Assembly: GCA_018812485.1 (NCBI GenBank) | Contig: JAHJDO010000135.1 | Coordinates: 1 to 40,676 of the forward strand | Reading direction: 5' to 3' | Source: a bacterium | GTDB taxonomy: Bacteria > JAHJDO01 | Length of the DNA stretch: 40,676 nt | The notes under the pieces: generated by a model | Told to the model about the DNA's origin: nothing | The model's database searches: none | Seen by the model: only the letters and a program-made list of their open reading frames with translations | In this document: piece after piece, positions 1 to 40,676 of the stretch | How the letters are laid out: the number at the start of each line of letters is the position of its first letter | How positions within the stretch are numbered: the first letter of the stretch is position 1 | Program-made: the position numbers and the translations under genes

Positions 1-224
1 AACCCTTCCCAATGATCTCGAAATATCTGGATGAGCCTGTTTTTGTAGTAGATAGGACTGTCATTCAACATAGCTACTACCAATCATAGCATAATTTGAA
101 ATTAGATAGATTGATATAATTTCCTATGCTATCAAGGAAAATTTTAATCCGCTTTACAACCCAGCATAGATAAATTATACTTCATAGCAATAAAAAGGTA
201 TAAATAAAAAAAGTATAAAATATT
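1..224. other. Left-edge non-coding region upstream of proS
   Basis: AT-rich stretch before the first complete gene. One plus-strand frame is open from the window edge to a TAG at 87-89 (28 codons); it could be the tail of an upstream gene, but I do not recognise it. An imperfect inverted repeat follows at 86-132. No convincing sigma-70 promoter stands out, although several TATAAA-like hexamers lie between 200 and 220, just before the proS start. Confidence 0.4.
86..132. repeat. Imperfect inverted repeat, possible transcript-end hairpin
   Basis: The arm ATAGCATA (86-93) pairs with TATGCTAT (125-132), and GAAATT (98-103) pairs with AATTTC (118-123), with a small bulge between the two paired blocks. 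It directly follows the TAG at 87-89 of the open frame at the left edge, so it could end an upstream transcript. There is no clear T-tract, so a classical intrinsic terminator is not demonstrated. Confidence 0.3.
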
Positions 225-1478
225 ATGCGTTGGACCGAATCTCTTATAAATACTCTGTGGCAGGCACCTTCTGAGGCAGAAATTTCGTCTCATAAATTAA
301 TGCTTCGCGCCGGGCTTATCAAAAAGCTCGCTGCAGGCATATACATTTTTATGCCTCTAGGACTTAAAGTATTACGCAAAATAGAAAATATCGTTCGAGA
401 AGAAATGGACGCCTCTGGAGCTTTAGAACTTCTGATGCCAACTCTTCAACCTGAGCAACTATGGCAGGAAAGTGGAAGATGGAATAAGATGGGTAAGGAG
501 ATGATGAAGGTTCAAGACCGCCACAAGAGACAATTTGGTCTTGGCCCAACACATGAAGAGATTGTAACAGATATTATTCGCAAAGAAGTTAAATCATACA
601 GACAGCTACCTGTCACACTCTATCAGATTCAAACAAAGTTCAGAGATGAAATAAGACCGCGATTTGGAGTTATCAGAGCCAGAGAATTTATCATGAAAGA
701 TGCATACAGCTTTGATAGAGATATTGAGGGATTAAATAAAAACTATAAGAAAATGTATGATGTTTATTGCAAAATATTTGACAGATGCGCATTGAAATAT
801 CAAATTGTTGAAGCGGAATCCGGCATTATGGGAGGGGATGTATCTCATGAATTTATGGCATTAGCTGATGCAGGAGAAGATGCAATCGTTATATGTCAAT
901 CCTGTGGATATAGCGCAAGTATGGAAAAAGCCGAAGGAGACAAATGTCCCCAATGTGCCAAGCAGATGAAAACTAACAGAGGTATAGAACTCGGACATAT
1001 ATTTAAACTTGGAACTAAATACAGCAAGTCTATGGAAGCAAAATTCCTCGATAAACACGGCAAAGAAAAAACAATTGTTATGGGTTGTTATGGAATTGGA
1101 ATATCCAGAATTATTGCAGCAGTTATAGAACAAAATAACGATGAACATGGGATAATATGGCCAAAATCAATAGCTCCATATCAGGTAGAAGTTTTGCCTT
1201 TAAATGTTAATGACAACGAGACAATGCAGATAGCAGAGAATATATATAAAATTTTGCTGTCAAAGAAAATAGAGGTCATTATTGATGATAGGGACGAACG
1301 GCCAGGTATAAAATTTAAAGATGCAGATTTAATTGGAATACCAGTCAGAATTACAATTAGTGCTCAAAAAGCAAAAGACAATGTTGTGGAAATCCATAAA
1401 AGAGATACAGGTGAAAATAAACTGGTAAATATAGATGATCTGTTAGAGAATTTGACAAACGTCCAAAGTCTTGTATAA
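225..1478 (+). CDS. proS: Prolyl-tRNA synthetase, short form lacking the INS editing domain
   Basis: Class II aminoacyl-tRNA synthetase that charges tRNA-Pro in the cytoplasm. Visible are the N-terminal class II core ([18 protein letters not shown] start typical of bacterial ProRS), motif 2 around [17 protein letters not shown], motif 3 around [17 protein letters not shown], and a C-terminal anticodon-binding domain (about residues 315-410). At 417 residues it is far shorter than the usual bacterial form of about 570. The missing piece is the INS (YbaK-like) trans-editing module between motifs 2 and 3. At that point the chain passes from a CQSCGY segment almost directly to CPQCAKQM and then [16 protein letters not shown]. 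The four Cys of that join (CxxC...CxxC) could bind zinc. No clear Shine-Dalgarno precedes the ATG. Confidence 0.95.
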
Positions 1479-1509
1479 TTAAACCAGATAAGAGAGGAGC
1501 TATCGTACT

Positions 1510-1905
1510 ATGCCTAATCCAAAAATACCAATTGAAAGATCGCGGCATGATGTCAGATTTTCTATATCCATTCCTATAGAATATGAGAAAGTCTATAATC
1601 CTGCAAGAGAAAAAACAATTAAGAAAACAACTGCGCGAGATCTTAGTGGAGGAGGCATACAATTCGAAACAGACGAAGATATTCCGAAAGGTATAAAACT
1701 TTCACTTAGAATAAAAATGCCGAATTTGGGAAAATTCTTTACAGTTAATGCAGAAGTAACTCACTCCAAAAAAATCAGCAGTGACGTATATGATATAGGA
1801 GCAAAATTCCTGAATATATCCCAAGAAGCTAAAGAGGCTATGAACATGTTCTATTACATTAACAGATTAGAACGAAAAGGGCCTATAGCTACCTATCAGA
1901 AATAG
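1510..1905 (+). CDS. PilZ domain protein
   Basis: Small (131 aa) cytosolic PilZ-domain protein, a family that typically binds cyclic di-GMP. Both signature elements are present: an RxxxR motif near the N-terminus (RHDVR, residues about 12-16) and DxSxxG as DLSGGG about 30 residues later. The rest fits the PilZ beta-barrel, ending in a helix (SQEAKEAMNMFYYINRLER). No output domain is attached, so it is a stand-alone adaptor. A good Shine-Dalgarno (AGAGGAG, 1493-1499) precedes the ATG, 31 bases after proS. Its stop codon abuts the convergent uracil-DNA glycosylase stop. Its target is unknown; an HD-GYP gene and an exopolysaccharide operon lie further right in the window. Confidence 0.85.
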   Translation: MPNPKIPIERSRHDVRFSISIPIEYEKVYNPAREKTIKKTTARDLSGGGIQFETDEDIPKGIKLSLRIKMPNLGKFFTVNAEVTHSKKISSDVYDIGAKFLNISQEAKEAMNMFYYINRLERKGPIATYQK

Positions 1906-2571
1906 CTACGTTTTCTCATATTCTGCTTTAATCTTCTTCATATCCTGCCAGACGAGTTTTTTTTCGTTTGGATTGTATAACAAGTAAGCAGGATGAAACG
2001 TAGGAATTAATTTTGCATTCCTGTATTCAAAGAATCTCCCTCTAAGTTGAGAGATAGGCTGTTGGTTATTGAGAAGAGTTTGTGCAGCAAACTTACCTAA
2101 AGAACAAATAATCTTTGGCTTTATTATGCTTATCTGTTCCAACAAATATTCCTGACACACAGCGATTTCATAAGGCTCAGGATTCCTATTCCCCGGAGGC
2201 CTGCACTTAAGAATATTAGCTATATAAACATCCGTTCTTTTAAGCCCTATTGAATTTATTATTTTTGTTAAAAGCTGTCCAGCTTTACCCACAAATGGCT
2301 CACCTTGTAAATCCTCATCTCTTCCAGGTGCTTCGCCAACAAACATAAGCTTTGCATGCTCATCTCCAGCGCCAAAAACCAGATGAGTTCTTGTTTTTGC
2401 AAGTGGACACTTTTGACAGTCCTTTATTCTCTCCTTCAAGTCTAAGAGCCCTCCTGCGCACTCCTCCTGCGTAGGATTCTTAACTTCCATGCCCTGTTCG
2501 CATAGATACTGTTTTGTGAGCCTCACGACACCCAACAGTTCTTCTTGTAGAGACTGTTTATCCATGCTCAT
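1906..2571 (-). CDS. Uracil-DNA glycosylase, family 4 (4Fe-4S)
   Basis: Removes uracil from DNA in base-excision repair. The product (221 aa) shows motif A as GEAPGRDED (residues 79-87) and a C-terminal motif with HPAYLL. Four cysteines have the spacing of the family-4 iron-sulfur cluster: C52-x2-C55 and C123-x15-C139. The first about 40 residues are an extra N-terminal stretch before the conserved domain, as in many thermophile-type family-4 enzymes. It lies 3 bases downstream of secA on the same strand, so the two are probably co-transcribed. Family-4 and family-5 enzymes are related, but the GEAPG motif favours family 4. Confidence 0.9.
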
Positions 2572-2574
2572 AAA

Positions 2575-5244
2575 TTACGCATTTGCTCCGCAACACTTCT
2601 TATACTTCTTTCCACTTCCACATGGACAGGGCTCATTACGCCCTATCTTTTTCTCTTCTCTCTTGTATGGCTCCCTTGGAGCTGCTTCTCCCTCAGGTTG
2701 ATTTGTATGCATCTCCTGCCGCTGAGGCATTTGCCTCTGGCTGAGATGCCTCATATCCTTTGCCTGTTCATGGCTAAGATGTTGAGACGAAGCATCAAAA
2801 ACTTCTTTCATATGAATTGCTTCATCTCCAACCTGAATCTTTAAAACATACTCAATAATTTCCTCTTCTATGCTCTCAACCATCGCAAAGAACATATTGA
2901 CTCCTTCCCTCTTATATTCTACAAGGGGATCCTTCTGTCCGTAAGCCTGATAACCTATCCCTTCTCTAAGAGTGTCCATAGCATAGAGGAGGTCCTTCCA
3001 TTTTGTATCTATTACATGCAGCATTATTGCCTGCTCAGCCTGAGGTACAATTACACTCCTCTTAGCTTCATAAGCCTTCTTAATCCTGCTAACTAAAGAT
3101 TTTTTTAAATCCGGATATTCTATCTTAACGGGGTCTACTTCATTCCTATTAAAAGAAATACCTGCGCTCTGTCTAAGCCAAGCTGAAAGTCCGTCCAAAT
3201 CCCATTCTTCAGGATGAATGTTTTCCGGGGTGTAAATAGAAAGTTTTTTCTCTACAATTTCATTTATCATATCAGATACATAATCTTCCAACTTTTTACC
3301 TTCCAGCACCATATCTCTTTGCTGGTAAATTACCTCTCTTTGTTTATTCATTACATCGTCATACTTGAGCAGGTCTTTACGTATATCAAAATTGCGGCCT
3401 TCAACTCTCTTTTGAGCATTTTCTATTGCTTTTGTTACCATTCTATGTTCTATTGGCTGCCCATCAGGCATGCCCATTCTTTCCATAAGCCCCCTAATTC
3501 TGTCAGAACCAAAAATTCGCATAAGATCATCATCAAAAGACAGGTAAAACCTTGAAGAGCCTGGATCTCCTTGTCTGCCTGCCCGTCCCCGAAGCTGGTT
3601 ATCTATACGCCTTGCCTCATGGCGTTCTGTGCCTAATATATGCAATCCTCCGCGATTCGCTATGCCATCTCCCAAAACAATATCAGTTCCTCTGCCAGCC
3701 ATGTTTGTTGCTATTGTCACAGATTTTTCCTGACCTGCTCTTTCTATTATCTTTGCCTCCTGTTCATGATATTTGGCATTTAAAACCTCATGAGGAATCC
3801 CCTCTTTCTTAAGCATCTGATCTAAAACTTCTGACTTTTCTATAGATATGGTACCTACAAGCACAGGTCTTCCAAGCTTGTAAAGCTCTTTAATCTCCTG
3901 TATTATAGCCTTGAATTTTTCCTTCTCTGTTTTATAAATCACATCCGGATAATTAGTTCTCTTAAGGACTTTGTTTGGGGGTATTACAACTACCTCTAAA
4001 TTATAGATCTTGTGGAATTCCACGGCTTCAGTCTCTGCTGTTCCGGTCATTCCAGCCAGCTTCTTATACATTCTGAAATAATTTTGAAATGTTACTGTTG
4101 CAAGTGTTTGGCTCTCCTGTTCTATCTTCACTTCCTCTTTTGCCTCAAGCGCCTGATGCAAGCCATCCGAATAACGCCTTCCGGGCATAATTCTGCCAGT
4201 GAACTCATCTACAATAACCACCTGACCATTTTTTACCATATAGTCCTTATCCCGCTGGAAATTGCAATGCGCCTTAAGCATTTGTTCGGCATGATGTTTA
4301 TATTCCATGGTCTCAAGAGTGTGAAGGTCTTCTAAACCCAGTAGTTTGGCTACTTTCATTTCCCCTTCTTCAGTAAGATAGGTAGTATGGGCCTTTTCAT
4401 CCTTTATATAGTCCCCTGTTTCCTGCTTGGTTTCTTCATTGCGTATTCCTTCTTTAAGCCGGGAGAAAATTTGTTCTAATTTATAGTATTTATCCGTCGA
4501 TTCCTCAGCTGGTCCGGAGATAATTAATGGGGTGCGAGCCTCATCTATTAAAATACTGTCTACCTCATCAACAACAGCATAGTTGAGTCCTCTTTGAACC
4601 TTATCCTCCTTTCTTGTAGCCATATTATCTCTCAAATAGTCAAACCCGAATTCATTATTTGTTCCATAAGTAATATCAGCTCCATAGGCAATTTGCCTTT
4701 CCTGCGGATTCATATCGTGCTGAATGAAACCTACAGACAATCCCAGAAACTTATATACCTCTCCCATCCAGGCTGCATCTCTTTTTGCCAGAAAGTCATT
4801 CACTGTTACTATATGGACTCCCTTGCCTGAAAGCGCATTGAGATATGCAGATAGTGTTGCAACAAGTGTTTTTCCTTCTCCCGTTGACATCTCCACAATC
4901 TTTCCCTCGTGAAGTACTACTCCTCCTATAAGCTGCACATCAAAGTGAGACCCAAACCTCCGCTGGTTCGGGTCTCCAAAAAGTTTCTCTGCAATCTCTG
5001 GGTTGGAAAAGACACGTTTTGCCGATTCTTTTACTACTGCAAATGCTTCTGAAAGAATATCATCTTCAGTTTCGCCCTTTTTCAGCCGCTCTCTAAACTC
5101 ATCAGTTTTAGCCTGCAGCTCGGAATCAGAAAGACTCTGATATCCCTCCCAGAACTGGTTTACAGCGCCTACATATTTCCATAGCTTTTTAAGCTCACGG
5201 TCATTCTTTGTGCCAAAAATCTTACGAAGAATATAGCTGAACAT
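2575..5244 (-). CDS. secA: Preprotein translocase ATPase SecA
   Basis: Motor ATPase that drives secretory proteins through SecYEG. The 889-residue length is normal. Walker A is MSTGEGKT (residues 119-126), the DEAD-type Walker B region is [18 protein letters not shown], and the preprotein-binding, helicase 2, helical wing and scaffold regions follow in order (for example [17 protein letters not shown]). The C-terminus carries the zinc-binding SEC-C tail with C873, C875, C884 and C885 in [14 protein letters not shown], which contacts SecB or ribosomes in other species. It starts just downstream of tRNA-Pro on the same strand, and the UDG gene follows after 3 bases. Confidence 0.98.
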
Positions 5245-5262
5245 CTTTTATTCCTGTTAATT

Positions 5263-5339
5263 TGGTCGGGGCGACTGGATTCGAACCAGCGACCTCTTGA
5301 ACCCCATTCAAGCGCGCTACCAAGCTGCGCCACGCCCCG
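5263..5339 (-). tRNA. tRNA-Pro (anticodon GGG), CCA encoded
   Basis: Read on the minus strand, the cloverleaf is clear. The 7-bp acceptor stem is CGGGGCG paired with CGCCCCG. The D-arm is GCGC...GCGC with loop AGCTTGGTA. The anticodon stem CTTGA/TCAAG holds loop ATGGGGT (anticodon GGG, reading CCC), and the T-arm CTGG/CCAG holds the TTCGAAT loop. The discriminator base is A and the CCA end is encoded (5263-5265). It lies between merR (upstream) and secA (downstream) on the same strand, so it may be processed from a longer transcript. Confidence 0.96.
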
Positions 5340-5344
5340 ATTGA

Positions 5345-5686
5345 TTACCTATTTAAAATAGCTCGTATATCAGTAAGCTCTTTATTGATATCTTTTATTA
5401 TATTAACTAGTTCATGGTCATGTGACTTCTTTAAGCCGTTCTTTGGTGCTTCAAGTTGTTTCTTTGCGCCATCTCTTGTATATAAATCTTCCCACAGAAG
5501 CTTTTTTATTTGCAGTATAAGCTCTATATCTTTTTTAGTATAACTCCTTTTACCATCGCCGTCCTTTTGAGGTTTTAACTGCTTAAATTCTCCTTCCCAG
5601 TCACGCAGCACATACGACTCCACTTTCGTGAGTCTGCTTACCTCGCCTATTGAGAAAAAGAGTTTATCAGGTATATTGATTTCCAT
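5345..5686 (-). CDS. MerR-type HTH regulator
   Basis: 113-residue DNA-binding protein with an N-terminal MerR winged helix ([20 protein letters not shown], then [20 protein letters not shown] and [10 protein letters not shown]), followed by a short predicted helix that could serve for dimerisation. No metal- or drug-binding C-terminal domain is present, so the inducer is unknown. Small MerR proteins of this kind often lie next to tRNA-Pro or gpsA in anaerobic bacterial lineages. It follows gpsA by 5 bases and is probably in the same operon. A conserved housekeeping position makes classical stress sensing unlikely. Confidence 0.85.
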
Positions 5687-5691
5687 ATTTC

Positions 5692-6687
5692 TTATTCTAT
5701 TTCTGATTTTGCATCTCTTGTCATTAAATCCATAACTGCTTTTCGCGGATCTTTATTATTAAAAAGCACTTCGTAAATTTCAGTTGTTATTGGCATATCT
5801 ACACTATGTTTTTTTGAAAGAAAGTATGCTGACTGAGTTGTTTTTACACCTTCTGATACCATTGACATTGAATCAAGGATTTGGCTAAGTGTCCTTCCCT
5901 TTGCAATCTGCTCGCCTACAAACCTGTTTCTGCTGTGTTTACTTGTGCAAGTTGTAATTAAATCACCTATACCACTCAAACCGGAAAAGGTGTGGGGGTT
6001 TGCTCCCATTTTTGCACCAAGCCTTCTGATCTCTGCCAATCCTCTGGTAAGCAAGGCAGACTTTGTATTATCTCCAAAACCAAGGCCATCAGAAATCCCA
6101 GCAGCTATAGCTATTATGTTTTTCAGCGCACCGCCTAATTCAACGCCAATTACATCAGAATTTGTATATACTCTAAAATCGCGAGCCATAAAAATTGTTT
6201 GAACATGTTTCGCAACATCCATATCTTTCCCGGAAACCACAACTGTAGTAGGGATTCCCCTTGCCACCTCTTCTGCATGAGATGGGCCTGACAGAACAAT
6301 AATATTGGTATTATCTGTCTCTTCTGCGATTATCTCTGACATCCTTTTTAATGTTTTATTCTCAATGCCTTTTGCAACACTCAGTTTTACAACTCCTTCT
6401 GGAACATGAGAACTTTTTGCGACCTTTCTCATCACATGGGAAGGCACAGCATAAACTACTAAAGAAGCCTCTGATATGGCTTCATCTATTTTGGATGTTA
6501 TATAAATTTCAGCAGGTATGTCTATTTCTGGCAGAAACTTTGGATTCTTTCTCTGTTTAAGGAGAACCTCTGCATAATCAGGAAATGCTTCCCATAAAGA
6601 AACCTCTAACCCCTTTTTATAAAGATGAATAGCTAATGTTGTTCCCCATCCGCCAGCTCCAAGCACACAGATTTTTTTATTATTCAT
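5692..6687 (-). CDS. gpsA: Glycerol-3-phosphate dehydrogenase [NAD(P)+]
   Basis: Reduces dihydroxyacetone phosphate to sn-glycerol-3-phosphate, the backbone of membrane phospholipids, in the cytosol. The 331-aa product is full length. The N-terminal Rossmann fold has GAGGWGTTLA (residues 10-19). Further signatures are SVAKGIENKTLKRM, LSGPSHAEEVARGIPT, and the catalytic Lys region GVELGGALKNIIAIAAGIS followed by GLGFGDNTKSALLTRGLAEI. In many genomes plsY and gpsA are neighbours; here they are separated only by a toxin-antitoxin pair and repeats (6749-7455). A weak promoter-like pair of hexamers is present upstream but is not strong enough to call. Confidence 0.97.
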   Translation of the reverse strand: MNNKKICVLGAGGWGTTLAIHLYKKGLEVSLWEAFPDYAEVLLKQRKNPKFLPEIDIPAEIYITSKIDEAISEASLVVYAVPSHVMRKVAKSSHVPEGVVKLSVAKGIENKTLKRMSEIIAEETDNTNIIVLSGPSHAEEVARGIPTTVVVSGKDMDVAKHVQTIFMARDFRVYTNSDVIGVELGGALKNIIAIAAGISDGLGFGDNTKSALLTRGLAEIRRLGAKMGANPHTFSGLSGIGDLITTCTSKHSRNRFVGEQIAKGRTLSQILDSMSMVSEGVKTTQSAYFLSKKHSVDMPITTEIYEVLFNNKDPRKAVMDLMTRDAKSEIE

Positions 6688-6748
6688 AATAGACTAAATA
6701 CTAACAAAGCACCGTACGTTATGCAAGAATTTTTAGTTTTCATAAGTC

Positions 6749-6776
6749 ATTGCGAAGGATGAAATCCTGAAGCAAT
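6749..6776. repeat. REP-like palindromic repeat
   Basis: The unit ATTGC-GAA-GGAT-GAA-ATCC-TGAA-GCAAT folds as a hairpin: outer stem ATTGC (6749-6753) with GCAAT (6772-6776), inner stem GGAT with ATCC. The wording, including the following TCTC, matches a very widespread intergenic repeat type of the form ATTGCGA...GAAGCAATCTC. It ends 5 bases before the stop of the toxin gene and lies between that gene and gpsA. Confidence 0.6.
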
Positions 6777-6781
6777 CTCTG

Positions 6782-7093
6782 TCACTTCTTGTAGGCATTC
6801 TTTCGATCATCAACAGTAAGGATGAAAACTATCCGTTCATTCTTATCTATAATGTAGAAGAGTCTGAACTTGCCGATTCTGTATCGCCAAGTATCGGGGG
6901 AATACCCCTGAAGCTTCTTGATGTTATTCCCCCAGAAAGGCTTTGTCTTGATTTGGGGATAGACATAGCTATCAAGTTTCTTGCGCAAAAAAACAGCATC
7001 GTGCGACGATAGCTTCTTAAACTGCTTTGCAAACTCGTCGGTTTCAAATATCCGAAAATCAGACAAAGCAACCTCGTCTGGCTTTTGCATCAC
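6782..7093 (-). CDS. RelE/ParE-superfamily toxin
   Basis: 103-residue protein with the small RelE fold signature: an alpha-helical N-terminus (FETDEFAKQFKKLSSHDAVF), the KLQGYSPDTWRYRIGKFRLF beta-region and the C-terminal strand IVFILTVDDRKNAYKK. RelE members cleave mRNA at the ribosome and ParE members act on gyrase; the sequence alone does not decide which. The gene lies downstream of, and overlaps by 35 bases, an RHH antitoxin gene, the usual antitoxin-first order. The start used gives MMQKPDEV; a start a few codons later would also leave the fold intact. Confidence 0.85.
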   Translation of the reverse strand: MMQKPDEVALSDFRIFETDEFAKQFKKLSSHDAVFLRKKLDSYVYPQIKTKPFWGNNIKKLQGYSPDTWRYRIGKFRLFYIIDKNERIVFILTVDDRKNAYKK

Positions 7094-7298
7094 AAAGACC
7101 GTTTTTAATACTGAGGTTCAAGCTTGCGTTATCTTTGATTTCCGCCATTTCGAATTCATCCACGTACTCGTGTTCTTCCACGAAGCGCAGAGCAGCGGTC
7201 TCAATAAAGTTTGAAAGCGGCCGATTGTCATTGATTGCCATGCCTCGAAATCTCTGGTATATCTTGTCATCAAGTCTCAATGTTACAGTTTTAGACAT
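7059..7298 (-). CDS. Ribbon-helix-helix (CopG-type) antitoxin
   Basis: 79-residue antitoxin. The N-terminal beta strand SKTVTLRLDDKIYQRF and following two helices form a ribbon-helix-helix DNA-binding domain. The C-terminal half (VEEHEYVDEFEMAEIKDNAS) is acidic and likely wraps the toxin. A strong Shine-Dalgarno (AGGAGGG) precedes the ATG. Upstream, three GAATAC/GAATGC boxes at exactly 10-base spacing overlap the presumed promoter, which suggests autoregulation. It is first in the two-gene operon, inserted between plsY and gpsA. Confidence 0.85.
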   Translation of the reverse strand: MSKTVTLRLDDKIYQRFRGMAINDNRPLSNFIETAALRFVEEHEYVDEFEMAEIKDNASLNLSIKNGLCDAKARRGCFV

Positions 7299-7338
7299 TG
7301 TTTACCCTCCTGGATAATCTTAGCTATTGTTTATATAT

Positions 7339-7367
7339 AGAATACAAAAGAATACATATGAATGCAA
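7339..7367 (-). promoter_or_regulatory. Toxin-antitoxin promoter with 10-bp-spaced operator repeats
   Basis: On the minus strand, TTGCAT (7362-7367) and TATTCT (7339-7344) are separated by 17 bases, a moderate sigma-70-like promoter about 40 bases upstream of the antitoxin ATG. On the plus strand the same stretch reads as three direct repeats GAATAC, GAATAC, GAATGC starting at 7340, 7350 and 7360. RHH proteins commonly bind tandem boxes at about one helical turn, so this is a likely operator for the antitoxin. The promoter hexamers themselves are only partial matches. Confidence 0.45.
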
Positions 7368-7391
7368 TGGAAATCTTCGTGATTTAATTTC

Positions 7392-7455
7392 ACATCCCCC
7401 TGAGTCCCCCTTCAAAGAGGGAATAGTTTTGCCGCAGGTGAAACTAGGGGGATGT
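7392..7455. repeat. Inverted-repeat element with ACATCCCCCT ends
   Basis: The 10-bp perfect terminal inverted repeat ACATCCCCCT (7392-7401) / AGGGGGATGT (7446-7455) encloses about 44 bases including CCCCCTTCAAAGAGGG, itself a partial hairpin. It resembles the widespread CCCCCT-rich intergenic repeats seen in many environmental genomes (mobile MITE- or REP-like units). Its right arm overlaps the last codons and stop of plsY. Confidence 0.55.
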
Positions 7456-8079
7456 TTTTCCTTTCTTCCCAATCCTGTTTTCCGTTCCATGCAAAAGTCT
7501 TTTTATGTTGCTTTTGTGTCTTATAACAACAAACACTGCTGCAATTATTCCAAAAACAAGATTCTCAATCCTGAAATTAAAAACACCTATGAAAATAGGC
7601 AGACTTATTGCAGCTACTATAGAGGAGAGCGAGACATATCTTGTGATTAAAGCGCATATTCCCCATACTGCGACGCATAACAGTATAGGAATTGGTGCTA
7701 TAGCGAGAAATACACCTGTGCTTGTTGCAACTCCTTTTCCTCCTTTAAAATCCAAAAATATAGTCCAGTTATGACCTATTATTGAACTTGTTCCCGCTAT
7801 TATTTGAAACAAATTACACAACTGATCTGAACAACCTCTATGAAAATATGCGGCTATTATACTTGCGCAAATCAGGCCTTTGGCAATATCAATAATCAGT
7901 GTTATAATTCCGGGAATAATCCCAAGCACTCTAAATGCATTAGCTGCTCCTACATTCCCACTTCCAAACTCTCTAATATCAATTTTTTTTATTAATTTCC
8001 CAATTATAAAACCTGTTGGAATTGCCCCCAAGAGATAACTTACTGCAATCATTGCCAGGATTTTCAATATAATTGTCAT
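7444..8079 (-). CDS. plsY: Glycerol-3-phosphate acyltransferase PlsY
   Basis: Integral membrane enzyme that acylates glycerol-3-phosphate using acyl-phosphate, the first committed step of phospholipid synthesis. The 211-aa product has several membrane helices and the family motifs GSGNVGAANAFRVLG (about residues 39-53) and GHNWTIFLDFKGGKGVATSTG-type segment (about 106-126). The C-terminus (RLLHGTENRIGKK) is typical, but the last residues TSP and the stop are encoded by the right arm of the repeat at 7392-7455. Start and der stop overlap as ATGA, indicating translational coupling. Its product partner gpsA lies just beyond the toxin-antitoxin pair. Confidence 0.95.
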   Translation of the reverse strand: MTIILKILAMIAVSYLLGAIPTGFIIGKLIKKIDIREFGSGNVGAANAFRVLGIIPGIITLIIDIAKGLICASIIAAYFHRGCSDQLCNLFQIIAGTSSIIGHNWTIFLDFKGGKGVATSTGVFLAIAPIPILLCVAVWGICALITRYVSLSSIVAAISLPIFIGVFNFRIENLVFGIIAAVFVVIRHKSNIKRLLHGTENRIGKKGKTSP

Positions 8080-9398
8080 GTTGTTTCCTTTATTTTAAAC
8101 CTTATTGGAACACCTTCAAACCCGAAATTATCATACAGATTATTTTTCAGATAGTTTAGATAGTCTTCCATAATCAAATTTCTATTATTAACAAACAAAG
8201 CAAATGTAGGCGGGCAGGTTGATACTTGAGTTATATATTTTATTTTCAACTGCTTGCTGGATGTAGAAGAGAACGGCCTGCGTTTTTTCGCATCTTCTAA
8301 CATCTTGTTAAGCACTGCAGTACTTATGCGTTCCGTATAACATTTATGTACATTAAAGGCCATGTCCATGACCGTAAATATCTTTTCTTTTTTCAATGCG
8401 GATATAAAAATCACTGATGCAAAATTAAGAAACTTTAAGTTAGCTTTAAACTGTTCGAGCCATATTCCCTTATCAATACCCAGCTTTTTTGATAGATCTG
8501 CCTTATTAATTGCTATTATTATTCCCTTTCCCTGTTCACAGATAAAAGAGGCTATTTTTTTATCCTCCCGCGTTGGCCCTTTCGTTATATCTATAATTAA
8601 GATCGCTACATCGGATAGTTGTATAGCTTTTTGCGCTCTTATTACACTATATCTTTCAACGTCTGTCTTTAGTTTGTTTCTCGCTCTAATACCTGCTGTG
8701 TCAACTAATACAAAACTTGCGTTTTTGTACTTTAGAAAGCTATCTACAGCATCCCTTGTTGTACCTGGCTCCTTGTCTACTATAAGTCTTTCATCGCCGA
8801 GTATTGCATTTACATAGGAAGACTTTCCAACATTTGGACCCCCAACAATAGCTATTCTTATCTCATCGGATGATACTGCATTTTCTCTATCAGAAAAATC
8901 CTCTGTTACCTTGTCTAATAAAGTATTAATATTTAAACCATGAGATGCTGAAATTGGCAAAAGTTCATCAGTTCCAAACTGATAGAAATCATAAATATCA
9001 TTAGTCTTCGCTTCAGTGTCTACCTTATTAACAACTACAATATATTTTTTATCTGTCCTTCGAATTTTATCTATAATCTCTTTATCTACTGGAAGAACAC
9101 CTGTCTTGGCATCAACCATGAAAATTATAAAATCTGCCTGAACAATAGCTACATCAACTTGTGCTCTAACCTGCGCAGATATATTATCCAAACTCTCGAA
9201 ATTCAGACCTCCAGTATCTATAATCTCAAAGCTTTTGCCTCCCCATAGACCAGTTCCATAGATTCTGTCCCGTGTTAGACCGGAAAAAGAGTCTACTATA
9301 CTTTTTCTTTGTCCAATTATCCTGTTGAAAAGCGTTGATTTGCCAACATTGGGACGACCTAGAATTGCAACAATGGGGTTACGCTTTTCTGTCTCCAT
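8076..9398 (-). CDS. der: Ribosome-assembly GTPase Der (EngA)
   Basis: GTPase needed for late 50S ribosomal subunit assembly. The 440-residue protein has the diagnostic tandem G domains: first P-loop GRPNVGKST (residues 14-22), DTGG G3 box and NKVD G4 box; second P-loop GGPNVGKSS (around residue 186), DTAG G3 and NKAD G4. A C-terminal KH-like domain ends with the conserved NFGFEGVPIRFKIK segment. It overlaps pgsA by 20 bases and plsY by 4, so pgsA-der-plsY form a tightly packed operon. Confidence 0.97.
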   Translation of the reverse strand: METEKRNPIVAILGRPNVGKSTLFNRIIGQRKSIVDSFSGLTRDRIYGTGLWGGKSFEIIDTGGLNFESLDNISAQVRAQVDVAIVQADFIIFMVDAKTGVLPVDKEIIDKIRRTDKKYIVVVNKVDTEAKTNDIYDFYQFGTDELLPISASHGLNINTLLDKVTEDFSDRENAVSSDEIRIAIVGGPNVGKSSYVNAILGDERLIVDKEPGTTRDAVDSFLKYKNASFVLVDTAGIRARNKLKTDVERYSVIRAQKAIQLSDVAILIIDITKGPTREDKKIASFICEQGKGIIIAINKADLSKKLGIDKGIWLEQFKANLKFLNFASVIFISALKKEKIFTVMDMAFNVHKCYTERISTAVLNKMLEDAKKRRPFSSTSSKQLKIKYITQVSTCPPTFALFVNNRNLIMEDYLNYLKNNLYDNFGFEGVPIRFKIKETT

Positions 9399-9915
9399 TT
9401 AATAGCTTTACTCCATGTATAGTATAATTAATTCCTGATATCACTGTAAAAACCATTGTTGTCCATACAATGAAACTTATTGAAGGAACTTTTATATTTA
9501 ACAAAGCATAAATGATCGTGAAAATTTGCAAAAAGGTAGTACATTTGCTAACTTTTGAGGGCTTGGGCTCAAGACCTCCTAAAACAACGTAAAGTATTAA
9601 AAAACCGGATATGATAATTACATCACGCGCAACGACTACGATTGTAAGAAAAACAGGAATGCTCCCATCCATCATTAGCATTATAAAAGCTGTTATAAGA
9701 AGTATCTTATCTGCTATTGGATCAATGTGTTTACCGAATTTGGACACTTGATCTCTCTTGCGGGCAATTAAGCCGTCTATGGCATCTGTTATACCAGCAA
9801 TAAAAAATATGCCTAGAGCTATGAGTCTAGTTTCTGGTGTTCCTTTGTGTAGAAAAATAGCAAAGACAGGCACCAGTAATATCCTAAAAACAGTCAAAAA
9901 ATTTGCCGTATTCAT
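9379..9915 (-). CDS. pgsA: CDP-diacylglycerol-glycerol-3-phosphate phosphatidyltransferase
   Basis: Membrane enzyme that makes phosphatidylglycerol-phosphate from CDP-diacylglycerol and glycerol-3-phosphate. The CDP-alcohol phosphotransferase signature D-G-x2-A-R-x8-G-x3-D-x3-D is complete in DGLIARKRDQVSKFG then KHIDPIAD (about residues 47-69). The product (178 aa) has about five or six hydrophobic helices and begins MNTANFLTVFRILLVPVFA, the usual PgsA start. It is upstream of der and overlaps it. Together with plsY and gpsA it makes a glycerophospholipid gene group. Confidence 0.93.
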   Translation of the reverse strand: MNTANFLTVFRILLVPVFAIFLHKGTPETRLIALGIFFIAGITDAIDGLIARKRDQVSKFGKHIDPIADKILLITAFIMLMMDGSIPVFLTIVVVARDVIIISGFLILYVVLGGLEPKPSKVSKCTTFLQIFTIIYALLNIKVPSISFIVWTTMVFTVISGINYTIHGVKLLNGDRKA

Positions 9916-9957
9916 GAATAAAATCTTTATAACAATAAGAAATAACAGAAGGTTAGA

Positions 9958-10893
9958 CTACTGAACCTTTGTCCCGCATTTTGGGCAAAACTTAGCTCCC
10001 GGCTTAAGAGATACGCCACATTTCGAACATGTTACGCCCTGAATTTTCTTCCCGCATTCCGGACAGAATACAGTGCCAGGAGATACTTCAGCGTTACAAT
10101 ATGGACACTCTTCAAGAGCAGCCTGCGGAATTTCTTCGCCGCAACTAGGACAGAATTTTGTTCCTTCCTTGACCTGAGTCCCGCATTTAGGACAACTAAC
10201 CATCACAGTTCCTGCATCCAGCAAATTCTGACAATGTGCCTGAACCTTCACAACGATATCATCAATTGCTTTCTGCGTTGCCTCTCCCATTGGGGTCTTC
10301 TTAAAACCGCCAAAACTTACTCCCAGGCTCTTTGCTCCGGGTAAAGGTATAGCAGCTCCTAAGCTTAGCCCCCTTCTTTTTGCTTCTCCACTAAACCTGA
10401 GTGTCTGCATTTCTGAGGTCTCAGCATTTACAACCTTTATTATTCCAGCAACTATTGCAGTTTTAGTATCTCCACCAATAGAATATCCGCCAAAGCTTAC
10501 TCCCCCACCCATGCCTTTCTGTGAATATTCAAATACTGTAATCACTCCATTAAGAATTATCTGCGCTCCTTTAATATTTCCAATTTTCGCCTTTGTTTTT
10601 TTGCTTACTCTCCCGCTTGCCCCAAGATCCTGCTCGGAGATTATATCTCCTAAATCCATTCTGCTCATAACGGAAAACTGCCCGGTCTCTGTTAATGCGC
10701 TTTCCAGCATATCAGCCATTCCAGTTCCCATGTTTAACTCAGATTTCCTCCAATAATCAGTTCCTGGAGCATCTTTTGCAGTGAATTTACTTACAGCTAC
10801 ACGCACCTTTTCCGCACATACAGAGCTTGAAAACAAGACAGCAACAAATAATAAAGCCAAGACAACAGCTAACGGCTTCGCTACACACTTCAT
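9958..10893 (-). CDS. Exported CsgG-like protein with three C-terminal zinc ribbons
   Basis: 311-residue protein with a signal peptide (hydrophobic 8-26, likely cut after VCA). Residues about 28-215 resemble the CsgG/curli-assembly-like domain (KVRVAVSKF, MADMLESALTETGQFSVMSR, GAQIILNGVITVFEYS). The C-terminus has three CxxC...CxxC zinc ribbons: CPKCGTQVKEGTKFCPSCG, CPYCNAEVSPGTVFCPECG and CSKCGVSLKPGAKFCPKCG. Zinc ribbons are usual on cytoplasmic proteins and are odd on a secreted one. A Shine-Dalgarno (GGAGG) and a strong promoter precede it. Function is unknown; an envelope lipoprotein-like or pore-like role is only inference. Confidence 0.8.
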   Translation of the reverse strand: MKCVAKPLAVVLALLFVAVLFSSSVCAEKVRVAVSKFTAKDAPGTDYWRKSELNMGTGMADMLESALTETGQFSVMSRMDLGDIISEQDLGASGRVSKKTKAKIGNIKGAQIILNGVITVFEYSQKGMGGGVSFGGYSIGGDTKTAIVAGIIKVVNAETSEMQTLRFSGEAKRRGLSLGAAIPLPGAKSLGVSFGGFKKTPMGEATQKAIDDIVVKVQAHCQNLLDAGTVMVSCPKCGTQVKEGTKFCPSCGEEIPQAALEECPYCNAEVSPGTVFCPECGKKIQGVTCSKCGVSLKPGAKFCPKCGTKVQ

Positions 10894-10934
10894 ACCAAAA
10901 TTCCTCCTTTTTTAACTATTAATATTGCAAGTTA

Positions 10935-10964
10935 TATATAGCATTGCATCATGATTTTTGTCAA
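10935..10964 (-). promoter_or_regulatory. Sigma-70-type promoter for the CsgG-like gene
   Basis: Minus strand: TTGACA (10959-10964, six of six) and TATATA (10935-10940, five of six) with an 18-base spacer. It lies about 40 bases upstream of the ATG at 10893. It is divergent from the promoter at 10991-11019, only 26 bases away, so the two operons share one regulatory region. Confidence 0.65.
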
Positions 10965-10990
10965 GCCAAAACGGGACATTCTCATTTGCC

Positions 10991-11019
10991 TAGACTTTCA
11001 ATACTTATTTCTATATAAT
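10991..11019 (+). promoter_or_regulatory. Sigma-70-type promoter for the ATPase/HD-GYP/RiPP operon
   Basis: TAGACT (10991-10996, four of six) and TATAAT (11014-11019, six of six) are separated by the optimal 17 bases. The expected start of transcription near 11026 leaves a leader of about 20 bases carrying AAAGG (11036-11040) before the TTG start at 11047. All following genes to 16545 are packed without room for another strong promoter. Confidence 0.65.
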
Positions 11020-11046
11020 CCCAGTATATAAGTTTAAAGGTAAATC

Positions 11047-11850
11047 TTGTATAAAGAATACTGGAGACTTCAGAAGAAACCTTTTGAGAATACTCCTGAC
11101 CCCCTGTTTTTATACCACTCCGAGGAATATGAAGAAGCCTTCACAAGACTCATGTATGCAGTAACCAATAAGAAGGGTGGAGCCCTTCTTACGGGCGAAT
11201 ACGGCGCAGGCAAAACCTTATTAAGCAGAACCATAATAAACAACCTTACAGAAGACAAATATGAAATTGCGCTGATTACTAACCCTAACTTTCCGCCAGA
11301 ACAACTTGTTCCCGAAATTCTCTATCAGCTGGGTGCCGAGAATATTAATAAGAACATAAAGATTGACAATGTTCATGCTTTCAATGACCTCTTATATAAA
11401 AATTACGAGTTGAATAAGGGTACAATTATAATTATCGATGAGGCTCAACTGATAGAAGACACAAGAATGTTTGAAGAGATCAGGTTGCTGCTGAACTTTC
11501 AGTTAAATGATCAATTTCTTTTAACCCTTATTTTGATGGGACAGCCTGAATTAAAAGCAAAAGTATCAAAAATTCCTCAATTTAAGCAAAGAATATCAAT
11601 CAGCTATCATCTAACAGGGCTATCTGAAAAAGAAATATCTAATTATATAAAGCATAGATTAACTATTGCTGGAACAAGTTCTGATATTTTTTTGAAAGAA
11701 TGTTTTCCGTCAATTTATTCATATTCAAAAGGAATTCCAAGAGTGATTAACAATATCTGTGATCTGGCATTATTTATAGGGTTTAATAAAAAAATTGACG
11801 CCATTGACAAAACAACCATTATGAAAATAATCGATGATTTGAGTAAGTGA
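11047..11850 (+). CDS. ExeA/GspA-like AAA ATPase
   Basis: 267-residue cytoplasmic AAA ATPase of the ExeA family, often linked to secretion or polysaccharide clusters. Walker A is GEYGAGKT (residues 50-57), Walker B ends in DEAQ (131-134), and the sensor region GIPRVINNICD lies near the C-terminus. The TTG start is chosen because the family begins with M-Y-x2-Y/F (here MYKEYWRLQKKPFENTPDP) and AAAGG is suitably placed. Unlike full ExeA it has no peptidoglycan-binding or membrane segment. First gene of the operon that runs on through the HD-GYP and peptide-modification genes. Confidence 0.88.
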   Translation: MYKEYWRLQKKPFENTPDPLFLYHSEEYEEAFTRLMYAVTNKKGGALLTGEYGAGKTLLSRTIINNLTEDKYEIALITNPNFPPEQLVPEILYQLGAENINKNIKIDNVHAFNDLLYKNYELNKGTIIIIDEAQLIEDTRMFEEIRLLLNFQLNDQFLLTLILMGQPELKAKVSKIPQFKQRISISYHLTGLSEKEISNYIKHRLTIAGTSSDIFLKECFPSIYSYSKGIPRVINNICDLALFIGFNKKIDAIDKTTIMKIIDDLSK

Positions 11851-11856
11851 GTTGAC

Positions 11857-12837
11857 ATGGTAAGAATATCCGATTTAGTAAGAAAAGATGATTCTCCAGA
11901 ATCTGACAAAAATTCTTTGAAGTTTTCTAATAAGCAACCTGATTCTAAAAAACAGGATGAACATTTAAAACTTTATTATAACCTGTTAGAATTTATGAAA
12001 AGTCTTTGGAATGACCTTAAGCAAAACAAGGTTATTAATGAGAAAGAGGTCAGAGATATTATTACAAAAACAGTAAAAGAAGTCAGGCACAATCATGAGG
12101 TATTCACCAACCTTGCCGAAACATACATGGATAGTAACTATCCCTCTATACATTCTGTTAATGTAGCTTTTATATGTATAAATATGGGACTCGGGTTAAA
12201 TTATACCAATGAGCAACTTATTGAATTAGGAATAATCGGACTGCTTCATGACATAGGAATGGTGAAAATAGATAATGAAATTTTTAATTCCTGTAAGGAG
12301 TTAACCATTGAACAGCTTGACGAGATAAGGAAACATCCATGGTACGGCGTAAAAATCCTTAAGCAGTCAAAAGGTTTTTCTCCAACAGTCAGGAAAACCA
12401 TATATTCGTCACATGAAAGAATTGACGGTACAGGATATCCCAATAAAATAAAAAATGGCGACATAACTGAACTCGAGCAGATTGTCGGCTTGGCCGACAC
12501 CTTTGAAGCAATGACCCATCCCAGACCATACAAAGAGCATCTATCTCCGTACGAAGCCATTAAAAACATTGTTGAAATTTCTGGAGGAAGATTCAACAGA
12601 AAAATCTTGAAAGCGCTTCTTGAACAGATTACGTTCTATCCTATAGGCTATAACGTATTACTTAATACAGAGGATAAAGCTAAGGTAATTAGGATTAGTA
12701 GCAACTCTCCATCAAGACCTGTGGTAAGCGTGTTTGAAGATAAAAATGGCAAAGCAGTCTCTCCTTCTAAAGAAATTGACCTTTCAAAGCAGCATTTTTT
12801 CTACATAAAAGAGACCCTTCTAGATGCGTCTTCTTAA
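11857..12837 (+). CDS. HD-GYP domain protein (putative c-di-GMP phosphodiesterase)
   Basis: 326-residue protein. The HD-GYP domain (about residues 95-260) shows H99, the HD pair H131-D132 in LLHDIGMVKI, HPWYGVKIL, the signature HERIDGTGYPN (186-196) and ADTFEAMTHPRPYK. These residues match active metal-dependent cyclic di-GMP hydrolases. The N-terminal about 80 residues are charged and have no recognisable receiver or sensor domain. It follows the ATPase gene after 6 bases and overlaps the next gene by 14, indicating coupling to the peptide-modification genes. Confidence 0.9.
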   Translation: MVRISDLVRKDDSPESDKNSLKFSNKQPDSKKQDEHLKLYYNLLEFMKSLWNDLKQNKVINEKEVRDIITKTVKEVRHNHEVFTNLAETYMDSNYPSIHSVNVAFICINMGLGLNYTNEQLIELGIIGLLHDIGMVKIDNEIFNSCKELTIEQLDEIRKHPWYGVKILKQSKGFSPTVRKTIYSSHERIDGTGYPNKIKNGDITELEQIVGLADTFEAMTHPRPYKEHLSPYEAIKNIVEISGGRFNRKILKALLEQITFYPIGYNVLLNTEDKAKVIRISSNSPSRPVVSVFEDKNGKAVSPSKEIDLSKQHFFYIKETLLDASS

Positions 12838-13294
12838 GAAAATTAGAGATAATTTTCTGTCATTTCGAGATGTATTTCTCTTTCTGAAGATATCTCTTTT
12901 CGCGATGATCTTGCCTTTTTTAATTAAATTCCTGAAAGTACAAAAATTAATGTATTTTTTAAACGTTAAAGGTGAAAACAACAGAAATTATTCAGGAGAT
13001 AAAATTGTTAAATATACGGATTATATATTAACTCGCAGCTTCCTATTTTATAAAAAAACCTGTCTTAACAGGAGTATTATTTTATACAGGTTTTTAAATA
13101 AAGCAGGTATAAAAGTAAAGTTGAATATTGGGATTAAGCGCGTTTCGTCTTGCTTTAAAAAAACAGATTTAATGGGACATGCCTGGCTTACATGTAACGG
13201 TAATTATTATGCGGAATCAATTCCACAGGAGACTGAAAATTATATTAAAACTTATGAATATGCCCCAAAACACCATCAATATCACTGCTCATAA
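12824..13294 (+). CDS. Lasso-type B2 leader peptidase (transglutaminase-like)
   Basis: 156-residue protein of the lasso-peptide B2/transglutaminase-like cysteine protease family, which removes the leader from RiPP precursors. The conserved Cys region is KKTCLNRSIILYRFLNKAGI (C80), followed by LNIGIKR and the His region GHAWLTCNGNYY (H119). The third catalytic residue, usually Asp, is not obvious; E131 is a candidate. The N-terminus has a hydrophobic stretch (about 17-45), so membrane association is possible. It overlaps HD-GYP by 14 bases and the nucleotidyltransferase gene at its 3' end. Its partner B1-like domain is encoded at 14118. Confidence 0.85.
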   Translation: MRLLKKIRDNFLSFRDVFLFLKISLFAMILPFLIKFLKVQKLMYFLNVKGENNRNYSGDKIVKYTDYILTRSFLFYKKTCLNRSIILYRFLNKAGIKVKLNIGIKRVSSCFKKTDLMGHAWLTCNGNYYAESIPQETENYIKTYEYAPKHHQYHCS

Positions 13295-14108
13295 TCTCAG
13301 AGCATTAGAAGACATAAAAAAAATAATAAAGCTTCTGAATTTATATGATATAGATGTGATACTATTAAAAGGCATTGCTCTGATTTTACAGTATCCCAAT
13401 TATATATCAGAACGTGTGTTAACAGATATTGATGTGCTTGTAGATAAAAAAAAAATTCGTGATACTGGAAAAATACTGAAAGAGAATGGATACATATATG
13501 AAACATCGAACAAGGCAACCCATATTACTTATTATAAAAGAAGTAATTTACCCGTGGAAATTCATTGGACCCTGATCAACTATTTAAATCCGCTGCAAAA
13601 ATATGCATTTGGCATAAGACTGGATGATATATGGGAAAAGACGCAACGGATGTCTGTTGACAGTTTAAAGTTTAATTTAATGTGTCCTGAGCATATGATA
13701 ATCTATCTGTCCATGCATATGATAAAAGAATTTCATGTTTCTAGAAAATGGATTAACGACATTAAACTATTAATTAAAAAAGAAAAGACTATAGATTGGC
13801 TTCTCCTCGTAAAAACCGCTCAAGCGTGGGGATGTATTCCCTGCGTGTATCACGCTTTAAAAGTTATCTCAATGGATAGCGGGTATTTGATACCGAAACC
13901 TATAATGAAGAAAGCTGCTTCTTACAAATTTCCATTTTGGCATAACTGGTTATTAGACAGAATATCGAGAGGACTATCCATAAGACACTTGCGTATATTG
14001 CTTTATTTTTCCGTTATGCCTGAGATAAAAGATAGATTGAAATCATTTCTATATCTTCCGATATACATCTTGAAAACAAGATGTTGCAATGATAAAGTTA
14101 TATTATAA
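13254..14108 (+). CDS. NTP_transf_5-type nucleotidyltransferase
   Basis: Member of the uncharacterised nucleotidyltransferase family (NTP_transf_5). The hallmark is LLKGIALILQYPN followed by the acidic motif LTDIDVLVDKKKI, then GYIYET, VEIHWTLI and the C-terminal helix region PEHMIIYLSMHMIKEF. The open frame extends further upstream into the B2 gene, but a start at 13254 or 13260 gives a sensible domain and limits the overlap to about 40 bases. Such proteins recur in lasso-peptide and related RiPP clusters, where a nucleotidyl-transfer tailoring role is suspected but substrates are mostly unknown. Confidence 0.82.
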   Translation: MNMPQNTINITAHNLRALEDIKKIIKLLNLYDIDVILLKGIALILQYPNYISERVLTDIDVLVDKKKIRDTGKILKENGYIYETSNKATHITYYKRSNLPVEIHWTLINYLNPLQKYAFGIRLDDIWEKTQRMSVDSLKFNLMCPEHMIIYLSMHMIKEFHVSRKWINDIKLLIKKEKTIDWLLLVKTAQAWGCIPCVYHALKVISMDSGYLIPKPIMKKAASYKFPFWHNWLLDRISRGLSIRHLRILLYFSVMPEIKDRLKSFLYLPIYILKTRCCNDKVIL

Positions 14109-14117
14109 AGGTGATAA

Positions 14118-14393
14118 GTGAAGAAATATTGTATAAATGAAAGCAAAGTCGCATGGAGAGATTTAGATGGAGAGACTGTTATTCTGGATCTAAAAACCGA
14201 TACTTATTTTTCACTTGATAAAATTGGAACCAAAATCTGGAATAAGATGATAAAAAAATCCGAAATTAAAGCCCTTGTGGCTTTAATAACAAGTTCATAT
14301 GAGGTAACTGCGAAAGAGGCTGAAAGAGATGTTGAAGAATTGATTTCCAGTTTAAAAAAGCAAGGATTAATTCTGGAATCGGCAGAGAAATGA
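14118..14393 (+). CDS. PqqD-like RRE protein (lasso B1 type)
   Basis: 91-residue PqqD-family protein, the RiPP recognition element that binds precursor leaders and delivers them to modifying enzymes. Typical features are VAWRDLDGETVILDLKTDTY, FSLDKIGTKIWNKM and the helical tail ERDVEELISSLKKQGLI. In lasso systems such a stand-alone domain (B1) binds the Y-x2-P-x-L-x3-G leader motif, which is present in the precursor at 15420. The start is GTG, with AAAGGTG just upstream. Its stop overlaps the radical SAM start as ATGA. Confidence 0.92.
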   Translation: MKKYCINESKVAWRDLDGETVILDLKTDTYFSLDKIGTKIWNKMIKKSEIKALVALITSSYEVTAKEAERDVEELISSLKKQGLILESAEK

Positions 14394-15469
14394 AAATGAA
14401 AAATATTATAGAAATAGATAAGGGGTTATTGACGAAGCGTTTGAGGATGAGATTAATTCCTTTCTGCTGTGTGTTTGAAATTACATCAAAGTGCAATTTA
14501 AATTGTAAACACTGCTACATATGTCAGGATAAGGCAAAAGAACTCACATTTGATGAAATTAAAAATATACTGGAACAAATTAAATCCTGCGGATGTCTTG
14601 AGCTTACAATAACTGGTGGAGAACCGCTGCTTAGAGAAGACATTTTTGATGTAATAAAATATGCAAGAGATAATGACTTTGCAGTATCTCTTTTTACAAA
14701 CGCCGTATTAATGGATAAAAAAACAGCGAAAAAGCTCAAGGAGCTTTCAGTCTATGACATTCAAATTAGTTTATATGGCGCAAGGGCTTCCATACATGAG
14801 AAAATTACAGGAAAACCAGGTTCTTTTGAAAGAACAATAAATGGGATTACTTTATTAAGAAGAAACGGAATCAAGCCCATAATTAAAACAACTGTTATGA
14901 AGGATAATTTTAAAGAGATAATCCATATTAAAAAATTATGTGAGGACATGAAATTAGAATATATTTTTGACACTATGATTTTCCCAAAGGATGATGGAAG
15001 TACTGCGCCTTTAAAGCTAAGATTAAACAACAGGAATCTATATGATTTTTTTACCGCAATGAATAAAAATGACAGAACCTCATTTTCATCTGAACAAATC
15101 CACTACAGGAAATTTGACACATGCGCAGCGGCAAGATCTATATTCGCTATCTCGCCCGATGGCAAAATTTATCCATGTATTGCATTTAAAATAGAGGCAG
15201 GGAATATCAATAAAGAACGATTCAAAGATATTTGGCAAAACTCAAGTGTTTTTAAGGATATCAGAGCAATGTCCATAAAGGATATTCCTGAATGCTCAAG
15301 CTGCGATCTGAATAATGAATGTCTCAGATGTCCGGGACTCTCACATATTGAACACGGAAATTTTAAAACTGTGCCCAAAGAATTGTGTAGAATAACAAAA
15401 ATCAAGGAGGAAGCAAAAAATGAAGAAAACCTACGAAAAACCCAGACTCACAAAGTACGGGCAGCTTAA
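14390..15469 (+). CDS. Radical SAM/SPASM peptide-modifying enzyme
   Basis: 359-residue radical SAM protein. C35-x3-C39-x2-C42 (CNLNCKHC) binds the SAM-cleaving 4Fe-4S cluster, and the GGEP motif is at 76-79. The C-terminal SPASM region has C245, G258-x4-C263, then C302-x2-C305-x5-C311-x2-C314 and C333, fitting two auxiliary Fe-S clusters. SPASM enzymes commonly modify ribosomal peptides (thioether, carbon-carbon or epimerisation chemistry); the reaction here is not determined by sequence. Overlap with the PqqD gene and with the precursor gene (50 bases) places it at the heart of the peptide pathway. PqqE and anaerobic sulfatase maturase are less likely because of this context. Confidence 0.93.
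   Translation: MKMKNIIEIDKGLLTKRLRMRLIPFCCVFEITSKCNLNCKHCYICQDKAKELTFDEIKNILEQIKSCGCLELTITGGEPLLREDIFDVIKYARDNDFAVSLFTNAVLMDKKTAKKLKELSVYDIQISLYGARASIHEKITGKPGSFERTINGITLLRRNGIKPIIKTTVMKDNFKEIIHIKKLCEDMKLEYIFDTMIFPKDDGSTAPLKLRLNNRNLYDFFTAMNKNDRTSFSSEQIHYRKFDTCAAARSIFAISPDGKIYPCIAFKIEAGNINKERFKDIWQNSSVFKDIRAMSIKDIPECSSCDLNNECLRCPGLSHIEHGNFKTVPKELCRITKIKEEAKNEENLRKTQTHKVRAA
15404..15410 (+). promoter_or_regulatory. Strong Shine-Dalgarno of the precursor peptide gene
   Basis: AAGGAGG at 15404-15410 lies 9 bases before the ATG at 15420, inside the 3' end of the radical SAM gene. It is the best ribosome-binding site in this operon, where neighbours use weak or no site. This fits a precursor made in excess over its modifying enzymes and is the main evidence that the small overlapping frame is a real gene. 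Confidence 0.75.
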
Positions 15470-15584
15470 AGACATAACAAAGATGGCTATAACTGCCTCA
15501 AAAACGAATAAGAATCAGTGTCCGTCAGTATGCCAAACTCCGCTGCTTGCTAACAGGAATAATCCAAAACAGGGTTGTTGTTAA
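15420..15584 (+). CDS. RiPP precursor peptide with lasso-type leader
   Basis: 54-residue peptide. The leader carries the lasso recognition pattern: Y5, P8, L10, G14 and T20 (YEKPRLTKYGQLKDIT). By lasso rules cleavage would follow residue 21, leaving a core of residues 22-54. The core has no Asp or Glu, contains C34-x3-C38 (CPSVC), Ser/Thr/Asn-rich segments, and ends with GCC (C53, C54). The gene overlaps the radical SAM gene by 50 bases and has a strong Shine-Dalgarno. Without a ring-forming acidic residue or a cyclase gene, a classical lasso is unlikely; Cys-centred modification is more plausible. The mature structure is unknown. Confidence 0.85.
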   Translation: MKKTYEKPRLTKYGQLKDITKMAITASKTNKNQCPSVCQTPLLANRNNPKQGCC

Positions 15585-15591
15585 TAGATCT

Positions 15592-16545
15592 GTGTTTGAT
15601 ATACACGGTGTCCGTTTTGAAATTTCCTCAAATAGGGAAAAGTATATAAAATGGACAAAAGATTACATCTATTTTGCCGAGAAAAGAAACAAAAATCTCC
15701 AATGGCATATCCATATTAACGAAATAAAAGGAAGTTTTCCCCTCTTCCCTCCTGAGACATCAAAAAAAGCCAGGTCAAAATCAATTCCCATCATTTACGA
15801 AAATGGCAATTTATTATGGTTTGACTTTTTTTATGCTGTTGCGCAAATTAATTTGACAAGCAAAAGTATCGCAGTCTGGATAAAGAAATTCAAAGGGCTT
15901 ACAGAATTCTATTTTACAAATATAATCCTGTTTAATATCCTTAATCTTATTTTAAGCTATAGTGGTATGGTTTTTATTCATTCAGCAAGTCTTTGTTATG
16001 GCGGGAAAGGCATTATTTTGGCAGGTGAAGCGGGAGCGGGCAAAAGCACTTTATCTGTGGGATTAGTGGAAAGAGGATGTAAATTCCTTTCTGATGATAA
16101 GTCTATCATTCATCTTAATAACAATAAAGCTGAAATGCTTTCCTTTCCTGAACCAGTTTCTTTGCAAGAGGATGCCTGCAGTTTTTTCACAACGACTAGA
16201 CCATTTGCAAAACAAAAAAATAAACTTGATAAATATAAAAAGATCTTCAGGATAAACTCATTGTACTGCGACTCTGCTATAAGCAGATGCAAGCCAAGTC
16301 TGATTATATTTCTGCATAAAGCCTGCGGCAAAGAAACTTTTGCTAAAAAGATAACCAAAAAAGAATCTTTAGACTGCCTTATTGGGTCTGTTTCAACATC
16401 TTTTATTACTGAATCCGCTGTTGTTTTTAAGATATTGGCTGAACTTGCTGATAGCGTTAGATCCTATAGATTAGCCCTTGGAGAAAATATAGATAAATCT
16501 GTTGAAGCAATTCTAGGTTTAGTAAGAAGCGAGAAGCCCCTTTAG
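15592..16545 (+). CDS. HPr-kinase-like RiPP tailoring protein
   Basis: Protein of about 317 residues with a C-terminal HPr-kinase-like P-loop domain: FIHSASL (H130), Walker A GEAGAGKST (145-153) and the LSDD motif (167-170). Relatives in some lasso clusters phosphorylate precursor peptides; others are uncharacterised. The open frame reaches back to a TTG at 15547 inside the precursor gene. I prefer the GTG at 15592, 7 bases after the precursor stop, which suggests re-initiation, but neither start has a clear Shine-Dalgarno. The absence of PTS genes argues against a true HprK. Its 3' end overlaps the convergent permease gene by 27 bases. Confidence 0.82.
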   Translation: MFDIHGVRFEISSNREKYIKWTKDYIYFAEKRNKNLQWHIHINEIKGSFPLFPPETSKKARSKSIPIIYENGNLLWFDFFYAVAQINLTSKSIAVWIKKFKGLTEFYFTNIILFNILNLILSYSGMVFIHSASLCYGGKGIILAGEAGAGKSTLSVGLVERGCKFLSDDKSIIHLNNNKAEMLSFPEPVSLQEDACSFFTTTRPFAKQKNKLDKYKKIFRINSLYCDSAISRCKPSLIIFLHKACGKETFAKKITKKESLDCLIGSVSTSFITESAVVFKILAELADSVRSYRLALGENIDKSVEAILGLVRSEKPL

Positions 16546-17331
16546 TTTAGCTTTCTTCAGACACCAGTTGAAAAAGATATGTCCTGTTCCGCATATCAAT
16601 ATAGAAAAAATCAGAAGAATGATTAGCTCTTCTTTCATATCAAGAATTGACTGTCCGTAAAACATGGATTTCCTTGCCGCATTAAGAGAATGTGTAATAG
16701 GAAGAAAATCCGAAACTTTATGTAACCATTTTGGAAGGACTGCTATAGGGAAATAGACGCCGCCAAGCAGTCTGAAAACGTTCGTTATAATCCATGAAAT
16801 TGGATTCCAATTTTTAAATATTAATATAAATCCTCCTCCCATGAGTCCAAACCCTGTTGAATAGACGGCTGTCGTTAACAGAACAATAAACAATGATGGG
16901 AAATTTATATTAAGTTTTATTCCAAAGAAAATAATGCCTATAATCACGTATAATAGAAACATGAAGAAAGAATATATCATTGTGTTTATTGCTATTGCAT
17001 AAGCAATGCTTGTAGGTTTTACCGGCGATACAAGAACAACTTCCAGGGTGCCTGTAAGCTGCTCGTTGCGAATATAGTCAGGAATTGTCTGAAGTCCAGC
17101 CCAGACAATACTTGATGAAGCAATGCCTATTAATACAAAAGAGAAATAATTATCCGCACAGCCTTTTACAAAACTGGTTCCGCTCTGGCCTATTAACTTT
17201 GATATAAAAAAGAAAAGCATAATTGTGAAAATTATATTAAGCTGACTGAATATGAAAGAGCACTTGTAGCTCTTATCAATAAGAAATTCTCTTACTATCA
17301 ATGCCTTTGTAATTTTTAGGAATCTAAACAT
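16519..17331 (-). CDS. ABC-2 type transporter permease
   Basis: 270-residue integral membrane protein with about six hydrophobic segments and the ABC-2 pattern (YIRNEQLTGTLEVVLVSPVK before the central helices, LGGVYFPIAVLPKWLHKVS and FLPITHSLNAARKS near the end). ABC-2 permeases move polysaccharides, drugs, peptides or lipids outward. It overlaps the ATPase gene by 8 bases, so the two form a transporter. The pair converges on the peptide-modification operon and is divergent from wza, so it could export either the modified peptide or a glycan; sequence does not decide. Confidence 0.9.
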   Translation of the reverse strand: MFRFLKITKALIVREFLIDKSYKCSFIFSQLNIIFTIMLFFFISKLIGQSGTSFVKGCADNYFSFVLIGIASSSIVWAGLQTIPDYIRNEQLTGTLEVVLVSPVKPTSIAYAIAINTMIYSFFMFLLYVIIGIIFFGIKLNINFPSLFIVLLTTAVYSTGFGLMGGGFILIFKNWNPISWIITNVFRLLGGVYFPIAVLPKWLHKVSDFLPITHSLNAARKSMFYGQSILDMKEELIILLIFSILICGTGHIFFNWCLKKAKLKGLLASY

Positions 17332-17977
17332 TATTTACAATTTTGCCTTTTTCCATATACATAACTCTGCCAACAATATTTTTAATCTCCCTTTCCTTTG
17401 CAGTTGCGATGAATGCTAATCTGTTATTCTTCCTGGAATAATCCTGCATTAATCTGTTCACCAATTCAATTCCATCTTCATCCATAGATATAAAAGGCTC
17501 GTCAAAGAGCAATATTTGAGGCCCATGCAATATTGAACGAATGATATTCAGCTTCTGCCGCATTCCTGACGAATATAACCCTGCCAGAGTATCTCTGCTG
17601 TTTTCTAATCCAAATTTGGACATTAAATAGTTTGCCCTTTCTGTAATATTTTTTTCGCCCATTCCATAGAACCTTCCAAAAAAAGTAAGGTTCTGCAACC
17701 CCGTTAATCTCCAGTGCAAACATCTGGAATCAGCAGGCAGCCACCCAATTCTGAGGTCAGGATAAATATCTTCATTTATTTTTACGGCACCGCTATCCGG
17801 GATCAACAACCCAGCAATGATCTTTAATAACGTAGTCTTTCCTGCTCCATTAGTGCCAACCAATCCAACAATTTGCCCGCTTTCTATGGAAAGATTAATA
17901 TTACTTAGGGCTCTGACGCTTCTTCCATTCGAGCGAAATATCTTTGTTAAATCTATTATTTTTATGGCATGTTTCAT
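17324..17977 (-). CDS. ABC transporter ATPase with atypical Q- and H-loops
   Basis: About 217-residue ATP-binding subunit. Walker A is GTNGAGKTT, the signature is YSSGMRQKLNIIRSI and Walker B is ILLFDEP. The Q-loop glutamine seems absent (RIGWLPADSRCLHWRLTGL), and the switch His is not seen where expected (LAFIATAKEREIKNI). The open frame extends to 18076, but the ATG at 17977 (MKHAIKIIDLTKIF) is preferred because the longer form would run across the wza promoter and start. It is upstream of, and overlaps, the permease gene. Confidence 0.88.
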   Translation of the reverse strand: MKHAIKIIDLTKIFRSNGRSVRALSNINLSIESGQIVGLVGTNGAGKTTLLKIIAGLLIPDSGAVKINEDIYPDLRIGWLPADSRCLHWRLTGLQNLTFFGRFYGMGEKNITERANYLMSKFGLENSRDTLAGLYSSGMRQKLNIIRSILHGPQILLFDEPFISMDEDGIELVNRLMQDYSRKNNRLAFIATAKEREIKNIVGRVMYMEKGKIVNNV

Positions 17978-18008
17978 GTTGCGTTCGTATAATTTAAGGT
18001 TATTGGTT

Positions 18009-18037
18009 TTGATTTTATAGTAGAAATTTGATATTAT
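18009..18037 (+). promoter_or_regulatory. Sigma-70-type promoter of the exopolysaccharide operon
   Basis: TTGATT (18009-18014, four of six) and TATTAT (18032-18037, five of six) with a 17-base spacer. The start of transcription would fall near 18044, just before AGAAGG (18049-18054), which serves the ATG at 18065. All genes from here to 40476 are on the plus strand with gaps under 40 bases, so this may drive the whole cluster. Confidence 0.55.
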
Positions 18038-18064
18038 CAAGTTATTAGAGAAGGTGTGGGCAAT

Positions 18065-19027
18065 ATGCAGAAGCACAAAGTATTAATCATTGTGTTATTT
18101 TTTTCCCTGTTATGTTGTATTAATTCAAGCATCTCTTCCAAGGAGAATACTTCACTGGACTATGTTGTTGGTCCCGGGGATGAACTGTCTATAACTGTTT
18201 GGGGGCACGATGATCTGAGCAGGGATGTAACAGTCAGCAGAAAAGGAGACATAACAATAGCTCCTCTGGCAGTTATACATGTTGCGGGAATGACAATTGG
18301 ACAGGTTGAGAGTGAGGTAAAGAAGATATTTTTAAAATATGTTCTGCATCCTATCGTCACACTTTCGATAAAAGAATATAAGAGCCAGAAGATTATTGTG
18401 CTTGGCGAGGTAGGTAGCACAGCTGCAGGAGCAGGAATAAGCGGACCTGGTGTATATACATTGAAGGGTAAAACAGAGTTTCTGGAGTTTTTTATGTCAG
18501 TAGGAGGTCATACCAAAAATGCAGATATAAAGCATATAAAACTGATAAAGCAGAATGGTGAGGTAACCACAATTGATTTGAATAATTATGTATTAAAGCC
18601 GAAACTAGAACAAAGCATTTATGTGGAAAGTGGAGATAGATTATTTATTCCTCCAATTATTATAGATAAAGTTTTTGTTATGGGAGAAGTTAAAAGTCCA
18701 AGAGTTGTTCCTTATTATGCAGAAATGAGACTTATGGAGGCTATCACAGAAGCTGGAAGCTTTACAGAAAGCGCGACTATAAGAAGCACAAAAGTTGTAA
18801 GAGGCAGTTTTGAGAAACCAGAGGTCATCTCTGTAGCGATCAGAAAAATATTTAAAAAAGGATCTATTAAGTATAATATCCTTCTTGAACCGGGAGATAT
18901 AATATACGTTCCCAGGTCAACGATTGGAAGCATAAATTATTTTATCAGACAAATTCTTCCAAGTTTGCAATTAGCCGCCTTTACCAATGCATTGGCTACA
19001 ACTGCCACCTTAAGAACAGTTAAATAG
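18065..19027 (+). CDS. wza: Polysaccharide export protein (Wza-like, SLBB domains)
   Basis: About 320-residue outer-membrane-type export protein. The N-terminus is a secretion signal (VLIIVLFFSLLCCINSS), possibly lipidated at a Cys, though the lipobox is imperfect. The export domain starts at YVVGPGDELSITVWGHDDLS and is followed by two SLBB-like domains (IIVLGEVG...GVYTLKGKTEF and VFVMGEVKSPRVVPYYAEMR). The C-terminal region is amphipathic. A GTG at 18056 is also in frame, but it would sit only 1 base after the Shine-Dalgarno, so ATG 18065 is better. First gene of the exopolysaccharide operon. Confidence 0.93.
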   Translation: MQKHKVLIIVLFFSLLCCINSSISSKENTSLDYVVGPGDELSITVWGHDDLSRDVTVSRKGDITIAPLAVIHVAGMTIGQVESEVKKIFLKYVLHPIVTLSIKEYKSQKIIVLGEVGSTAAGAGISGPGVYTLKGKTEFLEFFMSVGGHTKNADIKHIKLIKQNGEVTTIDLNNYVLKPKLEQSIYVESGDRLFIPPIIIDKVFVMGEVKSPRVVPYYAEMRLMEAITEAGSFTESATIRSTKVVRGSFEKPEVISVAIRKIFKKGSIKYNILLEPGDIIYVPRSTIGSINYFIRQILPSLQLAAFTNALATTATLRTVK

Positions 19028-19035
19028 GAGAAAAC

Positions 19036-21003
19036 ATGCCAGCATATGAAATGGACATTCATGATTACTGGCGTATTATAAACAGAAGAAAAATCCGCAT
19101 AGTACTATTTGTTTTATTAACCGTAATAGCCACGATTTTTTACACAAATATGCAAACGCCTATTTACAAAACATCATCTATAATCAAGGTGGAAAAAAGA
19201 AAAGCAATCGCCACAATACTTACGGATATTGTTACATATTCCCCCGGAGATACGATGGAGTCCGAATGCGCGAATATTACAAGCTTCAATGTGTTGGGAA
19301 AAGTAGCTCAGCAGGTCGGATTAGTAAAGAAGGATACTTCCCCTGTAGAAAAGGAAGCAATAATAAGAAACTTGAAGAATGATGTAAAAACAGAAGTTAT
19401 CGGCGATACTAATCAAATAAAAATTTCTGTATCCTCTGACAATGGAGAAAAAGCCCAAACACTGGCGAATAAAATAGCTGAGGTATACGTGCTAGAACAC
19501 CACCTTTCAAAAATAAAAGAGGCTCAAAATGTCAAAAAATTTATTGAGGCGCAACTTAAAAACTATCAGAGGGCTTTAATTGAAAGCGAAAGAAGCCTCT
19601 ATGAATTTCGCAGTAAAAATCCGATGTTTGATACTAAGAAAAAAGAGAATATAGACTATTCAAACCAGCTAACTAAGGTTGTTGAACTTGAGAAAAAAGC
19701 GGTTGAGCTGGAAGTTCAACTTTCAACTCTTTTAACTGAGTACACTGAGAAATACCCACCTGTTGAACTTATTAAGGGGAAAATTCAAAAAATCCGTAAC
19801 GATATTGATATCGAAAGAAGAAAACTTCTCTCAAAAAAGAAAGACGCTTCGGAAAAAGAAATTGAGTTAGCCCAATTAAACAGAGATATCACAATTAACG
19901 AAACTATTTATTCAATGTTTAAGAACAAATTTGAAGAAGCAAGAATAATGGAAGCAGAAAAGGCAAAGGAAATAGCAATTGTCGAACCTGCTCCTTTACC
20001 TAGAAGGCCCACAAGTCCAAAGAAGGGAACAAATGTTATGATAGGAGCTACCATAGGAGTAATTCTTGGGCTGATATTTGCATTTGTCTCAGAAGCGTTG
20101 GATACCTCCATCAGTACAATTGACGATATGGAGGAGTTTCTTAAGGTCTCTGTAATAGGGGTTGTTCCTCACGTCGAATCTTCTGAAGGAAAGCTAAGAT
20201 TCTGGAGAAAATTATTTGTTAAAGACAAAGGGAAAGAGCCATACTATAAGAAGCTTATAACCCATTTTGAACCTAAAAGCCCAGTATCTGAGGCGTTTCG
20301 TATTATTAGAACGAATTTAGGGACTTTAAAGACAACGAAAGTTTGTAAAACTCTTCTTTTTACCAGTTCCGGATTGCATGAAGGAAAAACAACAATGCTG
20401 TCAAATGTTGGAGTCGTATTAGCTCAAATGGGAAAGAGAGTTCTTTTGGTAGAAGCAGATCTTAGAAGACCAATACTGCAACACATGTTTGGAATAAACA
20501 GGGAACCGGGTCTTACAAATTATCTCATAGGACAGATTAACTGGAGAGATGCTGTACAGACATCAACCGATATCCTGCTGGGAAAACTGGGATTTGACGC
20601 AACACTTAAGACGCCGGGGATTGAGAATCTTCATATCTTAACTGCCGGGATAATCCCATCTAATCCTGCAGAGCTGTTGCAGTCAGAAAACATGAAAACC
20701 TTTATAAATGAATCGAAAAAAGAATTTGACATTGTGCTTTATGATACTCCCCCCATTCTTCCTGTTACTGATGCTGTAATAATAAGTAAATTGGTGGATG
20801 GCGTAATATTAATATACCAGGTTGGGAGAACCTCACGCCATGCAGTTATAAGAGCTAAGAGCCATCTTGAAAAAGCAGAAGCGAAAGTACTGGGTATAAT
20901 TCTCAACGATATAAAGATAGACATGGAAATAGATATATCTAGTTACTATAAGTACCGCTATTACACCTCTATTCCGGAAGAGGAAAAGACCAATCCCTCA
21001 TAA
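19036..21003 (+). CDS. wzc: Wzc-like polysaccharide co-polymerase / bacterial tyrosine kinase
   Basis: 655-residue inner-membrane protein controlling polysaccharide chain length. It has an N-terminal Wzz domain with a membrane helix (about 20-38), a long periplasmic coiled coil (about 150-310), a PxxP-containing second membrane helix (about 330-352), and a cytoplasmic BY-kinase domain. The kinase has Walker A SSGLHEGKTT (about 446-455), Walker A' VLLVEADLRRP and Walker B region LYDTPP. The C-terminal tyrosine cluster SSYYKYRYYTS is the expected autophosphorylation site. It follows wza by 8 bases and its TAA is followed directly by the next gene. Confidence 0.95.
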   Translation: MPAYEMDIHDYWRIINRRKIRIVLFVLLTVIATIFYTNMQTPIYKTSSIIKVEKRKAIATILTDIVTYSPGDTMESECANITSFNVLGKVAQQVGLVKKDTSPVEKEAIIRNLKNDVKTEVIGDTNQIKISVSSDNGEKAQTLANKIAEVYVLEHHLSKIKEAQNVKKFIEAQLKNYQRALIESERSLYEFRSKNPMFDTKKKENIDYSNQLTKVVELEKKAVELEVQLSTLLTEYTEKYPPVELIKGKIQKIRNDIDIERRKLLSKKKDASEKEIELAQLNRDITINETIYSMFKNKFEEARIMEAEKAKEIAIVEPAPLPRRPTSPKKGTNVMIGATIGVILGLIFAFVSEALDTSISTIDDMEEFLKVSVIGVVPHVESSEGKLRFWRKLFVKDKGKEPYYKKLITHFEPKSPVSEAFRIIRTNLGTLKTTKVCKTLLFTSSGLHEGKTTMLSNVGVVLAQMGKRVLLVEADLRRPILQHMFGINREPGLTNYLIGQINWRDAVQTSTDILLGKLGFDATLKTPGIENLHILTAGIIPSNPAELLQSENMKTFINESKKEFDIVLYDTPPILPVTDAVIISKLVDGVILIYQVGRTSRHAVIRAKSHLEKAEAKVLGIILNDIKIDMEIDISSYYKYRYYTSIPEEEKTNPS

Positions 21004-22358
21004 TGCCATTAAAAACTCCTCTTTCAGCCAGAGTAGCATGGATACTGCCGATGGTTTTTATTTTTCTTAGCCTAATACTGGGCAAGCTTGTAGCCACTAC
21101 GTCAACTTACATGCCGCTGCTTCTGGTAGTTGGCGTAAGTGTCCTGATTCTTGCCTTAATTCGCATAGATTACGCCCTCTTTCTTCTGATATTTTCTATG
21201 CTTCTTTCTCCTGAGCTGGGCGCTGGAACAGCAGGAGGAAGAGACATAACGATCAGAGTAGAGGATATCCTGCTTGCTGTAATAACATTTGCGTGGCTTG
21301 GGCGGATAGCTATAAACAATAAACTAGGAGTCTTTGCAAAGACTCCCCTGAATAAACCTATAGCCTTCTACTCTCTTATATGTGTTCTCTCAACATCTAT
21401 AGGCATCATTACAGGCAGAGTCGACGTATTAAAGGGAACATTTTTTGTGCTCAAATATATTGAATATTTTCTTCTATATTTTATGGTTGTAAATACAATA
21501 AATTCCAAAAAACAGATTAAAATGTATTTAACAGCGCTATTTATTACTTGCTTTTTAGTCTCAATTTATGGAATGAGCCAGATAGGAACAGGAAGAGTCT
21601 CCGCTCCTTTTGAAGGAGAGGTGGGAGAGCCAAATACATTGGGCGGATATATGATTTTCATAATGGCGTTAACTCTTGGATTGCTTGTTTATATAAAGAG
21701 CAAGCGTATAAAATATTCATTGTTAGCCTTAATTGCCTCAATTGTACCGCCTTTTCTCTTTACTCTTTCAAGGGCATCATATGTGGCTCTATTTCCTATG
21801 TATTTTTCTATTATCTGGTTTGGAAAAGTAAAAAGTAAATTAGTTCTTGTTTTTATCGTTATTGTCCTGCTCGGATTATTTTTTGTTCCTAAAGAAGTAA
21901 AAAAACGCATAGAATATACATTCAAACCGCAAAGAGAAGCCCAGGTAAAGATAGGGAATATAACTCTTGGTCCTTCCACATCTGCAAGAATTATAAGCTG
22001 GAAAACAGGAATAGAAGACTGGAAAAATCATCCTATTCTAGGATATGGTACTACAGGATATGCATTTATCGACGGACAATACTTTAAAACGCTTATTGAA
22101 TCCGGGATATTAGGACTTATAGGTCTTATATGGATAATTATTGCCGCAATCAAGAACGCCCTGAGAAATTTAAAACAGCAATCTGAGCCTTTATATAAAG
22201 GACTGTGTCTTGGATTTCTGGCAGGAGCTGTGTGCCTTAGTGCTCATGCGCTCGGAGCAAACACATTTATAATTATTAGAATCATGGAACCTTTCTGGTT
22301 TGTGGCAGGAATGGTTATGGCACTCCCTTATCTGAAAGGAGAGAACATTGCAGCCTGA
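21003..22358 (+). CDS. O-antigen ligase/polymerase-like membrane protein
   Basis: 451-residue protein with about 11-12 membrane helices and a larger loop before the last third, matching the Wzy_C/WaaL family. Visible landmarks are FTLSRASYVALFP, TSARIISWKTGIEDWKNHPILGYG (WK..ie...hPilG.G signature of the family) and a C-terminal cluster of helices. In this place after wza-wzc it most likely polymerises lipid-linked repeat units (Wzy), although ligases of the same fold cannot be excluded. It shares one base with the wzc stop region and overlaps wzx. Confidence 0.87.
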   Translation: MPLKTPLSARVAWILPMVFIFLSLILGKLVATTSTYMPLLLVVGVSVLILALIRIDYALFLLIFSMLLSPELGAGTAGGRDITIRVEDILLAVITFAWLGRIAINNKLGVFAKTPLNKPIAFYSLICVLSTSIGIITGRVDVLKGTFFVLKYIEYFLLYFMVVNTINSKKQIKMYLTALFITCFLVSIYGMSQIGTGRVSAPFEGEVGEPNTLGGYMIFIMALTLGLLVYIKSKRIKYSLLALIASIVPPFLFTLSRASYVALFPMYFSIIWFGKVKSKLVLVFIVIVLLGLFFVPKEVKKRIEYTFKPQREAQVKIGNITLGPSTSARIISWKTGIEDWKNHPILGYGTTGYAFIDGQYFKTLIESGILGLIGLIWIIIAAIKNALRNLKQQSEPLYKGLCLGFLAGAVCLSAHALGANTFIIIRIMEPFWFVAGMVMALPYLKGENIAA

Positions 22359-23820
22359 ACATGAAGGGCTTACCAGAAAAGTAGTAAGAGGCGGGGCATG
22401 GGTGTTTGGTCTTAACCTCGTTTCGCGGGGGCTTAAGCTTGTTCGGACAATCATATTGGCAAGACTTTTGCTTCCATCAGATTTCGGAATGGTTGGAATA
22501 GCGGAAATATCTATTTCTTTGCTGGGGTCTTTTTCCGGCATTGGATTCGGTCAGGCTATTGTGCAGAAAAAAGGGTGCGTTACAGAATATCTTGATACGG
22601 CATGGTGCGTACTGGTAATTCGCGGGATAATTCTGGCTGCTCTTCTCTTCTTCGGAGCGCCTTTTATTGCGGGCTTTTTTAAAACCACAGCTGCAATACC
22701 TGTTTTGCGTGTTATGACAATTACGCTGGTTCTAACTGGGTTTAGTAATATAGGGACCACCTATTTCGAGAAAGATCTCCAGTTCAAGAAATTGTTTATC
22801 TATAATCTGGGTAGCACTATAGCCAGTCTTGTGGTAGGTATAAGTTTGGCATTTATTCTGAGAAACGTGTGGGCTATAATTTATGGCACTCTCGCCGGAG
22901 CAGTAACGAGCCTTTTCCTTTCATATATACTCCATCCTTATAGACCAAAGTTCAGATTTGAACTGGAAAAGCTAAAAGAACTTTTTGGCTTTGGCAAATG
23001 GATTTTAATATCCACTGTTGTTGTATTTCTAATTACTCAGGGAGATGATATTTTAACAGGAAGACTTCTTGGTATAGGAGCGCTTGGATTGTACGCTATG
23101 GCATACCGGTTGTCTAACCTTACCGCTACAGAAATAACACATGTGATTTCCCGCGTGACATTTCCGGCATACTCAAAATTACAGCACGATATTTCTAAAT
23201 TAAGGGAAGGGTATCTAAAAGTGCTACAGTTTACTGCATTTGTTTCCTTTCCTTTAGCCTGCGGAATATTCATACTGGCTCCTGATTTCACGAGAATATT
23301 TCTGGGAAGCAAGTGGATGCCCATGGTTCCTGCAATGCAGGTATTATCATTTTTTGGATTATTGCGATCAATGTCAGCCACAACAGCTCCTGTATTCTGG
23401 GGTGTGGGAAAACCTGGAATAGAGACAAAATGGAATATAGCACAACTTGTTGTCTTGAGCGCCGTAATATACCCCTTTATTATGCATTGGAACATACTGG
23501 GTACTTCCATCGCGGTTTTTATCAGTATCCTTGTATCAACTATAGGGTTCAGCTTCATGGTAATAAAAATAACAGGTTGTAGAATTAGAGACTTTGCCAG
23601 AGCAATAGGTTTCCCTCTAGTAAACACAATAGTTATATTCTTGCTGGTATCGTTCTTGAAAACATTTATCTCAATAGGGATAATCGAATTTTTTGCCGTA
23701 ATTTTTGTCAGTATTTTAGTTTATCTGGGAGTTGCTTACTTACTGGATAAATTTCTGAATTATGGCATATATCCTCTTATGAAAGAATCATTGAATTACA
23801 TAAAAAATGAAAAAATCTAA
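22348..23820 (+). CDS. Wzx-type polysaccharide flippase
   Basis: 490-residue polytopic membrane protein of the polysaccharide-synthesis flippase (MATE-like/MviN) superfamily, moving undecaprenyl-linked units across the inner membrane. The start GLTRKVVRGGAWVFGLNLVS, the FGMVGIAEISISLLGSFSGI segment and about 12-14 helices are typical of WzxC-like proteins. TTG start with AAAGGAG 6-7 bases upstream; the first codons overlap the end of the previous gene. The C-terminus overlaps the next glycosyltransferase by 14 bases. Confidence 0.92.
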   Translation: MQPEHEGLTRKVVRGGAWVFGLNLVSRGLKLVRTIILARLLLPSDFGMVGIAEISISLLGSFSGIGFGQAIVQKKGCVTEYLDTAWCVLVIRGIILAALLFFGAPFIAGFFKTTAAIPVLRVMTITLVLTGFSNIGTTYFEKDLQFKKLFIYNLGSTIASLVVGISLAFILRNVWAIIYGTLAGAVTSLFLSYILHPYRPKFRFELEKLKELFGFGKWILISTVVVFLITQGDDILTGRLLGIGALGLYAMAYRLSNLTATEITHVISRVTFPAYSKLQHDISKLREGYLKVLQFTAFVSFPLACGIFILAPDFTRIFLGSKWMPMVPAMQVLSFFGLLRSMSATTAPVFWGVGKPGIETKWNIAQLVVLSAVIYPFIMHWNILGTSIAVFISILVSTIGFSFMVIKITGCRIRDFARAIGFPLVNTIVIFLLVSFLKTFISIGIIEFFAVIFVSILVYLGVAYLLDKFLNYGIYPLMKESLNYIKNEKI

Positions 23821-25105
23821 AAAAATTTTAATAATTTCTTATCATTACCCGCCATCACCCAGTTCGTCTCCTTATCCCACATATTCATGGGTAAAATATC
23901 TTTCTGAATTTGGATGGCAATGCGTTGTGTTAACAAGAACATGGGACAGCAGTAATGTTCAGGAGCGTTCCACAGGTACCGTTATATACAGAACTCCTTA
24001 TAAGCAATGTTTCCGAAAAGCAGTTAGTTTGAGTAAAAGAGCAGGCTTTTTCAAAAAGTTCATTAATTTTTTTCTTCTTAATTTCATATTTCATCCGGAC
24101 AGCCAAAGAGGATGGCATAATTATGCTTATGAAGCAGGATTGTCTATTATTAAGAAGTATCCTATTTCACTGATCCTGAGCACTTCTCCATGGACAGCTC
24201 ACTGGATAGCAAGTGATTTGAGCAAAGCAACGGGTATTCCGTGGATAGCAGATTACAGAGACCCATGGACTCAGGATACTTCCATCAGGCATAGAAAAAT
24301 ATGGCTCATCCGTGACAAAATCCATAGATTGATTGAAAAAAGAATTTGCAAAACAGCATCTTGCGCTATTCATGCATCCGAAACATGGTCATCTCAGTTG
24401 AGCAGGCTTCTTAATAAGAAAGTTTATACGATACCTAATGGTTTTGATCCTGAAGATTTTACTGTCACAGATAAGGACAACACTAAAGGACATATTTTCA
24501 CACTTTCATATGTGGGAAGCTTCCATTTTGTTCAAAAGCTGGACGTATTTTTGAAGGGATTTCAGAAATTTCTCTTGAACAATAAGCCGTCTCCTGAAAT
24601 TTGCAGGTTAGTATTAGTTCCTCCTTTCAATGAATGTCATGGAATTGAAAAGAAACTGTGCAGTAAATATAAAGTGATTGGGAAATATATCCATGTCGTT
24701 CTTAATGCTAAGAAATCCGAGGCAGTAAGATATATGACACTATCTGATGTTCTTCTGTTGTTTCTCAGTGATGATAATGGCTGGTATCCAACGAAATTTT
24801 TTGAATATCTGGCCTGCGGTAAACAGATACTGGCTACTCCTGATGATAAGGGAGTTATAGGAGCTACATTGAAGAGGACTCGAGCAGGGACTATGCTGAA
24901 TACTTCTGAGCATGTAGCGGTCTGGTTGGAAGAAAAGTGGAAAGAGTTTCAGTTACGTGGAAATCTGACTGTCAATACTAACACTGAGCTAATAGAGGAA
25001 TTTAACCGTAGAAAGTTAACACAGAAATTGTCTGAAATTTTAAACAGTGTTGTTCAACAACCTGAAGGGAAATACCGAGTTGACGTAAAAAAAGATAACA
25101 CATAA
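23807..25105 (+). CDS. Glycosyltransferase (GT4-like)
   Basis: 432-residue cytosolic or peripheral GT-B glycosyltransferase. It has the N-terminal domain start KILIISYHYPPSPSSSPYPT, the middle motif WIADYRDPWTQD characteristic of a GT4-like subgroup, and the C-terminal domain with SYVGSF and KFFEYLACGKQILATPDD. The classical E-x7-E is modified (EYLACGK). It probably adds one sugar of the repeat unit; donor and acceptor are unknown. Overlap with wzx suggests coupling; a 38-base gap follows. Confidence 0.85.
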   Translation: MKKSKKILIISYHYPPSPSSSPYPTYSWVKYLSEFGWQCVVLTRTWDSSNVQERSTGTVIYRTPYKQCFRKAVSLSKRAGFFKKFINFFLLNFIFHPDSQRGWHNYAYEAGLSIIKKYPISLILSTSPWTAHWIASDLSKATGIPWIADYRDPWTQDTSIRHRKIWLIRDKIHRLIEKRICKTASCAIHASETWSSQLSRLLNKKVYTIPNGFDPEDFTVTDKDNTKGHIFTLSYVGSFHFVQKLDVFLKGFQKFLLNNKPSPEICRLVLVPPFNECHGIEKKLCSKYKVIGKYIHVVLNAKKSEAVRYMTLSDVLLLFLSDDNGWYPTKFFEYLACGKQILATPDDKGVIGATLKRTRAGTMLNTSEHVAVWLEEKWKEFQLRGNLTVNTNTELIEEFNRRKLTQKLSEILNSVVQQPEGKYRVDVKKDNT

Positions 25106-25143
25106 AATAGGTGAGAGTTTTCCTTAATTGAAAGGAATCGGAT

Positions 25144-25953
25144 ATGAGTGAAATGTTCAAGATTGACGATATTGCGAAACAGATTATCCGCGAGATAAAA
25201 GAAGAGTGGAAAGAAAGTGTATATGCCTGTCATGATGAATTGGTTACTGCAGAAAGTATACTGCGATATCTTAATCGGGATAATCTTCGCTTTCGGGAAA
25301 TTGTGAAATGTATTGCAGAAAGAGAAAAGAATAAAAAGATTCTTGATATTGGTATCGCATACGGCTTTCACGATATCATTTTAAAAGAAATCTGGGGATT
25401 CGATATTACAGGGATGGAAGTTGAAGAGAATATAAATGCTTATTGCAAATTACTGCATAGACACCAAATACCACTAATTCAGGGAGAATTGTCTAAAAAA
25501 TCTTGTCCGGTTCCAAATGAGAGTTTTGATATTGTAATCTTCAGTGAGGTAATTGAACATATGCGTCTTTCGCCTCTGAAAGCGCTTCTAGAAATAAAAC
25601 GAGTGTTAAAGCCAAAAGGGTTAATACTTTTAACAACGCCGAATATAGCATCATTGAGAAATATAGAGCATCTGGTTCGAGGAAAGAATATCTCTGAACC
25701 TTTTCCTGATGATGATTCAAATCTGGTTCATATCACAGACAAGATGAACCACATACGTGTGTATACAATAGAGGAGATAACCTCTCTCATACAGCGGGCG
25801 GGATTTAGAGTACTTGAGTCTAGATTCGTTTCTTCAGAAAAACTTAATCTAAAACCCAGAAAGAATTTACCAATACATATATTGTATATTCTGATATTGA
25901 AGATCATATCGTCTTTTCGGGGTTATATCTTTGTTCTTGGTGAGAAAACTTAA
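25144..25953 (+). CDS. SAM-dependent methyltransferase (class I)
   Basis: 269-residue protein with a Rossmann-like methyltransferase domain: motif I region ILDIGIAYGFHDIILKE, then FDIVIFSEVIEHMRLSP, RVLKPKGLILLTTPNIASLRN. The N-terminal about 60 residues are helical and do not match a known domain. Located between glycosyltransferases, it probably methylates a sugar in the polymer or on a lipid-linked intermediate. The ATG is preceded by AAGGAATCGG, an acceptable binding site. Confidence 0.86.
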   Translation: MSEMFKIDDIAKQIIREIKEEWKESVYACHDELVTAESILRYLNRDNLRFREIVKCIAEREKNKKILDIGIAYGFHDIILKEIWGFDITGMEVEENINAYCKLLHRHQIPLIQGELSKKSCPVPNESFDIVIFSEVIEHMRLSPLKALLEIKRVLKPKGLILLTTPNIASLRNIEHLVRGKNISEPFPDDDSNLVHITDKMNHIRVYTIEEITSLIQRAGFRVLESRFVSSEKLNLKPRKNLPIHILYILILKIISSFRGYIFVLGEKT

Positions 25954-25971
25954 AATGAAAATTTTGCGAGT

Positions 25972-26772
25972 ATGATTAATTTTGTTAAGAAACTTTTGAA
26001 GAAGGTTATTCCTGTTAATTTTCATCCCTCTATGTTAGTGAATCACTACATTGAGAGAGTTACGGGCAGACAAATATTTTCGGGACCTTTTGCAGGTATG
26101 AAATACGTAACTTCGAGTTCGGATATTGTGTATTACCCGAAGATTCTTGGCACATATGAAAAGGAACTACATGAGCTTGTAGAAAAACTATGCAGGAAGC
26201 ATTTTAACTTGATTGTAAATGTAGGAGCAGGTGAAGGGTATTATGCTGTTGGCTTTGCCGTACGGCAGCCTTTTGCTAACATCGTAGCGTTCGAAGTGAA
26301 AATGGTTGGACAGAATTTGATCCAGCAAATGGCGAAAATAAATGGCGTTAACGACAGGATAAGAATCAATGGATTGTGTGATCATGAGAGTTTATCAAGT
26401 TGTTTGTCTATTTGCGAAGAAGGTAGGGCGATTCTGGTTGTAATGGATACAGAAGGTGCGGAAGATATTCTTTTAGATCCTCTCAAGATACCCGTTCTCA
26501 ACAAATCTTACATTCTGGTTGAGTTGCACGATTTTGTGTGTCCTGGCATTACCAAGAGAATATACAAACGTTTTCAGAATAGTCATAGGATTACTGAAAT
26601 AATGGCCAGGTCAAGAGTTTTTACAGATTTTCCTTTAAAATTATCGGGGATTGTTTCCTATGTCCCAAAGAAATTTTTCTTGCAAAGTTTGTACGAAGCG
26701 CGTCCTGATGGAATGAAGTGGTTTTATCTTGAGCCGCCGACCATGCGGAGAAAAATAAGGGATAATGAGTAA
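25972..26772 (+). CDS. FkbM-like methyltransferase
   Basis: 266-residue protein. The SAM-binding region is LIVNVGAGEGYYAVGFAVR, with FEVKMVGQNLIQQMAKINGV after it and VVMDTEGAEDILLDP in the middle, a pattern close to FkbM methyltransferases (DxEGaE). The C-terminal part is not recognised. It is second in a run of three methyltransferases and overlaps the next one by 8 bases. A sugar O-methyltransferase role is an inference from its position. Confidence 0.75.
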   Translation: MINFVKKLLKKVIPVNFHPSMLVNHYIERVTGRQIFSGPFAGMKYVTSSSDIVYYPKILGTYEKELHELVEKLCRKHFNLIVNVGAGEGYYAVGFAVRQPFANIVAFEVKMVGQNLIQQMAKINGVNDRIRINGLCDHESLSSCLSICEEGRAILVVMDTEGAEDILLDPLKIPVLNKSYILVELHDFVCPGITKRIYKRFQNSHRITEIMARSRVFTDFPLKLSGIVSYVPKKFFLQSLYEARPDGMKWFYLEPPTMRRKIRDNE

Positions 26773-27565
26773 GAGTTTCGATAGTGTATGGGATAAATGG
26801 CAGGATGTGAATATTGAAGAACAGATAATATCTCATCGCTCTGCGAGAAACAAGTATATCGGCGTTATATCTAAGTATCTTTCCCGCGGCTCAGGCGCAA
26901 AAGCTCTTGAGGTAGGTTGTGGTACCGCTATTGACTCATATATAGTTTCCACCGAGACGGGGATGGAAATATATGGCGTGGATATATCCGAAGACGCTCT
27001 AAAGATTGCTGAAAAGGTAGAAGAGCGGTTCTCCTGCAAGGTACGTCTTTCCCGAGGAGATGCGATGTCTCTGGGATATCATGATGAGATGTTTGATCTG
27101 GTTTTCAGCCAGGGAGTTATAGAGCACCTTGTGCGGGATGTCCGCGCGCTTAAAGAGCAGGTAAGGGTGTTAAAAACGGGAGGGGTATTGATACTCAATG
27201 TACCCCAGAAATATACAGCGTATACCATGCATAAGCACCTGATGTCCCACATTGGACGGTGGGAATGGGGGCATGAGACCGAATTTTCCAGTCGCCAGTT
27301 GGCTCGTTATGGGAAATATCTGGGGCTGGATATACTTGAAAGGTTCGGGTATGATTACTGGCGTTCTCCGTTTGAGCTGATATTTGTACTACGAACGTTA
27401 AATCACAAGATCGGGAAAATACCGTTACTGCGAAAAAGTCCCGGGTACGGCAAAGTATCTGAGTTTTGGGACGCTATGTGGGAACGATTAGAGGATAAGT
27501 CAGGACACTTTTTTATGAAAAATTTAGTTTATGTTTACCGTAAGTCGGCAAATGAAAGCATATAG
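26765..27565 (+). CDS. Class I SAM-dependent methyltransferase (type 11)
   Basis: 266-residue protein with a complete type-11 methyltransferase core: ALEVGCGTAIDSYIVS, GVDISEDALKIAEKVEER, FDLVFSQGVIEHLVRD and VLKTGGVLILNVPQKYT. Its base composition appears richer in G and C than its neighbours (for example CCCGCGGCTCAGGCGCAAAA near 26882), which may mean later acquisition. It probably methylates a sugar or a terminal group of the chain. The next glycosyltransferase starts 6 bases after its stop. Confidence 0.87.
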   Translation: MSKSFDSVWDKWQDVNIEEQIISHRSARNKYIGVISKYLSRGSGAKALEVGCGTAIDSYIVSTETGMEIYGVDISEDALKIAEKVEERFSCKVRLSRGDAMSLGYHDEMFDLVFSQGVIEHLVRDVRALKEQVRVLKTGGVLILNVPQKYTAYTMHKHLMSHIGRWEWGHETEFSSRQLARYGKYLGLDILERFGYDYWRSPFELIFVLRTLNHKIGKIPLLRKSPGYGKVSEFWDAMWERLEDKSGHFFMKNLVYVYRKSANESI

Positions 27566-27571
27566 TCTATT

Positions 27572-28753
27572 ATGAATATCCTTTTTGTAAATCAATATAT
27601 AGATGAAGTCGGAGGAGTTGAACACTACTTAAATACTCTTTCTGAAAGATTAATTGCAGAAGGCCATAACATATACTTTATCTATGGCGACAAGCTTATT
27701 GAATCTTCTTTTAGAAAATATACAAAGACATTTAATCTGCCCGATATCTGGAATAATCCACTTTGTTTGAAGAAGGAAATAAAATTAACTCTGCGCCGGA
27801 CCATCAATGATATAAAACCAGATGTTATATACCTGCACAATATTGAGAATCTTAAAGTTGTAGATATCTTCTCCCAGCAAGTTCCAACAGTAAGGTATGT
27901 GCATGGATGTAAGTCTACATGTCCCGACGGAAAAAGATTATTGCATAACCCTATGGAAACGTGTTTTCATCCTGCATCACCTCTATGCACCTTGCGTGCG
28001 CATACAAGAAGATGCATGCCAAGGCATCCTGTAAAATCTTTTAGGGCTTATGCAGGAACAAGAAGAAGTCTGAAGTCTTTTGAAAAATTAAAGCGCATAT
28101 TAGTGGCTTCAAAATATATGAAAAACATATTGGAGATAAATGGAGTTTTGCCGCATAAAATAGAGATTTTGCCATATTTTGCAGAATCATTATCCAGCAA
28201 TATTTCCAGCAAATACAACGGTTCAAGAAGGATTCTTTTTGCAGGGCGTATCGCCAATGGAAAAGGGTTAGAATACCTGTTTTATGTATTGAAGCTTCTA
28301 AAAGAAAAAATTTTTCTGGATGTAGTGGGAGACGGCCCGTTAAGAAAAGAGTGCCAAGAAAAAATCAATAAATTGGGTCTAAAAGAAAAAGTTCGTTTTC
28401 ACGGATGGGTTCATAGCGAGAAAATGGCAGATTTTTATAAAAAAGCCTCTTTTTTAGTTATCCCTTCTATTTGGCCTGAACCTTTTGGTATAGTAGGTAT
28501 CGAAGCAGCTCTTTATGGCAGGCCAGCTGTTGCTTTTGATGTTGGGGGAATATCTGACTGGTTAAAACATGGGAAAACAGGTTTTTTAATTAACCCTTAT
28601 GATAAAGTTGAAATGGCGAGAAAAATAGATCTCTTGTTAAAAGACAGCAAAATGGCAGAAGAAATGGGGAAAAACGCCAATAAGTTAGTTGGTGAAAATT
28701 TCTCTCCCAAGATTCACATACACAAACTATTAAATCTTTTTGAGAAGCTATGA
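27572..28753 (+). CDS. Glycosyltransferase family 4 with Cys-rich insert
   Basis: 393-residue GT-B enzyme. N-terminal NILFVNQYIDEVGGVEHYL and C-terminal RRILFAGRIANGKGLEYLFY and EPFGIVGIEAALYGRP (E-x7-E) are standard. Around residues 113-150 there is a cluster of Cys and His (HGCKSTCPDGKR, METCFHPASPLC, RRCMPRHP) that may bind a metal; the same pattern occurs in some GT4 subgroups. It overlaps the following fused glycosyltransferase by 4 bases. Confidence 0.9.
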   Translation: MNILFVNQYIDEVGGVEHYLNTLSERLIAEGHNIYFIYGDKLIESSFRKYTKTFNLPDIWNNPLCLKKEIKLTLRRTINDIKPDVIYLHNIENLKVVDIFSQQVPTVRYVHGCKSTCPDGKRLLHNPMETCFHPASPLCTLRAHTRRCMPRHPVKSFRAYAGTRRSLKSFEKLKRILVASKYMKNILEINGVLPHKIEILPYFAESLSSNISSKYNGSRRILFAGRIANGKGLEYLFYVLKLLKEKIFLDVVGDGPLRKECQEKINKLGLKEKVRFHGWVHSEKMADFYKKASFLVIPSIWPEPFGIVGIEAALYGRPAVAFDVGGISDWLKHGKTGFLINPYDKVEMARKIDLLLKDSKMAEEMGKNANKLVGENFSPKIHIHKLLNLFEKL

Positions 28754-31068
28754 AAATTTGCATGATTTTTTCTAATTATCCGCCCAATTATAAGCCGGGC
28801 GGGATTGCGGATTATACACGTATTTTGGTTGAGAAACTGAGAAGGTCAGGATTTAACGTGTCCGTAATAGCATCAGAGAGATATGCAGGAAACGACCCCA
28901 AAGTTTTTAAAGTTGGGAGTATCAACTGGGGTCTCAGCGAGTTACTTGAAATTTCAAAAATAGCAAAAAGAGAGAAATTTGACATTCTGCATATGCAATA
29001 TACGCCTGAAAGTTATGGATTCGGCATAAGCTTTAAATTTCTGCCTCTTGTTTTAAAGATTATGAGTCCAAAGACGCGATTTATCACTACATTTCATACA
29101 TTGGTGGGTGGCAGATGGATATCGAAAGTCAATGCATTTTTACTGTCTCTCTTCAGTGAAAGAGTTATCAGCACAAATGAAGAGCTTACTTATCTATTTT
29201 TAAGACGTTTGCCACTATTCAGGAAAAAGCTTAAACAAGTAGAAATTGGTTCAAATATAATTCCGGCCAGGATATGCAGAGAGGAGACAAAAACTGAGAT
29301 TCGTATGCGTTTTAGTATTAAAAAAGATGCTGTTATTTTATCGACTTTCGGTTTCCCGAATCCGGGGAAAGGGCTTGAAGACCTACTCGAGGCATTGAGC
29401 ATATTAAATCGGGATGAGATTTATTACCTCTTTTTAATAGGCAGTTTGAGGGATGAAGATAAAAACTACAGGAAAAAATTAAACACACTAATTCAAAAAT
29501 TAAGTCTGGAAAAGAAAGTTTTCATGGTAGAGAATTCTTCTCCTGAGAGTGTTTCCCAATTTTTGTTCGCCTCGGATATTTATGTAGTGCCTTACAGAGA
29601 TGGAATCTGCACAAGACGTGGAAGTCTTATGGCAGGCATTGTTCACCACTTGCCTATAATAAGCACATATCCTCGCGTACAATCTCCATATTTCAGACAC
29701 AATGAGAATGTAGTACTTGTTAAGGCGAATTCACCGAAGGAACTGGCTAAAGCTATAAAGATGTTGTCCAGTAATAATATTCTAAAGGAGAAACTGATAC
29801 GAAATATAATTGACACTAAAAAACATTTCAATTGGGATGATATAGCATATAGGACAATGCGGGTATACGGGGAAAGTTCAAGAAAATTATCAGAAAAGAT
29901 ACGGTATGTACTGAAAATAATTATTGAGAGTATGGAGTATCTTTTTTGGAATCATGTGGTCATGGGCAAGAAAAAAGAAATCAACCAACATGTGAACTTT
30001 AGGGAGATTAAACCTGCAAAGATACTGAATATTCAGATTAATTCCATAGGTGATGTATTGATGACCACTCCGGCTCTAAGAACCCTGAGAGAAAATTTTC
30101 CAAAAGCTCAAATTGATATATTGACTTTACCTCACACCGCAGAAATTCTGAAAGACAACCCCGATGTAGACAATATATATTCCTGCAATGCCGATTTCTG
30201 GAGGTTTTTTCCTCTTAATGTGAGAAAGCTTTCAGAGAACATACAGACAATTAATAACTTAAAAAATAGCAATTATGATTTATGCCTATCTTATGGAGGC
30301 ACATTCGGCTTTGTTTTGTTAGCAGGATTAGTGAAAGCCTCTTTGAGTGTCGGACCTCTCAGAGAATTAAAGCGGGGTATTTTTCAGGAGAATACGTCTC
30401 TATTTTACTCTGCTACTGTCTCAACAACCGAAAAACACATAATTGAAGACCATCTAAAACTGGTTGAATATTTAGGATGTAAAACTAAAGATAAAAATGA
30501 GCAGTTTTTTATAAACCCAGAGGATGAAAAGGCTGGAGATGAGTTCCTGCAAAAACACGCATTAAGTGAAAAAAATTATGCTGTAATGCATCCGGGAGCA
30601 AAGTGGTCTCCCAAGAGATGGCCAGCTCATTGCTTTTCAGCATTAATAGACATCTTATTTAGTGAAAAAAACATACAGACAATCCTAGTAGGAGCCTATG
30701 CAGATAGTAAGCTTCTGGAGGAAATAAGACAAAAAACAGAAAGCAAGACAGTGATAATTTGCAGCAACCTGAATCTGAAAAATATTGGATATATTATTAG
30801 AAAATCCTTGTTTTTTGTAGGAAATGATTCAGGTATCGCTCATGTTGCTGGATCTGTAAATGTTCCTTGTATTGTCTTATTCGGGCCAACTGATCCTGAT
30901 ACTTGTCTGCCGAGATCAGATAAAGTACTGGCGGTTAGAGAGAATATGCCATGCTGGCCCTGTATCTTATATTACCGCAGAGACAACTGTGAAATAGGTG
31001 AAAATGTCTGCATGCAAAAACTCACACCAATGTGTGTTATGAAAGAAATTGAAAAACTAACAGGATAA
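28750..31068 (+). CDS. Fused GT4-like / GT9 (heptosyltransferase-like) glycosyltransferase
   Basis: 772-residue two-domain protein. Residues 1 to about 390 form a GT4-like GT-B enzyme (GGIADYTRILVEKLRRSG, FGFPNPGKGLEDLLEAL), though its E-x7-E motif is not evident (YVVPYRDGICTRRGSLMAG). From about residue 423 the chain is a complete GT9 domain: KILNIQINSIGDVLMTTPAL, HPGAKWSPKRWPAHCF, FFVGNDSGIAHVAGSVN, FGPTDPDTCLP, and a Cys-rich end (CWPC, MCV). These two activities are normally separate proteins. The middle (about 390-420) is a linker with MEYLFWNH. The reading frame is intact through the junction. Confidence 0.88.
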   Translation: MKICMIFSNYPPNYKPGGIADYTRILVEKLRRSGFNVSVIASERYAGNDPKVFKVGSINWGLSELLEISKIAKREKFDILHMQYTPESYGFGISFKFLPLVLKIMSPKTRFITTFHTLVGGRWISKVNAFLLSLFSERVISTNEELTYLFLRRLPLFRKKLKQVEIGSNIIPARICREETKTEIRMRFSIKKDAVILSTFGFPNPGKGLEDLLEALSILNRDEIYYLFLIGSLRDEDKNYRKKLNTLIQKLSLEKKVFMVENSSPESVSQFLFASDIYVVPYRDGICTRRGSLMAGIVHHLPIISTYPRVQSPYFRHNENVVLVKANSPKELAKAIKMLSSNNILKEKLIRNIIDTKKHFNWDDIAYRTMRVYGESSRKLSEKIRYVLKIIIESMEYLFWNHVVMGKKKEINQHVNFREIKPAKILNIQINSIGDVLMTTPALRTLRENFPKAQIDILTLPHTAEILKDNPDVDNIYSCNADFWRFFPLNVRKLSENIQTINNLKNSNYDLCLSYGGTFGFVLLAGLVKASLSVGPLRELKRGIFQENTSLFYSATVSTTEKHIIEDHLKLVEYLGCKTKDKNEQFFINPEDEKAGDEFLQKHALSEKNYAVMHPGAKWSPKRWPAHCFSALIDILFSEKNIQTILVGAYADSKLLEEIRQKTESKTVIICSNLNLKNIGYIIRKSLFFVGNDSGIAHVAGSVNVPCIVLFGPTDPDTCLPRSDKVLAVRENMPCWPCILYYRRDNCEIGENVCMQKLTPMCVMKEIEKLTG

Positions 31069-31083
31069 AATTTCATATATCGT

Positions 31084-32190
31084 ATGAGAAAGCAATTCAA
31101 AATACTTTACATATCACATTTCGGTAAATTTGTGGGAGGCGGGCAAAAAGGCCTGCTTTATATACTTGAGCGGATAAACAGGGACTGCTTTGATCCTGTT
31201 GTGGTTGCTCCGTCTCAGGGCTCATTTCTTGATAGAGCTGCAAAACTGGGTATATCAACGAAGTGTCTAAAAATGGGTAAGTTAAATCCATTGAACCTCA
31301 TAATCACTGTTCCTAAAATTGCGAAGCTTATTTGGACAGAGAAAATTAATCTGATCTATACTGACTCACCACGAGGGGCTATATATGGGGGAATTGCAGC
31401 CAAGATTATTGGCAGACCTCTTGTATATCATGCCAGAGTAAGTGATAAAAGCAGACTAGATAAATTGATTTACATTTTATCCACTAAAATAATCACAGTG
31501 TCAAAGGCAAGCGCAGAAAGATTTAAAAACGGTGGAAAGGTGAAGATAATCTATAATGCGATAGATTTGAATGAATTCAATCCCGATATAGACGGCAGTA
31601 AGATAAGAGAGGAATTCAGCGCTAATGATCTTTTAATAGGAACAATGGGGCGCGTTAGCTCGGAGAAAGGACAAAAAGAGTTGTTACATACTGTTCCTGA
31701 TATTCTCAAAGCTTATCCAAAAATTAAATTTGTAATTGTTGGAGGCGGGAATCCTGAGTATATAGAAAAATTAAAAAAATTGTGTCAAAAACTTGGAATT
31801 ACAAACAATGTGATATTCACAGGATTTCGTGAGGATATTCCAGAAATAATGGCTGCTATTGATATTTTTGCTTTATTCACATCTAATGAAGGACTTTGCC
31901 GAAGTATATTAGAGGCAATGGGGACGGGAAAGCCTGTAATCACAACAGATGTTGGGGGGAATTCTGAAACAATAAAAAATGAGGTCACAGGTATTCTTAT
32001 ACCGTTCCATAATCCGTCCTTGTTGAAAGATGCGCTATTTGAACTTATAAGAGATAAGAAAAAAAGAAAAGAGATGGGGAGAAGAGGAAGAGAACGGGCT
32101 GTAAAACTTTTTGACATTGAGGAGAATATAAGAAAAATAGAAAAAATATATTTGGAAGTACTGAAGGTAGAGTATGCGTATAGGGATTGA
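31084..32190 (+). CDS. Glycosyltransferase family 4
   Basis: 368-residue GT-B glycosyltransferase. Landmarks are ILYISHFGKFVGGGQKGLLY, GTMGRVSSEKGQKELLHTV and the E-x7-E signature EGLCRSILEAMGTGKPVITT followed by DVGGNSE. It probably uses a nucleotide sugar to extend the lipid-linked repeat; specificity cannot be read from the sequence. Its end overlaps the next gene by 17 bases. Confidence 0.9.
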   Translation: MRKQFKILYISHFGKFVGGGQKGLLYILERINRDCFDPVVVAPSQGSFLDRAAKLGISTKCLKMGKLNPLNLIITVPKIAKLIWTEKINLIYTDSPRGAIYGGIAAKIIGRPLVYHARVSDKSRLDKLIYILSTKIITVSKASAERFKNGGKVKIIYNAIDLNEFNPDIDGSKIREEFSANDLLIGTMGRVSSEKGQKELLHTVPDILKAYPKIKFVIVGGGNPEYIEKLKKLCQKLGITNNVIFTGFREDIPEIMAAIDIFALFTSNEGLCRSILEAMGTGKPVITTDVGGNSETIKNEVTGILIPFHNPSLLKDALFELIRDKKKRKEMGRRGRERAVKLFDIEENIRKIEKIYLEVLKVEYAYRD

Positions 32191-33283
32191 TATAAGAGAA
32201 CTTGAAACAGGGAAAAAGACAGGCATAGGCAGAATTCTTTTAGGATTTTTGAATTATGTTTCTTTGAATGATACTGTCAATGAATATATCCTTTTTGGAA
32301 ATCAAAAGACTGACTGCAGTTTCGGAGCAAGCAGTCTGAAATTTAAGATTATTCCTGAGAAAATAACATTCTTTTGGGACCAGGTTAAGCTTCCTGTTGC
32401 CATTTCCAGACAAAAAGTCGAAGTGTTTTTTTCTCCTTACTTCAAGGCACCTCTGTTTTCTCCCTGTAATTTTGTAACAGCAATACATGACTTAACACCA
32501 CTCAGGACTCAGGGGACGGCTTTAGCCGGATTTTATTACAAATTTTGGGGAAGATTATGTGCGAAATTTGCTAAAAATGTTATTACCTTATCGGAACATT
32601 CCAAGCAGGACCTGCTGAATGTCCTGCGGATAGACAAAGATAAACTGAAGATTGTATACCCAGCGGTAAACAATATTTTTTTTGATCCAGTATCAGAAGA
32701 AACTGTAAATAGAGTAGAGCAAAACTATAGAATAAAGAGTAAGTTCATATTTTGGGTTGGAGCATTGAAACCTTCCAAAAATTTGCTCGGACTTATAAAA
32801 GCATACAAAATGCTTCCGAATGGAATAAAAAATGAGTATGAGCTTGTCATAGCCGGCAAGGGAAATAAATATCTTGAGGTACTGAAAGATTCAGCAAACA
32901 AACTTGGCATCAAGGAGAAAGTATTATTTCCTGGATTTATTCATGATAATGATCTACCTGCTCTTTACCATGGTGCAGAAGTTTTTGTAATGCCTTCTTT
33001 GCATGAAGGATTTGGGCTTCCTGTTCTTGAAGCCATGGCTTGTAAAACACCCGTTGTTGCTTCTAATGTTACCTCTATTCCTGAAGTAACAGGTGATGCC
33101 GCAGTATTAGTAGATCCTAATGATATAAACCAGTTGTCAAAAGCGATGGAGAAAGTTTTGTCGAATGAGACATTACGAAATAACTTGATAGCAAAGGGCA
33201 CAGAAAGAGCTAAAAAGTTTTCAGTAGAAAAAATGGCTTGTAAGATACTGGATGTTCTTAACGAAGTAGGCAGGAATGGTTAA
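32174..33283 (+). CDS. Glycosyltransferase family 4
   Basis: 369-residue GT-B enzyme of the mannosyltransferase-like subgroup that starts [20 protein letters not shown] (the GIDxRxl...tGigry motif). The C-terminal domain has [20 protein letters not shown] and [20 protein letters not shown] with SIPEV. This subgroup frequently acts in exopolysaccharide and O-antigen synthesis. It overlaps both neighbours by 8-17 bases, in line with a coupled operon. Confidence 0.92.
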
Positions 33284-34427
33284 TTTGTCTGGTAAATCCC
33301 TGTTCATCGTCAATGATTTTCCGCCCATACTGGGTGGGCAAGCTACTTATTTCTATAATCTATGGAAGAATCTCCCCTCTCAAAAGATTGTTGTTTTAGC
33401 TCCTAAAGTGAGCGGCTGTGAGAGGTTTGATAAAAAACAGAATTTTGAAATCATTAGAAAAAGGTATCTTTTTAATATTCCTTTATTTGGGCGAATATTT
33501 AAGATTATTCTCCCTTTATTTTTTTCTCTAATCTTAATTCAAAAAAGAAAAATTAATATCATTCATTGTGGCCATGTTCTCTCAACAGGTATCATCGGGC
33601 TAATCTTAAAATTTATGGTTAAAAAACCTTATATTGTTTATACGTTTGCTGCAGATATTCTTGAATTCCAAAAATATAAACTAATAGACAAATTAATGTC
33701 TATCGTTTTAAAGAATGCGTATAAGATTATAAGTATAAGCGATTTTACAAAAACCAAACTTATAGAAAGAGGTATTAAACCAAAAAAAATCGCGAAGATT
33801 CTGCCATGTGTTAATTTAGATAAGTTCAATCCTGATATTAGCCCGGAAGGAATAATAAAGAAATATGGTCTGCAGGACAAAAAGGTAATTTTAACAATAG
33901 CGCGATTAGTGAAAAGGAAAGGACATGATTTTGTGATTAAGGCTTTCCCAAAGGTGTTGGTAAAAGCACCAAATGCAGTTTATTTAATAGTTGGGGGTGG
34001 TCCATATTTAAATGAGTTAAAAAAGATAATTAGGAAATTAAGACTGGAAAACAAGGTAATACTTACAGGGGAGGCCACGGATAAAGAGATAGCAAAATAT
34101 TATAATGCTTGCGATGTTTTTATTATGGCAAATAGAGAAATCAAAGAAAGAGGAGATGTAGAAGGTTTCGGAATAGTTTTTTTGGAAGCAAGTGCTTGTG
34201 GAAAACCAGTTATCGGGGGTAGATCAGGGGGGGCAGTTGAAGCAATAGTTGATGGAGAAACAGGCTTCTTAATCAATCCAGAAAATTCTTTAGAAATCGC
34301 AAATAATTTAATTAATCTTCTAACCAATGCTGAATATGCCAGAGTCCTTGGTGAGAAAGGCAGATTAAGAATCGAGAGAGAATTTACCTGTCGAAAAAAC
34401 GCGGATGCCTTAAAAGAATTTGTATAG
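33276..34427 (+). CDS. Glycosyltransferase family 4
   Basis: 383-residue GT-B enzyme. N-terminal [20 protein letters not shown] has the glycine-rich acceptor loop, the middle part has [18 protein letters not shown], and the donor-site signature is [20 protein letters not shown] followed by RSGGAVEAI, a typical PimB/WcaL-like pattern. Base composition is among the most AT-rich in the cluster. The exact sugar is unknown. Confidence 0.91.
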
Positions 34428-34443
34428 GTTGTAAAAAATTAAA

Positions 34444-35556
34444 ATGATAAAAGTTCTCCATATCATCACTCGCATGGACAAAGGCGGATCTGCCCAAAAT
34501 ACTCTTCTTACTGTTAGAAAAACAAACAAAGCTAAGTTTGAATCAAAACTTGTCTGTGGGTCTGTAAGAGATGTGAAACCTGACGATGATTTTATTATCA
34601 TTCCTCAATTGTCCAGAGATATCAAGTTTTTCAGGGATTTATCAGCTTTTCTAAAACTATATAAAATTATTAAGCAAACCACGCCTCATATAGTCCACAC
34701 ACATACATCCAAAGCAGGTATTCTCGGAAGATGGGCAGCCAAGTTTGCGAGAGTTCCTATAATAATACATACGCCTCATGGAAACGTGTTTTCAGGATAT
34801 TTCGGTTACTTCATGACCAAACTTTTTGTTATTGCTGAAAGAATCAGCGCACATATCACAGATAGAATTATAACCCTGACACCAAAGGGCATAGATCAGC
34901 ATTTACAGCAAAAGATAGGCAAAAGAAATAAATACGCATCTATTTGCAGTGGAGTGGAGGTAGAAGAATTTGCAAACGCGAGGGAGAATAAAGACGTTCT
35001 GAATATTGCACAAAATGACATTATAATAGGAGTTGTTGCAAGATTAGTTACTGTTAAAGGGCACAGATATCTTTTAGAGGCAATGAAATTAATGGAATCA
35101 CAAAATCTGAAATTACTCATAATTGGGGATGGTCCTTTAAGGAGAAAATTGGAAGAGCAAGCTATAGAATCGGGCATAGAAAAGAATGTAGTATTTCTTG
35201 GGCAAAGAAAAGATGTTCCTGAATTATTGAGTGTACTGGATATCTTTGTAATGCCATCGTTGAACGAGGGAATGGGGAGGGCAATTGCAGAAGCAATGGC
35301 TGCAGAAAAACCTGTAATTGCCAGTAAGGTCGGAGGTATTCCTGATGTTGTTGATGATAAAATAACAGGGATTCTGATTCCTTCAAAAAGTCCCGAAGCG
35401 CTTGCCAATGCTATTACCTATCTCATGAAAAATCCGGAGATTGCAGCTCAAATGGGACAGGAAGGCAAGAAAAAAGCTGTTAAAAATTTTGGGATTAATA
35501 GTATGATAGAACAAATAGAGAATCTTTATGAAGAACTTGTTAATAAAAAATTGTAA
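34444..35556 (+). CDS. Glycosyltransferase family 4
   Basis: 370-residue GT-B enzyme. Typical segments are KVLHIITRMDKGGSAQNTLL, HTHTSKAGILGRWAAKFARV, ARLVTVKGHRYLLEAMKLM and NEGMGRAIAEAMAAEKPVIA, a subgroup common in capsule and exopolysaccharide operons (HTHxSKaGilgR). Its 3' end overlaps the PHP-domain gene by 29 bases. Confidence 0.92.
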   Translation: MIKVLHIITRMDKGGSAQNTLLTVRKTNKAKFESKLVCGSVRDVKPDDDFIIIPQLSRDIKFFRDLSAFLKLYKIIKQTTPHIVHTHTSKAGILGRWAAKFARVPIIIHTPHGNVFSGYFGYFMTKLFVIAERISAHITDRIITLTPKGIDQHLQQKIGKRNKYASICSGVEVEEFANARENKDVLNIAQNDIIIGVVARLVTVKGHRYLLEAMKLMESQNLKLLIIGDGPLRRKLEEQAIESGIEKNVVFLGQRKDVPELLSVLDIFVMPSLNEGMGRAIAEAMAAEKPVIASKVGGIPDVVDDKITGILIPSKSPEALANAITYLMKNPEIAAQMGQEGKKKAVKNFGINSMIEQIENLYEELVNKKL

Positions 35557-37030
35557 AATCTCATCTGTATTGTCAGTTTTACTGTTTGTGCTTCTCTCTA
35601 CACAGTCTCTTTATTCTGAAGAGACAAAACAGCTTCGGACGGCTATTCATATACATTCAGTAGCAAGTAACGGCAAATATACGATTGTAGAATTAGCCAA
35701 AATTGCTAGAACTCAGGACTTAGATGCCTTGATTCTAACAGACCATGCGCTTATAAAAGCAGAATACGGTATTTCTCCATTTCAAAATTTTCTAAGACTG
35801 CCAATAACTTTAAACAGTATTATCAAATATGGCGCAGATAAGTATTTAGGCGGGATAGATGAAATAAATAAGAAAAATCAAGATATTATAGTAATTCCAG
35901 GAAGTGAAGTTACCCCGTTCTACTACTGGACAGGAAATATATTTAAGAAAGATTTAACTATTAATGACTGGCAGAAACAAATTTTAGTAATAGGGTATAA
36001 AAATAAAAAAGAGATTGAAAATCTTCCCGTTGCTTCAAATAATGTCTTTTCCCCAAATATCTTGAAATTGCTGAATCTACTCTGGCCGATTGTATTTATT
36101 ATTATTGGAATTAAGGTCTACGCTGTAAAAAAGGACAAAGAGTTGAAATTAGAACTTCAGACATTAAGAATAAAGAAGCAACCTTATAAAAAAATAGGGG
36201 CAGTTCTTATCGTCTTTGGGGTTATATTTTCTTTTAATAACACAATGAGTCTATGGAGAAAATATGACATTTATCATAGAGATATCGGCATTATCCCCTA
36301 TCAGAACCTGATAGACTATGCGAATAAAAATAATCTCTTGTGTTTTTGGTCAGCGCCAGAAGCTAGTTCAAATAAAGCAGTTAAGGGGGTAAGAATAAGA
36401 ACAAATCCTTATCCGAACGACCTCCTGAAGAGCAATAGCTACACAGGATTCGGGATACTGTATGAGGGGTATAGAAAGGTTGGAGGGATAGGTGGCGTAT
36501 GGGATAAAGCTTTGGCTGAATATTGCAATGACAAGAGAGAAAATCCAGTGTGGGCGATTGGAGAGATTGATTTTCATGGAAATGAATCAGGAAAGCAGCT
36601 TAATTCAGTGCAAACGGTTTTACCTAACTGCAAAAGAAAAAAAGATGCAATCTTAAGTGCTTTAAAAAACGGAGCTATGTATGCATTATATAGATGCAAA
36701 GATTATTTTTTAATTCTGGAAGATTTTAGAATCGTAAATGAAGACAATGTATCTTATTCAATGGGGCAAACGGCAACGGCGCAAAAGAGAATTAATATAT
36801 TAATCAGCCTAAGTTGTTCTGACGGGAAAGAAAGGGAAATTACGATTAATCTGGTAAAGAATGGAAAGCTATTAAAAAAAATTCAAGCAAAAACTCCTAT
36901 GAAGCATATAATATCTGATATGTCAGATACAAAAATGTCATATTACAGGCTTGATATAAGAGGAAAATACCCGAATATTATAATGTCAAATCCTGTATTT
37001 GTTAAAAAACTGCAAGGAGATAAATATTGA
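35528..37030 (+). CDS. Membrane-anchored PHP-domain protein
   Basis: 500-residue protein with a signal peptide or N-terminal anchor (about 10-29). A PHP-type metal site follows: HIHS (H41, H43), TDHA (D72, H73) and GSEVTP (E127), with a later GEIDFHGNE segment. Two membrane helices (about 182-200 and 222-240) interrupt the PHP domain, and the C-terminal about 100 residues look like a beta-rich domain. PHP proteins hydrolyse phosphoesters; bacterial capsule clusters often hold PHP-type tyrosine phosphatases (Wzb/CpsB role), but those are cytosolic. An external phosphoesterase or sugar-related hydrolase is an inference; the exact role is unknown. Confidence 0.78.
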   Translation: MKNLLIKNCKISSVLSVLLFVLLSTQSLYSEETKQLRTAIHIHSVASNGKYTIVELAKIARTQDLDALILTDHALIKAEYGISPFQNFLRLPITLNSIIKYGADKYLGGIDEINKKNQDIIVIPGSEVTPFYYWTGNIFKKDLTINDWQKQILVIGYKNKKEIENLPVASNNVFSPNILKLLNLLWPIVFIIIGIKVYAVKKDKELKLELQTLRIKKQPYKKIGAVLIVFGVIFSFNNTMSLWRKYDIYHRDIGIIPYQNLIDYANKNNLLCFWSAPEASSNKAVKGVRIRTNPYPNDLLKSNSYTGFGILYEGYRKVGGIGGVWDKALAEYCNDKRENPVWAIGEIDFHGNESGKQLNSVQTVLPNCKRKKDAILSALKNGAMYALYRCKDYFLILEDFRIVNEDNVSYSMGQTATAQKRINILISLSCSDGKEREITINLVKNGKLLKKIQAKTPMKHIISDMSDTKMSYYRLDIRGKYPNIIMSNPVFVKKLQGDKY

Positions 37031-37713
37031 TCTGCACAATTCACCAGCCTCAATTTATGCCATGGCTTGGTTATTTCGACAAAATTGCTAAATCAGATAT
37101 TTTTGTGGTGCTTGACGATACCCAATTTAAAAAAAATGAATGGCAGAATAGAAACAAAATCAGAACGGCTCAAGGGAGCCAATGGCTCACTGTTCCTGTT
37201 ATGCATGACTTTGGTCAGCAGATCATGGATGTTAAAATAAACAACACAGTTGATTGGAGAAAAAAACATTATAATTCATTAAAACTTAATTATTCTAAAG
37301 CCAAGTATTTTGATAAATACTGGGGGTTTTTTGAAAAACTTTATGAAGAGAACTGGGAATACCTAATTGACATCAATATGAAAATAATACATTATTTATT
37401 GTCCCAATTTAGCATTAATACAAAACTAGTGTATTCTTCCAATTTGAATGTTGATAAAAAAGCGACAGACAAACTTATTGAAGTGTGCAAACAAGTTGGA
37501 GCGGATACATATCTTAGCGGGCAGGGCGGAAAGGCATATTTAGAATTGGGAAAGTTTAAAGATTGCAATATAAGCGTGATATTTCAAGAATTTGTTCATC
37601 CTCATTATCTTCAGGCATATGATGGATTTGAGAGTAATATGGCAGCTGTAGATTTATTATTTAATTGCGGAGGTGATGAATTTAAAACACTTACTAAAGG
37701 AGACAATCTATGA
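37027..37713 (+). CDS. WbqC-like family protein
   Basis: 228-residue WbqC-family protein. The start ICTIHQPQFMPWLGYFDKIA and the following FVVLDDTQFKKNEWQNRNKI are diagnostic. The family is linked to O-antigen and capsule synthesis, where it is thought to act on amino sugars, but its reaction is not well established. TTG start, chosen because it restores the canonical N-terminus; it overlaps the PHP stop as TTGA. It is coupled to the PIG-L and DegT genes that follow. Confidence 0.93.
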   Translation: MICTIHQPQFMPWLGYFDKIAKSDIFVVLDDTQFKKNEWQNRNKIRTAQGSQWLTVPVMHDFGQQIMDVKINNTVDWRKKHYNSLKLNYSKAKYFDKYWGFFEKLYEENWEYLIDINMKIIHYLLSQFSINTKLVYSSNLNVDKKATDKLIEVCKQVGADTYLSGQGGKAYLELGKFKDCNISVIFQEFVHPHYLQAYDGFESNMAAVDLLFNCGGDEFKTLTKGDNL

Positions 37714-38324
37714 AAATTCTAGCAATGGGAGCGCATCCTGACGATATTGAATATGGCTGTGGAGGAACTTTGCTTAAATATTCTAAACAAAAACATGATA
37801 TCTTTCTGCTGATTCTTACAGGAGGGGAAGTAGGAGCAAAATTAAATATAAGAAAAAAAGAGCAGGAACTTGCTGCTAAAATGCTAAAGGTTAAAAAACT
37901 ATTCTTAGCAGGTTTCAAGGACACTGCTCTGCCGTCAGAAAGAAAGATTGTTACATATATTGATGAAGTAATAAAAAAAGTAAATCCTGATGAAGTGTAT
38001 GTTAACCATTCAAAGGATACTCATCAAGACCATAGAATGCTCGCTAATTGCGCACTAGCATCAACAAGATACATAAAAAGAGTTCTCTTTTATGAAGATT
38101 ATACATCCTATGATTTTGAACCGGATATATTTGTTGACATTGGAAACGTTCTATCAAAAAAGGTGGAACTGCTCAATATACACAAATCTCAAGTAACAAA
38201 GGTATATTCTACTGGGCTTGATATGCTGGAAAGCGTAAAGGCCATGGCAAATTACAGGGGATTTCAAGGTAAGGTTAAATACGCTGAAGGATTTAAAGCA
38301 TTCAGATATTTAAAAGATATATGA
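37710..38324 (+). CDS. PIG-L/LmbE-type deacetylase
   Basis: 204-residue zinc-dependent N-deacetylase. The metal site motif AHPDDIEYGCGGTL (H9, D11, D12) opens the protein and the third ligand region is VYVNHSKDTHQDHRML. Such enzymes remove acetyl groups from GlcNAc-type sugars or lipid-linked sugars. Four-base overlaps with its neighbours (ATGA) link it to WbqC and DegT; together they probably create a modified amino sugar of the polymer. Confidence 0.93.
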   Translation: MKILAMGAHPDDIEYGCGGTLLKYSKQKHDIFLLILTGGEVGAKLNIRKKEQELAAKMLKVKKLFLAGFKDTALPSERKIVTYIDEVIKKVNPDEVYVNHSKDTHQDHRMLANCALASTRYIKRVLFYEDYTSYDFEPDIFVDIGNVLSKKVELLNIHKSQVTKVYSTGLDMLESVKAMANYRGFQGKVKYAEGFKAFRYLKDI

Positions 38325-39361
38325 TAGCTCATTCAAAACCCACGTTAGGTGTAGAAGAAGTTAAAATCATGGCAGAAACTATTGCCTCCGGTGACATTGC
38401 TCAGGGAACCTTAGTTCAGCAGTTTGAGAAAAAAACAGCTTCATTTATCGGTACTAAATACGCAGTTGCCCTAAATTGCGGAACTTCTGCTCTGCATCTG
38501 GCTTTACTATCTCTTGATATAAAGAATAATAATGAAGTCATAATTCCTTCCTTTACATGTACTGCACTTTTGAATGCGATACATTATACGGGTGCAAAGG
38601 CAGTTCTTGCTGACATAGACATTGAAGATTACAATATATCCGTAAGTGAGATTAAGAAAAAACTAACCAGAAAAACCAAAGCTATAATTGTTCCTCATAT
38701 GTTTGGTCATCCCGTAGATTTAGCTCCTATCTTGAATTTAGGGCCACCTGTAATTGAAGATTGTGCACATAGCATTGGAGCAATATATAATAACAAAAAA
38801 ACCGGGAGTTTTGGACTATTGTCGATTTTTTCTTTTTATGCAACAAAAATGATGACCACAGGTGAAGGAGGCATGGTTTTAACCAATTCCTCCATACTTG
38901 CCAAAAAGGTAAGAGATCTGAGAGATTATGACGAAAAATCCAATTATGCTACAAGATATAACTACAAAATGACCGATTTACATGCAGGGATAGGAATAAA
39001 ACAGCTATCCAACCTGACAAATTTTATAAAAAGAAGACAGCAAATAGAAAAACAATACACTGGAAACCTTTCAGGAAAGGATATAATCCTTCCCGCAGTA
39101 AAAAAGAACTGTACACATGTTTTTTACAGATATGTTATTAGAATAAGACAGGGAAGCAGAAAATTCATAAAAAACATGTTAAAAAACAATGTTGTCTGCT
39201 GCAAACCTGTTTATAGACCTATTCACAGGTATCTGAAATTAGGTGGATTCCCGAATTCTGAGAAGGCATGGAGACAAGCTGTTTCAATCCCGATATACCC
39301 ATCTCTTTCTAACGAAAACGTTAAAGTTATCTTAAATAATATATTAAAGTATACAAAGTGA
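38321..39361 (+). CDS. DegT/DnrJ/EryC1-type sugar aminotransferase
   Basis: 346-residue PLP enzyme of the DegT/DnrJ/EryC1 family, which aminates 3- or 4-keto nucleotide sugars. The PLP lysine is in FYATKMMTTGEGG (K176), the aspartate in IEDCAHSIGA (D147), and the N-terminal substrate segment is NCGTSALHLALL with IIPSFTCTALLNAI. The partner keto-sugar dehydratase is not in this window and may lie elsewhere. It overlaps PIG-L and the WecA-type gene by 4 bases. Confidence 0.94.
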   Translation: MIAHSKPTLGVEEVKIMAETIASGDIAQGTLVQQFEKKTASFIGTKYAVALNCGTSALHLALLSLDIKNNNEVIIPSFTCTALLNAIHYTGAKAVLADIDIEDYNISVSEIKKKLTRKTKAIIVPHMFGHPVDLAPILNLGPPVIEDCAHSIGAIYNNKKTGSFGLLSIFSFYATKMMTTGEGGMVLTNSSILAKKVRDLRDYDEKSNYATRYNYKMTDLHAGIGIKQLSNLTNFIKRRQQIEKQYTGNLSGKDIILPAVKKNCTHVFYRYVIRIRQGSRKFIKNMLKNNVVCCKPVYRPIHRYLKLGGFPNSEKAWRQAVSIPIYPSLSNENVKVILNNILKYTK

Positions 39362-40476
39362 AATTCCTCAGAAACAAAAGATATCTACTTTTAATTAACG
39401 GCATCTTCCTTGTTTTAATTCTATATTCTAAAAACTACCTGACAGCACTAAAGCTATCATGGTTTTTTATTTTGGCTGTTGCTTTATTGATCTCCTACAT
39501 TGTTACCCCACTTGTAGGGATTATAGCAACTAAAATAGGTGCTATGGATATTCCAGATGAAAGGAAGATTCATAAAAAACCTGTTCCGCGGCTTGGTGGA
39601 CTTGCGATATATACAGCACTGATAATATCAATAATACTTAATTTCCATTTCTCACTAGCACTCAAGGGAGTTGTTATTGGGGGCAGCATCATTTTTATAA
39701 TGGGAGTGATAGATGATATTAAAGGGCTCAAAGCTTCAATAAGGCTGATAGGACAGCTTATAGCAGTCATGATTCTAATAAAATATGGAGTCATTTTAAA
39801 CACATTTTCACATACAAATATGGGTCATATAGGAAATATATTGCTTACAATATTCTGGATTATTGGAATAATAAATGCACTGAATTTTCTTGACGGTATG
39901 GACGGGCTTGCGGCAGGAATTACAGTGATAAGCTCTTTTATGTTCTTTATAATCGCATTAGGCACAGGCCAGCATTATTTAAGCTATATGGCTATTGCTT
40001 TAATTGGCGCATGCATAGGTTTCTTATTTTATAATTTTAAACCCGCTAGTATTTTTTTGGGAGATTCAGGTAGTACGTTACTTGGGTTTTTACTGGCAAG
40101 TTTTGCGGTAATGGGTTGGTGGGCTGAAAAAAATATACTGGTTGCACTTGGAATTCCAGTACTTATATTAAGCGTTTTAATCTTTGACATGATTTATATT
40201 ACAGTATCCAGGATAGCATCAGGTAAAGTAAAAAATTTTAGAGAATGGATTGAATATACAGGTCAGGATCACCTGCACCATAGATTGTTAAATCTGGGTC
40301 TTTCTGAAAAGCAGACAGTTTTGATGATATATTTAATAAGCTTCATTCTTGGAATAGCTACGCTAGTTTTAAGAAATGCTGATAAGCTCAATGCCTGCCT
40401 GCTACTTCTGCAAGCTGTATTAATATTTGCGCTAATAGCAATACTTATGAAGTTAGGCAAGAAGAAAGCTTCATAA
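39358..40476 (+). CDS. WecA/MraY-type undecaprenyl-phosphate sugar-1-phosphate transferase
   Basis: 372-residue polyprenyl-phosphate glycosyl-1-phosphate transferase with about 11 membrane helices; it starts repeat-unit synthesis on undecaprenyl phosphate. Motifs are HKKPVPRLGGLAIY, GVIDDIKGLKASIRLIGQ, NALNFLDGMDGLAAGI (catalytic Asp region), FLGDSGSTLLGFLL and DHLHHRLLNLGLS. The last is the WecA-type His motif, which separates it from MraY. GTG start, overlapping the DegT stop. It is the last gene of the operon; about 100 bases later a transposase fragment starts on the other strand. Confidence 0.93.
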   Translation: MKFLRNKRYLLLINGIFLVLILYSKNYLTALKLSWFFILAVALLISYIVTPLVGIIATKIGAMDIPDERKIHKKPVPRLGGLAIYTALIISIILNFHFSLALKGVVIGGSIIFIMGVIDDIKGLKASIRLIGQLIAVMILIKYGVILNTFSHTNMGHIGNILLTIFWIIGIINALNFLDGMDGLAAGITVISSFMFFIIALGTGQHYLSYMAIALIGACIGFLFYNFKPASIFLGDSGSTLLGFLLASFAVMGWWAEKNILVALGIPVLILSVLIFDMIYITVSRIASGKVKNFREWIEYTGQDHLHHRLLNLGLSEKQTVLMIYLISFILGIATLVLRNADKLNACLLLLQAVLIFALIAILMKLGKKKAS

Positions 40477-40550
40477 CATTCTGCTGTAACATCGAAATGA
40501 TAGCGCCCTATTTGATAAATTTAACGCAAATTACCTAATGTTAGCTAAAA

Positions 40551-40586
40551 TTTAAAAGTGCACAGTTTAAAGTTTAAAAGTGCACA
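40551..40586. repeat. Tandem 14-bp repeats at a probable insertion-sequence end
   Basis: TTTAAAAGTGCACA occurs twice (40551-40564 and 40573-40586), exactly 22 bases apart. It lies just outside and across the 3' end of a putative transposase on the minus strand, as expected for multiple transposase-binding sites near the end of an IS. The outer tip may be around 40487, where TGTAACATCG begins, but no second end is in the window to prove it. Confidence 0.45.
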
Positions 40587-40675
40587 ATATTTAGGTCTTC
40601 ATTTTTAGCTGTTTGAACACCAATAAGCCTATTGTCATACCAGCACCTGATTTCAGATATGCCAGTTTTCTCATC
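40574..40675 (-). pseudogene. C-terminal end of a probable integrase-core transposase (cut by window edge)
   Basis: Minus-strand open frame running in from the window edge to a TAA at 40574-40576 (33 codons). The visible end, including GISEIRCWYDNRLIGVQTAK and a final VHF, resembles the extreme C-terminus of rve-type (integrase-core) transposases. Only the tail is visible, so whether the gene is intact or broken cannot be said; it is listed as partial. Family assignment (IS21- or IS481-like) is tentative. Confidence 0.42.
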
Positions 40676-40676
40676 A

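Follow-up and report, generated by a model that had tools for sequence, protein, structure and literature searches.

B2 proteases and RREs are common lasso markers in genome mining, and NCBI's model names B2 proteins 'lasso peptide biosynthesis'. The 40.7-kb stretch of DNA analysed here (40,676 nucleotides; the window) holds both genes beside a radical SAM enzyme, which raises the question of whether such a locus makes a lasso peptide or another kind of RiPP. The six-gene cluster at 12824-16545 opens with a B2-type protease gene; genes for an NTP_transf_5 protein, a PqqD-like RRE and a SPASM radical SAM enzyme follow, and then come those for a 54-aa precursor and an HprK-like kinase. Domain matches and motifs placed all six where the original prediction, made from the DNA alone, had put them; that gene list was correct but had overlooked a convergent ABC-2 exporter pair (16519-18076) and an exopolysaccharide setting.

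We consider it about 75% probable that this is a RiPP cluster with RRE-guided radical SAM modification of the core, leader removal by B2, decoration by the kinase and the NTP_transf_5 protein, and ABC-2 export, and that it belongs to a widespread B2/radical SAM lineage. The RRE would bind the Y-x2-P-x-L leader and present the precursor to the SPASM enzyme, which would alter the core, most likely by thioether links between core cysteines. The same RRE would next activate the B2 cysteine protease, and B2 would cut after Lys21 with Thr20 occupying its -2 pocket. The kinase and the NTP_transf_5 protein would probably add a phosphate and further decoration to a Ser or Thr, and the product would leave through the convergent ABC-2 transporter. 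The analysis establishes which genes are present and how they are arranged, that catalytic residues are conserved, that the set recurs and how its members are related; the reactions, their order and the export of the product are inferred.

No Asn-synthetase-like cyclase was found within the 40.7-kb window, which bears out the absence noted originally. PF00733 matches elsewhere in the genome lie on contigs C12, C36 and C91, all without a B2, and the window B2 is the sole B2 of its genome. A lasso cyclase acting from one of these places, with the radical SAM enzyme as an extra tailoring step, would be compatible with the lasso kind of leader, RRE and B2, and the PF00733 protein on C36 (L003) lacks the N-terminal Cys usual in glutamine-dependent enzymes. 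However, the C36 genes sit amid glycosyltransferases with neither B2 nor RRE, and radical-SAM-linked B2s form a lineage separate from the cyclase-linked ones. Moreover, a macrolactam needs an acidic residue, Asp or Glu, at position 7-9 of the core; the whole core (M22-C54) contains neither, so that no lasso ring is possible. A cyclase in trans was ruled out on this ground, and we regard it as extremely unlikely.

The precursor gene (15420-15584, + strand) is preceded by a strong Shine-Dalgarno sequence, AAGGAGGAAG, and its start overlaps the 3' end of the radical SAM gene, which has the RRE gene directly upstream. The peptide matched NF033528 (lasso_cyano; E 6e-7, 29.3 bits, cut-off 33) and NF033521 (17.8 bits), both under cut-off; when ten related precursors were scanned with NCBIfam models, only lasso_leader_L3 passed its cut-off, for the true lasso precursor of L117. 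The leader comprises residues 1-21 and contains Y5, P8, L10 and T20. With the cleavage site predicted at K21|M22, these residues become Tyr(-17), Pro(-14), Leu(-12) and Thr(-2), an exact fit to the published lasso leader rule (PMC10368454). The strict motif Y-x2-P-x-L-x9-T is expected 0.3 times per shuffled window and hence is not rare by itself; within the 3.7-kb cluster it arose by chance in 1.6% of shuffles, and related loci have the leader motif at the same place as the window cluster.

Y-x2-P alone is not specific to lasso leaders (PMC12710340), and the more telling lasso-type feature is T(-2) together with a tyrosine of the RRE. The nearest PDB matches of the window RRE (14118-14393, + strand; PF05402) are lasso B1 proteins, the best being TbiB1, a lasso PqqD chaperone and TfuB1; its scores lie under the NCBIfam lasso cut-offs. 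Tyr30 of this protein stands where a contact with Thr(-2) of the leader has been proposed. Of the 15 loci whose RRE has this Tyr, 14 have Thr(-2), and among the 16 other loci one does (Fisher p 9e-7; the loci are partly related). Recognition of Y-x2-P-x-L by the window RRE is predicted. The PqqD tree, with too few columns, was poorly resolved.

In the radical SAM/SPASM enzyme (14390-15469, + strand; PF04055 and PF13186), the CxxxCxxC motif has its cysteines at 35/39/42, and the SPASM domain has seven, at 245, 263, 302, 305, 311, 314 and 333. Its AlphaFold model (pLDDT 88) was closest in fold to peptide maturases, namely SkfB, SuiB, 5why/5wgg (a sactipeptide thioether maturase) and PqqE, and none of the NCBIfam sactipeptide maturase models reached its cut-off for this enzyme (StsB 120.5 vs 625 bits; ACGX 126.1 vs 400). 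The core contains Cys34, Cys38, Cys53 and Cys54, and Cys thioethers are our best guess for its modification. Membership of the family does not by itself imply such chemistry, because the cores of the radical-SAM-linked loci L161, L162, L167 and L170 are free of Cys. Leaders of the form Y/F-x2-P-x-[LV]-x9-T were found in these same loci (in four ORFs of L162). The radical SAM enzyme nearest to that of the window in the tree is that of L184 (SH-aLRT 90), whose precursor has a leader resembling the window's (p 2e-4), with the pattern Y-x4-L-x9-T and the Pro missing. The window core and the Omnitrophota cores look alike by eye, with 3 or 4 Cys in both; no similarity was detectable between them (shuffle p 0.18-0.86), and homology of the cores was therefore dropped.

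The B2-type protease (C96, transglutaminase-like; 12824-13294, + strand; PF13471) passes NF033537 with 45 bits against a cut-off of 33, and its Cys80, His119 and Trp121 are conserved. The Cys, His and Trp are invariant among 49 B2s, and likewise among 17 B2s of the radical SAM type. The third catalytic acid is variable, and a fold search with the AlphaFold model of the window B2 gave nothing significant in the PDB (best E 0.08). These two points would suit a B2 that is dead or has another role while a different protease trims a peptide modified by the radical SAM enzyme and the RRE. Leader removal without B2 must occur in the B2-less sister cassettes, L014, L016 and L019, which carry RRE, radical SAM and HprK genes, and several B2-less relatives have an S26 peptidase-like domain. 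However, Cys and His are invariant in every B2 seen, and the window has T(-2), the RRE Tyr and B2 together, whereas the Tyr occurs in none of 13 B2-less RREs. Another protease is thus unlikely, and we favour B2 as the enzyme that would cut the leader.

In the B2 tree, all 19 radical-SAM-linked B2s fall on one side of a branch with 98/97 support, and no cyclase-linked B2 lies there. The window B2 belongs to this lineage, so the pairing of B2 with radical SAM enzymes is probably old, and from the tree it looks like an established lineage. The original prediction had described lasso-type leader recognition and removal genes standing beside a radical SAM enzyme without a cyclase, which holds; its further proposal, an exchange of the core chemistry within the locus, is not supported, and the tree likewise gives no support for a recent local swap of cyclase for radical SAM enzyme.

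A co-occurrence search across genomes, suggested at the outset, gave 38 B2 loci from 385 diverse genomes, with the neighbouring genes annotated by HMM in six frames. A cyclase was nearby in 12 and a radical SAM enzyme in 11; one locus had both, one had a weak radical SAM match, and 13 had neither, several of these being cut by contig ends. The locus with both is a lasso cluster adjoining a separate radical SAM cassette. B2 with a radical SAM enzyme and without a cyclase thus recurs (11/38), and the combination of lasso-style recognition and trimming with radical SAM enzymes is spread over many unrelated bacteria. Since B2s stand beside radical SAM enzymes about as often as beside cyclases in the surveyed loci, many lasso annotations may be wrong. 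In Omnitrophota, the cyclase-less gene set was found in L110, L111, L112, L113 and L115, each with its own small Cys-rich peptide, while the L114 contig stops after the radical SAM gene.

The NTP_transf_5 nucleotidyltransferase-like protein (about 13260-14108, + strand; PF14907, 127.8 bits), for which ATG 13260 was chosen as the start inside a longer ORF (13179-14108), may play a PsmN-like tailoring role. The HprK-related kinase (15547-16545, + strand; TIGR04352, 60.9 bits, below the cut-off of 200) starts at TTG 15547 or GTG 15592 and has an intact His-Lys-Asp-Asp motif (H145, K166, D183, D184). The ABC-2 type permease (16519-17331, - strand) and its partner ATPase (17324-18076, - strand) were assigned by synteny: a convergent pair accompanies the corresponding gene set in Omnitrophota (L110-L113, L115) and lies beside the B2-less L011, L014 and L016, which makes the permease the likely exporter of the cluster product.

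The RiPP cluster heads an exopolysaccharide locus and stands downstream of an XrtA-type ATPase, and the Omnitrophota gene sets are placed in similar loci. This would fit a role of the set in exopolysaccharide or exosortase functions, in which the small ORF is not a substrate and the HprK-like and NTP_transf_5 proteins act on another target. However, a small Y-x2-P ORF with a strong ribosome site adjoins the radical SAM gene in nearly all related loci with a complete region, and we hold such a role to be very unlikely and the small ORF to be the probable substrate.

Compared with known systems, the window shares with the lasso clusters that have discrete B1/B2, a kinase and an NTase (paeninodin, pseudomycoidin, Bsf type) the RRE, B2, the leader Y(-17) P(-14) L(-12) T(-2), the HprK-like kinase, the nucleotidyltransferase-like protein and the ABC transporter. 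It differs from them in that a SPASM radical SAM enzyme takes the place of the cyclase, the core lacks Asp/Glu and the B2 belongs to a separate lineage. With the sactipeptides and ranthipeptides (StsB/StsC, SkfB, 5why/5wgg) it has in common the SPASM maturase, the discrete PqqD-like RRE and a Cys-bearing precursor, to which it adds the B2-type protease, the lasso-type T(-2) leader, the kinase and the NTase. The uncharacterised NCBIfam cassettes SynChlorMet (ScmC/D/E/F), HprK-rel-A and GeoRSP combine RRE, SPASM radical SAM enzyme and HprK-like protein as the window does; on the window all their models scored far under cut-off (ScmC 18.8/125, ScmD 21.3/100, HprK_rel_A 60.9/200), and to our knowledge their definitions do not include B2. 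In its accessible part, the RRE-Finder report (PMC7470986) gives about 300 matches of the discrete lasso RRE model that co-occur with radical SAM enzymes and counts these as false-positive calls by that model; unlike our analysis, that part does not bring in B2, T(-2) or the split of B2 lineages.

On balance, we favour the view that B2 is not a lasso hallmark and that a major B2 lineage serves a widespread RiPP class of its own. Clusters of this class would join a T(-2) lasso-type leader and its RRE to radical SAM enzymes of several different kinds, acting on cores that are unrelated to one another and either rich in Cys or free of it, and a kinase and a nucleotidyltransferase would provide tailoring. 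These loci offer radical SAM maturases already paired with a lasso-type leader, its RRE and a protease, with a predicted cleavage site, and could be used for joining radical SAM chemistry to a well-studied leader system.

A contaminant contig was ruled out, SecA being 89-94% identical to that of sister species and synteny extending up to 10966. The XrtA-type ATPase and HD-GYP genes (11047-12837, + strand; TIGR03015, 218 bits, below the cut-off of 324.5, and synteny) lie directly upstream of the window B2 and are probably context outside the RiPP pathway. The same pair stands 5' of B2 in L113 and L114, and in L110 an HD-GYP gene without the XrtA-type ATPase precedes B2.

The six genes placed at positions 12824-16545 by the original prediction are real and stand in the order given there: a B2 leader protease (C96), an NTP_transf_5 protein, a PqqD-like RRE (B1), a SPASM radical SAM enzyme (rSAM), a 54-residue precursor and an HprK-like kinase. 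The B2 protein exceeds the cut-off of its NCBIfam profile; the PqqD-like protein, the HprK-like protein and the precursor match the relevant models, all below the curated cut-offs. A comparison of the PqqD-like protein with solved structures revealed lasso B1 proteins as the only significant matches, with TbiB1 on top. The rSAM contains a CxxxCxxC motif and 7/7 SPASM cysteines, and the nearest folds to its AlphaFold model (mean pLDDT 88) are the peptide maturases SkfB, SuiB, 5why/5wgg (a sactipeptide thioether maturase) and PqqE. H145, K166, D183 and D184 are retained in the HprK-like protein, and this His-Lys-Asp-Asp set is essential in lasso-tailoring kinases (PMC9266682). Convergent genes for an ABC-2 permease and its ATPase lie directly downstream of the cluster.

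The precursor, MKKTYEKPRLTKYGQLKDITKMAITASKTNKNQCPSVCQTPLLANRNNPKQGCC, starts closely 3' of a strong ribosome site, and its ORF overlaps the 3' end of the rSAM gene. When residues are counted back from the cleavage site with Tyr5 as -17, Pro8, Leu10 and Thr20 fall at -14, -12 and -2, which is the exact Tyr(-17)/Pro(-14)/Leu(-12)/Thr(-2) spacing of lasso leaders (PMC10368454). Cleavage is therefore predicted after Lys21. The leader motif by itself is not uncommon by chance, with 0.3 expected per window after shuffling, but it arises in only 1.6% of shuffles when just the cluster region is used. The core has four Cys and lacks Asp and Glu, so that a lasso macrolactam is impossible, whatever cyclase exists. 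The precursor ends in Cys-Cys, whereas those of L011, L016 and L019, related RRE-rSAM-HprK loci without a B2 gene, have a C-terminal Ser (DS or SGS). Ser is the residue phosphorylated by lasso kinases.

In the pathway that we propose, the RRE would guide modification of the core by the rSAM, after which B2 would cleave behind Lys21. The HprK-like and NTP_transf_5 proteins may phosphorylate and decorate the product, by analogy with PadeK/PsmK and PsmN, which have such roles in lasso pathways (PMC9266682), and the product would finally be exported. Considering the four Cys in the core and the nearest structures, our best guess is that the rSAM forms Cys thioethers. The cores of loci L161, L162, L167 and L170 are free of Cys, so thioether chemistry cannot be general across related loci.

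A B2 match was found in 44 of 385 diverse genomes, and 38 B2 loci (37 fetched for the survey and one from before) were annotated in six frames. In the co-occurrence search suggested by the original prediction, an rSAM without a cyclase was found within 6.5 kb of B2 in 11/38 loci. A cyclase without an rSAM was found in 12 loci, both in one (L173), a weak rSAM match in one and neither in 13, several of them truncated by contig ends; the sample consisted of relatives, not random bacteria, single loci may be misread, and the proportions are rough. In L173, a lasso cluster directly adjoins a separate RRE-rSAM-HprK cassette. Within one genus, L157 (genome G705) has a lasso cyclase cluster, whereas in L162 (G576) an almost identical set of genes includes an rSAM instead. 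L118 and L120 have two tandem PqqD genes with rSAM, HprK-like and B2 genes, and a precursor with an F-x2-P-x-L-x9-[IV] leader and a CSSC-rich core. The loci of one family (f99; L160, L164 and L176) contain B2, PqqD, HprK-like and NTP_transf_5 genes and the ABC pair, with neither cyclase nor rSAM at the locus; their B2 falls within the rSAM-type lineage.

A phylogeny built from 49 B2 domains contains a branch (support 98/97) that sets 19/19 rSAM-linked B2s and 10 unassigned ones apart from all cyclase-linked B2s. The residue preceding the catalytic His is Ala in 14/14 cyclase-linked rows and Gly in 17/19 rSAM-linked ones. The rSAM tree shows several lineages (the window with L184, an Omnitrophota group, an L119-type group and others), so that B2s of a single lineage have rSAM partners from several. 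Both trees give unrooted relations only. A search of the open-access literature found no description of B2 paired with rSAM. In the RRE-Finder study, some 300 hits of the lasso RRE model that adjoin rSAM enzymes are counted as false positives (PMC7470986), and a 2023 protease review appears to handle C96 proteases only under lasso peptides (PMC10885120). Y-x2-P recognition was described in 2025 for several RiPP classes, including sactipeptides (PMC12710340).

Among 334 Omnitrophota genomes, B2 adjoins PqqD, HprK-like and rSAM genes in six loci (L110-L115). Five of these have the NTP_transf_5 gene and a window-type ABC pair, although in L110 only the permease falls within the fetched stretch. 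A small Y-x2-P peptide with at least three Cys follows the rSAM gene in five; in L114, the contig ends behind the rSAM. As in the window, HD-GYP, or an XrtA-type ATPase plus HD-GYP, lies directly upstream in L110, L113 and L114. The B2-less relatives L011, L014, L016 and L019 encode an RRE, an rSAM, an HprK-like protein and a Cys-bearing precursor, and the first three also have the ABC pair. In locus L116 of the Omnitrophota genome G394, eight or more small precursors of the Thr(-2) kind are arrayed in tandem (1363-2693). Their leaders read F-x2-P-x-L-x2-RGSLKEVTF, and B2, NTP_transf_5 and HprK-like genes lie beside them; the 9.8-kb contig contains no cyclase and no rSAM.

An RRE Tyr has been suggested to help build the Thr(-2) pocket (PMC10368454). 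This Tyr is present in 15/15 lasso RREs, the window, L119, L161-L163, L167-L169 and L184, is replaced by Val in L110-L115 and by Phe in L118 and L120, and is absent in 13/13 B2-less RREs. Thr(-2) precursors were found in the rSAM-linked loci L161, L162 (four ORFs), L167, L170 and L184, the last with a leader without Pro, while L168 has Ile at -2, a known lasso exception. Where both features could be read, Thr(-2) occurred in 14/15 loci with the RRE Tyr and 1/16 without (Fisher p 9e-7), or 5/6 versus 1/16 with lasso loci left out (p 0.0013); these p values are optimistic, given some relatedness among the loci and a list compiled by hand. In L110, L112, L113 and L115, the residue 17 past Tyr, the first core residue by lasso count, is Cys.

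The window's genus (five species) is the only one of its phylum among the genomes compared, and SecA on this contig has 89-94% identity to sister species. DNA synteny with two sister species ends in both at 10966-10967, just ahead of the XrtA-type ATPase gene. No HD-GYP ortholog was found in the sister species (best match 33%), and B2 is absent from 4/4 of them. These differences mark the cluster, along with the exopolysaccharide genes that follow it, as accessory, in a block at 10966-40476 that begins where synteny ends and comprises the XrtA-type ATPase, HD-GYP, the RiPP cluster, the ABC pair and exopolysaccharide genes. G+C is lowest in the RiPP part, at 33.1% versus 38.5% in the core part. 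A tRNA gene (Rfam RF00005, 61.6 bits) lies on the minus strand at 5266-5339. Elsewhere in the same genome (L003, contig C36), glycosyltransferase genes surround one for an Asn-synthetase-like protein that lacks the customary N-terminal Cys.
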